Origin: Marinobacter sp. LA51
Lineage (GTDB): Bacteria > Pseudomonadota > Gammaproteobacteria > Pseudomonadales > Oleiphilaceae
Length of the DNA: 64,000 nt
Direction of reading: 5' to 3'
NCBI RefSeq assembly: GCF_030297175.1
Contig: NZ_AP028070.1
Span: 3,162,001 to 3,226,000 of the forward strand
In this document: one piece after another, positions 1 through 64,000 of the stretch
Layout of the letters: the number at the start of each line of letters is the position of its first letter
Numbering within the stretch: position 1 is the first letter of the stretch
The notes under the pieces: model-generated
Database searches by the model: none
What the model was told of the DNA's origin: nothing
Seen by the model: only the letters and a program-made list of their open reading frames with translations
Program-made: the position numbers and the translations under genes

Positions 1-605
1 TCGGCGCCAATGGCGCTGGCAAGACCACGCTGCTGATGACCGTGTGCGGCAACCCGCAGGCCAGCTCGGGCCGGGTTATTTTGAACGGCCGCGATATTAC
101 CCGCGATCCTACCGCCAACATCATGCGTTCCGGGATTGCCATCGTTCCCGAAGGTCGGAGAATTTTCTCTGGCCTGACCGTGGAAGAGAACCTGCACATG
201 GGCGGGTTCTTCAACACCAAGGCCGAGATCCGTAAGAGCCAGGACCACGCCTATGAGCTGTTCCCGCGCCTGAAAGAGCGTGAACACCAGCGGGCCGGCA
301 CCATGTCCGGTGGTGAGCAACAGATGCTGGCCATTGGCCGCGCCCTGATGAGCAAGCCGAACATGATCATTCTCGATGAGCCGTCGCTGGGCTTGGCACC
401 ACTGGTGATCAAACAGATCTTCGAAATCATCGGCCACCTGCGTGACGAGGGCATTACCGTGTTCCTGGTTGAACAGAACGCCCATCAGGCCCTGAACCTG
501 GCGGACCGCGGTTACGTGCTGGAAACCGGCAAGATCCGGCTGCAGGATACGGGCAAGAACCTGCTCGCTAATCCGGAAGTTCAGAACGCCTATCTGGGCG
601 GCTGA
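1..605 (+). CDS. livF: Branched-chain amino acid ABC transporter ATPase, LivF type (5' truncated)
   Basis: This is the C-terminal part of a cytoplasmic ABC ATPase that powers uptake of branched-chain amino acids or a related amide. The reading frame enters at base 3 and opens inside the Walker A loop (GANGAGKTT), so roughly 30 to 40 N-terminal residues lie outside the window. The Q-loop region contains VPEGRRIFSGLTVEENL, which is typical of LivF and UrtE. The signature LSGG-type motif reads MSGGEQQMLA, and the Walker B is MIILDEPSLGLAP. The protein ends in a normal LivF tail (VQNAYLGG). The rest of the liv operon should lie just upstream. A urea (urtE) or other amide specificity cannot be excluded from this fragment. 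Confidence 0.9.
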   Translation, partial: GANGAGKTTLLMTVCGNPQASSGRVILNGRDITRDPTANIMRSGIAIVPEGRRIFSGLTVEENLHMGGFFNTKAEIRKSQDHAYELFPRLKEREHQRAGTMSGGEQQMLAIGRALMSKPNMIILDEPSLGLAPLVIKQIFEIIGHLRDEGITVFLVEQNAHQALNLADRGYVLETGKIRLQDTGKNLLANPEVQNAYLGG

Positions 606-640
606 ACTGAAGCCCGAAGGTTTCACCACGGAAAACACAA

Positions 641-669
641 CCGGCGCATGGCTCATGCGCCGGTTTTTT
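641..669 (+). terminator. Intrinsic terminator after livF
   Basis: A perfect 10-bp stem (CCGGCGCATG / CATGCGCCGG) with a 3-nt loop is followed by a run of T. It lies 36 bases after the livF stop and should end the ABC transporter operon. Confidence 0.9.
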
Positions 670-742
670 TATTTCTATGGTTATAGAAGTCACAAAGAAG
701 ATGAAAATGTCGGGAAAAATCAGTTACTCACCCGACAAACGG

Positions 743-770
743 TTGGCGTCTTGGCGATATGCACTATACT
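743..770 (+). promoter_or_regulatory. Candidate sigma-70 promoter for the DUF3015 gene
   Basis: A TTGGCG -35 element and a TATACT -10 element are separated by 16 bases, about 118 bases before the DUF3015 start. This is a pattern match only. The remainder of the 606-887 gap shows nothing else beyond the livF terminator. Confidence 0.5.
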
Positions 771-887
771 CAGTCGAACGGTCATCCTGTCTCCACACAA
801 ACCAGTCAGGGCCGTTTCCGCAATATCGCCCATCATCGGGTGACGCGGTATGCGACGACAGCAAAAAACCACACAAAGGAGTGGATA

Positions 888-1352
888 ATGAAAAAACTGA
901 TCGCAGGTGCAATTCTTCTGGGTGCTTCCTCCATGGCTTTCGCACAGCCTGGCTGTGGTGTTGGCGCCATGATCTGGAAAGGACAGTCCGGTATTGCCCC
1001 CCACGTTTTGGCCGCCACTACCAATGGCACGTTCGGTAACCAGACATTCGGTATGACCACTGGCACCCTGGGCTGCCAGACCAACGAGTCTGTGCAATCC
1101 ATGGCCCTGTACATGGACAGCAACATCGACAAGGTTGCCCGTGACATGTCCCGTGGCAGCGGTGAGAACCTGGACACCCTGGCTGTTCTTTTGGGCGTGG
1201 ACGCCGCTGACCGCGATACCTTCCGCAAGGTACTGCAGGACAACTTCGCCACTATCTTCCCAAGCTCCGAAACCACCTCTGGTGAAGCAGTCGATGCCAT
1301 TGTCGCCCTGCTGGAGCAAAACCAGTCTCTGAGCAAGTACGTGGCCGCATAA
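888..1352 (+). CDS. DUF3015 family exported protein
   Basis: A small exported protein of 154 residues belonging to the DUF3015 family, whose function is not known. The first 19 to 20 residues form a signal peptide (MKKLIAGAILLGASSMAFA, then Q). The mature part opens with the family pattern PGCGVGAMIWKG and carries a second Cys at GCQTNES, so one disulphide in the periplasm is plausible. The start at 888 follows AAGGAGTGGATA with good spacing. Upstream in-frame ATGs lack a ribosome site and would bury the signal peptide. It precedes a DUF4105 gene by 87 bases in the same direction and may be co-transcribed with it. DUF3015 next to DUF4105 suggests a shared envelope role, which is inference. 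Confidence 0.85.
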   Translation: MKKLIAGAILLGASSMAFAQPGCGVGAMIWKGQSGIAPHVLAATTNGTFGNQTFGMTTGTLGCQTNESVQSMALYMDSNIDKVARDMSRGSGENLDTLAVLLGVDAADRDTFRKVLQDNFATIFPSSETTSGEAVDAIVALLEQNQSLSKYVAA

Positions 1353-1439
1353 CACCGCGCCGTACAGGGATGCTCTTGTGCCAAGGACGGCGCACCATCC
1401 AGCTTCACTTGCTCTCAAATCCGGACGACTACATCATCC

Positions 1440-3305
1440 ATGGGCCAATCGCTTCGCCTCGGGCCAGCACTGTGCTGGCTTGCCCTCTCGGCACCTGCCC
1501 TGGCAGACACTTCGCCGACCAACGAAAACCTTCACCTGGATCCGGCCTGGCTGACGCTGATGCACTACCAGCAGGACAACCTCGGCGGCGGCTTTACCAG
1601 CCAGGCTGACGATCCGAATTTTTTTCTCAGCGACCAGGGCAAACAGGCGCCCGACCGAGAGCTGGAAGCAACCTTGTCCGCCATCCAGCAACCCGGCAGC
1701 GGCGATAACCACGCCCAATGCCGATTCCCAGCCCGCACAGCCTGGCTTTCGGATCAGCTGGATCTCTCATTGCCGGCGGTAGACTGCCCTGCGTACGAGG
1801 AATGGACCGAGACCCTGAACACCGAAACGGTAACCCTGGTATTCGCGGCGTCCTACCTGAACAGTCCCTCTTCCATGTTCGGGCACACTTTCCTGCGGCT
1901 GGACCCACCCCAGGACGATGACGAAACCAACCTGCTCCTGGCCAGCACCATCTCCTACGCGGCCGACGCAGCGGCCCACGACAGCGAGATCCTGTTTGCC
2001 TACAAAGGTATCTTTGGCGGATATCCGGGCATTACCAGCGTGCAGCCTTACTACGAGAAAATTCGCCTGTATTCGGACATCGAACACCGGGATCTGTGGG
2101 AATACCGGCTCAACCTGACGCAGACCGAAGTTGATCTGCTGATCGCCCACGCCTGGGAAATTCGCGATCACAACTTCGATTACTACTTCTTTGATGAGAA
2201 CTGCGCCTACCGGCTGCTGGCACTGATCGATGTGGCACGCCCGGGCACCGATCTCCTGGGCGAAGTAAGCACTCACGCGATTCCCTCCGACACCGTGCGC
2301 TGGGTGGTCGACAAAAACCTGGTCAGCGAGGTCTACTACCGGCCTTCAGCCGCCACTTCCGTGGCCTACAGCCTGGAATCATTGCCGGAGGCGCAGCAAA
2401 CTCTCGCTGCCGCTATCGCCAACGGCTATGTCGACCCTGACGCCCAAGAAATCCAACAGCTCGCGCCCAGGCAACAGGCCCATGTCCTGGATGCCACCTA
2501 CGACTACGTGCGTTACCAGAGCGAAGCCGACGGCTGGCCCCGGGAATTTGCCGCGCCCCTGTCCCACAACCTGCTGATGGCCCGTAGCGATATTGATGAC
2601 GCACCAGCACCCCGGACACCACCACAACCGGAGATAAGGGACGACCAGGGCCATAACACCTTCCGCGCCAGCATCAGCGCCGGCCAACAGGCACACCGGG
2701 AGTTCACAGAACTGACCCTCCGCCCGGCCTACCACGACGTACTGGACCCACCCGCCGGGTACCGCCCCGGTGCACAGCTCCAGTTCCTGCGGCTGGACGC
2801 CCGGTACTACACCGACAACGACGAGCTGCAACTGGAACAGCTGATCGGCGTTGAGATCCGCTCTCTGAGCCCCAGAGACCAGTTCTTCTCGCCTTTGTCC
2901 TGGCAGGTAGGCTTCGGTGGCCGTCGCACCGATACTGGCGACAAACGAGTTCTGACGCCGTATTTGGAAGGAGGCGCCGGTGGCAGCTGGCTGCTGGGCA
3001 ATCACCTTCAGGCCTTTGCCATCGCCACCGCCGATCTGGAAATCGACGACGACCTGCGCCGCGGCTACGACGCCGCACCCGGTGCCGACATCGGCCTTCT
3101 GCACCAGAGCAACCGGTTCAGCTTTATCGCCGGCGCGAAGACCAAAGCCTGGATTGTTAGTAGCCAGCACAGGCAAGATCAGGTCTACGTTAAAGGCAAC
3201 TGGCACCTTGGTCGCGCCTTCAGCCTGTTCGCAGAATTCACTCGGGAAGACCACTACGACAGGTACCAGAGCACATGGCAAACCGGACTGCACGCTTACT
3301 TTTAA
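1440..3305 (+). CDS. DUF4105 (Lnb N-terminal type) periplasmic domain fused to a probable outer-membrane barrel
   Basis: A 621-residue envelope protein. Residues 1-22 look like a signal peptide (ends APALA). Residues about 130-270 match the DUF4105 family, with SSMFGHTFLRLD near 145-155 and FFDENCAYRLL at 251-260. His149 followed much later by the Asn-Cys pair (Cys255) resembles the dyad order of circularly permuted papain-like enzymes. Pfam now describes DUF4105 as the N-terminal periplasmic domain of Lnb, a lipoprotein N-acyltransferase of Bacteroidota. From about residue 400 the sequence alternates polar and hydrophobic residues in strand-like runs and ends in LHAYF, the aromatic end typical of outer-membrane barrels. 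The role here is unknown: acyl transfer, lipase or amidase activity are all possible. No good ribosome site precedes 1440, so the start is uncertain by a few codons. Confidence 0.75.
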   Translation: MGQSLRLGPALCWLALSAPALADTSPTNENLHLDPAWLTLMHYQQDNLGGGFTSQADDPNFFLSDQGKQAPDRELEATLSAIQQPGSGDNHAQCRFPARTAWLSDQLDLSLPAVDCPAYEEWTETLNTETVTLVFAASYLNSPSSMFGHTFLRLDPPQDDDETNLLLASTISYAADAAAHDSEILFAYKGIFGGYPGITSVQPYYEKIRLYSDIEHRDLWEYRLNLTQTEVDLLIAHAWEIRDHNFDYYFFDENCAYRLLALIDVARPGTDLLGEVSTHAIPSDTVRWVVDKNLVSEVYYRPSAATSVAYSLESLPEAQQTLAAAIANGYVDPDAQEIQQLAPRQQAHVLDATYDYVRYQSEADGWPREFAAPLSHNLLMARSDIDDAPAPRTPPQPEIRDDQGHNTFRASISAGQQAHREFTELTLRPAYHDVLDPPAGYRPGAQLQFLRLDARYYTDNDELQLEQLIGVEIRSLSPRDQFFSPLSWQVGFGGRRTDTGDKRVLTPYLEGGAGGSWLLGNHLQAFAIATADLEIDDDLRRGYDAAPGADIGLLHQSNRFSFIAGAKTKAWIVSSQHRQDQVYVKGNWHLGRAFSLFAEFTREDHYDRYQSTWQTGLHAYF

Positions 3306-3325
3306 ACACACTGCCCGCTGGTCGC

Positions 3326-4165
3326 ATGCGCACAGCCTTGATATTGCTCTGTGCGGTTTTCCTGCAAACCGGGTGCAGCAGCGTGTTCTTCTTTCCGGAT
3401 AACGTGACCTACGTCACCCCGGACCGGCTCAACCTCGAATACGAAGACATCTATCTGGAAACCGCGGACGGTGAAACCCTGCACGGCTGGTGGCTGCCTG
3501 CCAAAAACCCCGAGACCGCCAAAGGCACCGTGTACTTTCTCCACGGCAACGCCCAGAACATCAGCAGCCACATCTTCAACGTGGCCTGGCTGCCGGCCGA
3601 GGGCTACAACATTTTCACCCTCGATTACCGCGGCTACGGCCGGTCCACCGGCGCGCCGGACATCGAAGGCGCCCTGCACGATGTAGAAACCGGCATGCGC
3701 TGGCTTGGCTCCCACCCGGAGGTTAGAGAGGGCCCGGTGTTCCTGTTGGGACAGAGCCTTGGTGGCGCACTGGGCATACCCCTGGCCGGCGAATGGGTTA
3801 AGCGCGGCGAAGAGCCCGGGCTCGACGGCGTAATACTGGATGGCACGTTCTCAGGTTTTCGCGGCATTGCCCGGGAAAAGCTGGGCAGCGTCTGGTTAAC
3901 CTGGCTCCTCCAGATCCCCCTGAGCTGGACCATCCCCGCCGAATACGAAGGCATCGACTACATCGACGACATCAGCCCGGTGCCGGTCATGGTCATCCAC
4001 AGCGTCCGCGATGGCATCATTCCCTTCCACCACGGAAAAGATCTTTACAGAGCTGCAGAAGAGCCCAAAGAGTTTCTGCAGACAGACACGCCACACGCAT
4101 CTACGTTCGTGATCCCGGCTTACAAAAAATCCCTACTGAATTTCCTCGCCGAAGCCACTGACTAG
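3326..4165 (+). CDS. Alpha/beta hydrolase, probable lipoprotein (BEM46-like)
   Basis: A 279-residue serine hydrolase of the alpha/beta fold. The N-terminus MRTALILLCAVFLQTGC resembles a lipoprotein signal, with Gln at -3 making the lipobox imperfect, so membrane anchoring is likely but not certain. The oxyanion region is FLHGNAQN, the nucleophile elbow is GQSLGG, and candidate Asp and His follow in HSVRDGIIP and the DTPHAS region near the C-terminus. This layout matches BEM46/YfhR-type hydrolases whose natural substrates are unknown. An earlier ATG at 3275 would overlap the upstream gene by 31 bases and would place 17 charged residues before the signal, so 3326 is preferred. The gene follows the DUF4105 gene by 20 bases and is probably in its operon. 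Confidence 0.8.
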   Translation: MRTALILLCAVFLQTGCSSVFFFPDNVTYVTPDRLNLEYEDIYLETADGETLHGWWLPAKNPETAKGTVYFLHGNAQNISSHIFNVAWLPAEGYNIFTLDYRGYGRSTGAPDIEGALHDVETGMRWLGSHPEVREGPVFLLGQSLGGALGIPLAGEWVKRGEEPGLDGVILDGTFSGFRGIAREKLGSVWLTWLLQIPLSWTIPAEYEGIDYIDDISPVPVMVIHSVRDGIIPFHHGKDLYRAAEEPKEFLQTDTPHASTFVIPAYKKSLLNFLAEATD

Positions 4166-4172
4166 GTATGAG

Positions 4173-4280
4173 CAACTGGTGAGAGGCATTTTTCAAAACT
4201 GTTGAGGGCCAAGGACGGCCCGAAACAAGTGCACATGGATGTGCTCGTAGCGTGTTTTGAAAAATGCCTCTCAGCAGTTG
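4173..4280. repeat. Long inverted repeat, 27-bp arms
   Basis: The arms 4173-4199 and 4254-4280 are inverted copies with one mismatch (core GAGAGGCATTTTTCAAAAC). The 54-bp interior contains a second small palindrome (GGGCC..GGCCC). It sits between convergent genes just before a conventional terminator. It has no coding capacity and may be a dispersed intergenic palindrome. Confidence 0.8.
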
Positions 4281-4310
4281 CCTCCACCAAAACCAAAGCC
4301 CCAATAAAAG

Positions 4311-4344
4311 AAAAACCCGCCAATCCAAAGGAAAGGCGGGTTTT
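4311..4344 (-). terminator. Intrinsic terminator of pnp (works both ways)
   Basis: An AAAACCCGCC / GGCGGGTTTT stem with a 13-nt loop, A-rich on one side and T-rich on the other, lies 24 bases beyond the pnp stop. It can end pnp on the minus strand and the hydrolase transcript on the plus strand. Confidence 0.85.
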
Positions 4345-4367
4345 CGAGACCTTCTAGCGTTTAGCTA

Positions 4368-6488
4368 TCAGGCAGAGAAGTCAGTCGGCTGCTCGCCTTC
4401 CTGAACTTCCTTCATGGACAGCTTCACGCGACCACGGTTGTCTACATCCAGAACCTTAACCAGAACTTCCTGACCTTCGCTCAGCTCATCAGTCACGTTC
4501 TCGATACGGCGCTCAGAGATCTGGGAAATGTGCACCAGACCATCCTTGCCAGGCAGGAGGTTAACGAAGGCACCGAAATCAACGATGCGCTCAACACGAC
4601 CCTTGTAGATCGCGCCAACTTCGATTTCCGCGGTGATCTCCTTGACCCGGTTAACCGCAGCCTGGGCAGCTTCCTGGTTGTCGGCGTAGATCTTCACGTT
4701 GCCGTCGTCGTCCAGATCGATAGACGCACCGGTTTCGTCACAGATAGAACGGATGGTAGCACCGCCCTTACCGATAACGTCACGGATCTTGTCCGGGTTG
4801 ATCTTAACGGTGGTGATGCTCGGTGCACGCGCAGACAGCTCTGAACGGGACTCGGCGATAACCTTGTTCATCTCACCCAGGATGTGCAGACGTGCTTCTT
4901 GTGCCTGCTCCAGAGCCAGCTCCATGATCTCGTCGGTGATACCGTTGATCTTGATGTCCATCTGCAGGGCAGTAACACCGTCTTTGGTACCAGCAACCTT
5001 GAAATCCATGTCGCCCAGGTGGTCTTCGTCACCCAGGATGTCAGTCAGGACTGCAAACTTGTCGCCTTCCTTGACCAGACCCATGGCGATACCAGCAACC
5101 GGCGCCTTCAGCGGAACACCCGCGTCCATCAGGGCCAGACTGGAACCACATACCGACGCCATAGAGCTGGAGCCGTTGGATTCAGTGATCTCGGAAACCG
5201 CACGGATGGTGTACGGGAACTCTTCGATGGTCGGCATAACCGCGGAGATACCGCGCTTCGCCAGACGACCGTGACCGATTTCACGACGGCCCGGGCTGCC
5301 CATACGACCAGCTTCGCCAACGGAGTACGGAGGGAAGTTGTAGTGGAACAGGAACGGGTCCTTACGCTCACCGTGCAGGGCATCGATGATCTGCATGTCA
5401 CGAGCGGTGCCCAGGGTAGTCGTTACGATGGCCTGAGTTTCACCACGGGTGAACAGAGCCGAACCGTGGGTGCTAGGCAGCACGCCTACTTCGATTTCGA
5501 TCGGACGAACGGTCTTGTTGTCACGGCCATCGATACGCGGCTTGCCATCAATTACCTGCTGACGCACAACCGACTTCTCGATCTTGCCGAAGTACTTCTT
5601 GACCTCATCACCGGAAGGCTGACCTTCCTCTTCGCCGGCAAACTTCTCAACGGCAGCGGTCTTGATCTCGCCCAGACGAGCATAACGCTCCATCTTGTCA
5701 CGGATGCTGTACGCTTCTTCGATAGCGCCAGCGAATTCGCCCTTGATGGCGTTCAGCAGCTCGGTGTTCTCAACTTCCGGAGTCCACTCCCAACGCGGCT
5801 TGCCAATCTCAGCAGCGAATTCCTTGATCGCACTGACCGCAACCTGCATTTCCTGGTGGGCGAACAGAACGCCACCCAGCATCTGGTCTTCGGTCAGGCC
5901 TTTGGCTTCGGATTCAACCATCAGCACTGCGTCTTCAGTACCGGCAACAACCATGTCGAGCAGCGAGGTTTCGAGCTCTTCAAAAGTCGGGTTCAGGAAG
6001 TAGCCACGCTCATTGGTGAAGGCAACGCGGGATGCACCGATCGGGCCGTCGAACGGAATACCGGAAATCGACAGAGCGGCAGAAGCAGCCAGCATCGCGG
6101 CAATGTCCGGATCCTGAGTCTTGTTGGCGGACATAACGGTCAGCACAACCTGGACTTCGTTCATGTAGCCATTCGGGAACAGAGGACGAATCGGACGGTC
6201 GATCAGGCGAGAGGTCAGGGTTTCCTTCTCGGAAGGACGACCTTCACGCTTGAAGAAACCACCCGGGATCTTGCCAACGGCGTAGGTTTTTTCAGTGTAG
6301 TTAACGGTCAGCGGGAAAAAGCCCTGGCCCGGCTTTGGTTCCTTGGCGCCTACCACGGTACCCAATACGGATACGTCATCGATAGTTACCAGAACTGAAC
6401 CGGTAGCCTGACGGGCAATACGACCGGTTTCGAGAGTGACGGTCTTGCCGCCCAGCTCAAACGTTTTCTTTACAGGTTTCAGATCCAC
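4368..6488 (-). CDS. pnp: Polynucleotide phosphorylase
   Basis: PNPase degrades RNA 3' to 5' with phosphate, releasing nucleoside diphosphates, and can add heteropolymeric tails; in many bacteria it is the exonuclease of the RNase E degradosome. The 706 residues match the normal length. Two RNase PH domains are visible, the second with the conserved [14 protein letters not shown] stretch. They are followed by a KH domain ([15 protein letters not shown]) at about 550-615 and an S1 domain ([20 protein letters not shown]) at about 620-692. It is the last gene of the rpsO-pnp pair, the usual arrangement. The 354-base leader holds an imperfect long stem that could be cut by RNase III, as known for E. 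coli pnp autoregulation. Confidence 0.98.
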
Positions 6489-6602
6489 AAAAAACTCCTG
6501 ATCACTCTATTTCAGCTAGATTCAACCAACACGCCCATGCGTGCGGTCGTTGGTCTGCAGGTGTCAGTCACATGGTCCGAAAGCTAACCCGTCTGAAAGC
6601 TA

Positions 6603-6674
6603 ACAGGCTGTTGCAAAACCCCGGAGAGCGAGGGGTGTTCAAGTAGACCCACCCGGGCTTTTCAACAACCTGCT
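6603..6674 (-). other. Imperfect long stem-loop in the pnp leader
   Basis: Bases 6603-6624 (AGGCTGTTGCAAAACCCCGG core) pair with 6652-6674 (CCCGGGCTTTTCAACAACCT core) with a few mismatches around a 27-nt loop. It lies about 115 bases upstream of the pnp start in the rpsO-pnp gap. An RNase III processing site is the natural guess by analogy with E. coli pnp. The remainder of 6489-6756 shows no gene. Confidence 0.55.
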
Positions 6675-6754
6675 ATCGATTTCGGCTTTCCATTACGACA
6701 GGGTATCCGTCGAACTCACTGACACAGCCACTGCAGTCTTACTTGGTGAGAAAA

Positions 6755-6790
6755 GCACAACCGGTAGAACCTCGTAAGGTTCTACCGGCT
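6755..6790 (-). terminator. Hairpin after rpsO
   Basis: A perfect 12-bp stem CCGGTAGAACCT / AGGTTCTACCGG with loop CGTA lies about 55 bases past the rpsO stop. On the minus strand it is followed by an interrupted T tract (TTGTGCTTTT), so termination may be partial and allow read-through into pnp. Confidence 0.75.
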
Positions 6791-6842
6791 GCCGGCGTGC
6801 TCTGGCCGAAGCCTGAGCAGCCTTCAGGTCGAAAAGACCGGA

Positions 6843-7112
6843 TTAGCGACGCAGACCAAGGCGCTTGATCAGCTCCAGGTAACGGTCAGCGTTCTTGCGC
6901 TTCAGGTAGTCCAGCAGCTTACGACGCTGGTTTACCATCCGGATCAGACCACGGCGGGAATGGTGATCCTGCTTGTTGGTCTTGAAGTGATCCTGCAGCT
7001 TGTTGATGTTGGCGCTCAGCAGTGCAACCTGAACTTCAGGAGACCCGGTATCGCTTTCACCTTGCTGATAATCCTTAACGATCTGTGACTTCTCACTGGC
7101 AGAAAGTGCCAT
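6843..7112 (-). CDS. rpsO: 30S ribosomal protein S15
   Basis: S15 binds the central domain of 16S rRNA and nucleates the platform of the small subunit. The 89-residue length is standard, and the conserved [38 protein letters not shown] and [12 protein letters not shown] stretches are all present. It lies 78 bases after truB and before pnp, as in most gammaproteobacteria. S15 usually represses its own translation through a leader pseudoknot; I could not confirm such a fold in the 78-base truB-rpsO gap. Confidence 0.98.
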
Positions 7113-7190
7113 ATTACACCTCTTTGTTTGCGATGCTCTCGAATACGGCCGAACCGCGCATCTCTACAGCCCGGCTAATCAGCGCCACGC

Positions 7191-8120
7191 TTAGCGTTGG
7201 TCGCTGGTCTTCACCAAACGGCGCGGGACCAACTTGACCCCCTCACCTTCCGGTGTTGCTTCTGCCAATCCTACGAAGCCTTCGTTGCCATAAACGCGAA
7301 CGAATCCTTCGAGGGATTGACCGGTTATTCTAACCGGTTGTCCATTCAATATCGACACCAGCGACGGCCCCGACAACTTCACCTCGGGGAACATCGACAG
7401 CGCGGCATCCGGCGCTACCAGCAGGCCGTCCAGACTTTCGTCACGCTCGCGCATGGCCTCCATTTCCGGGACATCCCGAGCATCCGCCAGGGTAAATCCG
7501 GAAGCCATGGTGCGACGCAATGCCGACACATGGGCACCGCAGCCGAGAGCCTCACCGATGTCTTCAACGAGTGAGCGAATGTACGTACCCTTGGTGCAAC
7601 TAACGGCGATATCGAGCTCGTCCTCACGCACATCCAGCAAGGTCAGCTCATAAATAGTAACCGGCCTGGAGGGACGCTCAATCTCAATGCCTTCACGGGC
7701 GTATTCGTATAGAGGACGCCCCTTGTGCTTGAGCGCGGAGTACATGGAGGGAACTTGCTGGATGTCGCCCCGGAAATCGTCAAACACCGATTCCAGGTAC
7801 GTTGCTGACAGCTCTGAGGGTACTGGCTTTTCCTCAACCACGGCACCTTCGCTGTCTCCGGTTTCAGTCCGGATGCCCAGCTTGGCAGTGGCGATGTAGG
7901 CCTTGTCACTGTCCAGCATCATTTGGGAGAACTTGGTGGCTTCGCCAAAGCACAACGGCAACACGCCTGTGGCCAAGGGATCCAGTGCGCCGGTATGGCC
8001 AGCCTTAGCCGCACCATACAGACGTTTCACCTGCTGCAGGATGCCATTGGAGGTGACACCCAGCGGCTTATCAATCACCAGAATTCCGTTTACGTCACGA
8101 CCTTTGCGTCTGCGGCTCAA
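7191..8120 (-). CDS. truB: tRNA pseudouridine(55) synthase TruB
   Basis: TruB isomerises U55 in the T-loop of nearly all elongator tRNAs. The 309 residues show the catalytic [19 protein letters not shown] motif, whose Asp is the nucleophile, then [15 protein letters not shown] and [15 protein letters not shown], with a PUA-like C-terminal domain. The start is a TTG (TTGAGCCGC) that overlaps the rbfA stop TGA, giving tight translational coupling. No better ATG exists between there and the conserved [10 protein letters not shown]. Confidence 0.97.
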
Positions 8121-8542
8121 ACGTTTTGCTCCGGCTCTTCCTGACTGTCATCGTCATCACGGCTGACCGCTGGCTTATCGCCCACGGCCTCTTTGATGAG
8201 ACTGTCCATTTTGCGGCTGTAACCCTGGAGGGTATCAAAGTGGAAGCGAAGCTGGGGTATTACCCGCAGCTTCATGGCGCGCCCGACCTGACTGCGCAAG
8301 AACCCGGAGGCCTTGGTCAGCACCGCAAGCGACTCCTTCACTTTGGGGGACTCCTGATCGAGCTCCTCCGTGGACAGCAAAGATACGTAAACGTCGGCGT
8401 ACCCGAGATCACGGCTCACCTTGACGGCATTGACCGTGACCAGGCCGATCCGCGGGTCTTTGACCTCCCGCTGGATCAGCTGCGCCAGTTCACGCTGCAT
8501 CTGATCGCCGATGCGATCAATACGACTGAACTCTCTAGGCAT
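8117..8542 (-). CDS. rbfA: 30S ribosome-binding factor A
   Basis: RbfA helps mature the 5' end of 16S rRNA and is needed for growth in the cold. It is 141 residues with the KH-like fold core: [20 protein letters not shown] at the start, [20 protein letters not shown], and a middle containing [20 protein letters not shown]. The C-terminal tail is acidic ([11 protein letters not shown]). It overlaps infB by one base (TAATG) and truB by four, so the three are translationally coupled. Confidence 0.97.
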
Positions 8543-11088
8543 TAGGCCCCCGTGGATTCGAGCTTACGCTCAACCCGTACGCGGTCGAACACTTCGATCT
8601 GGTCACCGACCTTCACGTCGTAGCCCTTAACACCGATACCACATTCCATGCCGTTACGAACCTCAGGTACGTCGTCCTTGAAGCGGCGCAGGGATTCCAG
8701 CTCGCCTTCAAAGATAACAACGTTGTCCCGCAGGACGCGGATCGGCTTGTTCCGGTACACGTTGCCTTCGGTCACCATGCAACCGGCCACCTGGCCAAAC
8801 TTCGGCGAACGGAACACGTCGCGCACATCGGCAATACCAACGATGTCTTCGCGGAATTCCGGTGCCAGCATGCCGGTCAGGGCTGCTTTCACGTCATCGA
8901 TCAGGTTGTAGATGATGCTGTAGTAGCGCAGATCCAGGCCTTCCTGTTCAACCAGACGCTTGGACGCGGAGTCGGCACGAACGTTGAAGCCGAAGATGAC
9001 CGCGTTGGTCGCCATGGCCAGGCTGATGTCGGTTTCGGCAATGCCGCCGACACCAGAGGACACGATCTTGACCTGAACTTCGTCGTTGCCCAGGTCCTGA
9101 AGCGCCTTCGTGATGGCTTCCAGGGAACCACGAACATCGGTCTTGAGCACAACGTTGAGGGTTTTAACCTCGTCCTTGCCCATATTCTCGAACAGGTTCT
9201 CAAGCTTGGCAGCCTGCTGACGCTGAAGACGCTGCTCACGCTCACGGGACTGACGGAATTCGGCCAGTTCTTTAGCCTTCTTCTCATCGGCCACGGCGAA
9301 GAACTCATCGCCGGCATCCGGTGTACCGTTCAGACCCAGGATCTCGACCGGAATCGACGGGCCGGCTTCTTTCGCCTGCTTACCCGCTTCGTCAGTCATG
9401 GCGCGGACCTTACCGAAGTAAGAGCCAGCCACAACCATGTCACCCTGACGCAGAGTACCGTTCTGAACCAGAACCGTTGCCACGGAACCACGTCCGCGCT
9501 CGAGGCTGGATTCAACCACTACACCCTTGGCAGGCGCATCGGTAGACGCTTCCAGTTCGAGGATCTCTGACTGCAGCAGGACTGCTTCCAGCAGCGCTTC
9601 AATGCCTTCACCGGTGTGGGCGGACACAGGAACGAACTGAACGTCGCCGCCCCAGTCTTCCGGAACCACTTCCAGGGCTGCCAGCTCGCTCTTGATCCGG
9701 TCCGGATCGGCGCCTTCCTTGTCCATCTTGTTGATGGCAACTACCAGAGGAACACCGGCGGAACGGGCGTGCTGAACTGCTTCCTTGGTCTGCGGCATAA
9801 CGCCGTCGTCAGACGCAACCACCAGGATAACGATGTCGGTGCACTGGGCACCGCGAGCGCGCATCGCGGTAAACGCGGCGTGGCCCGGGGTATCCAGGAA
9901 GGACACCATGCCGTGATCGGTCTCAACGTGGTATGCACCAATGTGCTGGGTAATACCACCGGACTCGCCGGAAGCAACCTTGGTGCGACGGATGTAGTCC
10001 AGCAGTGATGTCTTACCGTGGTCAACGTGACCCATCACGCTCACCACAGGTGCACGTTTGGTCTTCTCGCCGCCCTCAACGGAAAATTCGCTCAGAACTT
10101 CTTCTTCGAAGGCGTCGTCGCTGACGGTCCTGGGCTTGTGGCCCAGCTCTTCAGTTACCAGCACTGCAGTTTCCTGATCCAGCGCTTGGTTGATGGTGGC
10201 CATTACGCCCATACCCATCAGTGTCTTGATCACATCAGCAGACTTAACTGCCATGCGCTGGGCAAGGTCACCCACGGAAATCGTTTCGGGAATCTCTACT
10301 TCTCTGACCATTGGTTTGGTCGGCCTCTCGAAGCCATGACGCTTCTCTTTGGGTTTCTTTTTCGCACGCAGCGGCTTACGCAGGGTGGTATCTTCTTCGT
10401 CCTCGGAAATCACCAGAGGCTCATCCACCGGGCGGCTGCGTGGACCACGATGGCCCGCCGATTTCTTCTTCGGCTTGCCTTCTTCAACTTCTTCGCCGCG
10501 CTCGCGAGCTTTCTTTTTCTTCGGCTTGCGGTCTTTTCCTTCACCTTCCGGCGGAGGAATCGGAATGTCTTCCGGCGCAGGAACCGGTGCCGGCTCCTCG
10601 ACCTTCTTGGGCTTTTCCTCGGCAACCGGCTGCTCAGCCGCTTCCGTAGGCTCCGCCTTAGGTTCTGCAGGCGCTTCCGCCTCAACCTTCGGTGCTGCCT
10701 CGGCCGCTACCTTCGGAGCTTCCTCAACCGCTGGCGCTGCCTGCTTGGCCTCTTCCTCAACACCTTCAGCCTTCGCAACATCTGCATCCGGCTGAGTTTC
10801 CGCACGCTTGATGTAAGTGCGACGTTTGCGAACTTCCACGTTCACCGTCTTGGCTTTACCTGCCTTCAGCGTGGTCGTGGTTTTGCGCTTCAGGGTGATC
10901 TTGCGGGGTTCAGAATCCGCTTCACCGTGAGTTTTTCTCAAATAGGCCAGCAACTGCTGCTTCTCATCGCTGGACACAGAGTCGTTCTCGGAACGGGCTT
11001 TCAGGCCCGATTCAACGATCTGCTTCAGCAAACGATCCACGGGAGCGCCTACGTCTTCGGCCAGTTGTTTTACCGTTACTTCAGCCAT
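8542..11088 (-). CDS. infB: Translation initiation factor IF-2
   Basis: IF-2 is the GTPase that places fMet-tRNA on the 30S subunit and promotes subunit joining. It has 848 residues. The N-terminal IF2_N fold ([18 protein letters not shown]) is followed at about 100-260 by a low-complexity linker rich in Ala, Glu, Lys and Pro. The G domain starts at [12 protein letters not shown] (353-364), then DTPGHAAF and NKMDKEGAD, then two beta-barrel domains and the fMet-tRNA-binding C2 domain. An internal initiation site giving a shorter isoform, as in E. coli, was not examined. It follows nusA by 18 bases. Confidence 0.98.
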
Positions 11089-11106
11089 ACTGGTCCTCCT
11101 CCCGAA

Positions 11107-12600
11107 TTAGGCCTGGTCTTCAAACCAGGGGGCACGTGCAGTCATGATAAGTTGACCGGCACGCTCTTCATCCATTCCTTCAATATCAAGCAGATCCACG
11201 ACGGACTGCTCAGCAAGATCTTCCATAGTACGCACACCCATGCCGGCCAACTTAAAGGCCAGGCCACGGTCCATGCCGTCCATTCCCAGAAGATCTTCTG
11301 CCGGCTCCGAACCCTCGAGTGCTTCTTCGCTGGCCAACGCCTGGTTCAACAGGACGTCCTTGGCCCGGCGGCGAAGTTCGGTCACCGTGTCTTCATCAAG
11401 GCCTTCGATGGCCAACATTTCTTCCATCGGCACATAAGCCACTTCTTCAAGCGACGTGAAGCCTTCCTCAATCAGGAAGCCTGCAAACTCATCGTCGACA
11501 TCGAGGTTTCCGGTGAAGTGATCCACCAGACGATTGTACTCCTGTTCCTGACGCTCACCGGCTTCTTCTTCGGTCATTACGTTCAGGGTCCAGCCGGTCA
11601 GCTCGGTAGCCAGGCGGACGTTCTGTCCGTTACGGCCGATGGCCTGGGCCAGGTTATCTTCGGCAACCGCAACATCCATGGTGTGACGGTCTTCATCCAT
11701 CACGATAGAGGCAACTTCGGCCGGCGCCATGGCGTTGATGACCAGCTGGGCCGGGTTGTCGTCCCACAGCACGATATCGACGCGCTCACCACCCAACTCG
11801 TTGGATACCGCCTGCACACGCGAACCGCGCATACCGACACAGGCACCCACCGGATCGATCCGGCGATCGTTGGTCTTAACGGCAATCTTGGCGCGCGAAC
11901 CGGGATCACGGGCAGCGCCACGAATCTCGATCAGCTCCTCGGCGATTTCGGGCACCTCAATGCGGAACAGCTCGATCAGCATCTGCGGAGCGGTCCGGCT
12001 CAGGATAAGCTGAGGGCCGCGGTGATCGGTGCGGATTTCCAGCAGCAGCGAACGAACACGATCACCCATCCGGAACGTTTCCCGGGGGATCAGGTTTTCG
12101 CGCGGCAGCAGTGCTTCGGCGTTTGCACCCAGATCAACGATAACGTTGTCACGGGTTACTTTCTTGACCGTACCGGACACCAGCTCACCGACGCGATCGC
12201 GGTAGCTATCAACAATCTTGGTGCGCTCGGCTTCACGTACTTTCTGGAAAATGATCTGCTTGGCCGCCTGGGCGCCAATGCGGCCAAAGGCCACCGATTC
12301 GATTTTCTCTTCGTGAATGTCGCCGGGCTGCAGTTCGCTGGAAATCTCTTCCGCTTCCTGGAACGTGAGCTCGGTGCCCAGTGCCGGAACGGCGTCGTTG
12401 TCGACGACCAGCCAACGGCGGAAGGTTTCGTATTCTCCGGTGCGACGATCGATAGCCACTCGGATATCGGCTTCCTCGTCTTCATACCGCTTCTTGGCGG
12501 CAGTGGCGAGTGCCAGCTCGATCGCCTCAAAAATCACATCCTTCTCGACTCCCTTCTCGTTCGAGACGGACTCAACCACCAGCAAGATCTCTTTACTCAT
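11107..12600 (-). CDS. nusA: Transcription elongation/termination factor NusA
   Basis: NusA binds RNA polymerase and nascent RNA, slows elongation, and takes part in intrinsic and Rho-dependent termination and in antitermination. It is 497 residues: an N-terminal polymerase-binding domain, S1 ([20 protein letters not shown]), two KH domains ([20 protein letters not shown] and [18 protein letters not shown]), and two acidic repeat domains at the C-terminus, the gammaproteobacterial layout. It lies between rimP and infB. The operon leader carries tandem terminators that may be part of NusA feedback. Confidence 0.98.
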
Positions 12601-12657
12601 TCGATTGCCCTGCCCTCAAATTAAACTGTGCGTCCACTGACGTGCGTTCAGATGTGT

Positions 12658-13119
12658 TCATTCAAATACCGGGACGATATGCGCCCGCTCGATGCTATCG
12701 AACGGCAGCAGATACTCGTGATCATCAACGATCACAACTACATCGTCGCCCTCTACGCCCTTGATCAGACCGTTGAACTTGCGCCGCCCCTCAAAGGCCA
12801 TGCGCAAACGGATCTGGACCTGCTGGCCAGCAAAGGCTTCATAATGTTCCAGGCGAAACAGCGGCCGATCCATACCCGGGGAAGACACCTCCAGGGTATA
12901 TTCGGACTGGATGGGGTCTTCCACATCCATCACGCCGCTGATCTGCCGACTGACCTTTTCGCAGTCTTCAATCGAGATGCCGTTCTCAACATCTTCGATA
13001 AACACCCGCAGCTTCGAATGGTGACCCTGGGACCGATATTCAATACCCCAGTATTCAAACCCCAGGCCTTCGACCACCGGCCGAAGAATGTCTTCCAGTT
13101 GCTTAAGCTTGGCTGACAA
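12658..13119 (-). CDS. rimP: Ribosome maturation factor RimP
   Basis: RimP is needed for efficient 30S assembly. The 153-residue protein has both conserved domains: [20 protein letters not shown] and [20 protein letters not shown] in the N-terminal half, then [20 protein letters not shown] leading into the C-terminal barrel. The start is TTG at 13119, preceded by ACGGAGACGGCATAAC, giving a usable GGAG. No ATG exists before the conserved core. It is the first gene of rimP-nusA-infB-rbfA-truB. Confidence 0.97.
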
Positions 13120-13160
13120 GTTATGCCGTCTCCGTTTTCAAATTTACCGGCCCCAAAAAC

Positions 13161-13190
13161 AAAAAAAGGGCTGTTAATCAGCCCTTTTTA
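13161..13190 (-). terminator. Leader terminator 2 before rimP
   Basis: AAAAGGGCTG / CAGCCCTTTT with loop TTAAT. On the minus strand the stem is followed by seven T. It sits about 45 bases before the rimP start, leaving almost no room for a promoter after it. It therefore behaves like an attenuator in the rimP leader. Confidence 0.85.
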
Positions 13191-13224
13191 CGCACCAGGG
13201 CCTGATGCGCCAGGCCCCTTAATC

Positions 13225-13251
13225 AAAAAGCCCCTAAAAATGGGGCTCTTT
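13225..13251 (-). terminator. Leader terminator 1 before rimP
   Basis: AAAAAGCCCC / GGGGCTCTTT with a 7-nt loop gives, on the minus strand, AGCCCC..GGGGCT followed by TTTTT. It lies downstream of the candidate rimP promoter and upstream of the second leader terminator. Confidence 0.75.
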
Positions 13252-13264
13252 GTTGCAAGAACTC

Positions 13265-13295
13265 GCAGGAAGCAAACCGGTGAACCGCTTCCTGC
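13265..13295 (-). other. Hairpin in rimP leader
   Basis: GCAGGAAGC at 13265-13273 is the exact inverse of GCTTCCTGC at 13287-13295, with a 13-nt loop. It lies between the candidate promoter and the first leader terminator. No T run follows, so it is not itself a terminator. Confidence 0.6.
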
Positions 13296-13358
13296 TGACA
13301 GACACCTGGCCTGCCAGAAACCGGCATGCTCACGCGCGCCGGTCCCAATATCCGCCGG

Positions 13359-13387
13359 AGTATAGAGACGCCAGACGGACTGGTCAA
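13359..13387 (-). promoter_or_regulatory. Candidate sigma-70 promoter of the rimP-nusA-infB operon
   Basis: On the minus strand TTGACC and TATACT are separated by exactly 17 bases. The start point would be near 13352, giving a leader of about 230 bases that contains two intrinsic terminators before rimP. Confidence 0.7.
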
Positions 13388-13396
13388 GGACTGACC

Positions 13397-13430
13397 AAAA
13401 AAAACGGCCTGGAAAATCCAAGCCGTTTTT
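13397..13430 (-). terminator. Terminator of the secG-tRNA-Leu transcript
   Basis: On the minus strand AAAACGGCTTGG pairs with CCAGGCCGTTTT around ATTTT (one G-U pair) and is followed by a run of T. It begins 9 bases after the tRNA CCA end. Confidence 0.9.
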
Positions 13431-13438
13431 CTTCTATA

Positions 13439-13523
13439 TGGTGCCCGGGGCCGGACTCGAACCGGCACGGCTTTCGCCACTACCCCCTCAAGATAGCGTG
13501 TCTACCAGTTCCACCACCCGGGC
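13439..13523 (-). tRNA. tRNA-Leu (GAG)
   Basis: An 85-nt class II tRNA. The acceptor arms GCCCGGG and CCCGGGC pair fully, and discriminator A plus an encoded CCA end the gene at 13439. The anticodon loop TTGAGGG has GAG at 13489-13487, reading CUC and CUU. The long variable arm and the GGTTCGAGTCC T-arm are typical of tRNA-Leu. Its place just after secG matches secG-leuU of E. coli. Confidence 0.96.
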
Positions 13524-13530
13524 AACACTC

Positions 13531-13911
13531 TTACTCGAGCTCGGGGAGATCAGACTCCCCGCTCTCGGTTTCGCTGGACTGCGCTGCATCTGCCTCAGAC
13601 GCCTGCTCCATCGGGGCTGAATGGCTGGATTCCTGAACCATCGGAATACCTGCCTCACCGGCCACTTCTGCACGCTGCTTGGCGAATACCGCCAGCGAAA
13701 AACTCGTCACAAAAAATACGATGGCAAGAATCGTGGTGAGGCGTGTCAGGAAGCTTCCGCTACCCTGACTACCAAACACCGTCTGCGAGGCACCGCCACC
13801 AAACGCTGCACCAGCGTCCGCACCCTTGCCCTGCTGGATCAGCACAAGACCCACCAGTGCCACGGCGATAACCACGTGCACTACGACTACCAGTGTTTCC
13901 ATCCAATCCAT
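13531..13911 (-). CDS. secG: Preprotein translocase subunit SecG
   Basis: SecG is the small accessory subunit of the SecYEG channel in the inner membrane. It has 126 residues. Two membrane segments (about residues 5-22 and 53-75) flank the conserved loop LIQQGKGADAGAAFGGGASQ and VFGSQGSGSFLTR. The C-terminal 45 residues are acidic and low-complexity, as often seen in this family. It lies between tpiA and tRNA-Leu and is probably co-transcribed with both. Confidence 0.96.
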   Translation of the reverse strand: MDWMETLVVVVHVVIAVALVGLVLIQQGKGADAGAAFGGGASQTVFGSQGSGSFLTRLTTILAIVFFVTSFSLAVFAKQRAEVAGEAGIPMVQESSHSAPMEQASEADAAQSSETESGESDLPELE

Positions 13912-13929
13912 ATCGACTCTCGCGAACCT

Positions 13930-14694
13930 TTAACTATTGGTACTCGCCGGCATTGCCTGGCAAATACTCACAAAATCGTCTGCTTTCAGCGACGCCCCGC
14001 CGATCAAACCGCCGTCTATATCCGGCTCGGCAAAAAGAGCGGCTGCATTATCCGCTTTTACGCTGCCGCCGTAAAGCAATGAAATACTTTCGGCCGGTGC
14101 GCTCATCTCAGCCAGCACCTGTCGGATCGACGCGTGCATGGCTTGAGCATCTTCCGCGGTAGCGGTTTTCCCGGTACCAATCGCCCAGACCGGCTCGTAG
14201 GCCACTACAATGTGGCGCCACTGGTCTGCGGCCACGTTAGCCAGAGCTGCCTTAACCTGAGAAGCCACAACCGCTTCTGCACGGCCAGCTTCACGCTGCT
14301 CCAGGGTTTCGCCAACACATACAACGGCGACCAAACCACTCGCAACCAGGCTCTCAACCTTGGCGGCAACCTCATCATCGGTCTCGCCAAACAGCTGCCG
14401 ACGCTCGGAGTGACCAACCAGTGCATAAGTACAGCCCTGATCTTTGGCCATGCCCGCGGCAATCTCGCCGGTGTAGGCGCCCGAAGACCACTGCCCTACG
14501 TTCTGAACGCCAACCATCAGGCGATCGCCTGACTGTGCCACAACGTCGCTGACATAAATTGCGGGAGGGATAATAACAACCTCCACACCATTATCAAGCG
14601 ACTCAGCCTCGGACCGGACAGAGCCAACAAGCTGCTGCACCAGGTCTTTCGACCCGTTCATTTTCCAGTTTCCGGCTACAATCTTGCGGCGCAT
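13930..14694 (-). CDS. tpiA: Triose-phosphate isomerase
   Basis: TpiA interconverts dihydroxyacetone phosphate and glyceraldehyde 3-phosphate in the cytoplasm. It has 254 residues. The catalytic Lys lies in AGNWKMNGS, His in VGHSERRQLFGE, and Glu in VVAYEPVWAIGTGKTA; the phosphate loop is LLYGGSVKADN. The start at 14694 (MRRKIVAGNWK) fits the family; a longer frame upstream to 14751 adds 19 unrelated residues. Placement between glmM and secG is typical of pseudomonads and relatives. Confidence 0.97.
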   Translation of the reverse strand: MRRKIVAGNWKMNGSKDLVQQLVGSVRSEAESLDNGVEVVIIPPAIYVSDVVAQSGDRLMVGVQNVGQWSSGAYTGEIAAGMAKDQGCTYALVGHSERRQLFGETDDEVAAKVESLVASGLVAVVCVGETLEQREAGRAEAVVASQVKAALANVAADQWRHIVVAYEPVWAIGTGKTATAEDAQAMHASIRQVLAEMSAPAESISLLYGGSVKADNAAALFAEPDIDGGLIGGASLKADDFVSICQAMPASTNS

Positions 14695-14769
14695 AACAGT
14701 TCCCAAACGTGAGGGAGGGCGAACTATACAGCAGTCCCTCCCGACAGACAACCGCCTGAAAATACGAAA

Positions 14770-16113
14770 TTAAGCGGACGAATTCTCGACCACGACGGCC
14801 AGCTCATTGGCGATACGATCAATCGTCTCGGCATCCTGGCCCTCGGTCATTACCCGAATCAGCGGCTCGGTTCCGGAGGCCCGCAACAGCACACGACCAG
14901 CCTCGCCCAACTCGGCCTCCGCCTTACGCACGGCGCTCGCAATATCGTCGCGGCTATGGGGATCAAAGCGCTCGGCCACCCGGACATTCACCATGGTCTG
15001 CGGCAACTTGCTCATGGTGCGGCGCAGCTCGGCCAGAGGCTTGCCGGACTTGTAGACAGCCAGCAAGACCTGCAGCGCAGAGACAATGCCATCACCGGTG
15101 CTGGTGCAATCGCGAATCACCATGTGACCGGAGCCTTCACCGCCGAGCACCCAATTATTCGCGATCAGGCGTTCCATGACATAGCGGTCACCCACTTTGG
15201 CGCGCTCGAACTCAATGCCCTGCTCCCGCAGTGCAAGCTCGACACCCAGATTGGTCATCAGAGTCCCAACCACGCCACCCTTTAGCCGACCCTCGGCAAA
15301 GCGCTGACAGGCAATCACATACAACAACTCATCACCGTCGACCTCAGAACCGTCGCGATCCACCATCAACACCCGGTCACCATCACCATCGAAGGCAATA
15401 CCCAGATCGGCACCGCGACTGACCACGGCCTGCTTCAGCGCACCCAACTCGGTGGAACCGACATCCAGATTGATGTTCAACCCGTCCGGCTCACCACCGA
15501 TGACCGAGACGTCTGCACCGAGCTCACGGAAGACCTTGGGGGCAACGTGATAAGTAGCGCCATGGGCACAATCGAGGACAATTTTCATGCCGTCGAGACT
15601 GAATTCGTTCGGTACCGTGCTCTTGCAGAATTCGACATAACGGCCGGGCGCATCGTCTATCCGGGATGCTTTACCCAACTCCCCGGACGCACACACCTCC
15701 AGCGGCTGATCGAGCCAACGCTCAATCTCGGCTTCCAGGGCATCGTCGAGCTTGGTGCCGGCTGCCGAGAAGAACTTGATGCCATTATCATGGTGCGGGT
15801 TATGGGAGGCGCTGATCACAATACCGGCAGACGCACGAAAGGTACGAGTCAGGTAGGCAATGGCGGGCGTCGGCATGGGGCCCAGTAGCTTCACGTCTAC
15901 ACCGGCGGCGGCGAGCCCGGCTTCGAGCGCCGATTCGAACATGTAACCGGAGAGCCGGGTATCCTTACCGATCAGCACACTGTTGCGCTGACCATCGCGC
16001 TTGAACGCCTGACCTGCGGCCCAGCCCAGGCGCAGCATGAATTCGGGCGTGATCGGAGACTCGCCGACCCGGCCACGGATACCATCGGTACCAAAATATT
16101 TTCTGTCGGACAT
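14770..16113 (-). CDS. glmM: Phosphoglucosamine mutase
   Basis: GlmM converts glucosamine 6-phosphate to glucosamine 1-phosphate, feeding UDP-GlcNAc for peptidoglycan and LPS. The 447 residues are standard. The phosphoserine loop [15 protein letters not shown] has its active Ser at 103, the metal loop is [15 protein letters not shown], the sugar loop is GGEGSGHM, and the phosphate loop is [12 protein letters not shown]. Its ATG shares one base with the folP stop (TAATG), so the two are translationally coupled. Confidence 0.98.
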
Positions 16114-16943
16114 TAGCGCGCCTCCTTCATTGCCGTTACCACCTTAACGGCATCCACTGTTTCACGGACATCATGCACCCGGACGATGCTGACCCCTTTC
16201 ATGGCGGCTATTGTCGCGGCCGCAAGGCTTGCGGGCAACCGTTCATTTACCTCGCGCCCGGTGATCGCCCCCAACATGGACTTGCGCGACATACCAACCA
16301 ACAGCGGGTGGCCCAGCACATGCAACTGCTCCATGGCCGCCAGCAGCTGAAGATTGTGCTCCAGGGTTTTACCGAAACCGAAGCCGGGATCCAGGATAAT
16401 ATTCTCCGGCCGGATGCCAGCCAGCTCCGCCGCCCGCATGCGCTCGGTCAGAAAGGAACTGACTTCGCGGCAGACATTCCGGTATTCCGGGCGCGCCTGC
16501 ATGGTTTCCGGCTCGCCCTGGATGTGCATGATGCAGGCGGGAATATCAGCCTTGGCGACCGCCTCGGGGGCGCCCTCGCGCTGCAATCCGCGAACGTCGT
16601 TGATGAGCCCGGCGCCCAGGCCGGCGGTCTCGGTCATCACTTCTGGAGCACTGGTATCGACCGAAACCACCACTTCGAGCTCTTTGGCAATGGCTTCAAC
16701 CACCGGACACACCCGGTCCAGCTCTTCCTGAACGGACACCGGCGTTGCGCCAGGGCGCGTTGATTCGCCGCCCACATCAATAAACATGGCCCCGTCTGCG
16801 GCCATTTGCCGAGCCCGGGCAATGGCAACTTCGGGGCGATTGAACTGTCCGCCGTCAGAAAACGAATCAGGCGTGACATTAAGAACACCCATCACGTGGC
16901 ACCGAGCCATATCCAGCCTGCGGCCAGCGAAGTTCATGTCCAT
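16113..16943 (-). CDS. folP: Dihydropteroate synthase
   Basis: FolP joins p-aminobenzoate to hydroxymethyl-dihydropterin diphosphate in folate synthesis and is the sulfonamide target. It has 276 residues. Signature [15 protein letters not shown] is followed by [13 protein letters not shown], a GLINDVRG strand, and [19 protein letters not shown]; the C-terminus has [17 protein letters not shown]. It lies between ftsH and glmM, the conserved order. A strong terminator separates it from ftsH, so it may use its own promoter or read-through. Confidence 0.97.
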
Positions 16944-16965
16944 AACAAATCCTGTCGAGGGTCTG

Positions 16966-16998
16966 CAAAAACAAACGCCGCCCGGAATCCGGGCGGCG
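16966..16998 (-). terminator. Terminator after ftsH
   Basis: On the minus strand CGCCGCCCGG / CCGGGCGGCG with a 3-nt loop is followed by TTTGTTTTT. It lies between the ftsH stop and the folP start. Confidence 0.85.
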
Positions 16999-17030
16999 CG
17001 TGGGTCTTACTTACGGTCGTGCGAGAGGCG

Positions 17031-18968
17031 TCAGTGCTCGCCGGCGGGCCGGCCAACATCAGGCTGGCGACCGTCGTCAGAGCCCTTGGACTCAGACGCC
17101 GGCTCCTCAGCCGTAACACCACCAGTCGGACCACTGTCACCCCAACCCTTGGGTGGGCGAGGCACTCGGCCCTCCATGATGTCGTCGATCTGGAAGCGGT
17201 CGATAGTCTCGTACTTCATCAACGCGTCGGCCATCAGGTCCAGCTTGTCGCGATTATCGATCAGCAACTGACGGGCCTTTTCGTAGCACTCATCGATGAT
17301 GTTGCGAACCTCTTCGTCGATCCGCTGCGCAGTCTCCGGAGAGTACACAGTCTGCGCCTGACCGGCGGAACGGCCAAGGAACGGCTCTTCGCTGTCAGTA
17401 TCGTACTGCAGCGGACCCAGCTTCTCAGACAGACCCCAGCGGGTAACCATGTTGCGAGCCAGGCTCGTCGCCCGCTCGATGTCGTTGGAGGCACCGGTGG
17501 TCACACCGTCGAAGCCAAGGGTCAGCTCTTCTGCAATTCGGCCACCGAACAGACTACAAATGGAGCTGGTCAGGAAGCGCTTGCTGTGGCTGTACTTGTC
17601 TTCCTCGGGCAGGAACATGGTGACACCCAACGCCCGGCCACGGGGGATGATACTGACCTTGTAGACAGGATCATGCTCTGGCACGAGGCGGCCAACAATG
17701 GCGTGACCTGATTCGTGGTAAGCCGTGTTCCGCTTTTCTTTCTCGCTCATGACCATGGACTTGCGCTCGGCGCCCATCATGATCTTGTCTTTGGCGAGTT
17801 CGAACTCTTCCATCGATACCAGGCGCTGGTTACGACGAGCCGCAAACAGCGCAGCCTCGTTCACCAGGTTGGCCAGATCGGCACCGGAGAATCCGGGTGT
17901 ACCACGAGCAATCAGGGCCGGCTCAACGCCGTCCGCCAAAGGCACTTTCTTCATGTGCACTTTCAGGATCTGCTCACGGCCAATGATATCGGGCAAACCA
18001 ACTACAACCTGGCGGTCAAAACGTCCGGGGCGCAGCAGCGCCGGGTCCAGGACATCCGGACGGTTGGTCGCGGCGATCACGATAACGCCTTCGTTGCCTT
18101 CGAAGCCGTCCATCTCAACCAGCAACTGGTTCAGGGTCTGCTCACGCTCGTCGTGACCACCACCCATGCCAGCGCCACGATGGCGACCGACGGCATCAAT
18201 CTCGTCGATAAAGATGATGCACGGGCTCTGCTTCTTGGCCTGTTCGAACATGTCACGTACCCGGGAGGCACCAACACCCACGAACATTTCCACGAAATCG
18301 GAACCGGAAATGGAGAAGAACGGCACCTTCGCCTCACCCGCGATGGCTTTCGCCAACAGGGTTTTACCAGTACCCGGCTGGCCGACCATCAACACGCCTT
18401 TCGGAATGCTGCCGCCCAGACGCTGGAACTTGCTGGGATCCCGAAGGAAATCCACCAGCTCTTTCACGTCTTCTTTGGCTTCGTCGACACCGGCTACGTC
18501 GGCAAACGTGGTCTTGATCTGATCTTCACTCATCAGACGCGCCTTGCTCTTGCCGAACGACATGGGGCCTTTGCCGCCACCGCCGCCCTGCATCTGACGC
18601 ATGAAGAACACGAACAACGCGATGATAATCAGAATCGGGAAAGCCGCCACCAGCAACTGTGTCCACAGGCTCTGACGCTCTGGCTCCTTACCGATAACCT
18701 CGACGTTGTTGGCCAGCAGATCGTCCATCAGCTTGTTGTCGGAGACCTGGGGCCGGATTGTCTGGAACTGGGAGCCGTCACCACGGGTACCCTGAATTTC
18801 CAGACCATCGATCGTCACTTTGTTGACCTGGCCCTGCTGGACCATCTCAACAAACTGCGAATAATTGACTTGTTGCCCGCTGGTGGTGGGAGAGAAGTTC
18901 TGAAACACCATCAGCAGTACTGCGGCTATGATTAGCCAGAGAACCAGATTTTTTGCCATATCGTTCAA
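17031..18968 (-). CDS. ftsH: ATP-dependent zinc metalloprotease FtsH
   Basis: FtsH is the membrane-anchored AAA+ protease that removes sigma-32, LpxC and misassembled membrane proteins. It has 645 residues: two membrane segments (about 7-25 and 105-125) around a periplasmic domain, Walker [19 protein letters not shown], Walker [13 protein letters not shown], the SRH region, and the HESGH zinc motif near residue 420. The annotated start is TTG at 18968, well placed after AGGTGATGATCC; ATG at 18959 (MAKNLVLWL) matches the E. coli N-terminus but lacks a spaced ribosome site. The usual upstream neighbour rlmE is absent. Confidence 0.97.
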
Positions 18969-19374
18969 GGATCATCACCTGTGAATTGAAGGACTACCCC
19001 GTAGGCACCGCCCTTTTCTGACACCTTACACCAATTGTACGCCCGTCCACCAGAAACGGCCCATCCGTAACGGCCACAGACCAGCGCGCCGGAATCCAGT
19101 GTTTGTGCCGCCTGGACCCTATAACATTTGGCCATAACCACATAGTGGGCGCAGAATCTGAAATTACAACGGGCCGCCCTTCAATCAACCAGCCAGCCCG
19201 GCAAAATCCGGCAATTTCAATGCTTCGCCGCCGATTCGAGACTAAACCCGCGCACCGTAAGTGTTAACAGCCATTTTTACCCAATAGCGATCTGTTACAA
19301 TCCGCCCATTGTACGAATTTGCCAGCGTCATCACGCTGACGTTTTGTTAATTGCACCGATAAAGAGATTACATC
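18969..19374. other. Divergent gap between ftsH and yhbY with no convincing gene
   Basis: This 406-base region separates ftsH (-) from yhbY (+). A 64-codon minus-strand frame at 18994-19188 has no recognisable motif or ribosome site. It probably holds divergent promoters: a TACAAT -10 candidate for yhbY is at 19296-19301, without a clear -35. In E. coli and many relatives rlmE (ftsJ) occupies this position; no trace of its methyltransferase motifs is seen. Confidence 0.6.
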
Positions 19375-19686
19375 ATGAGCCTTTCACCGGAACAGCGCCG
19401 GGAATACCGGGCCATTGCCCACAATTTGAAGCCAGTCATCATTGTTGGTGACAAAGGCCTGTCCGAAGGTCTTCAGGAGGAACTCGAGCGCGCACTCAAC
19501 GACCACGAGCTGATCAAGATCAAGATCGCCAATCCCGATCGTGAAGCTCGCCAGGAAGCCGTTAACGCCCTGTGCGAGTCAGCTGGCGCGCAACTGGTTC
19601 AGTCCATCGGCAAGATTGCGGTTATCCTACGCCGGGCCAAGAAGCCGAACCCGAAGCTGTCCAACCTGCAGCGCTACAAGAACTGA
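19375..19686 (+). CDS. yhbY: YhbY/CRS1-type RNA-binding protein
   Basis: A 103-residue single-domain RNA-binding protein associated with pre-50S ribosomal particles. The CRM fold is clear: LSPEQRREYRAIAHNLKPVI, then the GxxG-like loop VGDKGLSEGLQEEL, HELIKIKIA, and IGKIAVILRRAKKPNPK. It is transcribed away from ftsH and convergent with greA, with which it shares a bidirectional terminator. The start ATG at 19375 is the only one consistent with the family. Confidence 0.95.
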   Translation: MSLSPEQRREYRAIAHNLKPVIIVGDKGLSEGLQEELERALNDHELIKIKIANPDREARQEAVNALCESAGAQLVQSIGKIAVILRRAKKPNPKLSNLQRYKN

Positions 19687-19708
19687 TTGCAGGCGCGATA
19701 CAGGCATG

Positions 19709-19745
19709 AAAAAAGCCGGCTGAGTCACCCCAAGCCGGCTTTTTT
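19709..19745. terminator. Bidirectional terminator between yhbY and greA
   Basis: An AAAAGCCGGCT / AGCCGGCTTTT-type stem with A and T tracts on opposite sides, lying between two convergent genes. Confidence 0.9.
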
Positions 19746-19761
19746 GTGGACCTGCGCCTGA

Positions 19762-20241
19762 TCAGACGTATTCCACTTCTTCGATTTCGTATTCCACGGT
19801 GCCTGAGGGCACACGGATCGCCACGACATCACCTTCGCTTTTGCCCACCAGGGCGCGGGCAATCGGGGATGAAATGGAAATCTTGCCGCCTTTGATGTCG
19901 GCCTCGTCCTCGCCCACGATCTTGTAGACCACCTGCTCTTCGCTATCCATGTTCAGCAGATGCACAGTGGTGCCGAAGATCACCTTACCGGTGTTGTCCA
20001 TAGTGGTGACATCAATCACCTGGGCCGCGGACAGCTTGCCTTCGATTTCCTGAATGCGGCCTTCGATGAAGCTCTGCTGCTCGCGAGCGGCATGGTATTC
20101 CGCATTTTCTTTCAGATCGCCGTGTTCACGGGCGTCAGAGATTGCCGCGATCACCCGCGGGCGATCTTCCGACTTCAGCTTCTGAAGCTCCTCACGGAGG
20201 CGGGACTCGCCCGCCGTAGTCATTGGTACTCTGTCAGCCAT
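19762..20241 (-). CDS. greA: Transcription elongation factor GreA
   Basis: GreA enters the secondary channel of RNA polymerase and stimulates cleavage of backtracked RNA. It has 159 residues. The N-terminal coiled coil carries the tip acidic residues in [19 protein letters not shown], and the C-terminal globular domain contains [18 protein letters not shown]. It starts four bases after the carB stop, so carA-carB-greA are likely one transcript. Confidence 0.98.
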
Positions 20242-20245
20242 AGTC

Positions 20246-23464
<3,219 letters not shown>

Positions 23465-23525
23465 GTCTCGGTAAACCTGTCAGCAACTTTTAGAATTCTT
23501 GCAGCACTAATGGCGGCGCGTGTTG

Positions 23526-23546
23526 TCCCGGGCCCGAGGCCCGGGA
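23526..23546 (-). other. Hairpin in the carA-carB gap
   Basis: A perfect 9-bp stem TCCCGGGCC / GGCCCGGGA around CGA with no T run. It may adjust the stability or relative translation of the two cistrons; it does not look like a terminator. Confidence 0.55.
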
Positions 23547-23554
23547 ACCTGCCC

Positions 23555-24700
23555 TCAGGCAGTCCGGGCTTCCATCAGCCGGATAAACTCGTCAAACAGC
23601 GGCGCCACGTCGTGGGGACCGGGACTGGCTTCCGGGTGACCCTGAAAACTGAACGCCGCTTTGTCGGTACGCCGAATTCCCTGCAAGGTGCCGTCAAACA
23701 GGGATTTGTGGGTTGCCGTCAGAGTAGCCGGCAAGGAACTCTCGTCCACCGCAAAGCCGTGGTTCTGGCTGGTGATCATTACAGTTCCGTCTTCGGTGTT
23801 CTGCACCGGATGGTTGGCACCGTGGTGGCCGTGGCCCATCTTCATGGACTTGGCGCCACTGGCCAGGGCCAGCAACTGGTGACCGAGGCAGATACCGAAC
23901 ACCGGAATCTCAGTTTCCAGCACTTCCTTAATGGCCTTGATGGCGTAGTCGCAGGGCTCGGGGTCGCCGGGGCCGTTGGACAGGAAGACGCCATCGGGGT
24001 TCATCGCCAGCACGTCTGCGGCCGGCGTTTGAGCCGGAACCACCGTGATATCGCAACCGCGGGAAGCGAGCATGCGCAGGATGTTGAACTTGACACCGTA
24101 ATCGTAGGCCACAACTTTGAACCGGGCTTCGCCGCGCTCGCCGTAGCCGTTATCCAGCGTCCATTCGCTCTGCGTCCAGTTCCAGATTTTCTCTGAGGTG
24201 ACTTCCTTGGCCAGGTCCATACCCTTCAGCCCCGGGAACGCCTTGGCCAGTTCCAGCGCACGTTCGGCGGTGGCACCGGCACCGGCAAGCACAGCGCCAT
24301 TCTGGGAACCTTTGTCCCGGAGAATGCGGGTCAGGCGTCGGGTATCGATGTCGGCAATGCCGACAATGTTGTTGGCTCGGAGGTACTCATCCAGGCTGCC
24401 GGTGCTGCGCCAGTTACTGGCCATCAACGGCAGATCGCGAATGATCAGGCCGGCAGCCTGAACCCGGTCGGATTCCACATCCTCTTCATTCACACCGGTG
24501 TTGCCGATGTGTGGATAGGTCAGGGTTACGATCTGGCGAGAATAGGACGGATCAGTCAGGATTTCCTGGTAGCCGGTCATGGCGGTGTTGAACACTACCT
24601 CACCGCTGGTTTCTCCATCAGCGCCAATGGCAGTGCCATAGAACAGGCTTCCGTCTGCGAGTGCTAGGATTGCGGGTGTGCTCAAGGCTTGTATCCTCAT
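23555..24700 (-). CDS. carA: Carbamoyl-phosphate synthase small (glutaminase) subunit
   Basis: CarA hydrolyses glutamine and passes ammonia to CarB. It has 381 residues: an N-terminal small-subunit domain ([19 protein letters not shown]), then a class I glutamine amidotransferase with nucleophile in [13 protein letters not shown], the oxyanion region [15 protein letters not shown], and the catalytic His-Glu in [11 protein letters not shown]. The leader between promoter and start carries a strong terminator and a 26-codon leader frame, pointing to attenuation. Confidence 0.98.
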
Positions 24701-24745
24701 CGAGTGGCGTATCGGTTCGTCACGAACAGGAACGCAAGCGCAAAT

Positions 24746-24826
24746 TCAGGTCGCAAAAAAGCGAGAGGGAGTCAAAACTCCGTCCCGCTTTTTGTTGTCC
24801 GGGAACGACTTAGGCGCTCCGGGCAT
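24746..24826 (-). CDS. Candidate carA leader peptide, 26 aa
   Basis: A short frame starts at ATG 24826 and ends at TGA 24746, about 30 bases after the predicted transcription start and 45 bases before carA. Its codons run straight through the leader terminator, ending just after the T tract with SRFFAT. This is the layout of pyrBI-type attenuation, where a ribosome following the polymerase closely prevents the terminator from forming. No clear ribosome site precedes it, so translation is unproven. Confidence 0.45.
   Translation of the reverse strand: MPGAPKSFPDNKKRDGVLTPSRFFAT
24755..24794 (-). terminator. Terminator/attenuator in the carA leader
   Basis: On the minus strand a 17-bp stem (one mismatch and one G-U pair) with a TTTG loop is followed by six T. 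It lies between the best promoter for carA and the carA start, so it should act as an attenuator; it could also stop transcripts arriving from dapB. Confidence 0.85.
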
Positions 24827-24861
24827 TTTTAAAACCACGCTTGGTGCAGTTAAACCGCCTT

Positions 24862-24890
24862 ATTGTAAAAAAAGTGCGGCTTTCTGTCCA
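24862..24890 (-). promoter_or_regulatory. Candidate sigma-70 promoter of carAB
   Basis: On the minus strand TGGACA and TACAAT are separated by 17 bases, immediately after dapB. A T-rich spacer end precedes the -10. The predicted start is near 24855, about 155 bases before carA. Confidence 0.7.
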
Positions 24891-24935
24891 TGTATAATCA
24901 CCGGCCAGCTCAAATGCCAGGGCCTGCATTCACGC

Positions 24936-26895
<1,960 letters not shown>

Positions 26896-26921
26896 GCTTT
26901 AAAACCCTGTTTTTTAAACGC

Positions 26922-26952
26922 GGAAAACGCGGGGGACTCCCCCGCGTTTTCC
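26922..26952 (-). other. Perfect hairpin between dnaK and dnaJ
   Basis: A 14-bp stem (GGAAAACGCGGGGG / CCCCCGCGTTTTCC) around ACT. Its T content is within the stem and only weak T follows, so partial termination or 3' protection of the dnaK message are both possible. Confidence 0.7.
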
Positions 26953-26974
26953 AACTGCCTGATGTACGTCAGAT

Positions 26975-28891
26975 TTACCGCTTGCCGTCGTCTTTGACTT
27001 CTTCAAACTCGGCATCAACGGCGTCGTCAGACTGCTGGCCTTGGGCTTCTTCCTGCCCTTCGGCCTGCTCTGCCTGATCCGCGTACATCTTCTGAGCCAG
27101 CTCAGAAGAGACTTCGGTCAGCTTCTGGGTCTTGGCTTCGATGTCGTCCTTGTCGGACCCGGTCAGGGCTTCTTCCAGCTCTTTGATGGACGCTTCGATA
27201 GACTCTTTCTCGCTGTCGCTGACCTTGTCGCCTGCCTCAGTCAGAGTCTTACGAACCGCGTGCACCATGGCGTCGCCCTGGTTACGGGTCTGTACCAGTT
27301 CTTCGAACTTGCGATCTTCCTCGGCATTGGCCTCGGCGTCCTGCACCATCTTGTCGATCTCATCGTCGTTCAGACCGGAAGAGGCCTTGATCACGATGGA
27401 CTGCTCTTTGCCAGTCGCCTTGTCTTTCGCCGACACGTTCAGGATACCGTTGGCATCGATGTCGAAGGTAACTTCGATCTGCGGCACACCGCGCGCTGCC
27501 GGCGGGATGTCGGCCAGATCGAAACGGCCCAGCGACTTGTTCTGCGTCGCTTGCTTACGCTCACCCTGAACCACGTGGATGGTAACCGCTGTCTGGTTGT
27601 CATCCGCAGTGGAGAACGTCTGCGACTTCTTGGTCGGGATCGTGGTGTTCTTGTCGATCAGCGGAGTAGCTACGCCACCCATGGTTTCGATACCCAGGGT
27701 CAGCGGAGTCACGTCCAGCAGCAGCACGTCTTTCACGTCGCCAGACAGAACGGCGGCCTGGATGGCAGCACCCATGGCAACGGCTTCGTCCGGGTTAACG
27801 TCTTTACGAGCTTCTTTGCCGAAGAACTCTTTAACTTTTTCCTGAACCAGCGGCATACGGGTCTGACCACCGACCAGGATAACCTCGTCGATTTCACCAG
27901 CCTTCATGCCCGCATCCTGCAGAGCAACTTTACACGGCTCCAGGCTGCGCTGAACCAGGTCTTCTACCAGCGACTCAAGCTTGGCGCGAGTCAGTTTGAC
28001 GTTCATGTGCTTCGGACCGCTGGCATCAGCAGTCACGTACGGCAGATTCACGTCGGTCTGCTGGCTGCTGGACAGCTCGATCTTGGCCTTCTCACCAGCT
28101 TCCTTCAGACGCTGCATGGCCAGGGAGTCGCCACGCAGGTCGATGCCGCTGTCTTTCTTGAACTGGTCGGCGAGGTATTCGATGATTTTCATATCGAAGT
28201 CTTCACCACCCAGGAAGGTGTCACCGTTGGTGGCCAGTACTTCGAACTGGTGCTCGCCATCAACGTCAGCGATTTCAATGATGGACAGGTCGAAGGTACC
28301 GCCGCCCAGGTCATAAACCGCTACAGTGCGATCGCCGCTCTTCTTGTCCAGGCCATAGGCCAGGGCTGCTGCAGTCGGCTCGTTGATGATCCGCTTCACT
28401 TCCAGACCAGCAATCTTACCGGCATCTTTGGTGGCCTGACGCTGGCTGTCGTTGAAGTAAGCCGGCACGGTGATAACCGCCTCGGTTACTTTCTCGCCCA
28501 GGTAATCTTCTGCAGTCTTCTTCATCTTCTTCAGAACTTCTGCAGAAACCTGCGGCGGGGCCATCTTCTCGCCCTTCACCTCAACCCAGGCGTCGCCGTT
28601 GTCGGCCTTGGCAATCTTGTACGGCACCATCTTGATGTCTTTCTGAACCACGTCGTCTTCAAAACGACGACCGATCAGACGCTTGATGGCGTACAGGGTG
28701 TTGTGCGGGTTGGTCACTGCCTGACGCTTGGCAGACTGACCTACCAGGGTTTCGCCATCGTCGGTGTAAGCGATGATCGAAGGTGTAGTGCGATCACCCT
28801 CGGCATTTTCAATGACCTTTACCTTGTCACCATCCATGATGGCCACGCAGGAGTTTGTGGTTCCCAGATCGATACCAATAATCTTGCTCAT
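26975..28891 (-). CDS. dnaK: Chaperone protein DnaK (Hsp70)
   Basis: DnaK is the ATP-dependent Hsp70 that folds and protects cytoplasmic proteins and controls sigma-32. The 638 residues are standard. ATPase signatures are [33 protein letters not shown] and [14 protein letters not shown]; the interdomain linker [10 protein letters not shown] precedes the substrate domain; the C-terminal tail is acidic and Gln-rich and ends in EFEEVKDD. It lies between grpE and dnaJ. Confidence 0.98.
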
Positions 28892-28981
28892 TGAATCACT
28901 CCAATTCTTCTGAATGCTTTCCCGGGGAAATCACCCCGGCTTTGACCATTTACTGGCTATATTGGCGCTTTAATCAGCTTT

Positions 28982-29584
28982 TCAAGCCTGCTCATCAATT
29001 TTTGGTGCGTCTTCTGCCTTAGCAACGACCACCATGGCCGGACGGACAACGCGGCCATTCAACAGGTAGCCCTTCTGCACCACGGCTACGATACTGTTCG
29101 GCTCTGCGTCCGGTGACGGCACCATGGACATGGCCTCGTGCTGCTGTGGATCGAACGGCTCACCTACCGGGTTAAGCTGCTCGACGTTGAACTTGCCAAG
29201 GCTGTTCATGAACAGGTTAAGGGTCATCTCAACGCCCTCGCGAATGGACGCCACCAGCTCACCGGCATCCTCACTACCTTCGGTACTCTCAACGGCCTTC
29301 TCAAGGCTATCAGCAACAGGCAGCAGCTCTTTCACGAACTTCTCAAGGGCGAACTTGTGAGCCTTTTCAACGTCGATTTCGGCACGACGGCGCACGTTCT
29401 GCATCTCGGCCTGGGAGCGCAACACCTGCTCTTGCGCTTCCTTAACCTGGGCTCTCAATGCGTCCACTTCAGACTCTTCACCTTCCACAACCTCGCTTTC
29501 GGCCTGTGCTTCCTCGGCCGCAGCTTCAGTTGCTTCCTTCAGCTCGTCTTCAACCTGTTCGTTGCGGTTCTCGTCGTTGCTCAT
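28982..29584 (-). CDS. grpE: Nucleotide exchange factor GrpE
   Basis: GrpE releases ADP from DnaK and acts as a thermosensor through its long coiled coil. It has 200 residues. An acidic N-terminal tail leads into a long helix (EVDALRAQVKEAQEQVLRSQ), RRRAEIDVEKAHKFALEKFV follows, and the C-terminal beta domain ends with VQKGYLLNGRVVRPAMVVVA. It is first in grpE-dnaK-dnaJ, transcribed from a sigma-32 promoter. Confidence 0.98.
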   Translation of the reverse strand: MSNDENRNEQVEDELKEATEAAAEEAQAESEVVEGEESEVDALRAQVKEAQEQVLRSQAEMQNVRRRAEIDVEKAHKFALEKFVKELLPVADSLEKAVESTEGSEDAGELVASIREGVEMTLNLFMNSLGKFNVEQLNPVGEPFDPQQHEAMSMVPSPDAEPNSIVAVVQKGYLLNGRVVRPAMVVVAKAEDAPKIDEQA

Positions 29585-29680
29585 GAGCTCTCCTGCTAGC
29601 TATCCGGTGGCCGATCACGGGACGGCCAATTGAACATGGCTTCCGACCGCAGCGAGCCGGAAAAATATAGATGCGATCCG

Positions 29681-29707
29681 ATATGGGGCCCCGCTCGCAG
29701 GTTTCAA
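29681..29707 (-). promoter_or_regulatory. Sigma-32 heat-shock promoter of grpE-dnaK-dnaJ
   Basis: On the minus strand TTGAAA (29707-29702) is followed after 13 bases by CCCCATAT (29688-29681), an excellent match to the sigma-32 consensus. It lies about 97 bases upstream of the grpE start. Confidence 0.9.
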
Positions 29708-29750
29708 CCACCCCACCCTTCAATCCGGAAGATTTTCAGGGCTACACAGT

Positions 29751-29803
29751 TTGCAAACAGCAAAAACCCTGTATATATTTACAGTCACTGTATATACCAA
29801 CAG
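29751..29803 (+). promoter_or_regulatory. recN promoter with two LexA boxes
   Basis: TTGCAA (29751-29756) and TATATT (29774-29779) with a 17-base spacer form a sigma-70 promoter. CTGTATATATTTACAG (29769-29784) and CTGTATATACCAACAG (29788-29803) are two SOS boxes; the first covers the -10. LexA would block the promoter until DNA damage. Confidence 0.9.
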
Positions 29804-29870
29804 TAGTCGGCAGGCACCCAACATCGGGCAGGGCCATGCCAGCATTTCGAAGGACGCGGAGGTTACCTGC

Positions 29871-31550
29871 ATGCTCACACAGCTGACAGTTTCCAATTAC
29901 GCCATTGCCGAACGGGTCGAGCTCCAGTTCAGCAAAGGCATGACAGCACTGACCGGTGAAACCGGCGCCGGCAAATCCATCGTCCTGGATGCCCTGGGGC
30001 TGGCAATGGGCGGCCGGGCAGACGCCGGCGCCGTACGCCATGGCGCCAAGCGTGCAGACATCACCGCCACCTTTGACGTAGCCAACATCCCGGAAGCCGC
30101 CGACTGGCTGACCTCCCACGAGCTCGATGACGACAACGACTGCATCCTGCGCCGCGTGATCAGCAAAGACGGTCGCTCGCGGGCCTACATCAATGGCCAG
30201 CCCTGCCCGCTTGCACACCTGAAAGACCTGGGCGGCGTGTTGATGGATATCCACAGTCAGCATCAGCACCAGTCACTGCTGCGCAAAGAAACCCACCGCA
30301 AACTGCTGGACGAATTTGCCGGCGTGGAGCCGCTGGCCGCCGACACCCACGCCGCCTTCAAGGCCTGGAACCAGACCCGCCAGCGCCTGACCGAGCGTCA
30401 GCAAAACGCGGACGAAACCGAAGCCAAGCTGCAGCTGTTGCGTTATCAGGTTGAAGAATTAGACCGACTGGCGCTGGAAGATGGCGAGCAGGAGAAACTT
30501 GAAGAAGAGCAAGCGCAGCTGAGTCAGGCCGACGCCGTGCTGCACAGCAGCCATCAGGCGGCACTACTGTGCACCGAAGAGGAAACCAGCGCAGCCGGAC
30601 TGGTACGCCAGGCCCTGCAGCAGCTAGAGCAACTACCGGTGGAAGTGCCTGCACTGGCCGACACCCTGCAAATGCTTAGCGAGGCCCAGATTCAGATCAG
30701 CGAAGCCGGCGACAACCTGCGCCGCTTCGTTGACGATTACGAGGCCGACCCGGCCCGACTTGCGGAAGTTGAAGAACGCCTCAGTGCCATTTACCAGATG
30801 GCCCGCAAGCACCGGATCGGCCCGGACGAACTGCCTGAACTACACCAGCGACTGAGTGCGGAACTGGCCGAACTGGACGGCGGCGCAGGCAGCCTTGAGC
30901 AACTGGAAGCGGAACTGGACAGCCAGCGCGCCACCTTTGATGAACTGGCCACCAAACTGACCGACGCTCGCGAACGCGCCGCCGTGGAACTGGACCAGAG
31001 CATTGCCGGAGAACTGGCTCAACTGAGCATGCCCAACATGCAGTTCGTCACTCACCTGAGTCGCAATAAAGGTGATGAACCCGCGCCTCACGGTCAGCAG
31101 GATATTGAGTTCCTGGTCAGCGCCAACCCCGGCCAACCAGCACGCTCGCTGGCCAAGGTGGCATCCGGTGGCGAACTGTCACGCATCAGCCTGGCCATTC
31201 AGGTGGTGGTCGCGCAGACCTCCACCACACCAACTCTGGTGTTTGACGAAGTGGACGTGGGCATTGGCGGCGGCACCGCCGAAGTGGTTGGCCGACTACT
31301 GCGCGCACTGGGCGACAATGGCCAGGTCCTGTGCGTGACTCACTTGCCGCAAGTGGCGGCGCAATGTCACCAGCACCTGTTTGTCAGCAAGTTCACTGAA
31401 CGGGACGCAACCTTCTCGAAAATCGAGACGCTGGATGATCAAGGCAGAATTGATGAAGTGGCGAGAATGCTGGGCGGGGTTGATATGACCGAGCACACCA
31501 TTGCGCATGCCCGGGAGATGTTTTCCAAGGGACAGGCAACCCACCACTAG
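29871..31550 (+). CDS. recN: DNA repair protein RecN
   Basis: RecN is an SMC-like ATPase recruited to double-strand breaks. It has 559 residues: Walker A GETGAGKS at 29-36, a long central coiled coil, then LAKVASGGELSRISLAIQ (ABC signature) and Walker B TLVFDEVDVGIGGGTAE. The start at 29871 (MLTQLTVSNYAIAERVEL) follows GGAGG with good spacing; the open frame continues upstream only through the LexA region. Expression should be SOS-induced given the two LexA boxes. Confidence 0.98.
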   Translation: MLTQLTVSNYAIAERVELQFSKGMTALTGETGAGKSIVLDALGLAMGGRADAGAVRHGAKRADITATFDVANIPEAADWLTSHELDDDNDCILRRVISKDGRSRAYINGQPCPLAHLKDLGGVLMDIHSQHQHQSLLRKETHRKLLDEFAGVEPLAADTHAAFKAWNQTRQRLTERQQNADETEAKLQLLRYQVEELDRLALEDGEQEKLEEEQAQLSQADAVLHSSHQAALLCTEEETSAAGLVRQALQQLEQLPVEVPALADTLQMLSEAQIQISEAGDNLRRFVDDYEADPARLAEVEERLSAIYQMARKHRIGPDELPELHQRLSAELAELDGGAGSLEQLEAELDSQRATFDELATKLTDARERAAVELDQSIAGELAQLSMPNMQFVTHLSRNKGDEPAPHGQQDIEFLVSANPGQPARSLAKVASGGELSRISLAIQVVVAQTSTTPTLVFDEVDVGIGGGTAEVVGRLLRALGDNGQVLCVTHLPQVAAQCHQHLFVSKFTERDATFSKIETLDDQGRIDEVARMLGGVDMTEHTIAHAREMFSKGQATHH

Positions 31551-31593
31551 GCCACCAGACACACTATCCCCCTCTCGATCCTGAGAGCTGTTT

Positions 31594-31623
31594 GGGGCGG
31601 GCTAAAACCCGCCCCCTTTTTTT
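31594..31623 (+). terminator. Terminator after recN
   Basis: GGGGCGGG / CCCGCCCC stem with loop CTAAAA followed by a run of T, 43 bases past the recN stop. Confidence 0.9.
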
Positions 31624-31639
31624 GCATATGAGGTTTTGC

Positions 31640-32050
31640 TTACGACTTAATCGGCTTTACGTACAGGATCAGGCTGTGATCGACGATCTCGAAGCCATGC
31701 TCCTTCGCAATTTTCTGCTGACGCTCTTCGATAATCTCGTCAACAAACTCGATGACTTCACCGGTTTGGGTGCAGACCATGTGATCGTGATGGTCGTCGC
31801 CGGCCATCTCGAACACCGCATGACCACCTTCGAAGTTGTGGCGCAAAACCAGGCCCGCCGCTTCGAACTGGGTCAGTACCCGGTAGACTGTCGCCAGGCC
31901 CACATCATCGCCCTGCTCAAGCAGTTTCTTGTAAACGTCCTCGGCACTAAGGTGATGCTCTTCAGAAGTTTCCAGAATATTGAAGATTTTCACTCTCGGC
32001 AGAGTAACTTTCAGACCGACTTTGCGTAATTCGGTGTTTTCAGATGACAT
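31640..32050 (-). CDS. fur: Ferric uptake regulator Fur
   Basis: Fur represses iron-uptake genes when bound to Fe(II). It has 136 residues. The winged-helix core is LRKVGLKVTLPRVKIFNILE and GLATVYRVLTQFEAAGLV; metal ligands include His in FEGGHAVFE and GDDHHDHMVC, and Glu/His in the C-terminal dimer domain. The first structural-zinc Cys is present (MVC) but the second of the usual CxxC is Thr (CTQT), and no C-terminal Cys pair exists, as in Pseudomonas Fur. The start 32050 (MSSENTELRK) matches the family; 26 further upstream codons would overlap the bamE promoter region. Confidence 0.97.
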   Translation of the reverse strand: MSSENTELRKVGLKVTLPRVKIFNILETSEEHHLSAEDVYKKLLEQGDDVGLATVYRVLTQFEAAGLVLRHNFEGGHAVFEMAGDDHHDHMVCTQTGEVIEFVDEIIEERQQKIAKEHGFEIVDHSLILYVKPIKS

Positions 32051-32172
32051 GTTACGATTCACTCTTTGGTGTGTCTCTCGGCTTCCGGTATGATGAAGCC
32101 GCCTTGAAACGGTTACCCCGTGCCACACCCGCCTCAGGCGGGCGATTTTAAGATAGAGGATTTCCCCCCGCG

Positions 32173-32499
32173 ATGCAAAAGCTCACAGCTCTGATTCTCA
32201 CTCTCATTATGGCCGGTTGTGCCTTTCCTGGCGTGTATAAAATCAACGTCCAGCAAGGCAACATTGTGACCGATGAGGAGCTGACGGCATTGACCGCGGG
32301 CATGCCTCGCAGCCAGGTGCATGCCGTGATGGGAACTCCCTTGATGCTGAATCCGATTGATTCATCACGGGAATATTACGTGTATACCTTCCAGCGTCGC
32401 GGCGGTGACATTCAGGAACAACGCATCATTGTGTACTACAACGACGACCAGTTTTCCCACTACGAAGCCCAGCTGCTGGAAGAAACACCCGCCTACTGA
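32173..32499 (+). CDS. bamE: Outer membrane assembly lipoprotein BamE (SmpA/OmlA)
   Basis: BamE is a small lipoprotein of the BAM complex that inserts outer-membrane proteins. It has 108 residues, with a lipoprotein signal MQKLTALILTLIMAGC, lipidation at Cys16, then PGVYKINVQQGNIV and the conserved LTAGMPRSQVHAVMGTPLML. It is divergent from fur, an arrangement common in pseudomonads, so the 122-base gap should hold both promoters. Confidence 0.97.
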   Translation: MQKLTALILTLIMAGCAFPGVYKINVQQGNIVTDEELTALTAGMPRSQVHAVMGTPLMLNPIDSSREYYVYTFQRRGGDIQEQRIIVYYNDDQFSHYEAQLLEETPAY

Positions 32500-32509
32500 G
32501 CCACAACGC

Positions 32510-32791
32510 TCAGCCTTTCTTCTTGGCCCGGTTCAGACGCGCCTGCTTCGGGTCAATCTGAAGCGGGCGATAGAGCTCAACCCGATCACCTTCCCGCAAT
32601 GGATGCGCGGACGGATCCTTGATCACCTTGCCAAAGATGCCCATGTCGGTGCCATCGGGATCGATTTCCGGGAAGATCCCAACAATGCCGGACAGCTTCA
32701 CCGCCTCAAGTGCAGTCGTGCCCTGCGGCACCGTCACCGGCACGATTTCCTGCCGATCCGGACGAGCATAAGCCACTTCCACATGAGGCAT
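32510..32791 (-). CDS. rnfH: RnfH family ubiquitin-like protein
   Basis: A 93-residue member of the RnfH family (ubiquitin-like beta-grasp), of unknown biochemical role. Recognisable parts are VEVAYARPDRQEIVPVTVPQ, SGIVGIFPEIDP, MGIFGKVIKD and the PLREGDRVELYRPLQIDPKQ ending with a basic tail. It overlaps ratA by one base (TAATG). The ratA-rnfH pair is conserved next to bamE and smpB in many gammaproteobacteria. Confidence 0.95.
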   Translation of the reverse strand: MPHVEVAYARPDRQEIVPVTVPQGTTALEAVKLSGIVGIFPEIDPDGTDMGIFGKVIKDPSAHPLREGDRVELYRPLQIDPKQARLNRAKKKG

Positions 32792-33234
32792 TACGTCGCC
32801 CCCTGATACAGCTGGTCGGCCCGTTTGCAGAAGGCATCCACCATGGTCGCGGCGGCCTGATTGAACACCGTGCCAAACGCCATGCGCGACAGCGAACCCG
32901 TGAACTCGAATTCCAGCGTCAGGATCACCTTGCAGGCGTCGTCACTCAGCGGTTTGAAATGCCAGCGACCGGCCAGATTCCGGAACGGACCGTCCACCAG
33001 GTTCATCTCAATAACTTCAGGTTGCTGCAACTGATTGCGGGTGGTCAGAGTGTGGCGCACACCACCCTTGGCAATCTCCATCGACGCAGTAATTTCTTCG
33101 GCGTTCTGTTCATGGATCTCGGTGTTGGCACACCACGGCAGAAACTCCGGGTAACGGGCGACATCGTTTACCAGATGAAACATGCGCTCGGCCGAGTGCA
33201 TGACAAGGGCTGTTTTATCGATCTGATGGGGCAT
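32791..33234 (-). CDS. ratA: RatA/Coq10-type START-domain protein
   Basis: A 147-residue START/SRPBCC protein of the RatA-PasT family. E. coli RatA was described as blocking 70S assembly, while mitochondrial Coq10 homologues bind ubiquinone, so quinone handling is a serious alternative. Visible parts are SAERMFHLVNDVARYPEFLP, WCANTEIHEQN and the C-terminal FNQAAATMVDAFCKRADQLY helix. It is coupled to rnfH and lies opposite smpB beyond the transporter gene. Confidence 0.93.
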   Translation of the reverse strand: MPHQIDKTALVMHSAERMFHLVNDVARYPEFLPWCANTEIHEQNAEEITASMEIAKGGVRHTLTTRNQLQQPEVIEMNLVDGPFRNLAGRWHFKPLSDDACKVILTLEFEFTGSLSRMAFGTVFNQAAATMVDAFCKRADQLYQGAT

Positions 33235-33299
33235 GGAAACCGACGGTCCTGCTGGCAGACATTCAAAAGGTATACGTATAGCTAAACAGCTACGATTGA

Positions 33300-34931
33300 T
33301 CAGACACTATGATAAAGGATCTCGCCGTCTTTGGGGGCATTTTCACCGGGTTCGGCTTCGTCCGCTGGCTCCTCTGCACCTGAGTCACCGGCAGGCAAAG
33401 CCTCCTCCGCCTGCTCACCAGCTGCACCAGCTGCACCAGGCTTACGCTCTGCCCCAGGAGCGGGTTCCTCCAGCAAAGATTCTTCACCGGGCTCAAGCAG
33501 CACGGTGGCAGGCTGACTACACCAGATGCCGTCGCTGCCGGATTCACACAGATTGGTCAGTGAAAAAGCGGTGTACTGAATGCCGATGTAGGCCACCACC
33601 ACCGGCAGCACCAGGCGCATCACCCAGAACCAGATCCCGGCAAACAGCTTGGGCGCCTGACCCAGAATCTGGCTCGACAGACCGCGGGTAATGCGCCACC
33701 CGGTAAACACCGACACCAGGATGGCGACAGCTGGAATCAGGAGACCACCGGTAATCAGCTCCAACCAGCGAAACACCGTGGCACCGGCCATCCGGTCACT
33801 GGCCCAAACGTTGAATGACAACAACGACGCCAACCCCGCGAACCAGACCGCAAGACCAATAATCAGCGCCGACCAGCCCCGGGGCGCGCCGGTCCATTCA
33901 CGGAACCAGCCCACCACCGGCTCCATCAGCGCCAGTGAGGTGGTCCAGACAATCATCACCGTGAGCAGAAAAACCACGGCAATCACGAACTGACTGATCG
34001 GGAACTCCGCCAGGGTCACCGGAAGCGATACGAACAACAGGCCAAAGCCGCGCTCACCGTCAAAACTGGTGCCACCCGTTGCCACCGAGAAAATCATCAA
34101 GCCGGCAACAATGGCCACCAGGGTATCCATGAGCACCACCGCCAGGATCGAACGCTTCAAGCGGGTGCCTGGTGCAGTGTAGGCACCGAAGATCGCCCAC
34201 ACCCCCATACCAAGGCCCAGAGTAAAGAAGGCGTGAAACAGCGCCGCCTTCACACTCGCGAAACTGACATCCTCGGGATGGGTAGCCAGAATGTGCTCAA
34301 TGGCGCCATCGATCCGACCGTGCCAGACCGCCAGCGCAAACAACGCCACCATCAACAACAGGGCGCCAGGCACTACAACCCGCAGTGCGCGCTCAAGCCC
34401 GCTCGCCACCCCCTGGATCGAAACCCAGATCACCAACACCAGAAACAGCGCGTGCCAGCTCATGAACACCCGGTATTCCCGGGGATCGGACACCAGGCCG
34501 GCGAGAATCTGGGTGGCCCCTGCCTGGTCAATACCGGAGAACTTCCCCACAGCGCCATAGAACACGTAGGCCAGCGCAATGGAGCCAAATACCGCAGTGA
34601 ACGACAACACCAGAAACGCCGCCAAGATGCCCAACCGGCCCACAATGAGCCAGGCATTGGACGCTTTGGCACTGCGGACAAAACCGTCCAGCGCCAGCAC
34701 CAGACCATGACGGGAGTGCCGGCCCAAAGCTGCCTCCGTGACCATCAATGGCAAGGTCACCAGCAGCAGGCAAGCCAGGTAGATGAGGATAAAGAGCCCG
34801 CCACCGTGCAGGCTGGCAAGATAGGGAAACTGCCACAGGTTGGCGAGCCCGACAGTGGCACCCAACGCGGCCCAGAAAAACGTCGATTTGCGGGTAAAGG
34901 ACCCGATGTGTGTCTGATACGGCGTAGGCAT
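33300..34931 (-). CDS. Neurotransmitter:sodium symporter family transporter
   Basis: An inner-membrane Na+-coupled symporter of the NSS (SNF/LeuT) family, probably for an amino acid or other small amine. It has 543 residues and about 11 to 12 membrane segments. The TM1 signature reads ALGATVGLANLWQFPYLA and the TM1 unwound Na+ site lies there; TM6 region has FHAFFTLGLGMGVWAIFGAY. The C-terminal 65 residues are a low-complexity Ala/Glu/Pro/Gly tail, unusual for the family. The start at 34931 (MPTPYQTHIGSFTRKSTFFW) follows AGGGGCGCGA. Substrate is not predictable. Confidence 0.92.
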   Translation of the reverse strand: MPTPYQTHIGSFTRKSTFFWAALGATVGLANLWQFPYLASLHGGGLFILIYLACLLLVTLPLMVTEAALGRHSRHGLVLALDGFVRSAKASNAWLIVGRLGILAAFLVLSFTAVFGSIALAYVFYGAVGKFSGIDQAGATQILAGLVSDPREYRVFMSWHALFLVLVIWVSIQGVASGLERALRVVVPGALLLMVALFALAVWHGRIDGAIEHILATHPEDVSFASVKAALFHAFFTLGLGMGVWAIFGAYTAPGTRLKRSILAVVLMDTLVAIVAGLMIFSVATGGTSFDGERGFGLLFVSLPVTLAEFPISQFVIAVVFLLTVMIVWTTSLALMEPVVGWFREWTGAPRGWSALIIGLAVWFAGLASLLSFNVWASDRMAGATVFRWLELITGGLLIPAVAILVSVFTGWRITRGLSSQILGQAPKLFAGIWFWVMRLVLPVVVAYIGIQYTAFSLTNLCESGSDGIWCSQPATVLLEPGEESLLEEPAPGAERKPGAAGAAGEQAEEALPAGDSGAEEPADEAEPGENAPKDGEILYHSV

Positions 34932-35111
34932 TCGCGCCCCTGTTAGATTCTGGCCTGACATTGTAGCTGATCGGCTCGCGCACGCACGACCAGACAAAGC
35001 CGATCGCGGCGATTTCGTGACCGGTCTGGCAGTCCTGAGCTACAATGGCCGTTTTGCCGGCGACCATACCGGCCAATTCGTTCATTCGTCCGACCCCGGA
35101 TTAACTGATTC

Positions 35112-35591
35112 ATGAGCAAGAAAAAGCCCGGAACGCCGAGCAGTACCATCGCCCTGAACAAAAAGGCGAAACACGAGTACCACATTGAGGAACGCTTCGA
35201 AGCCGGCCTGTCCCTGCTGGGTTGGGAGGTAAAATCCCTGCGTGCTGGCAAGGCACAGCTGGTGGACGCCTATGTGTTGCTGAAAAATGGCGAGGCCTGG
35301 CTGCTTGGGTCTCACATCATGCCGTTGAACACAGCCTCCACGCACGTGGTGGCCGACCCGACCCGCACCCGAAAGCTGCTGCTGCACGCCAAGGAAATTG
35401 CCAAGATCATTGGCAAGGTGAACCAGACCGGCCGCACCTGCATCCCGCTCGCCCTGTACTGGAAGAAGAACAAGGTGAAGTGCGAGATCGCCCTGGTGAC
35501 CGGCAAGAAACAGTTCGACAAGCGGGCGACCGAGAAAGAACGCGACTGGAACCGCCAGAAGCAACGCATTCTGCGCGACGCCAACGCCTGA
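35112..35591 (+). CDS. smpB: SsrA-binding protein SmpB
   Basis: SmpB binds tmRNA and brings it to stalled ribosomes. It has 159 residues. The beta-barrel core is [20 protein letters not shown] and [20 protein letters not shown]; the basic C-terminal tail is [20 protein letters not shown] and ends at RILRDANA. Its partner RNA gene ssrA lies 1.7 kb downstream, with one gene between them. Confidence 0.98.
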
Positions 35592-35670
35592 AGCCCCAGC
35601 CAGACTAGCCCTCTCCATACCTGTTGTCGGCCTCAAATGGCACATCAGGTATGTCGCGTCCGCACTCTCT

Positions 35671-35698
35671 TTGCACAGTTTTTAATCAGGCCTATACT
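35671..35698 (+). promoter_or_regulatory. Candidate promoter of the wax ester synthase gene
   Basis: TTGCAC and TATACT separated by 16 bases, with the start codon 35 bases beyond the -10. It lies after smpB, so the synthase is likely expressed separately. Confidence 0.6.
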
Positions 35699-35732
35699 CG
35701 GGGGTTCCCGAGGCCTTGCAAAGGGAGTGCAA

Positions 35733-37163
35733 ATGTCTCTCACCCCCTCGAATACCCGAACACCCATGGCGGCCGTCGATCGCGCATGGCTGCGCATGGA
35801 CAGCCCGGAAAATCCAATGATGGTCTGCAGCTTGTTGGTGCTGGACCGCCCGATTTCCGTGAATCATCTCAGACGCACGCTGGAAGAGCGGCTTCTGCGT
35901 TTCCGTCAGTTTCGCCAGAGGATAGTCGACACCGGCGACCGCGCGTACTGGCAGGATGACCCGTCCTTTGACCTGGACAACCACCTGCACACCGTTGCCC
36001 TGCCCGGCAAGGCAGACCAGGCCCAGCTGCAGAAACTGGTGGGCGACCTGAACAGCACCGCACTGGATTTCCGGCGGCCACTCTGGCAACTGCACTACAT
36101 CGACAATTACCAGGGCGGCAGCGCACTGCTGATCCGTATCCATCACTGCATTGCCGATGGCATTTCGCTGGTGCGGGTGATGCTATCCCTGACCGACAAA
36201 ACCCCGGAGCCGATGCTTCCGAAAGTTGCGGTGCGTTCGGCCGCGCCTGCGCCGAAACGATCATGGCTGCAATCGACGCTTCACCGGGCGGTGGACAACA
36301 TTCAGGCCGCCACCTACCAGACCCAGCTGTTTATCCAGTCGGTTCGTGAAGATCCGAAATACCCGGCCAAACTGGCGTCCACCGCCGGCAGTGTCGCGCT
36401 CGATTTGCTCAAGCTCGGGCTCGCGCCGTTCGAGCCGGAGACCGGATTGCGACGCCCCCTGTGCGGGCGCAAACACGTCGCCTGGGCCAAACCGCTGGAT
36501 CTGGACGAAGTTAAAGCCTGCGCCAAGGCCCTCGGCGGCACCGTGAACGATACTCTGATGTGTACCGCCACCGGGGCCCTGCAGCGCCACTTCGCCGCCC
36601 GTCGCGAAGATGTGCCCGAGTGCGGCCTGCGGGTTGCTGTGCCATTCAACCTGCGACCACTGAACCAGCCGATTGAAATCCTCGGCAACAAGTTCGGCCT
36701 GGTGCTGGTGAACCTGCCGGTGGAGGTTCAGGATCCGTTCATGTGTTTCCGGCAGGTGCAGGAAAACATGAACCGCCTGAAGCGCTCTTACCAGGCGCAG
36801 GTGACCTACAGCCTCCTTGATCTGTTTGGCCGTGGCCCCGACGCCCTGGAGCGCAGGGCCCTGGGTTTGCTGAGCAACAAGGCCTCCGCCGTGCTGACCA
36901 ACGTGCCGGGCCCCAAGGAGCCGCTGTACATGGCCGGCGCCAAGGTCACCCAGCCGATGTTCTGGGTGCCCCAGAGCGGCTCAATCGGCATAGGCATGAG
37001 CATCTTCAGTTATGCCGGCACCGTGCAGTTCGGTATCACCGTGGACAAGAACATTCACGCCGATCCGGACGAGATCATGGCGTACTTCCAGGAAAGCTTT
37101 GAAGCCCTCAGCCACGTCGCCCTGGCTGGCCGGCGAGGCGCCATTGAACGCAAAGCGGGCTGA
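35733..37163 (+). CDS. Wax ester synthase/acyl-CoA:diacylglycerol acyltransferase
   Basis: A WS/DGAT enzyme that esterifies fatty alcohols or diacylglycerol with acyl-CoA to make storage wax esters or triacylglycerol. It has 476 residues. The condensing motif HHCIADG (137-143) is intact; other family landmarks are DRAWLRMDSPENPMMVCSLL near the start, GTVNDTLMCTATGAL, NLRP, and SNVPGP-like TNVPGPKEPLYMAGAKV. The start at 35733 has AAGGGAG seven bases upstream; the longer frame begins inside the promoter. Marinobacter strains typically hold several paralogues; which one this is cannot be told. Confidence 0.93.
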   Translation: MSLTPSNTRTPMAAVDRAWLRMDSPENPMMVCSLLVLDRPISVNHLRRTLEERLLRFRQFRQRIVDTGDRAYWQDDPSFDLDNHLHTVALPGKADQAQLQKLVGDLNSTALDFRRPLWQLHYIDNYQGGSALLIRIHHCIADGISLVRVMLSLTDKTPEPMLPKVAVRSAAPAPKRSWLQSTLHRAVDNIQAATYQTQLFIQSVREDPKYPAKLASTAGSVALDLLKLGLAPFEPETGLRRPLCGRKHVAWAKPLDLDEVKACAKALGGTVNDTLMCTATGALQRHFAARREDVPECGLRVAVPFNLRPLNQPIEILGNKFGLVLVNLPVEVQDPFMCFRQVQENMNRLKRSYQAQVTYSLLDLFGRGPDALERRALGLLSNKASAVLTNVPGPKEPLYMAGAKVTQPMFWVPQSGSIGIGMSIFSYAGTVQFGITVDKNIHADPDEIMAYFQESFEALSHVALAGRRGAIERKAG

Positions 37164-37214
37164 ACGGATAGGCATAAGCACTTACCTCAAAACAGCGATG
37201 GCACGAAACAAACC

Positions 37215-37244
37215 TTGAAGTACGGCAAACCGGACACATATACT
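37215..37244 (+). promoter_or_regulatory. Candidate sigma-70 promoter of ssrA
   Basis: TTGAAG and TATACT separated by 18 bases, eight bases before the mature 5' end of tmRNA. Confidence 0.7.
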
Positions 37245-37252
37245 GTCGGTAA

Positions 37253-37617
37253 GGGGACGACATGGCTTCGACGCTGGTGGCGAACCCTTGAGTGCATGTC
37301 GAGATGGCAGCCAATCTCGTTAATCCAAAGCTGCAACGCAATAGTCGCAAACGACGAAAACTACGCACTAGCAGCGTAAGCTGCTAGTCGTCCTGACTGG
37401 GTCGCCCGTAGCCCAGAGCTACATCTCAGGACGTCATCGCTTACGGGATGCTCCGTTATCCAGAGCTCACTGGTTAACGGCTAAGATATAAAGAGATCGC
37501 TTCTTGCACCCTGACCTTCGGGTCGCTTGAAGTTAAATTAATAGAGGGACGCTATGCATGTAGACTCTCAAGGTTGAGTACTGGCGGACGCGGGTTCAAT
37601 TCCCGCCGTCTCCACCA
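37253..37617 (+). ncRNA. ssrA: Transfer-messenger RNA
   Basis: tmRNA rescues stalled ribosomes and tags the unfinished protein for proteolysis. The 365-nt gene begins GGGGACG and ends CGTCTCC-ACCA, which pair as the acceptor stem; CCA is encoded. The T-arm reads GGGTTCAATTCCC. The tag frame 37347-37379 encodes ANDENYALAA followed by TAA, preceded by the conserved AATAGTC. Several internal pseudoknot stems are evident in the middle. No integrase or prophage follows the 3' end, a common attachment site. Confidence 0.98.
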
Positions 37618-37625
37618 ACTACCCA

Positions 37626-37656
37626 GAGAAAAGCCCCGTTTTCCGGGGCTTTTCTC
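37626..37656 (+). terminator. Terminator of ssrA
   Basis: GAGAAAAGCCCC / GGGGCTTTTCTC stem with a short loop, ending in a T-rich stretch, nine bases past the tmRNA CCA. Confidence 0.88.
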
Positions 37657-37768
37657 GTTTCAGGGCATACCTTTCCGTTCGCCGAAGTTGGCGTCATACC
37701 GATTAAATAAATCCCAGTCATTGTATAGTTAAGGCTCCTGACCCACTCACCGCACCGGACCTTCTGCG

Positions 37769-38365
37769 ATGGACCAGACCCAGCAACCCGCCAATCTGAC
37801 CGACGTACTCCAGCGCCTGCGTGAGCACACCGAGGGCCAACAGCACATCTCCATTGGCGATCTACTGGCGGCGGTTGGCCAGCGCTCGTTCGGGCCGGTG
37901 GTGCTGATCGCAGGCCTGATCACCATCGCCCCGCTGATTGGTGATATTCCCGGCGTACCGACTTTGCTGGGCCTGGTGGTGCTGCTGACGCTGGGGCAAC
38001 TGCTGTTCCAGCGCCAATCGGTGTGGATTCCGAATAAACTGTCTAACCGCCGCGTGGCCCGGGAAACTCTGATCAAGGGCCTGGACTGGATGCAGAAGCC
38101 GGCCTGCTTTGTGGACCGCTGGACTCGCCCACGGCTGACCTGGCTGGTACGGGGGCCCGGGCAGTACCTGATGGCGTTGATTTGCATGCTGGTGGCCGCG
38201 GCCATGCCGGCCATGGAGGTGGTGCCTTTTAGCGCCAACGGTGGTGCGCTGGCGCTGATGGTGTTCGGTATGGCCATGGTGGTGGAGGATGGCGTGCTGG
38301 CCTTGCTGGGCATGGCCATCACCGGCGGTACTTTGTGGGCGGTGATAATCGGGCTCATGGGATAG
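37769..38365 (+). CDS. ExoD family inner-membrane protein
   Basis: A 198-residue member of the ExoD family, named for a Rhizobium exopolysaccharide/alkali-sensitivity gene; the molecular role is unknown. Family landmarks are TEGQQHISIGDLLAAVGQRS, FGPVVLIAGLITIAPLIGDI and PGVPTLLGLVVLL; four membrane segments are likely. It stands alone between ssrA and cheV. An alkali or salt stress role is a guess from the family. Confidence 0.88.
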   Translation: MDQTQQPANLTDVLQRLREHTEGQQHISIGDLLAAVGQRSFGPVVLIAGLITIAPLIGDIPGVPTLLGLVVLLTLGQLLFQRQSVWIPNKLSNRRVARETLIKGLDWMQKPACFVDRWTRPRLTWLVRGPGQYLMALICMLVAAAMPAMEVVPFSANGGALALMVFGMAMVVEDGVLALLGMAITGGTLWAVIIGLMG

Positions 38366-38559
38366 CACAAGCTGCCGATAACCAACTGAACGCTGGTCAC
38401 CATTTGAAACAAAGCAGTTGAACCGGACACCCGGCCAATGCTGGTATTATTACGACATACCTATGGCTTGCCTACGCTCCGCGCTCAGCGGTACTACCAG
38501 CCAATACACCAGAGAACGCCCGTACTTGCGGGCTTTCGTCGCTTCGAGGATTCGGTTGT

Positions 38560-39447
38560 ATGCTCACTAAAACGAAACAGGCCCAGAAATTACTGCTGTT
38601 TCGGTTGTCCGGTGACCGGTTATTCGGGATTGGCACCCTGAAGATTCGGGAAATCCTGCCGTTCATGCGTTTGAGCAAGCTGCCTCACAGTCACCACGCC
38701 GTTATTGGCACTGCGATGTTTCGTGGTTCTGCGGTGCCAGTCATCGACATGGCCGCTGCTGTGGGGCACCCCCCACTGACTCCGGACGAACAGGCCAAAG
38801 CATCCATCATCATTACCGACATCCAGCGCCAGGAAATCGGGTTTCTGGTGCGCGGCGTGAATCAGATCATCGAGGCCGACTGGAAACAGGTAATGCCGCC
38901 ACCCAAGGCGCTGGGCGAACGAGCCTTCATCACCGGCCTACTGGACCGCGAAGGCGACATCATCCAGTTGCTGGATGTGGAGCTGTTGCTGGCGAAGGTG
39001 TATCCGGAATCCCTGCTTACCGAGGATGTGGCGCTCACCGATGTTCAGAGCGAAACCCTGAAGGCGCTGAACATCCTGCTGGTAGACGATTCCCAGGTGG
39101 CCCGTAAACAGCTGTCGGATGCCCTGGACAGCAAGGGCATTTCCTACCAGGTGACGTCTAACGGTGATGAAGCCTTACAGATTCTGCTGACCAACGATGA
39201 GCTGAACAAACCCATCGATATCCTGGTCAGCGATATCGAAATGCCTGGGCTGGATGGCTACGAACTGACGTTCAATCTCCGCGACAACGCAGCCGTGAAA
39301 CAGCCCTACGTGATTCTCCACACCTCACTGAACAGTGAGATGAGCCTGAGCTACGCCAACCAGGTGGGCGCCAATGAGGCGCTCACCAAGTTCGATGCCA
39401 AAGAGCTGCTGCAGGCCATGTTGCGGGGCGCCGATCAGGCCCGGTAA
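38560..39447 (+). CDS. cheV: Chemotaxis coupling protein CheV
   Basis: CheV links chemoreceptors to CheA through a CheW-like domain and can be tuned by phosphorylation of its receiver domain. It has 295 residues: CheW domain at about 10-155 (LLLFRLSGDRLFGIGTLKIR) and REC domain at about 170-292 (NILLVDDSQVARKQL, phosphoacceptor Asp in ILVSDIEMPG, LHTS, Lys in ALTKF). No other chemotaxis gene is adjacent. Its stop abuts the stop of the convergent lipoprotein gene with no bases between. Confidence 0.93.
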   Translation: MLTKTKQAQKLLLFRLSGDRLFGIGTLKIREILPFMRLSKLPHSHHAVIGTAMFRGSAVPVIDMAAAVGHPPLTPDEQAKASIIITDIQRQEIGFLVRGVNQIIEADWKQVMPPPKALGERAFITGLLDREGDIIQLLDVELLLAKVYPESLLTEDVALTDVQSETLKALNILLVDDSQVARKQLSDALDSKGISYQVTSNGDEALQILLTNDELNKPIDILVSDIEMPGLDGYELTFNLRDNAAVKQPYVILHTSLNSEMSLSYANQVGANEALTKFDAKELLQAMLRGADQAR

Positions 39448-40329
39448 TCAGCCCTCGGCGGTCAGGCTTTCGCGCAGGTCGGCAAAGAACGCGTTGGTTT
39501 CAGCGCGAATCTCGTCCAGCTGAGCTTCCCAGTCATCTTTGTACCGATTGTAGGTTTGCGCACTCAGCTGGGTGAACCGCTCGCCAGTCTCGCCCAGGGT
39601 GCGGCTGGCCTGCGCTAGGGTCTCCATGGTGGGCTCTTCCAGTGACTTGACCTCTTTACTCAGGCTGCGGGAGGCCTGCTCCAGAATCACTCGGTCTTCA
39701 GGCGTTGCCTGCTCACCCTGCTCCAGCGCTTCGTTGATTGACTCCTGCAGTTTCTCGATGGCCTGCTGCATCAGTGCACCAAAGTCCTCAACGGCATCCC
39801 GGGTCTTGCGCTCTACTTCCGCCGAGTAAGCCTCAAAGTTGCGGGCAAACTCGTCCATGCTGGCTTCAATGTCGTCCGATGACGAGGAGAAGCTGCTAGA
39901 AAGTTTCTCGCCCAGCTTATTCAGTTCGCCCATGAGATTGCCGAACATTGATGGCCGTAGGAGCGCATCCTCAGTGCGGTCATAATCCACCTGCCAGGTC
40001 TCGGGCTCTTTGATCAGAAAGGTGATCAGCTCCTGGTGCTCACCTTCCTTACCGTATTCCGGCGGCAGCCGAGTGACTACAGAGGCTTCCTGCTCATCGA
40101 TCACCACCCGACCGTAAGACGGTTCAATGCCGGTCCAGTCTTTGCGGAAACCATCAAAGTCATCGGGAGAGCTAAGAGTAGAGAATTCGGCGACGGCATC
40201 GGCGTTGTTTTCAGCGACGGCCTGCCAGAATGCTTCCGCCACTTGCTGGGGGGTTTCCGGTTTGCTGCAACCGGCCAACACCAACAGGGCTATGGCTGCG
40301 AACAGGCATCGGAACAGGGACTGGTTCAT
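39448..40329 (-). CDS. Lipoprotein with NTF2-like N-terminal domain and coiled coil
   Basis: A 293-residue lipoprotein of unknown function. The signal ends in LLVLAGC with lipidation at Cys21. Residues about 25-125 (TPQQVAEAFWQAVAENNADA) resemble DUF4878/NTF2-like domains, and residues 135-290 are strongly helical and acidic with coiled-coil character (EDFGALMQQAIEKLQESINE). No enzyme motif is seen. It lies 70 bases after the acetolactate synthase gene in the same direction and may be the last gene of that set. I do not recognise a named family. Confidence 0.75.
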   Translation of the reverse strand: MNQSLFRCLFAAIALLVLAGCSKPETPQQVAEAFWQAVAENNADAVAEFSTLSSPDDFDGFRKDWTGIEPSYGRVVIDEQEASVVTRLPPEYGKEGEHQELITFLIKEPETWQVDYDRTEDALLRPSMFGNLMGELNKLGEKLSSSFSSSSDDIEASMDEFARNFEAYSAEVERKTRDAVEDFGALMQQAIEKLQESINEALEQGEQATPEDRVILEQASRSLSKEVKSLEEPTMETLAQASRTLGETGERFTQLSAQTYNRYKDDWEAQLDEIRAETNAFFADLRESLTAEG

Positions 40330-40399
40330 TCAGTGGCCTCCTAAATGGCTAAATAGTTGACTAGATAGCTGGCGAAATCAGGAGGCCATCATACAACGG

Positions 40400-42073
40400 C
40401 TACAGCCGGCAGGTCAGGTCGGCAAGTTCCTCATCAAACACCCGCCGGTTCTCGCTATAATCCACCGGCACGTCCACCAGGTGCACACCGCCATTCCCCA
40501 GCGCGGATTCCAACACCGGCCGCAAATCCTCGGTGCGGGTTACCCGGTGACCGGTGGCGCCATAGGCATCGGCGTATTTGACGAAATCCGGGTTTTGGTA
40601 GTCCAGGCCAAAGTCCTGAAAACCTTCCTGGGCCTGCTTCCACTTGATCATGCCGTAGGCGCTGTCGTTAATGATCAGCACCACCAGGTTGAGGTTCAGG
40701 CGAACGGCTGTCTCCACCTCCTGGCTGTTCATCATGAAGCCACCGTCGCCACAAATCGCCATGACCTTCTGATGCGGGTATAGCATGGCCGCCATCATGG
40801 CGCTGGGCAGGCCGGCGCCCATGGAGGCCAGGGCGTTGTCGAGCAGCACGGTGTTGTTGTCGTAAGCTGGATAATTGCGCGCAAACCACAGCTTGTACAT
40901 GCCGTTATCGAGGGCAATGATGCCGTCGTCCGGCATTACCGCACGCACGTCGCTGACGATGCGCTGGGGAATGATCGGGAACCGGGGATCGTCGGCGCGA
41001 TCCTTTAGATGTTCGTCCACTGCCGCTTTCACTTCCATGAACCAGGTGAAGTCGTGGCTGCCACAGTGGCCGCAGTGCTCGGCCATGTATTCCACGCTGT
41101 TGGCTATATCGCCCACCACCTCATGCTGGGGGAAATACACCGGATCTACATCGGCACCGCTGAAGTTCACGTGGATGACCTGCTTGCCGCCGGGTTTCAT
41201 GAAGAACGGGGGCTTTTCGACCACATCATGGCCCACGTTAATCACCAGGTCGGCATGGTCGATGGCGCAGTGCACAAAATCGCCCGAGGAAAGCGCGGCA
41301 TTGCCCAGATATCGGGGATGCCGTTCATCCACCACACCTTTGCCCATCTGGGTGGTGAAGAACGGAATGTTAGTCACGTTGACCAGGTGAATCAGCGCCT
41401 GCGACACCCGTTTCCGGTTCGCCCCCGCACCGATCATGATCAGCGGGTGCTTGGCCTGGCGCAGCATGTCGCAGGCCATCTCCAGGCTTTTGACACTGGC
41501 GGAGGGGCGCCTCGCATCACTGGGCTCAAAGATATGGGTGTCCGAATCCGGTTGCTCGTCGGCGATGTCTTCGGGTAATTCCAGATGCACTGCGCCGGGC
41601 CTCTCCTCCAACGCCAGCCGGAAGGCCTCTCGAACTTTCGCAGGAATGGTGTTGGCGTTGCTGATCTGACGGGTGTACTTGGTCAGCGGACGCATCAGAT
41701 CCACCACATCGAGGATCTGGAACAGGCCCTGCTTTGACGATTTGATCGGCTTCTGGCCTGAGATCATCATCATGGGCATACCACCAAGCTGGGCATAAGC
41801 GGCGGCGGTTACCAGATTGGTGGCACCCGGGCCCAGGGTGGAGAGACACACGCCAACCCGACCGGTCAGCCGTCCATAGGTGGCGGCCATGAAGCCGGCG
41901 GCCTGTTCGTGGCGGTTCAGTACCAGCTGGATATTGGATTTCCGCAATGCTTCCAACAAAGCAAGGTTCTCTTCCCCCGGCACACCAAAGAGGTACCGCA
42001 CTCCTTCGTTCTCCAGGGCGCGGATGAACAGCTCAGCCCCGTTGCGCGCCTCCGTGGTTAGCTCCGTTGTCAT
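40400..42073 (-). CDS. Acetolactate synthase-like thiamine diphosphate enzyme
   Basis: A 557-residue ThDP enzyme of the acetolactate synthase large-subunit type. The catalytic Glu is in FGVPGEENLALLEAL, the middle domain has LIMIGAGANRKRVSQA, and the cofactor motif is GDGGFMMNSQEVETAV with the metal-binding Asn in IINDSAYGMIKWKQ. No regulatory small subunit gene (ilvN/ilvH) follows, and no alsD is seen, so a biosynthetic isoleucine/valine role is doubtful; a catabolic AlsS-like or a different carboligase role is possible. It follows the Cys-His-Asn protein gene by 89 bases in the same direction. Confidence 0.88.
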   Translation of the reverse strand: MTTELTTEARNGAELFIRALENEGVRYLFGVPGEENLALLEALRKSNIQLVLNRHEQAAGFMAATYGRLTGRVGVCLSTLGPGATNLVTAAAYAQLGGMPMMMISGQKPIKSSKQGLFQILDVVDLMRPLTKYTRQISNANTIPAKVREAFRLALEERPGAVHLELPEDIADEQPDSDTHIFEPSDARRPSASVKSLEMACDMLRQAKHPLIMIGAGANRKRVSQALIHLVNVTNIPFFTTQMGKGVVDERHPRYLGNAALSSGDFVHCAIDHADLVINVGHDVVEKPPFFMKPGGKQVIHVNFSGADVDPVYFPQHEVVGDIANSVEYMAEHCGHCGSHDFTWFMEVKAAVDEHLKDRADDPRFPIIPQRIVSDVRAVMPDDGIIALDNGMYKLWFARNYPAYDNNTVLLDNALASMGAGLPSAMMAAMLYPHQKVMAICGDGGFMMNSQEVETAVRLNLNLVVLIINDSAYGMIKWKQAQEGFQDFGLDYQNPDFVKYADAYGATGHRVTRTEDLRPVLESALGNGGVHLVDVPVDYSENRRVFDEELADLTCRL

Positions 42074-42162
42074 CGTTGTCCCTTTTGTTTGTCGCCGGTG
42101 TCACAGCCTTAATCTATGACGTACGTGGAGAATGCCTGGGAAGTGCACAGGAGGCGCACAAA

Positions 42163-44187
42163 TTACTGAGTCAGCGGCGGCTGCGCCTGCAGAGCATCGG
42201 CAGGCAACCGATCTTCGCCCCAGCTGCGGTGAACCCCGGCAACCACCCGCTGCAGTTCGTCGTCGCCGACATCTGCAGGTTCGCCCCGCTCCAGCGGATC
42301 GTAATGGAAGATATACAGCCGGGACGTGAACTGCTCAAACGGCAGCGACGACTCGCCAAATCGCTCACCACAACCGGCAGTACTAACACGCACTTCGTCA
42401 CCCCAGTTCTGACCACTGTCGTTATTGGGGTTAAAGAAATAGACCCGCATCAGGCCTTCCGGGTCCAGTGCCACCCGCAGAATGGTGATGGCGTGCCAGC
42501 CGATAAAACGTGCGGCACTGTCGGTCACAGCCACACCGGCGGGCTGGGGGTGAATCAGCGGCTGATTGCCGTTGTAGTAGGGGTGGTAGCTGGCGTAGAA
42601 GTGCCGGATGAAGCCCTCGAGGTCATCGAGCTTACCGGTGGCCACGTCCACGTTGATGGCGAAGCCCCGGCCGGCGGACCAGCCATGGAATTCAGGGTTT
42701 ACCCACCGGTGCGGATCGCCCTCCCGGCCGCCCACCATACGTCCCATTTCAGCGTAGATTCGGTCCAGGTGCGGCACCACCACCAGCGACACCGGATCGA
42801 GATCCAGCGTCACCTCAGAGGCAACACCACCACGACTGTGCGCCGAGGACACCGGTTTGCCTTCGAAGTGCATGATGATTTCGTTATCCCGCGCGGCCCA
42901 GGCCACCATCTGCAACAGATAGTCCGGATCGTTGTAGGCCCACATGGACAGCGCCCGTGCCGATTGGCAGGTCGGGTTGTTGCCCTGCCCTACACCCAAC
43001 GGCTGACCGAGCATGTTCAATACGCCCTGCACCAGCCAGGCACCCGGCTGAGGGTGGTAGCCGTACGCCAATTGCAAGCGCTCGCGGGCGTCCGGGCACA
43101 GCGACAATCGAGCCTGGCGCCACAGCGCCGGCGCGACCGGAGGCTGGTACAGAATACCCCGCTCCAGCATCAACGCCAGACCGTAAAGGCCCTGGGCGGT
43201 TTCCGGATACACGCCCTCGCGAATCAGCGTGCATACCAGCTCCCGATAACACAGCAGGCAATCCCGCCCGGTGCTCGACAAGCCCAGGGCTTCGGTCAGC
43301 AGGGCGTCCTGGTCGTCCAGGATGAAGCGAACGAAGCTGGCGTGGTAAGGCGACACCAGACCGGTGTCGTGCATAGCACGAGCAAAGCCCGTGGCCTCAT
43401 TCTGCAAGGCCTGGGCATCCATGGACTCCAGGCGCTGCTCGTATACGACGGTCCCCGGATCCTCGCTGCAGGCGCGAGTTGGCCCCCAGAGACTGGAAAT
43501 TAATCGATCGGCACCCCGGCCGGCCCCGCCCAGGTCAGCGTGGGGATCGGCCCGACAGATGGCGATCTGGGTGATCATTTTACGCACGTCGGAAACCTGG
43601 ATCGGACGCTGTTGAAGAATGCGCCAGATTTCCTCGATCAGACTATCGATCACATGTTCGTAGCCAATGTGGTGGGCAACGTACTGCACCACCGATTGGC
43701 TGATCTGCGACAACTTACCCTGCTCTCGCTCCGCTTCGCCGACCATACCAAACAGCAGGCCAAGATTAATGGCCAACACTTGCGTGAGGTAGTGGTGAGC
43801 CTGTTCGGCGGAGACCGACGGATGCAGGTAAAAGCCCCTGGCAACCGCCAGCAAACGCAGTTCGCTGAAAGCCTCGATAACCACCGTGTCGGCGTTCTGG
43901 CTCTGCAGCGAATGCGTTGTGAGAGTAGGGAGAAGAATGCCGGGTTCGGCCCAGTCAGTGCCCAGGTAAACGCCCGCCAATTCCAGACGCTCCGCGCGCT
44001 CTTCGATAACTCGGCAGCCTTCCGGCTGCATCAATACCCGACGGGCAATATCGAACACGCGCGGGAGTTTGCCGGCCTTGGCAAAAGGCCGGCTTTCCTC
44101 CAGTACCTGGATTGCGTCATCCAGTTTTTGCACCAGTTTGTCAAAATTGACGACTGGCACTGCGCTGCCCGGTTGGTGATCGTTCAA
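42163..44187 (-). CDS. Uncharacterised 674-residue protein with a possible Cys-His-Asn triad
   Basis: I do not recognise a named family. It lacks a signal peptide and membrane segments, so it should be cytoplasmic. The N-terminal 390 residues are mostly helical. The C-terminal part looks like a papain-like fold: Gln401 six residues before Cys407 (GQGNNPTCQSARALSMWA), then His565 (FIGWHAITIL) and Asn586 (VYFFNPNNDSGQNWGD). The Gln-to-Cys spacing of six matches papain (Q19/C25). Whether it is a peptidase, amidase or transglutaminase-like enzyme is inference. It lies 54 bases after an ATP-grasp ligase gene and before an acetolactate synthase, all on the same strand. Confidence 0.7.
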   Translation of the reverse strand: MNDHQPGSAVPVVNFDKLVQKLDDAIQVLEESRPFAKAGKLPRVFDIARRVLMQPEGCRVIEERAERLELAGVYLGTDWAEPGILLPTLTTHSLQSQNADTVVIEAFSELRLLAVARGFYLHPSVSAEQAHHYLTQVLAINLGLLFGMVGEAEREQGKLSQISQSVVQYVAHHIGYEHVIDSLIEEIWRILQQRPIQVSDVRKMITQIAICRADPHADLGGAGRGADRLISSLWGPTRACSEDPGTVVYEQRLESMDAQALQNEATGFARAMHDTGLVSPYHASFVRFILDDQDALLTEALGLSSTGRDCLLCYRELVCTLIREGVYPETAQGLYGLALMLERGILYQPPVAPALWRQARLSLCPDARERLQLAYGYHPQPGAWLVQGVLNMLGQPLGVGQGNNPTCQSARALSMWAYNDPDYLLQMVAWAARDNEIIMHFEGKPVSSAHSRGGVASEVTLDLDPVSLVVVPHLDRIYAEMGRMVGGREGDPHRWVNPEFHGWSAGRGFAINVDVATGKLDDLEGFIRHFYASYHPYYNGNQPLIHPQPAGVAVTDSAARFIGWHAITILRVALDPEGLMRVYFFNPNNDSGQNWGDEVRVSTAGCGERFGESSLPFEQFTSRLYIFHYDPLERGEPADVGDDELQRVVAGVHRSWGEDRLPADALQAQPPLTQ

Positions 44188-44241
44188 ACGACGTTCCTCA
44201 GGGCCTGCACCAAACCCGTTTGTAGTTAATGCTTCTCCGGA

Positions 44242-45474
44242 TTATACATAGAAATCGAGTTCTTCCTGATGTTTCAGCAGATCCCGCATGGTGTAGGGAT
44301 CGTCACCGAAGAAGTACACCAGACCCCAGTGGGTGCCGAAGGCAGTCCGCTTGGTCACGGTTTCTTCCAGCGGCGGCGTCAGCTCGTGCGACTCGAAATA
44401 CTCGTGGTTTTCGGTCTCCTCGGGAATCTCCAGCTTGCTGACCACCCGGCGACGCGGGTAAACACCAAAGCAACCTGCATAACCCTTGGCATCGACCACT
44501 TCTTTCGGGAAGAACGCTTTGACTTCCTCGGCCGTGGTCTTCGGATCGAAGGTCATGATCAACCCCTGGTAGGCGTTGAAGCCATAGGCGCGCTCAAGCA
44601 ACTCAAAAACTTTGAACCCCGGTGGACGATAAGCCACCTCGCCAAAGTACATGGTGCTGTCGCTGGTCACGAAATATTCCGGGTGAATGAAGCCAAAATC
44701 GATGTCGAAGGTCTTGATCAGCTTCTCGATTTCGCCCCGGATCTGGTCACGGTATTTCTCAAGGTCCGGTGTCGCCGGTACGAACACGGAGTAACCCAGG
44801 GTGACGTACTCGGAGATGTTCAGGAACGCGATCTTGCCGTTGTGAATCCAGGCCTCAACCGCAAATTCCCAGCCATCAAGGTGCGATTCCATCAACACCG
44901 GAAATTCTTCTTCCGGAATGGTGTCGACTTCATCGGGGGTACGAATAACCCGGTGGCCAAGGCAACCCGCCTTATCGAAGGCTTTGAGGTGAATCGGGTC
45001 GTTGGGGTCACCGTCCAGTTTGAGCAGGGTCTGGTTGACCCGCTTCAGGAAACGAATGACGTCGCCCTTGTCGTGCGCCTCTTCGAAGATACCCACTCGG
45101 ATACCACCAAGTTGGGCGCGGCGCTTCATCAGGGCCTTGTCACGCAGAAGCATGGCCTGACCAAACAACTTGGGCTTGTCCATGAGTACGGAGTTGATCG
45201 CACCCGCCCATTCGACGGTTTCCTCAAACAGTGGGATGGACACGTCTACGCCCATCTCTTTCAGAGTCTGGGCAATTTCGACGGAGCGATCGTTCAAGCG
45301 TTCGAAATTCCAGGGCACGTAGGGGATATCGTGCTCTTTGCAATAAGCCTCAGCCCAGTCCGGAGCGACAACCACGTAGCGTCGGTCAAACTTGTCCGCG
45401 GCCTCAATGGCATTCAAACTCCAACCGAGGAGTGCAATATACCCCTTATCCGGATTGTACTTTTGCTCGCTCAT
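44242..45474 (-). CDS. ATP-grasp superfamily ligase
   Basis: A 410-residue protein with an ATP-grasp core, expected to activate a carboxylate as acyl phosphate and couple it to an amine or thiol. The pre-ATP-grasp Rossmann part is YIALLGWSLNAIEAADKF; the ATP-binding lobes include FPVLMESHLDGWEFAVEAWI, and the metal loop reads GEVAYRPPG (278-286), where Ala replaces the Asn of the common EINPR form, a variant also seen in PurK-like and dipeptide-ligase-like members. Substrates cannot be predicted. It is transcribed with the downstream Cys-His-Asn protein, and the pair recalls ligase/amidase couples such as glutathionylspermidine synthetase/amidase; that is analogy only. Confidence 0.8.
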   Translation of the reverse strand: MSEQKYNPDKGYIALLGWSLNAIEAADKFDRRYVVVAPDWAEAYCKEHDIPYVPWNFERLNDRSVEIAQTLKEMGVDVSIPLFEETVEWAGAINSVLMDKPKLFGQAMLLRDKALMKRRAQLGGIRVGIFEEAHDKGDVIRFLKRVNQTLLKLDGDPNDPIHLKAFDKAGCLGHRVIRTPDEVDTIPEEEFPVLMESHLDGWEFAVEAWIHNGKIAFLNISEYVTLGYSVFVPATPDLEKYRDQIRGEIEKLIKTFDIDFGFIHPEYFVTSDSTMYFGEVAYRPPGFKVFELLERAYGFNAYQGLIMTFDPKTTAEEVKAFFPKEVVDAKGYAGCFGVYPRRRVVSKLEIPEETENHEYFESHELTPPLEETVTKRTAFGTHWGLVYFFGDDPYTMRDLLKHQEELDFYV

Positions 45475-45556
45475 AGGCTCTCTCCTTTGCGTGGGGTGTT
45501 CTCTAACACTACGCTTTACTTGGGAAATCGCAAATCAGACCACCGGTGAAGCACAC

Positions 45557-45595
45557 AAAAACAAAGGGGCCGCTGGTTTGTATTCCAGCGGCCCC
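45557..45595 (-). terminator. Terminator of mqo
   Basis: On the minus strand GGGGCCGCTGG / CCAGCGGCCCC with an 8-nt loop is followed by TTTGTTTTT. It lies between mqo and the ATP-grasp gene, so the latter has its own promoter or read-through. Confidence 0.92.
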
Positions 45596-45629
45596 AGTGT
45601 CTGAGCGGTTTTAATACTGTTTGGGTATA

Positions 45630-47111
45630 TCAGCCCAGTTTTAAGGTCGTAAGCGTTCTCTCACGCACTTTGGTCAGTAATTGCTCATCTTCGACCAGCG
45701 ACTCGCCATAGGATGGAACCAACTGGCGCATCCGCCCTTGCCATTCTTCCGTCTTCAGGCTCTCCGGGAAGCAACGCTCCAGTACCGTCAGCATGGCGTT
45801 GGCCGCGGTGGACGCACCCGGTGAGGCGCCCAGCAAAGCCGCCAGTGTGCCGTCTTTCGCCGCCACGATTTCGGTACCAAATTCCAGCTTGCCACCGCCG
45901 CCATCAACCTGCTTGATGATCTGCACGCGTTGGCCCGCCATTTTCAGCTCCCAGTCTTCCTCACGGGCCTCCGGGAAGAAATTGCGCAGCGAGGCAACCC
46001 GATCGCCGTGGGACTGGAACACTTCGCCAATCAGGTAGCGGGTCAGGTCCATGTTGCTCTTGCTCACCGACAGCATCGGGCGCAGGTTGGTGGGCTTGAC
46101 CGAGCCGAACAGATCAAACAACGAGCCCTGCTTCAGGAAACGGGTGGTGAAACCGGCAAAGGGCCCGAACAGCAGAGCCGGTTCGCCGTTAATAATTCGG
46201 GTATCCAGGTGCGGAACCGACATGGGCGGTGCACCGATCGGCGCCTTGCCGTACACCTTGGAGTGATGTTGCTCAACGATGTCCGGTTTGCGGCACACCA
46301 GCCACTGGCCACTGACCGGAAAGCCGCCGTAACCGCGCGCCTCTTCAATACCGGATTTCTGTAGCATCGGCAGTGCACCACCGCCGGCACCCAGGAAGAC
46401 GAAACCAGCTTCCAGCTTGGTCAGTTCGCCGGTTTTCTGATTCCGTACCCGCACTTTCCAGCGGCCGTTATCACGCTGGTCGATGTAGTGCACCGGACTG
46501 CTCAGCATCAGCTCGAAGTTGGGCTGGCTTTGCAGGTATTCCACCATACTCCGGGTCAGAGACCCGAAGTCGACATCGGCACCGTGCTTGATCCGGGTGG
46601 CGGCAACCCGCTCCATCGGATCCCGGTGCTTGACCACCAGAGGCATCCACTCTTCCAGATCGTCCGGGGACTCGGTGTACTCCATCTCCCGGAACAGATG
46701 ATGGGCACTCAAGCGCTCGAACCGGCGCTTCAGGAAGGCCACATCCTTCTCGCCCCAGACAAAGCTCTGGTGCGGGGTGCGATTGATGAAGGTTTGGGGA
46801 TCGGGCAGCATGCCCTGCTCCACCAGATACGACCAGAACTGCAGCGATACTTCGAACTGGGCGTTGATCTTGAGAGCCCGATCGATGGACACATCGCCGT
46901 CGTCGGTTTCCGGGGTGTAGTTCAGCTCGCAGTACCCGGCATGCCCGGTACCTGCGTTGTTCCATCCGTCCGTGCTCTCATGGGCAACGTGATCAAGACG
47001 CTCCACCATGACGATGTCCAGGGACGGATCGAGCTGCCTGAGCATCATGCCGAGGGTGGCGCTCATGACGCCACCGCCGACCAGCACTACGTCTGCCTGT
47101 CTAACGGCCAT
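45630..47111 (-). CDS. mqo: Malate:quinone oxidoreductase
   Basis: Mqo is a peripheral membrane FAD enzyme that oxidises malate to oxaloacetate and passes electrons to the quinone pool. It has 493 residues. The FAD motif is VLVGGGVMSATLGMMLRQLD; other landmarks are DGWNNAGTGHAGYCELNYTP, FVFLGAGGGALPMLQKSGI and LLGASPGASTAANAMLTVLE. It is a single-gene unit ended by a strong terminator and may work with or instead of NAD malate dehydrogenase. Confidence 0.97.
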   Translation of the reverse strand: MAVRQADVVLVGGGVMSATLGMMLRQLDPSLDIVMVERLDHVAHESTDGWNNAGTGHAGYCELNYTPETDDGDVSIDRALKINAQFEVSLQFWSYLVEQGMLPDPQTFINRTPHQSFVWGEKDVAFLKRRFERLSAHHLFREMEYTESPDDLEEWMPLVVKHRDPMERVAATRIKHGADVDFGSLTRSMVEYLQSQPNFELMLSSPVHYIDQRDNGRWKVRVRNQKTGELTKLEAGFVFLGAGGGALPMLQKSGIEEARGYGGFPVSGQWLVCRKPDIVEQHHSKVYGKAPIGAPPMSVPHLDTRIINGEPALLFGPFAGFTTRFLKQGSLFDLFGSVKPTNLRPMLSVSKSNMDLTRYLIGEVFQSHGDRVASLRNFFPEAREEDWELKMAGQRVQIIKQVDGGGGKLEFGTEIVAAKDGTLAALLGASPGASTAANAMLTVLERCFPESLKTEEWQGRMRQLVPSYGESLVEDEQLLTKVRERTLTTLKLG

Positions 47112-47440
47112 TGCTTTATACCCTAACTAGTATTGAGCCTGTGTACTCTCCCACGATCAGCAGGAAAGCCTGTCGAAAGCCGACCGGGCACTTGGTAAAA
47201 GGCGCCGCTGTGTGCTTCCGGATATAAACGTGGCGCAATTATCCCGATTTTTTCGGGAAGAATAAATTGCGATTGTCATTCGATGCACTTCGCACAGGCC
47301 TTTGGCCTTGCTGACGCCACCGCCATTTACTACCTAAGGGCAGTGGCTCGCTCCCGGCCGAGGGTCTAAACTCCGGCCTCAAACACGACGGTTAAGGCCA
47401 ACGGCGGCCTGTATACCTCAGTATCGAAACGGGACGTGCC
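47112..47440. other. Divergent mqo-nhaD gap with possible structured leader
   Basis: No gene is seen in these 329 bases. CGCAATT (47234-47240) pairs with AATTGCG (47265-47271) around a smaller CCCGA/TCGGG hairpin. Between 47300 and 47430 are several further candidate stems, including GGCCG..CGGCC just before nhaD. Promoters for both genes should be here. A cation-responsive leader is possible but I could not match one. Confidence 0.4.
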
Positions 47441-48691
47441 ATGCCTGCCCTAGAAGCTGTTCTGATCGGTCTTGCTGTTCTCGCGTTGCTCGGCGTTATT
47501 TTCGAAGAAGTTACGCACGTCAACAAAGCCAAGGTGACGCTATTTTTTGGCACCCTGAGCTGGATTCTTCTATTTCTTACGAGCGAAAGCGAGGGTGAGA
47601 CTTCCGCGATTTCGACCGGTTTAGCCGAGAGTATTGCCGAGATTGCGGGTCTTTGGCTGTTCCTGGTCGCGGCCATGACATTCGTCGCCTACCTGAACAA
47701 GAAAGGGATGATCGAAAACCTGATCTATCTGATCATGCCGAAGCAGGTCAGCGAGCGGAAGCTGTTATTTTTGACCGGACTGTTCTGTTTTATCTTCTCC
47801 TCTTTGGCAGACAATATCACCGCTACGTTAGTCTCATGCTCACTCATCCTGTCGCTTGACCTGGAGCTGAAAAAACGCCTGCAGTTCGTCACGCTGGTGG
47901 TGTTCGCAGTCAACTCCGGCGGCGTCTCCCTGATCACCGGCGACGTTACCACGCTGATGATATTTCTTGCTGACAAGGTGGAAATACTCACCCTGCTGAC
48001 ACTCGCCATCCCGGCCTCCATCACCGTGTTTGTGCTGGCGGTGTTCCTGTCCCGGGGGCTGACCGGAACCGTCACCCTGCGTGCTACCAGGAACGAAATC
48101 CGCCCGGTGGACGCGGTAATCAGTGCGCTGTTCCTGTTAACAATCCTGTGCACCATCGCCGGCAATGCCCTGTACGGGGTTCCGCCGGTGCTGACCTTCC
48201 TGTTCGGGCTGTCGGTCATGTTTCTGATTTCCCGGTTCATGAGTAACGACTCCGACATGGACCCGATTCTCGAGTACATCCGTATCATCGAGTTTGAAAC
48301 ACTGCTGTTCTTCCTCGGCATTCTGCTTCTGGTGGGCATGCTCAAGGAAATTCACGCGCTCGACTCCCTGGTTGCCATCTACGATGTGCTTCCACCGCTA
48401 TACGCCAATTACCTGATGGGCATCTTCTCGGCGGTAATCGACAACGTGCCGCTGACGGCCGCGCTCTTGAAGTCGGGTATCGGGATGACGCCGGGCGAGT
48501 GGATGGGCCTGACCTACGCCGTGGGCGTGGGCGGTTCGCTGCTGATCATCGGCTCGGCGGCCGGTATTGTCGCCATGACCAAGATTCCGGGGCTGACCTT
48601 TGGGGCCTACATGCGGTATCTTGCGCACCTTCTGGCCGCCTACACCCTGGGTTATGCCGGTGTGTTCATGCTCGGACGTTTTATTAACTGA
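47441..48691 (+). CDS. nhaD: Na+/H+ antiporter NhaD
   Basis: NhaD exports Na+ or Li+ in exchange for protons and is typical of marine and haloalkaliphilic bacteria. It has 416 residues with about 12 to 13 membrane segments. NhaD/ion-transporter superfamily landmarks are SSLADNITATLVSCSL, VFAVNSGGVSLITGDVTTLM, FFLGILLLVGMLKEIH and the second-half SAVIDNVPLTAALLKSGIGM. A CaCA exchanger gene follows after 9 bases, so the two should be co-transcribed. Confidence 0.93.
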   Translation: MPALEAVLIGLAVLALLGVIFEEVTHVNKAKVTLFFGTLSWILLFLTSESEGETSAISTGLAESIAEIAGLWLFLVAAMTFVAYLNKKGMIENLIYLIMPKQVSERKLLFLTGLFCFIFSSLADNITATLVSCSLILSLDLELKKRLQFVTLVVFAVNSGGVSLITGDVTTLMIFLADKVEILTLLTLAIPASITVFVLAVFLSRGLTGTVTLRATRNEIRPVDAVISALFLLTILCTIAGNALYGVPPVLTFLFGLSVMFLISRFMSNDSDMDPILEYIRIIEFETLLFFLGILLLVGMLKEIHALDSLVAIYDVLPPLYANYLMGIFSAVIDNVPLTAALLKSGIGMTPGEWMGLTYAVGVGGSLLIIGSAAGIVAMTKIPGLTFGAYMRYLAHLLAAYTLGYAGVFMLGRFIN

Positions 48692-48700
48692 GGTTTTTCT

Positions 48701-49687
48701 ATGCTAATGGCAATGGGCGCAATCGTCGCCGGTTTGATCCTGCTGGTCTGGAGCGCCGACAAGTTTGTCGAAGGCGCCGCGGCGACCGCCAAACATCTGG
48801 GCATGCCCACGCTGCTGATCGGGATGGTGATTATCGGCTTTGGCACCTCGGCACCGGAACTGGCCGTGTCGGCGATGGCGGCGGCAGACGGCAACCCGGG
48901 GTTGGCCCTGGGTAACGGTTACGGCTCTAACATCACCAACATCGCCCTGATCGTCGGCCTGACCGCCGTCATCGCGCCTATTGCTGTGCATTCCCAGGTC
49001 ATCCGCAAGGAACTGCCACTGCTGCTGGTACTGACCCTGATTGCCGGTGCACAGTTGATAGACGGCCAGCTGACGCGGCTGGACGGTTGGGTTCTGCTGG
49101 CGGTGTTTGCCGGTGTGATGGGCTGGTCCATTTACCAGGGGCTTCAGGGCAAGGAAGATCCACTGGGCGGCGACACCGACGCCGAGATGATTGCCCACCC
49201 CATGCCCCTGAAAACCGCCGTGATCTGGGTGGTGGTAGGCCTGATTCTGCTGGTGGTAAGTTCACGGCTGCTGGTCTGGGGTGCAGTCACCATTGCCCAG
49301 GCCCTGGGCGTCAGCGATCTGGTGATTGGCCTGACCATTGTGGCCATCGGCACCTCACTACCGGAACTGGCCTCTGCCATGGCCGCGATCAAAAAGAACG
49401 AGCACGACCTCATTCTGGGCAACATCCTTGGCTCCGGTATTTTCAATACCCTGGCAGTCGTTGGCCTGGCCGCCGTAATCGAACCCCTGAAAGTCGATCC
49501 GGAGGTGCTATACCGGGACTGGACCCTGATGCTGGCATTGACGATGGGGCTGTTGCTGATGGGTTATTACGGCATCACCGGCAAACGCAAGCTCATTACC
49601 CGGGGCGAAGGTTCGGTGCTGTTGCTGGTCTACGTTGCTTACACCGGCTATCTGTTCTCGACCGTGGTGGCTGCGTCCGGGGCCTGA
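48701..49687 (+). CDS. CaCA family Na+/Ca2+-type exchanger (YrbG-like)
   Basis: An inner-membrane cation exchanger of the Ca2+:cation antiporter family. It has 328 residues and about 10 membrane segments in two inverted halves, each with an alpha repeat: GFGTSAPELAVSAMAAADGN with GNGYGSNITNIALIVGL, and AIGTSLPELASAMAAIKKNE with GNILGSGIFNTLAVVGLAAV. The conserved Glu in each PEL motif binds the ion. Its position nine bases after nhaD suggests joint Na+ (and perhaps Ca2+) homeostasis. Ion choice is not decidable from sequence. Confidence 0.93.
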   Translation: MLMAMGAIVAGLILLVWSADKFVEGAAATAKHLGMPTLLIGMVIIGFGTSAPELAVSAMAAADGNPGLALGNGYGSNITNIALIVGLTAVIAPIAVHSQVIRKELPLLLVLTLIAGAQLIDGQLTRLDGWVLLAVFAGVMGWSIYQGLQGKEDPLGGDTDAEMIAHPMPLKTAVIWVVVGLILLVVSSRLLVWGAVTIAQALGVSDLVIGLTIVAIGTSLPELASAMAAIKKNEHDLILGNILGSGIFNTLAVVGLAAVIEPLKVDPEVLYRDWTLMLALTMGLLLMGYYGITGKRKLITRGEGSVLLLVYVAYTGYLFSTVVAASGA

Positions 49688-49725
49688 CCGGTCATCCCTA
49701 ACCCGAGAACCCAGGCGGGACCGAC

Positions 49726-50490
49726 TCATTCGGCCTCGCCGTCTCCCAGCAGTTCTTCCAGCCTGAGCCGAACCTCGGCCATTACCTCTTCCAGCTCCGC
49801 CTTGGTCTTGCCCGCGGTTTCCAGCGGCTGACCCACACGCACGTCCACCGGTTGCCCCAGATTGATCTGCCAACTCCGGGCCGGCAGCACCTGATGGATG
49901 CCGCGAATGGCCACCGGCACGATCACCGCTTCGGTATCCAGCGCCAGATGGAAACAGCCTTTCTTGAACGGCAACAGCTTACCATCCGGCGAGCGGGTGC
50001 CCTCGGGTGCGGCCCACAACACAATCCCGCTCTCCATCATGGCGCGGGCGTGCTCCAGATCCTTTACCGCCCTCTCGCGATTGGACCGGTCCACTGACGG
50101 AAATTCTGCCGCCTGCATGGCCTGGCCCAACAGCGGGATCTTGAACAGTTCTTTTTTAGCGAGCATTCGAATGGAGCCCGGCAGCGAGACAAAGCTGGCG
50201 GGAATGTCGTAGTGGCTGGCGTGGGTACACATGATGATGTAGCGCCGGCCGTCACCGAAATCCGGGACGTGACCGCGCACGGTTAAACTGGCACGTACCA
50301 GCCTGAGCAGGGCCGCTGACCACTCCCGGCAATACTGATCGACAATCTGACGATGCAAGCGCCCGTACAGGGCGCGCAGCAGAATAAGCAGGGAGTAGAG
50401 TGCAGTCAGCCCGACGCTACCGAGAACCACACCGACCCGTCTCAGCAGGGTTGCCGACTCGGTCAGTGGGTTCAGTTTCAATCGAATCAT
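49726..50490 (-). CDS. 1-acyl-glycerol-3-phosphate acyltransferase (PlsC type)
   Basis: A membrane-associated acyltransferase of the PlsC/LPLAT family, probably acylating lysophosphatidic acid. It has 254 residues and one N-terminal membrane segment (about 18-36). The HX4D motif is THASHYD, the second motif lies in EFPSVDRSNRERAVKDLEHA, and the phosphate-binding motif is WAAPEGTRSPDGKLLPFKKG. The start 50490 (MIRLKLNPLTESATLL) overlaps none of msrB; a longer frame would run into msrB. Another plsC copy is likely elsewhere. Confidence 0.9.
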   Translation of the reverse strand: MIRLKLNPLTESATLLRRVGVVLGSVGLTALYSLLILLRALYGRLHRQIVDQYCREWSAALLRLVRASLTVRGHVPDFGDGRRYIIMCTHASHYDIPASFVSLPGSIRMLAKKELFKIPLLGQAMQAAEFPSVDRSNRERAVKDLEHARAMMESGIVLWAAPEGTRSPDGKLLPFKKGCFHLALDTEAVIVPVAIRGIHQVLPARSWQINLGQPVDVRVGQPLETAGKTKAELEEVMAEVRLRLEELLGDGEAE

Positions 50491-50503
50491 CGATGCTGCG
50501 CCG

Positions 50504-50929
50504 TTACTGGTTTTCCTGGAATACCATGGCAACAGAGTTCAGGCAGTAGCGCTTGCCGGTCGGTGGCGGGCCATCCGGGAATACGTGCCCCAAGTGGCTG
50601 TCGCAACGCGGGCAGCGGATTTCAGTACGGGCCATGCCCATGCTGGTGTCTTCCAGATAGCGGATGTGCTCGGGATCGAATGGCTGGAAAAAGCTCGGCC
50701 ATCCCGTTCCGGAATCGAATTTCGAGTCCGAGCTGAACAGCGGCAGATCACACAGGCGGCAGTAATAAGCGCCCGCTTTTTTATTATCCAGCAGAGTTCC
50801 GCAGAACGGATGCTCAGTGCCATGGTCCAGCAGCACCTTGCGCTCTTCAGGTGTCAGATCGGCGGCTTTTTCTTCAACTTCCGCTGGTGTCAGCGGTGTC
50901 AGGTCATATCCTGCTGCAGAAACGCCCAT
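50504..50929 (-). CDS. msrB: Peptide-methionine (R)-S-oxide reductase MsrB
   Basis: MsrB reduces the R epimer of methionine sulfoxide. It has 141 residues. Two zinc-binding CxxC pairs ([11 protein letters not shown] and [16 protein letters not shown]), the [13 protein letters not shown] substrate loop, and the catalytic Cys in [12 protein letters not shown] are all present. It lies ten bases after msrA, so both epimers are handled from one transcript. Confidence 0.97.
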
Positions 50930-50939
50930 GTATGCCTCC

Positions 50940-51605
50940 TCAGGCCGTGTTGTCGTCAGAAGGGCCGGAGCCGTCGTCGGAATATTCCGGTTTCAGGCGA
51001 TCGCCGTAGTTGCTCACCAACTTTTCCATCTTCGGTGCGGCTACCGCCATGATGTATGGCTGGTAGGGGTTCCGGGCCGCAAAGTTCTGATGGTAAGCCT
51101 CGGCAGGGTAAAACGCCTCAAGCGGCTCCAGTGTCGTTACGATCGGATCGGGGTACACGCCAGCGGCGCCGAGCTGACGAATGTAAGCCTCGGCCACCTG
51201 CCTCTGCTCCGGCGTCTCGTAAAAGATGGCGGAACGGTACTGAGTCCCCCGATCGTTGCCCTGGCGGTTAAGCTGGGTCGGATCGTGTGCGACCGAAAAG
51301 AATACCTTAAGCAGCTCGCCAAAACTGACTTTTGACGGCGTGTAGTGGATATCCACAACCTCGGCGTGACCGGTGGTACCACTGCAAGTAGCCTCATAAG
51401 TGGCGGTTTCGGCGCTGCCGCCGGAATACCCGGATTTCACTTCGGTGACACCGTCCATGGCCTTAAACACCGCCTCGACGCACCAGAAGCAACCGCCGGC
51501 CAGGACCAGCCGCGCTTCGTCGGCAGTTTGGGGGAGATCCTGCTCGGGATCAGGAAAACGGCTTCGGGGCACATTCAGCCCGGGGATATCACAGGAATTG
51601 ACCAT
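50940..51605 (-). CDS. msrA: Peptide-methionine (S)-S-oxide reductase MsrA
   Basis: MsrA reduces the S epimer of methionine sulfoxide. It has 221 residues. The active motif [18 protein letters not shown] puts the nucleophile at Cys39; [23 protein letters not shown] and [24 protein letters not shown] are family hallmarks, and AYHQNF is present near the C-terminus. The ATG at 51605 follows GAGGACGCC; a GTG at 51644 would add 13 residues. There is no signal peptide, so it acts in the cytoplasm. Confidence 0.96.
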
Positions 51606-51824
51606 GGCGTCCTCAACTCTCAAATTTGGGTGTGGGTAAGGCACATGTAATGCCCTGAATTGTGGCTGTTACGCTGGCGATTTGCCAACGGCCCAGTGCT
51701 TTTTTACAAACATGAACATTGCCGGGTTTTGGTTGCATCCGTGCCGCAGGCAACCATACTGACAAGCAGGGTTTGCCACATCGCGATCTGACAATCGCCC
51801 GTTCGGCATATCAAGGACAGAGAC

Positions 51825-52796
51825 ATGACGGCAAGGGCTCGGACACCGAAAAACCAGGACGAACTTCTGGAGTACCGACTGAGTCTCCGGCTCGGCCCTG
51901 TGCATGCGCGCCAGCGGTTGGGAATCGAGCGGGAATACGAGGCCCAGGTGTTCGGCCAGGGTTCCAGCTTTCATCTGGAAAATGTTACCGCAGCGCCCGG
52001 CCTGATCAGTTTCTGCCTGAAACTGGCTTTCCTGTTCCGGCGCGGACAAGCCAACAGCCGCCGACTGGACACCGCGCACAATCGTTTCATCCTGCCCACC
52101 TTGCCAGCCGCCTTCGAAGGCTTTCGCATCCTGCACCTGACCGATCTTCACGTCGATATGGACGAGGCCAACCTGCAGGCTGTGCTCAAGAAGATTGAGC
52201 CCCTGGAATACGATCTATGCGTGCTTACCGGTGATTATCGCAAGCTTACCTGGGGCCCGGTGGACGGGGCCCTGGACGGCATGTCCCGATTACGGGATGC
52301 CATTCGCGGCGAAGCCTACGCGGTTCTGGGCAATCACGACAGCATCCGCATGGTGCCAGGCCTGGAGGACATGGGCTACGTGCTGCTGATGAATGAGATG
52401 CTGCCGGTGGAGCACAAGGGCGAAAAAATCTATCTGGCCGGTGTTGATGACGCGCACTACTACAAAGTGCACAACCTACACCGGGCCGGCGATGATATCC
52501 CCATCGACGGGGTCAGCGTTCTGCTCAGCCACACCCCGGAAATTTGGCGTGAGGCTGCGCACGCCGGCTACGATGTGTTTTTGTGCGGCCACACCCACGG
52601 TGGACAGATCTGCCTGCCCGGCGGCATTCCGGTCACCCTGGATTCCGACTGCCCGCGCCACCTCGGACGGGGCTTCTGGCAGGCCAACGGCATGCAGGGC
52701 TATACCTCGCCGGGATCGGGAACCTCGGTGGTCAATGTCAGACTGAACTGCCCGCCGGAGGTGACCATCCACACCCTCACCCGTGGTCCTCAGTAG
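51825..52796 (+). CDS. Calcineurin-like metallophosphoesterase (YkuE/YaeI type)
   Basis: A 323-residue metallophosphoesterase with all binuclear-metal motifs: HLTDLHVDMDEANL, LTGDYRK, VLGNHDSIRM, LLSHTP and LCGHTHGGQICLPGG. Members of this branch (YkuE, YaeI) act on phospholipid or UDP-sugar pyrophosphate head groups, so an envelope lipid role is plausible but unproven. There is no signal peptide; a hydrophobic stretch lies near residue 60-70. It is monocistronic, convergent with the CarS-like gene. Confidence 0.88.
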   Translation: MTARARTPKNQDELLEYRLSLRLGPVHARQRLGIEREYEAQVFGQGSSFHLENVTAAPGLISFCLKLAFLFRRGQANSRRLDTAHNRFILPTLPAAFEGFRILHLTDLHVDMDEANLQAVLKKIEPLEYDLCVLTGDYRKLTWGPVDGALDGMSRLRDAIRGEAYAVLGNHDSIRMVPGLEDMGYVLLMNEMLPVEHKGEKIYLAGVDDAHYYKVHNLHRAGDDIPIDGVSVLLSHTPEIWREAAHAGYDVFLCGHTHGGQICLPGGIPVTLDSDCPRHLGRGFWQANGMQGYTSPGSGTSVVNVRLNCPPEVTIHTLTRGPQ

Positions 52797-52823
52797 GCGA
52801 AGCGTGGTCCTCCGTAGGCTAAG
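52782..52823 (+). repeat. Tandem 21-bp direct repeat at the end of the phosphoesterase gene
   Basis: Two adjacent 21-bp copies (52782-52802, 52803-52823; CGTGGTCCTCNGTAGGCNAAG) differ at two bases. The first copy contains the stop codon TAG at 52794-52796. It looks like a recent small duplication. Confidence 0.8.
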
Positions 52824-52836
52824 AAGGGGACACCAA

Positions 52837-53319
52837 TCAGTGGGGATGGCGCCGGATACCCAGGCGGTACAACAGCGGCGACAACAGGATGTTGGACAGC
52901 GTGAACAGCACGACGATTAAAGCCGCGCTCCACCAGCCGATTGGCAGCCAGAACACCGCCAGCACCATCGGCAACGCCGACTCCGGCACCTGGTCCAGGC
53001 CAAGAGCCCGGGCACTTGATGCCATACCCATGCGGCGTTTATAAAAGCTACTGAGCAAATCGCCCCACAATGCCAGTATCCCGAACAATAGCCCGAACAT
53101 CAGGCCAAGCCCGATCACTGACGAAAACAGGGCGCAGCACGCCACTCCTGAGATCAATCCCCGCCAGGTTTTGCTCGGGCCAAGGATAGGGCGCCCGTCC
53201 GACCACAGCCTCCCGCCATCCACCGGCGCGGCCCACCGCCGTTTCAGAATACGCGCAACCACCACCGGCATACCGTTGGCCAGCACCAGCATCACGAACA
53301 GCACCAGTGATAGCAGCAA
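52837..53319 (-). CDS. CDP-archaeol synthase-like (CarS/DUF46) membrane protein
   Basis: A 160-residue integral membrane protein with about four to five segments and the CarS/CdsA-type signature: LGPSKTWRGLISGV near residue 46-60 and GDLLSSFYKRRMGM at about 86-99, followed by LDQVPESALPM. In archaea CarS attaches CTP to geranylgeranyl ether lipid; bacterial homologues of this size are uncharacterised and presumably use another lipid phosphate. A full-length cdsA is expected elsewhere. It lies between a metallophosphoesterase and fumC and shares no operon clearly with either. Confidence 0.85.
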   Translation of the reverse strand: MLLSLVLFVMLVLANGMPVVVARILKRRWAAPVDGGRLWSDGRPILGPSKTWRGLISGVACCALFSSVIGLGLMFGLLFGILALWGDLLSSFYKRRMGMASSARALGLDQVPESALPMVLAVFWLPIGWWSAALIVVLFTLSNILLSPLLYRLGIRRHPH

Positions 53320-53344
53320 GTACTTCTACTCCTTTGTCTGCCAG

Positions 53345-53368
53345 GCTCCACGGACTAGCCCGTGGAGC
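53345..53368. other. Hairpin after fumC
   Basis: GCTCCACGG / CCGTGGAGC with a 6-nt loop, ten bases past the fumC stop. No T run follows on the minus strand, so termination there is doubtful. Confidence 0.45.
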
Positions 53369-53377
53369 ATTTCTCCC

Positions 53378-54754
53378 TCAGGCCAGGCCGCCGCGGGTCA
53401 GTTTCAGCGGATCCAGCAATTGCTCCAGTCGTTGGCGACTCAAACCGCTGCGCTCCTCCGCCACGTCAATCACCGGACGCCCATCGCGATAGGCTTCCTT
53501 GGCGATGTCGGCAGCCAGGCTGTAGCCGATCTCCGGATTCAGCGCAGTGACCAGTACTGGATTGCGACCAACCCCCTCATTCAGGGTCTCGGTGTTCACT
53601 GTGAAATCTTTGATCGCCTTATCCGCCAGCAGCTTCGCGGCATTGCTCAACAGTTCCACCATGTCGAGGAGGTTACCTGCCACCAGCGGCAACATCACAT
53701 TGAGCTGAAAATTTCCCGACTGCCCGGCCATCGCCACGGCGCTGTCGAGCCCCATCACCTGGGTACCTACCATGGCAACGGACTCGGGAATCACCGGATT
53801 GACCTTACCAGGCATAATGCTGCTGCCCGGTTGCAGCGCCGGCAGGCTGATTTCGGCCAAGCCATGAATCGGACCGCTGTTCATCCAGCGCAGATCGTTG
53901 GCGATCTTAATCAGTACAATGGCGGCGCCTCGCAACTGGGACGACAACGCCACCGGGCCGTCGATCGCGCTCTGACCAACAAACTTATGCTCCATGGCAC
54001 TGAAGCCATAACCGGTGTTGTGCTGCAGGAACTTGACGAACTGCTCGGCAAACTCCGGTGCCGCATTAACACCGGTACCCACGGCAGTGCCGCCCTGGGG
54101 CACTGACAGTAATTCATTGGCTGCCTGCTCCACCCGAGTCTGGGATGCCACCAACTGCTCCCGCCAGGTGCGCAGCTCCTGGCCCAGAGTAACCGGCATG
54201 GCATCCATCAGGTGGGTACGGCCAGTCTTTACCTGGTTTGAGAACAGCGACTCGCGCTCATAGATGACACCTTCGAGGTGGCTCAGAGCCGGGATCAGTC
54301 GCTCCTTCACTGCCACCACCGCACTGACATGAATGGCCGTAGGTATCACGTCGTTGGAACTCTGGCTCATATTGACGTGATCGTTGGGGTGCACATCCAC
54401 CACACCTTTTTTGCAAAGGGCAGCAATTACCTCGTTGACGTTCATGTTAGTGCTGGTGCCGGAACCGGTCTGATAACGGTCGATCGGGAACTGATCGTCA
54501 ACCTCACCGTCCAGTATCCGTTCACAGGCCTCAGCAATGGCGTCGCGGCGGGTGGCATCCAGCAAGCCCAGGCTGGTGTTGGCCTCGGCGGCCGCCCGCT
54601 TGATCTGGGCCACCGCGGCGATGAACGTGTGCGGCAGTGGCTGGCCACTGACCGGGAAATTCTCGATTGCGCGCTGGGTCTGGGCGCCCCAAAGCGCCTG
54701 TGCCGGTACCTTGATATCACCCAGGCTGTCTGTTTCCGTTCGATGTTCGCTCAT
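53378..54754 (-). CDS. fumC: Fumarate hydratase class II
   Basis: FumC is the iron-free, oxidant-stable fumarase of the TCA cycle. It has 458 residues. The superfamily signature GSSIMPGKVNPVIPE is intact, with TGSGTSTNMNVNEVIAAL and SQSSNDVIPTAIHVSAV earlier. The start at 54754 (MSEHRTETDSLG) follows GGAGGCAAA; the upstream extension lacks a ribosome site. Class II enzymes often replace iron-sulfur fumarases under iron limitation or oxidative stress. Confidence 0.97.
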   Translation of the reverse strand: MSEHRTETDSLGDIKVPAQALWGAQTQRAIENFPVSGQPLPHTFIAAVAQIKRAAAEANTSLGLLDATRRDAIAEACERILDGEVDDQFPIDRYQTGSGTSTNMNVNEVIAALCKKGVVDVHPNDHVNMSQSSNDVIPTAIHVSAVVAVKERLIPALSHLEGVIYERESLFSNQVKTGRTHLMDAMPVTLGQELRTWREQLVASQTRVEQAANELLSVPQGGTAVGTGVNAAPEFAEQFVKFLQHNTGYGFSAMEHKFVGQSAIDGPVALSSQLRGAAIVLIKIANDLRWMNSGPIHGLAEISLPALQPGSSIMPGKVNPVIPESVAMVGTQVMGLDSAVAMAGQSGNFQLNVMLPLVAGNLLDMVELLSNAAKLLADKAIKDFTVNTETLNEGVGRNPVLVTALNPEIGYSLAADIAKEAYRDGRPVIDVAEERSGLSRQRLEQLLDPLKLTRGGLA

Positions 54755-54820
54755 TTTGCCTCCCGTTCGTCCATTTCCACGTGCAATCACAAGCGTTTAC
54801 GGTCGCCGGCTTACTCCGTA

Positions 54821-55102
54821 TCAGTGGGCATTCGATCGCAGCCGCACGTGATCACAGATGCCAGTGACCTGTTCAAAATTCAAGATCAGGGTGTGTACGG
54901 TATTGGTGTAGGTGTCGTGCAGATGGAACTTGAACCGCTGCTGTTGCTCGCCCTGCAGGAAAGCATCGTACTCGCGCACCAGCTCCCGCACGTCGCCGCC
55001 TTCGTTCTTGCTCCAGGTTGCATTAAACGGCCCCAGAACGGCGCCACCCGCCAGGCAGATGGTGACTTCGTGGTTGTTCAATCCGGATTCAGCATTGCTC
55101 AT
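54821..55102 (-). CDS. Small conserved-looking protein of unknown function
   Basis: I do not recognise this 93-residue protein. It has no signal peptide or membrane segment. The sequence alternates short strand-like runs (HEVTICLAGGAVLGPFNATW) with an acidic helix (VRELVREYDAFLQGEQQQRF) and ends with TLILNFEQVTGICDHVRLRS. Composition is like its neighbours, and a ribosome site (GGAGAGGAGGATCC) precedes the start. It sits between the hybrid kinase gene and fumC, same strand. Confidence 0.65.
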   Translation of the reverse strand: MSNAESGLNNHEVTICLAGGAVLGPFNATWSKNEGGDVRELVREYDAFLQGEQQQRFKFHLHDTYTNTVHTLILNFEQVTGICDHVRLRSNAH

Positions 55103-55168
55103 TAGGCGGATCCTCCTCTCCTCAGCACTGATGAGGTAAGTGTAGACCCTGCTGCAAAGCCTGAAGGC

Positions 55169-56917
55169 TCAGACCGGTGGAAATAACAGACTGGTGAGCA
55201 GCGCTCTGAGGCGATTCGGTTTAACCGGTTTATTGAGCATTGGTAGCTGCTGTTCGCGCAACATGCGTCGGGTTTCATCACTCTGGTCAGCGGTGATCAC
55301 CGCGGCAGGCACCGTGTGCCCAAGTGCTTGACGCACCAGGGCAGCAGCCTCGCAACCGGTACGATCGTCATCAAGATGAAAGTCCGCCAGAACAACGTGC
55401 GGCACGATTTCTTCCGCCAGTATCTCAATCGCCTCTTCCGCGCTGGCGACAGCTACCACCTGACAACCCCAGCCGCGCAACAGCAAGGCCATACTCTCCA
55501 GAACCGCGGAATCGTTATCGATAACCAGGATACAAGCGTCTGCGAGACTGTCAAATGCGGTCGTAAAAGCGCTCCACGTAGTTTCATGGGCGCTTTGAAC
55601 CTCGGACTCCGAAGGCAAGGTCACAACGAAGCGCGATCCTCTTCCAGGGCGAGACGACACGCTGATCTGATAGCCGAGAATTCGAACCATCCGATCAACA
55701 ATTGCCAACCCCAGACCAACGCCCTGGCGTCCGCCCGCACCTTTCGGCAGTAGCTGGTGAAACTCGGTGAAAATCTCCTCAAGTTTACCTTCCTCAATGC
55801 CCACTCCGGTATCGCAGATCTGGATCTGGACACTGCCCTGGTGCCGTCGCACAGCGAGCACTACGCCGCCTGCCCGGGTGTACCGGAAAGCATTGCTCAG
55901 CAGGTTGCGGACTATTCGAGTCAGCATTCTTGCGTCAGTGCTTACCGTCAGGGGAATCAGGCGGGACCGAAACGCCAGCCCGGCATTGGCAGCGACAGCT
56001 TCAAACTCCTCGCCCAATCCCTTCAACAGGGTCTGCAAATCGGTGGGCACCAAGTCCGGCAACATTGCCTGCTGATCCAGCTTGGAGATGTCCAGCAGAT
56101 CCGAAAGCAGTTCTTCAGCCCCTTCCAGAGCCCGGTGAATCTGATGCACTGTGCGGCTCTGGCCAGCAGGTAACGGCTGATCCTGCAGAGCAGAAATCAT
56201 CAGCCGAGCAGCGTTAAGTGGTTGCATCAAATCATGGCTGGCAGCGGCCAGATATTTGTCTTTGCTCCGGTTCGCCTCTTTCGCCGCATCAACGGCCACC
56301 ATCAGCTCTTCCTCCACCCGCTCCCGCTCTTCAATCTGATGATGCAGGCCGACGTTAGCACTCTGCAGTGCCTGGGTGCGCTCTTGAACCCTGCGTTCCA
56401 GGTTCTGGTTCAACTGCTCCAGTTTCTGTCGGGCCTGAAACCGCTCGGTGATATCCGCCACAAAAGCCTCCACCACTTCCGGACCCAGGTCCGGACGGCG
56501 CAACAGGGTTATGGCCACAGGAACGGGCGTATGATCGGCCCGCTGTAGCATGGTTTCGCGGGCACTCAGACTGCCCTGGTCCAGCAATTCCTGGCGGATA
56601 TGATCGAACTCGGCGGCCTTGCAGAACAATTGTTCCCGCAACCGGATAACCTTCTGACTAAGCTGCTCTGGGCTGTCGTACCCACAGATGCGGGCCATGG
56701 CCGGATTACAGGCGAGAAAACCTCCCCGTAGATTGGCCTGGAAGATGCCATGAAGGGCATTCTCGAACAGCCATTTGTACCGGTTTCGTTCTTGCTCGAG
56801 TTCTTCGATGCGATCCTGCAGCGCAGGGTAATAGTTCTTGCGGACAGACTGACTGCCCAGCCCCAGTAGATCGCCGATTCCATAGCCGCTGTCCGGTTGA
56901 TCAGAGGGCTTCTTCAT
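55169..56917 (-). CDS. ercS: PAS-containing hybrid sensor histidine kinase, ErcS-like
   Basis: A cytoplasmic hybrid kinase of 582 residues. A PAS domain at about 45-160 (YKWLFENALHGIFQANLRGG) is followed by a coiled-coil linker, a HisKA domain with phosphorylated His228 in YLAAASHDLMQPLNAARLMI, a HATPase with SNAFRYTRAGG and GVGLGLAIVDRMVR, and a C-terminal receiver (ILVIDNDSAVLES, Asp in LADFHLDDD). No membrane segment is seen. It overlaps the ercA stop by 17 bases. P. aeruginosa has the same order pqqE-pqqH-ercA-ercS, where Erc proteins regulate PQQ-dependent ethanol oxidation. The symbol rests on that synteny. Confidence 0.85.
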   Translation of the reverse strand: MKKPSDQPDSGYGIGDLLGLGSQSVRKNYYPALQDRIEELEQERNRYKWLFENALHGIFQANLRGGFLACNPAMARICGYDSPEQLSQKVIRLREQLFCKAAEFDHIRQELLDQGSLSARETMLQRADHTPVPVAITLLRRPDLGPEVVEAFVADITERFQARQKLEQLNQNLERRVQERTQALQSANVGLHHQIEERERVEEELMVAVDAAKEANRSKDKYLAAASHDLMQPLNAARLMISALQDQPLPAGQSRTVHQIHRALEGAEELLSDLLDISKLDQQAMLPDLVPTDLQTLLKGLGEEFEAVAANAGLAFRSRLIPLTVSTDARMLTRIVRNLLSNAFRYTRAGGVVLAVRRHQGSVQIQICDTGVGIEEGKLEEIFTEFHQLLPKGAGGRQGVGLGLAIVDRMVRILGYQISVSSRPGRGSRFVVTLPSESEVQSAHETTWSAFTTAFDSLADACILVIDNDSAVLESMALLLRGWGCQVVAVASAEEAIEILAEEIVPHVVLADFHLDDDRTGCEAAALVRQALGHTVPAAVITADQSDETRRMLREQQLPMLNKPVKPNRLRALLTSLLFPPV

Positions 56918-58064
56918 AGACGACCTGAACGTCCCGCAACGAGGATTTTCGCGGATTGGTGAGAATGCAGGGGTCCTGCAGAGCGTATCCCGAAAGGTAG
57001 GGAATATCAGAAGTGCTAACACCCAGTTGGGCCAGCCGGGCTTCCAGCCCAACCTGTTTTTTCAGCTCAATAATCCGCGCCATGAGACGTTTCTTGATGT
57101 CTCGATGACTCATGCCCCGGGTATCAATATTCATCGCCTCCGCCACTAACCGGAAACGGTCCTCGGCCGAGCGATAGTTATACGCCACCACATGTTCCAG
57201 CAGCAGGGCATTGCACAGGCCGTGGGGCAAATCCAAATAACCGCCCAGGCTGTGCGACATGGCGTGCACCGCACCCAGGATGGCGTTGGAGAATGCCAAC
57301 CCGGCCTGCATTGAGGCCAGCATGATCTGCTCACGCAGGTAGGCATCGGCGGTGTTACTCACCAGGGGTTCAAGGTTACGGTTGATCAGCCGGATTGCTT
57401 CCAGCGCGTGGGTGTCAGTCAATGGCCCGCTACCGGTGGAAACAAATGCCTCGATCGCATGCACCAGCGCATCAACACCGGTGCAAGCGGTCAGATAGGC
57501 ATCCATGGTCTCGGTCACTTCGGGATCAATCAGGGATACGTCCGGCACCACGGCCTTGCTGATGATGGAAAATTTGAAGCGGCGATTGGGGTCGGAAATA
57601 ATGGCAAATTGGGAGACGTCTGCGGAGGTTCCGGCGGTCGTGGGAATAAGGATCAGCGGCGGCGATGGGTTGCTGATGGTGTCCACCCCCTCGAACTCAA
57701 GGATGTGGCGACCGTGAGTCGCTACGATGCCAATCCCCTTGGCGCAATCCATTGGACTGCCGCCGCCAATCGCCACGATAACGTCACAGTCGCTGGACTT
57801 GTATAGCTCAGCTCCCGCCATCACTTCATCGACTTTCGGATTGGGTGACACGCCGGTGAAGAGGGTTGATCGAATACCGGCCTCCGTCAGCAGGGTCACG
57901 ATCTGCCCAACCCAGCCCGCTGCGGCAACACCCGGATCTGACACCAGCAAAACATGGCGGGCGCCAAAATTACTAGCAAAGTTGGCGACCGAACGTCGTG
58001 ACCCGGCACCGAAAACAATTTCCGGTGACACAAATTTCCGCAAGGCCGAAATGTCGTGACTCAT
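56901..58064 (-). CDS. ercA: Iron-containing alcohol dehydrogenase, ErcA-like
   Basis: A 387-residue member of the Fe-dependent alcohol dehydrogenase family. The NAD pocket has AIGGGSPMDCAKGIG, and the four metal ligands are Asp198, His202 (TGVDALVHAIEAFVS), His267 (GAVHAMSHSLGG) and His281 (DLPHGLCNALLLE), so catalysis looks intact. Its position between pqqH and the hybrid kinase matches ErcA of P. aeruginosa, which is needed for ethanol growth and proposed to act in signalling rather than bulk catabolism. The substrate is not fixed by sequence. Confidence 0.88.
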   Translation of the reverse strand: MSHDISALRKFVSPEIVFGAGSRRSVANFASNFGARHVLLVSDPGVAAAGWVGQIVTLLTEAGIRSTLFTGVSPNPKVDEVMAGAELYKSSDCDVIVAIGGGSPMDCAKGIGIVATHGRHILEFEGVDTISNPSPPLILIPTTAGTSADVSQFAIISDPNRRFKFSIISKAVVPDVSLIDPEVTETMDAYLTACTGVDALVHAIEAFVSTGSGPLTDTHALEAIRLINRNLEPLVSNTADAYLREQIMLASMQAGLAFSNAILGAVHAMSHSLGGYLDLPHGLCNALLLEHVVAYNYRSAEDRFRLVAEAMNIDTRGMSHRDIKKRLMARIIELKKQVGLEARLAQLGVSTSDIPYLSGYALQDPCILTNPRKSSLRDVQVVYEEAL

Positions 58065-58121
58065 GAAGGCTACGCTCTATCGGTTGTTGTTATAGGAGTA
58101 ACCGACAGTCTAACTCAAGTT

Positions 58122-60020
58122 TCAAACCCAATCATTGGGCTTTCCGCTAGGGCGCCGGTAAAAGCTGTGCAGCCATTCCAGCATATTGGCCTGATTGCAG
58201 CGCTGGCGAAAGCCATGACCTTCATCCTCAAACCAGTGCAACTCCGGAGGATTGCCAGCGGCTGTCATGGAGTCCACCATCGCCCGAGTCTGGGCAGGGA
58301 CGACGACCGGGTCCAAACCACCCTGAAACAGGATGACAGGCATTCGGATCCTACTTGCATGGTGCAAAGGTGTACGAGCTTGCCAGCGTTCGGGATATTC
58401 GTCCGGATGTCCCAACAACCAATCCAGATACCCGGACTCAAAGCGGTGGGTCATATGCCTCAGCCGCAGTGGATCGGTCACACCGAATAGACTGGCACCT
58501 CTTTTAAAACAGTTGTCGTCCAGCAACGCCATCAGCGCGGTGTAACCGCCTGAACTTCGGCCCTGAATATACAACCGCCCCCCATCGGCATAGCCTTGGG
58601 CGACCAGGTATGCGGCCGCACGCCGCATGTCCTGCACATCAATTTCTCCCCAGCGACCGGCGAGAGCCTGCCGGAATTCTCGCCCAAAGCCGCTGCTACC
58701 CCGGTAGTTCACCTCAGCTACCGCAAAGCCCCGTTGGCACCAGTACTGAATCTGGGCGTTGTAGACCGGATATACCGCGGAGGTCGGCCCGCCATGGGCC
58801 ATCAGGATCAAAGGCGGCGCGTCGGAAGCCGGACCGACCGGTAAGTACACAAAGCCCTGCACGGGAAACTCCGCAGAGGCCTGCGGCGGGATGATAAACG
58901 TTTCGGGAACAGCAACCTGCCGTCCGGGTATAGGGGGCTCACCGCCGGCTAAAACTCGAGTCTCGCAACTGTAGGGATCAACCTCGATGATGCTATCCAG
59001 CCGGCTGGCCGAGCGGGCAATGCAACACAAACGGCCATGCCGCCTGCTAAGACTCCGAAAGTCGCTGAACTCGCAAGCAACCCGGGTTTCACCGCCCGTC
59101 AGAGTGCTCAGCCACAGCTCGCCGGTACCGGCACGGTACTGAACCCGGGCCCAGTGACCGTCCGCCAGAACGCAGTGATGATGTTCACTGAGTTGCCAGG
59201 GAGCATTGGCGTGGTCCAGTTCCGGCGCCGAAAGCTCGTGCCAAATAACGTCACGCCCCTGGGCCTGCACCTGCCAGGGCTGCCACCAGCCGGCATGATC
59301 AGACAGCACCCACAGCGCGTCTCCGCTAAACAATGGCTGCTGGATGGAGCCCTCGGCAGGCGGCACGCAGCATCGCAGATTGCGCACGTTTCCCGCCCGA
59401 TCAAGCTCCCCGATCCAGAGTTTGCTCTGATGCCAGGGCATGTCCGGTAGCTGCCAGCTAATCCAGGCGATACGCCAGCCATCCGGCGACAACGCGGGGG
59501 CGCCGTAAAAATCCTCACCCTCGTGCAGGCATTGCCAAACACCATTGTCACCAACCGCCACCAATTGTTGCGCGCCACTAGCCTCTCGAACTGCAAGCAC
59601 CCGGTTTCGCGCAGGATCCGCCGTCAGCCCACCCCACTCACACTCAGGCTCATCCACCAATACCTTGGCCACTGCATCGTCCGGTTTAACCGAAATCAGC
59701 CTCTGCCTGTCGCTGACAACCACCACCCGATCATCCAATGCTGCCAGCGAACCACCGCCGTAACCATTGAGGCGACTGCCAAGTGCTCCTGTTTCCAGTA
59801 AGCGCCTACAGTCATCGGCTTCAGAGCAAACCATGAGCACCTTGCCATGGTGACCTGCCGGCTCTTCCAGCCAGAAAAGCCCGGCCTCGGAAGAGACCAA
59901 TTCCATGCGCTGGGCATGACCGGCGCAAACCTCATAGGCGCTGAGCGGAGCCTCCGAAGATAACTCGGGCAGTCTGCGGGAGGTCTCAGCTACGGAAAAA
60001 CAGTCGGGAGTTCTTAACAT
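58122..60020 (-). CDS. pqqH: S9-family peptidase associated with PQQ synthesis
   Basis: A 632-residue prolyl-oligopeptidase-type protein: a beta-propeller-like N-terminal half and an alpha/beta hydrolase C-terminal half. The triad is Ser in [15 protein letters not shown], Asp in [12 protein letters not shown] and His in DEGHGFRQR. No signal peptide is seen. Similar proteins beside pqqE in pseudomonads are called PqqH and are thought, without proof, to trim the PqqA peptide after PqqE action. The start at 60020 ([16 protein letters not shown]) overlaps pqqE by 35 bases and lacks a good ribosome site, so a later start is possible. Confidence 0.85.
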
Positions 60021-61140
60021 TGCGGTATACCAGATCGTCGAGCCCGGCCGTGGCATGGTCCGCGGCGCGGCGCGCCGCGAGAATTCGATCGTGATGAGCG
60101 GCTTTACTGCACACCGGATCGGCGTTATCGGCATTGCCGGTTAGCAGGTAGGCTTGGCAGCGACAGCCTCCAAAATCCTTGTCTTTCTCATCACAGGACC
60201 GACAGGGCTCAGGCATCCAGATATCACCCCTGTAATGATTGAACCCCGGGCTGTCGTACCAGATTTCCTTGAGGCTAGTACCTTGCACCTTCGGAAAATC
60301 AATCGGCAGCAGCCGGGCACTGTGACACGGTAATGCTGTGCCATCGGGTGCCACGGTCAAAAACAGGCTGCCCCATCCGTTCATGCAAGCCTTCGGCCGC
60401 TCTTCGTAGTAATCCGGGGTAACAAAAATCAGCTTCATTGCAGAGCTACTGGCCTGCAGCCGCTCCCGAGCTTCGTTCACCTCTGCCTCCGCCTTGGTTA
60501 ACTGGGCAAGGGAAGGCATCAACCCCTCCCGGTTCCTGAATGCCCAGCCGTAGTACTGGCAGGTGGCTAACTCGACATAGTCCGCCCCCAGGCGTTCGCA
60601 CAGATCGAGAATATCCTGCATCTGATGAATGTTGTGCCGGTGAATAACGAAGTTCAGCACCATCGGATAGCCGGCCGCTTTTACCGCTTCAGCCATAGCC
60701 AATTTCTGCTCAAACGCCTTGCGGGAGCCTGCCACAGCATTATTCAGCTCTGGATCAGATGCCTGAAAACTGATTTGGATGTGATCCAGGCCGGCCTTCG
60801 CAAAGGCATCGACCTTGGCGTCGGTCAGCCCCAGACCCGAGGTGATCAGATTGGTGTAGTAGCCCAGGTGCCGGGCCTCCGCAATCAGCTCCGGCAGATC
60901 CGATCGTACCAGCGGTTCTCCGCCGGAAAAGCCGAGCTGGGCAGCGCCCATCTCCCGGCCCTGACGCAGCACACTGAACCACTGCTCGGTGCTCAACTCC
61001 TGCTCGCTCCGGGCAAAGTCCAGGGGATTGGAACAGTACGGGCACTGCAACGGGCACCGGTAGGTTAGCTCCGCCAGCAACCACAACGGAGGGCCAACCT
61101 GAGTACTGGTACCGGTTCCGTTTGCGGCGGTCATAGCCAT
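59986..61140 (-). CDS. pqqE: PqqA peptide cyclase PqqE (radical SAM)
   Basis: PqqE forms the carbon-carbon bond between Glu and Tyr of PqqA held by PqqD. It has 384 residues. The radical SAM motif CxxxCxxC is at 29-36 ([13 protein letters not shown]), [14 protein letters not shown] follows, and a SPASM-type C-terminal region carries auxiliary-cluster cysteines ([35 protein letters not shown]). The start may be ATG 61140 or ATG 61134; the latter forms an ATGA overlap with the pqqD stop. Confidence 0.97.
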
Positions 61141-61424
61141 TCGATCCAGTGCCGCTGAACGGCATCTTTCAGGAAATCAAGAACATCGGCGCCGAGGTTG
61201 CTTTCGTCCGGAAACTTCAGCTCAAGCGAGGCCACAATGAGTTCCACGTTCCGTTGCCCATCCACCTTTTCGAGTATGGCGCCCGCACTGTCGTTGAGCT
61301 TTACCATACCCTCGGGATAGAGCAGCACATGACAATTCTGGACCGGCTCCCACTGGAACCGGAAGCCCCGGCGCAAACCGGGGATCCTGCTTGCAGCACC
61401 CTCGTTCACAGACCGCGATGCCAT
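61131..61424 (-). CDS. pqqD: PqqA-binding chaperone PqqD
   Basis: PqqD is a RiPP recognition element that presents PqqA to PqqE. It has 97 residues with the fold landmarks [40 protein letters not shown] and [23 protein letters not shown] 61424 overlaps the pqqC stop by 19 bases and the stop overlaps pqqE by ten, so translation is coupled. Confidence 0.95.
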
Positions 61425-62161
61425 ACCGCTTGGTCGGTTACGGTGTGAAACGGGGGCGTCTGGTGCAGGTAAGACATAGTCAGCGCATCCAACATAGACC
61501 ATAAGATATCCAACTTGAACTGGAGAATTTCGAGGGCCCGGTTCTGCTGAACCCCAGTGACGAAGAAATCGAGGGTGATGGTCAGGCCGTGTTCCACGTC
61601 GCGACGGGCTTCCGACAGCCGCTTGCGGAAATAGCCATAGCCAGCAGGATCAATCCAGGGATAGTATTGCGGCCAGCTGGCCAACCGGGACTGGTGAATT
61701 TCCGGCGCAAACAGTTCGGTCAGTGACGAACATGCGGCTTCCTGCCAGCTGGCCTGGCGAGCAAAGTTGCGATAGGCATCTACTGCAAACCGTACCCCCG
61801 GTAAGACGTGGCGTTCGTCTATCACTTCTTCCCGGGTCAGCCCCACTGCCTCCGCCAAGTTGAGCCAGGCCTCGATACCACCGGCATCGCCATCGTGGCC
61901 GTCATGATCAAGAATCCGCTGCAACCACAGCCGACGCACCGAAGGATCTGGGCAGTTCGCCATGATGGCGGCGTCTTTCTGAGGAATCTGGATCTGGTAG
62001 TAGTACCGATTCGCCACCCAGCCGCGGATCTGCTCGGGCGTGCATTGCCCGGCATACATGGCTTTATGGTAGGGGTGGTGTATATGGTAAAACTGGCCCT
62101 TGGCGCGCAGGGCCTGCTCAAATTCAGACCGGCTCATTGCGGCAATGGTGTCAGCGTTCAT
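61406..62161 (-). CDS. pqqC: Pyrroloquinoline-quinone synthase PqqC
   Basis: PqqC is the cofactor-free oxidase that completes ring closure of PQQ. It has 251 residues, the family norm. Landmarks are [60 protein letters not shown] and the C-terminal [20 protein letters not shown]. Its ATG overlaps the pqqB stop (ATGA). Confidence 0.97.
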
Positions 62162-63087
62162 AGCGGCCCCGACAAATCGATGTGCATCCCGTCCCAGGCG
62201 ACCTCAATACCGTGCCGACTCAGTTCAGCACGCTCCGGCGAATCCTCGTCCAGAATCGGATTGGTGTTGTTGATGTGAATCAGGATCTTACGACTGGCCA
62301 GCATTGTACCCAGCACGTCAATCATGCCACCCGCGCCGCTTTGAGCCAGGTGCCCCATAGCCTGCCCAGTCTTGGTGCCGACCTCCTGGCGAATCATTTC
62401 ATCGTCGTGCCAGACAGTACCGTCAACCAACAGAACATCGGCAATACGCATCCAGGCCAACAGGCGCTGATCCGGCTTACCAAGGCCCGGCGCGTAGAGC
62501 ACCCGGGTGCCTGTGCGAGTGTCCCTCAGGAATAGGCCGATGTTGTCACCCGGATGAGGGTTGTCCCGTCTCGGCGAATAAGGCGGCGCGTTGCTCAGCA
62601 ACGGAATCGCTGTGAGCTCAATCGAAGGCGCACAGGGAATGGTGAACGCCTGTTGCTCCGAGGCTTCAATGGATCGCCAGTTTAAGCCGCCGTTCCAGTG
62701 ACCGAGCATGAGGAACAAGGGAAAGCCGGAGCTGAGGTCGTCATGAACCTGTCGGGTGCACCAGACATCGAGCGGCAGACCCTCGCGTAACGACAGCAAG
62801 CCGGTGGTGTGGTCAACTTGGCTGTCCATCAGAACAATGGCGTTGATGCCGGTGTCCCTGAGAGCGCGACCTGGCTGCATGGCAGGGAAAGCCGCCAGCT
62901 GGGCACGAATGTCTGGTGAGGCGTTGATGAGAATCCAGTGCTTACCATCCTCACTGATGGCAATAGAGGACTGGGTGCGGGCCTGCGCGTTCAGGGTACC
63001 GTTTCGGAACCCGGCACAGTTGCGACAATTACAGTTCCACTGGGGGAACCCTCCGCCTGCGGCGGAACCAAGCACTCGAACCTGCAT
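62158..63087 (-). CDS. pqqB: PQQ biosynthesis hydroxylase PqqB
   Basis: PqqB belongs to the metallo-beta-lactamase fold and was shown in other species to hydroxylate Tyr of the Glu-Tyr intermediate. It has 309 residues. [19 protein letters not shown] starts the mature fold, [10 protein letters not shown] and the metal-binding [17 protein letters not shown] follow, and HINNTNPIL is near the end. The start at 63087 ([12 protein letters not shown]) fits the family; the longer frame to 63120 adds 11 residues without support. Confidence 0.96.
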
Positions 63088-63140
63088 GGGAAGTATCCAC
63101 TGAGAGAAACACCGGCGCAATTGCGCCGGCCGGTTCTCAC

Positions 63141-63212
63141 TCAGCGGTTGGCGAAGTACATAGTGACTTCAAAGCCGATCCGCAGGTCTTCGTAAGCGGG
63201 TTTAGTCCACAT
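63141..63212 (-). CDS. pqqA: PQQ precursor peptide PqqA
   Basis: PqqA is the ribosomal peptide from which PQQ is built. Its 23 residues start [20 protein letters not shown] and end ANR. Glu15 and Tyr19, spaced Glu-x-x-x-Tyr, are the residues joined by PqqE. AGAGGTGAG lies just upstream of ATG 63212. It is first in pqqABCDEH. Confidence 0.96.
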
Positions 63213-63436
63213 AATGCTCACCTCTTGTCATGATTGTTAGCGCATTGAGTGTGATCACCGGAGTGACCGACTACACGCTTTCAATGTAGCGACAGAGGCT
63301 TTAGGCCAACATGGTACTTTAGAACCGTTTTACTACACCACAAAGTAGCACCGTCCTGGCTCTGAGGTCGCATTGAGACCTGACACCCGCCCCGTAGCAT
63401 GGAACAAGCAAAATAATAACTTTCAGGAGTTCCATG
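63213..63436. promoter_or_regulatory. Divergent control region between pqqA and the FMN-binding gene
   Basis: No gene is seen in 224 bases. TACTTT (63315-63320) and AAAGTA (63342-63347) form an inverted pair about 105 bases upstream of pqqA that could be a regulator site. Promoter elements are not clear on either strand. Confidence 0.35.
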
Positions 63437-64000
63437 ATGGCCAGGCGACTCGCACCCTTGCTGTTCCTTCTTTTACTGTTCCCGGGGGTGTCCGGGGCTG
63501 AACTTACCGATAGCCGACGCGACCTGATTCGCTCCCTGTTTCCCTCTGCTACTACCATTGAGGAGAAACTGTCCGATGTCCCCGTCTATCCGGTCTATCA
63601 ATTGCAGGAGCTGCTGGGCTACGCCTACGAGTCCACCGATCTGAGTCGGCTTCAGGGGTTCGCCGGCAAACCTATCCGGATGATGATCGGACTGGACACC
63701 CAGGGTCGATTTACCGGAGTCGAAGTGCTGCATCATCACGAACCGGTCTTTCTCCACGGTCTCGGGGAAGAGCCCTTGTTTGAGTTTGTCGACCAGTATG
63801 AAGGTCGCTCCCTGCGGGAGCAGATCGTGGTGCAATCGTCATACGCCGGCAAGCAAGGTAAAACCTCGGACGGCGACGTGGTGTACTTCGACGGCGTCAG
63901 CAAGGCCACGGTATCCGTGCTCATCATCAACGACACCGTGCTGTCTTCTGCCCTTAAGGTTGCCCGCCAGAAGCTGGAAGCTTTTGCCCAGACTACCCCA
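63437..64000 (+). CDS. NosR/NirI-type FMN-binding protein (3' truncated)
   Basis: The first 188 residues of a protein that runs off the window. Residues 1-20 form a signal peptide or membrane anchor (LAPLLFLLLLFPGVSGAE). Residues 35-185 resemble the periplasmic FMN_bind domain of NosR/NirI: FPSATTIEEKLSDVPVYPVY, MMIGLDTQGRFTGVEVLHHH EPVFLHGLGEEPLFEFVDQY, and the flavinylation region DGVSKATVSVLI (152-163). In classical members the middle reads SGAT; here Lys replaces Gly. Full-length relatives continue with membrane helices and 4Fe-4S clusters. It is divergent from pqqA, suggesting a redox link to PQQ dehydrogenases. Of two adjacent ATGs the second is better spaced from CAGGAG. Confidence 0.7.
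   Translation, partial: MARRLAPLLFLLLLFPGVSGAELTDSRRDLIRSLFPSATTIEEKLSDVPVYPVYQLQELLGYAYESTDLSRLQGFAGKPIRMMIGLDTQGRFTGVEVLHHHEPVFLHGLGEEPLFEFVDQYEGRSLREQIVVQSSYAGKQGKTSDGDVVYFDGVSKATVSVLIINDTVLSSALKVARQKLEAFAQTTP

What the first reader, a model, noticed from the sequence alone, without database searches (positions are those of the whole stretch)
42163..45474. ATP-grasp ligase paired with an unrecognised Cys-His-Asn protein and a ThDP carboligase
Seen in sequence: three same-strand genes (ATP-grasp 410 aa, 674-aa protein, acetolactate synthase-like 557 aa) with gaps of 54 and 89 bases. The 674-aa protein has Gln401/Cys407 at papain spacing, then His565 and Asn586. Known: ATP-grasp enzymes join carboxylates to amines, and ligase/amidase pairs exist (glutathionylspermidine synthetase/amidase). 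Inference: the set may build or recycle an amide-linked small molecule or modify a peptide, with the ThDP enzyme supplying a ketol precursor or being unrelated. I know no named pathway with this trio.
Basis: partly seen in the sequence, partly recalled or inferred. Interest (0 to 1): 0.7.

Follow-up and report, generated by a model that had tools for sequence, protein, structure and literature searches.

The report
ATP-grasp, papain-fold and HDAC-type enzyme trio
Some marine and salt-loving bacteria carry a very conserved enzyme predicted to build an amide bond, usually next to an unnamed enzyme with the active-site pattern of papain that is predicted to break one, and most also have a histone-deacetylase-like partner, which points to an undescribed amide-making and amide-breaking pathway.

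Summary
The window (a Marinobacter chromosome) has an ATP-grasp gene (45474-44242, -) 54 bases upstream of a 674-aa gene (44187-42163, -) that matches no Pfam, NCBIfam or PDB sequence. Gln401, Cys407, His565 and Asn586 are invariant in 103 aligned sequences and in 130 locus copies. The C-terminal part folds confidently alone; its nearest solved structures are papain-like. The genes are a near-obligate pair: in two samples (274 and 398 genomes, a few shared) exactly the same 8 and 11 genomes hold both, as same-strand, convergent or divergent neighbours. In 8 Marinobacter genomes whose linked ligase is lost or broken, all 8 keep a second intact ligase elsewhere. The ThDP gene is not part of it (34 of 80 loci, Marinobacter-type surroundings only). 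A third partner emerged: a class II HDAC-type amidohydrolase, adjacent in five genomes, whose full-length form is in 30 of 36 genomes with the 674-aa gene and 0 of 314 without. Best reading: a make-and-break amide system, most likely on a small amine conjugate; substrate unknown, polyamine link weak. Protein modification is the main rival. The superfamilies are known; the combination and the 674-aa family appear undescribed in what I could search.

The parts
44242..45474 (-). ATP-grasp carboxylate-amine ligase (410 aa), first gene of the pair
   Evidence: ORF; PF13535 weak hit; L-amino acid ligase PDB hits; full-length orthologues 74-100% identical
42163..44187 (-). 674-aa papain-fold protein (TTG start), second gene of the pair
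   Evidence: ORF; no Pfam, NCBIfam or PDB sequence hit; model pLDDT 89.8, pTM 0.87
43093..44151 (-). N-terminal all-helical region (about residues 13-365), ARM/HEAT-like by weak structural matches
42202..43062 (-). C-terminal papain-like catalytic domain (residues 376-662)
42985..42987 (-). codon of Gln401 (oxyanion-hole position)
   Evidence: invariant
42967..42969 (-). codon of Cys407 (nucleophile; N-terminus of helix 407-419)
   Evidence: invariant; secondary structure
42493..42495 (-). codon of His565 (in strand 561-574)
   Evidence: invariant; secondary structure
42430..42432 (-). codon of Asn586 (just after strand 580-585)
   Evidence: invariant; secondary structure
45566..45595 (-). terminator-like hairpin between malate:quinone oxidoreductase and the ligase gene (edge of the unit, not a part)
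   Evidence: 11-pair stem with 10 G-C pairs followed by a T-rich tail, (10 such sites found, 5.6 expected in shuffles; this one has the longest stem)
40400..42073 (-). acetolactate-synthase-type ThDP enzyme: neighbour, judged NOT part of the system
   Evidence: directly downstream in 34 of 80 loci, absent there in 44, undecidable in 2

Best explanation
The two genes are the core of a make-and-break amide system. The ATP-grasp enzyme activates a carboxylate as an acyl phosphate and couples it to an amine. The 674-aa protein uses Cys407-His565-Asn586, with Gln401 in the oxyanion hole, to cleave or transfer the same or a related amide through an acyl-enzyme. A separate class II HDAC-type Zn amidohydrolase removes an acyl group in the same pathway. 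The substrate is most likely a small amine conjugate of marine and halophilic bacteria; polyamines or diamines are candidates, weakly supported. Shown: the pair's co-occurrence, linkage in three orientations, invariant catalytic residues, papain-like fold of the model, association of the HDAC-type protein. Inferred: every reaction, its direction and the substrate.
For: Co-occurrence: the full-length 674 protein and the ATP-grasp orthologue are in the same 8 of 274 class genomes and the same 11 of 398 phylum genomes (G000 and some pair-less genomes are in both samples); the ligase is also in 3 of 3 genomes of another class that hold the 674 gene (one of them, G286, was already in the phylum sample). 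Linkage: 71 of the 80 best-matching named loci have an intact ligase directly upstream; of 105 linked pairs 89 are same-strand, 12 convergent, 4 divergent, and the distance matrices of 59 non-redundant pairs correlate (r 0.83, 0 of 2000 permutations as high). Rescue: 8 of 8 Marinobacter genomes without an intact linked ligase hold an intact paralogue at 74-77% identity. Catalysis: Q, C, H, N in 103 of 103 and 130 of 130; papain-like neighbours head both fold searches of the domain. HDAC-type partner: adjacent in five genomes; full-length orthologue in 7 of 8 genomes with the 674 gene versus 0 of 266 others and in 23 of 28 versus 0 of 52. Polyamine hint: orphan 674 copies follow potI of a PotFGHI-like operon in two genomes of the same genus.
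Against: No reaction was tested. Neither gene is strictly tied to a neighbour: orphan 674 copies and second ligases without a second 674 gene (G314, G573) exist. The HDAC-type protein is absent from 6 of 36 genomes with the 674 gene, usually unlinked (adjacent in 4 of those 36), and its cut-off was set after seeing the scores. It resembles acetylpolyamine aminohydrolase 3men (124 bits) less than HDAH (about 213 bits), and its loop lacks the HDAC10-type gatekeeper Glu (gatekeeper role recalled). The Pot operon link is seen in one genus only and its Pot genes score below the curated cut-offs. The fold evidence is borderline by score alone (no Foldseek match under 1e-3). The helical N-terminal region and the unusually high conservation of the ligase would also suit a protein substrate.
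Confidence: 0.5

Rival explanations
1. Protein-modification system: the ATP-grasp enzyme adds an amino acid or amine to a protein (like RimK or tubulin-tyrosine-ligase-like enzymes), the papain-fold protein removes it after docking through its helical N-terminal region, and the HDAC-type enzyme deacylates lysines of the same target.
For: The 674 protein has a ~350-residue all-helical region with weak ARM/HEAT-type matches; the ligase keeps 86% mean column identity over 17 sequences down to an invariant C-terminal DFY, which seems high for a small-molecule ligase (judgement, not measured); the third partner is nearer HDAH/HDAC6-type deacylases than acetylpolyamine hydrolase.
Confidence: 0.22
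2. Trans-acylase rather than hydrolase: the papain-fold protein transfers the acyl group of the ligase product to another amine, as phytochelatin synthase does with glutathione, so both enzymes are biosynthetic.
Against: Phytochelatin synthase is tied with C39 peptidase and staphopain and about one Z unit below calpain (8.3), so the fold does not discriminate; orphan 674 copies without a neighbouring ligase lie beside uptake systems in several genomes, which fits breakdown better.
Confidence: 0.15
3. Polyamine-specific version of the best explanation: a split, unrelated counterpart of glutathionylspermidine synthetase/amidase that conjugates and releases spermidine or putrescine.
For: 674 copies 3 and 192 bases after potI-like genes in two genomes of the window's genus, one of them with a gamma-glutamylputrescine-synthetase-like gene about 7 kb away; HDAC superfamily partner, which includes polyamine deacetylases.
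Against: One genus only for the transporter link; the Pot-like and gamma-glutamylputrescine-synthetase-like proteins score below their curated cut-offs; no polyamine-type gatekeeper in the HDAC-type partner; no polyamine biosynthesis gene was noticed recurring beside the pair, but most neighbour genes were not run against a family library.
Confidence: 0.2
4. The pair is only a hitchhiking or syntenic neighbourhood with no joint function.
For: Marinobacter loci are syntenic, and the patchy, cross-class distribution suggests horizontal transfer as a block.
Against: Same genomes in two samples, three relative orientations, co-diverged paralogous pairs and retention of a second ligase where the linked one is lost.
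Confidence: 0.04

Closest known systems
Papain-like cysteine peptidases, clan CA (calpain, staphopain, C39 peptidase, phytochelatin synthase)
   Same: Fold of residues 376-662, Gln six residues before Cys, Cys at a helix start, His in a strand, Asn after the next strand
   Different: No detectable sequence relationship; ~370-residue helical N-terminal part; paired with a ligase
L-amino acid ligases of the ATP-grasp superfamily (4wd3, 3vot / BL00235)
   Same: Best profile matches of the ligase (E 8e-4, 2e-3)
   Different: Remote similarity only over about 120 residues; GEVAYRP replaces the E-x-N motif usual in ATP-grasp enzymes (motif recalled; sequence); next-best ATP-grasp proteins in genomes without the 674 gene are at most 37% identical over part of the length
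Glutathionylspermidine synthetase/amidase
   Same: Idea of an amide ligase plus a cysteine amidase acting on one conjugate (recalled)
   Different: There the two are fused and of other families (recalled); neither family is detected here
Class II HDAC / histone-deacetylase-like amidohydrolase (HDAH, HDAC15, HDAC6)
   Same: Third partner: PF00850 at 311 bits, catalytic region aligned to HDAC6 throughout
   Different: Distinct subfamily with a ~45-residue N-terminal extension and a shortened gatekeeper loop (GFDxHxxD...), found only in genomes with the 674 gene in my samples

Membership tests
Papain-like cysteine peptidase superfamily (clan CA) | Conserved Cys, His and Asn/Asp with a Gln upstream of Cys | tested here: met
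   Q, C, H, N in 103 of 103 aligned sequences and 130 of 130 locus copies
Papain-like cysteine peptidase superfamily (clan CA) | Papain-like fold | tested here: met
Papain-like cysteine peptidase superfamily (clan CA) | Cys, His and Asn side chains within catalytic distance | not testable with these tools
   Model coordinates are not exported; the element order fits
Papain-like cysteine peptidase superfamily (clan CA) | Hydrolase or transferase activity through the Cys | not tested
   Needs an experiment
ATP-grasp carboxylate-amine ligases | ATP-grasp domain by profile | tested here: inconclusive
   PF13535 20 bits, under its 27-bit cut-off for the window protein; many of the 120 listed homologues are precomputed as PF13535; L-amino acid ligase chains E 8e-4
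ATP-grasp carboxylate-amine ligases | Conserved acidic metal ligands and Asn in the C-terminal part | tested here: inconclusive
   E266 and E279 invariant in 17 of 17, but Ala281 stands where the common motif has Asn (motif recalled)
Glutathionylspermidine synthetase/amidase | GSP synthetase and CHAP amidase families, fused in one protein | tested here: not met
   No Pfam family in the 674 protein, only PF13535 in the ligase, separate genes
Acetylpolyamine amidohydrolase (for the HDAC-type partner) | Closest relative among PDB HDAC-fold enzymes | tested here: not met
   3men 124 bits versus about 213 bits for HDAH and HDAC15 (best 60 of 137 shown)
Anti-phage defence system | Match to a PADLOC model | tested here: not met
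   0 families at E 1 for both window proteins and for P0187, whose UniRef name mentions ZorC

The most novel reading that the evidence does not exclude
A three-enzyme code in marine and halophilic bacteria: an ATP-grasp writer, a papain-fold eraser with a helical docking domain and a class II HDAC-type deacylase act on one conserved target, a bacterial parallel of the ligase, cysteine-peptidase and HDAC6 enzymes that modify tubulin; or else a wholly undescribed amide metabolite that these bacteria build and recycle.
Probability: 0.2. Interest if true: 0.85.

Novelty: new variant of a known kind. Interest (0 to 1): 0.6.

Why it matters
A protein family of which 2,825 members passed one search, none of the 240 listed members bearing a precomputed Pfam domain, turns out to look papain-like and to be tied to one ligase and, mostly, to one HDAC-type enzyme. 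That turns three 'hypothetical' or vaguely named genes into a testable pathway, predicts an amide compound or modification not yet known in marine and halophilic bacteria, and gives a bacterial setting for class II HDAC relatives, whose natural bacterial substrates are, as far as I recall, largely unclear.

Tried and rejected
ThDP enzyme as a member: rejected. Malate:quinone oxidoreductase as a member: rejected; a terminator-like hairpin lies between, and the pair occurs without it outside Marinobacter. Defence system: no PADLOC match. The UniRef name 'ZorC EH domain-containing' of one homologue (P0187) was not reproduced by Pfam. A profile search of the 674 family against PDB sequences gave only chance hits, best E 0.44. 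The full-length model gave no clear Foldseek match (best E 0.31), so the C-terminal domain was folded alone. Of 16 regions around HDAC genes outside the pair, 3 (L246-L248) turned out to hold generic HDACs; within four genes of the HDAC no other family recurred in more than 3 loci. Viral contigs: no relative of the ligase. Plasmids: one record for the 674 protein, a 1.83-Mb Halomonas replicon that holds both genes next to each other. The ligase was not searched genome-wide in the other members of G171's order; it was seen beside a 674 copy in 12 of the genomes whose regions were fetched there besides G171, and nothing is claimed for G815, G823, G827 and G829. Partial 674 matches in G273 (E 5e-4) and G837 (E 2.7e-4) were counted as absence. 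Papers: six searches listed no title or abstract start that describes this pair or trio. For PMC10318531 and PMC2922099 I saw search listings and found passages, not the whole texts; Iyer et al. 2009 on ATP-grasp amidoligases is not held and I saw only its reference entry, so it may describe related neighbourhoods.
Full report
WHAT IS THERE. The window lies at 3,162,001-3,226,000 of a 3.77-Mb single-contig genome whose closest hits are Marinobacter. On the minus strand, malate:quinone oxidoreductase (47111-45630) is followed by a terminator-like hairpin (45595-45566), the ATP-grasp gene (45474-44242), 54 bases, the 674-aa gene (44187-42163), 89 bases, and an acetolactate-synthase-type gene (42073-40400). 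The 674-aa protein has no match at E 0.1 in Pfam or NCBIfam and none in PDB sequences at E 10. The ligase has a sub-threshold PF13535 match and, as a profile of 17 orthologues, matches L-amino acid ligases 4wd3 and 3vot at E 8e-4 and 2e-3.

THE PAIR. In 274 class genomes the 674 protein gives a match at E 1e-3 in 9: full-length in 8 and a fragment of about 122 residues at E 5e-4 in G273. In the same 274 the ligase gives a match in 19: 8 at E below 1e-230 (80-100% identity), in exactly those 8 genomes, and 11 at E 4e-19 or worse. In 398 phylum genomes 11 hold the 674 protein; the ligase gives a match in 14, 11 at E below 1e-219 in the same 11 genomes and 3 at E 2e-7 or worse. The two samples share G000 and some genomes without the pair. 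In 152 genomes of another class 3 hold the 674 protein (one, G286, from the phylum sample) and 3 of 3 hold the ligase. Named loci: the 80 best of at least 579 were kept, mostly Marinobacter and Halomonas relatives; 71 have an intact ligase directly upstream on the same strand, 2 are cut by a contig end and 7 lack an intact one. Eight loci with a missing, remnant or split linked ligase (L036, L039, L040, L046, L047, L050, L066, L084) were followed up: 8 of 8 genomes keep an intact second ligase of 74-77% identity elsewhere. Among 105 linked pairs 89 are same-strand, 12 convergent and 4 divergent (in one of these, L134, an overextended ORF makes the genes seem to overlap); for 59 non-redundant pairs the two distance matrices correlate at r 0.83 (0 of 2000 permutations as high), with the ligase much slower (mean distance 0.17 versus 0.41). 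Relatedness of the hosts contributes to that correlation. Exceptions exist: orphan 674 copies and, in G314 and G573, a second ligase without a second 674 gene. Both genes also lie together on a 1.83-Mb Halomonas replicon. Source names list ligase relatives in Streptomyces, Pseudonocardia and Planctomycetota and 674 relatives in Myxococcota, Dehalococcoidia and Thermoanaerobaculia; several are metagenome bins, and co-occurrence was not tested in those phyla.

THE ThDP GENE IS NOT A MEMBER. It is directly downstream in 34 of 80 loci, absent there in 44 and undecidable in 2; all 34 have Marinobacter-type surroundings, one of them in a bin named Halomonas (L051).

A THIRD PARTNER. An HDAC-domain gene is adjacent to the pair in G181 (ligase-674-HDAC, same strand, 6 bases), G811 (674-HDAC overlapping by 4 bases, then a convergent ligase), G260 (674-HDAC-ligase), a gammaproteobacterial MAG (L090: ligase-674-HDAC, cut by the contig end) and G454 (convergent with the 674 gene), that is in 4 of the 36 sampled genomes with the 674 gene and 1 of the 80 named loci; in G399 one lies three ORFs from an orphan ligase. 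HDAC-domain proteins in general are common: all 36 genomes have 2-8 matches, but 9 of 14 control genomes have one too. The specific full-length form, aligning from residue 7 or earlier, is in 7 of 8 genomes with the 674 gene (missing in G160) and 0 of 266 others in the class sample; scores drop from E 8.5e-100 to 3.1e-81. In a second, chosen set it is in 23 of 28 genomes with the 674 gene (missing in G654, G823, G286, G706, G778) and 0 of 52 without, taken from the same orders; the drop is from 3.6e-99 to 3.8e-66. Four of the 52 were also in the first set, so the sum is 30 of 36 against 0 of 314. The cut was chosen after seeing the scores, and the genomes are related, so the counts are not independent events. 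The window's genome has one at 3,688,330-3,689,409, far from the pair. The G181 protein matches HDAC15 and HDAH at about 213 bits, single HDAC6 domains at 168-185 and acetylpolyamine aminohydrolase 3men at 124; two-domain HDAC6 chains top the list at 352-360 because both domains add up. The loop bearing the gatekeeper residue of HDAC6 and HDAC10 (recalled) is two residues shorter, so the Glu that marks the polyamine deacetylase HDAC10 (recalled) is not there.

CONTEXT OF PARALOGUES. Some genomes of the window's genus carry further 674 copies. Two orphan copies follow a potI-like gene, 3 bases after it in L141 and 192 in L140, in an operon with PotF- and PotG-like genes (NCBIfam names, all below the curated cut-offs); L140 also has a gamma-glutamylputrescine-synthetase-like gene (222 bits, cut-off 650) about 7 kb away. 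In the family of G171 a second, orphan 674 clade lies by TRAP-type transporter genes in several genomes and by other genes in the rest.

HOW IT PROBABLY WORKS. An ATP-grasp ligase (amide synthesis), a papain-type enzyme (amide cleavage or transfer) and an HDAC-type amidohydrolase (acyl removal) all act on amides by family and are inherited together. The simplest reading is one pathway that makes, trims and recycles an amide. Small amine conjugates are favoured because the ligase's nearest solved relatives are L-amino acid ligases and orphan 674 copies often sit by solute-uptake genes; protein modification is kept alive by the helical domain and by the ligase's high conservation. No reaction was tested.

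NOVELTY. The superfamilies are known; ligase-plus-amidase pairs are a known kind of system. The 674-aa family as a papain-like enzyme, its ligase and the HDAC-type association were not found in six literature searches, limited to open-licence papers; one likely relevant survey (Iyer et al. 2009) could not be read.

Noticed in passing
window 35637-37163 (+): Protein whose sequence resembles the wax ester synthase/diacylglycerol acyltransferase type known from Marinobacter (by eye and recall; not run against a library).
   Followed up: no
window 37253-37617 (+): tmRNA gene with tag ANDENYALAA, about 1 kb from a CheW/response-regulator fusion gene at 38560-39447.
   Followed up: no
window 39448-40329 (-): Lipoprotein-like protein (by eye) with weak apolipoprotein-type matches, downstream of the ThDP gene and fast-evolving (36-95% identity in the loci).
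   Followed up: no
G874, G875, G876, G877 (loci L084, L050, L047, L039): Decay of the linked ligase in several Marinobacter lineages (remnants or a split frame) while a 74-77% identical paralogue stays intact elsewhere: apparent replacement of one ligase by another.
   Followed up: partly
P0339 and relatives: Ligases 86-87% identical to the Marinobacter protein are listed for Streptomyces bathyalis, Pseudonocardia and Planctomycetota sources: transfer across phyla, misbinning or exceptional constraint.
   Followed up: partly
L244:10871-11413 (G435): A GNAT acetyltransferase gene sits 44 bases upstream of one HDAC-type partner gene: a possible writer for the deacylase.
   Followed up: no
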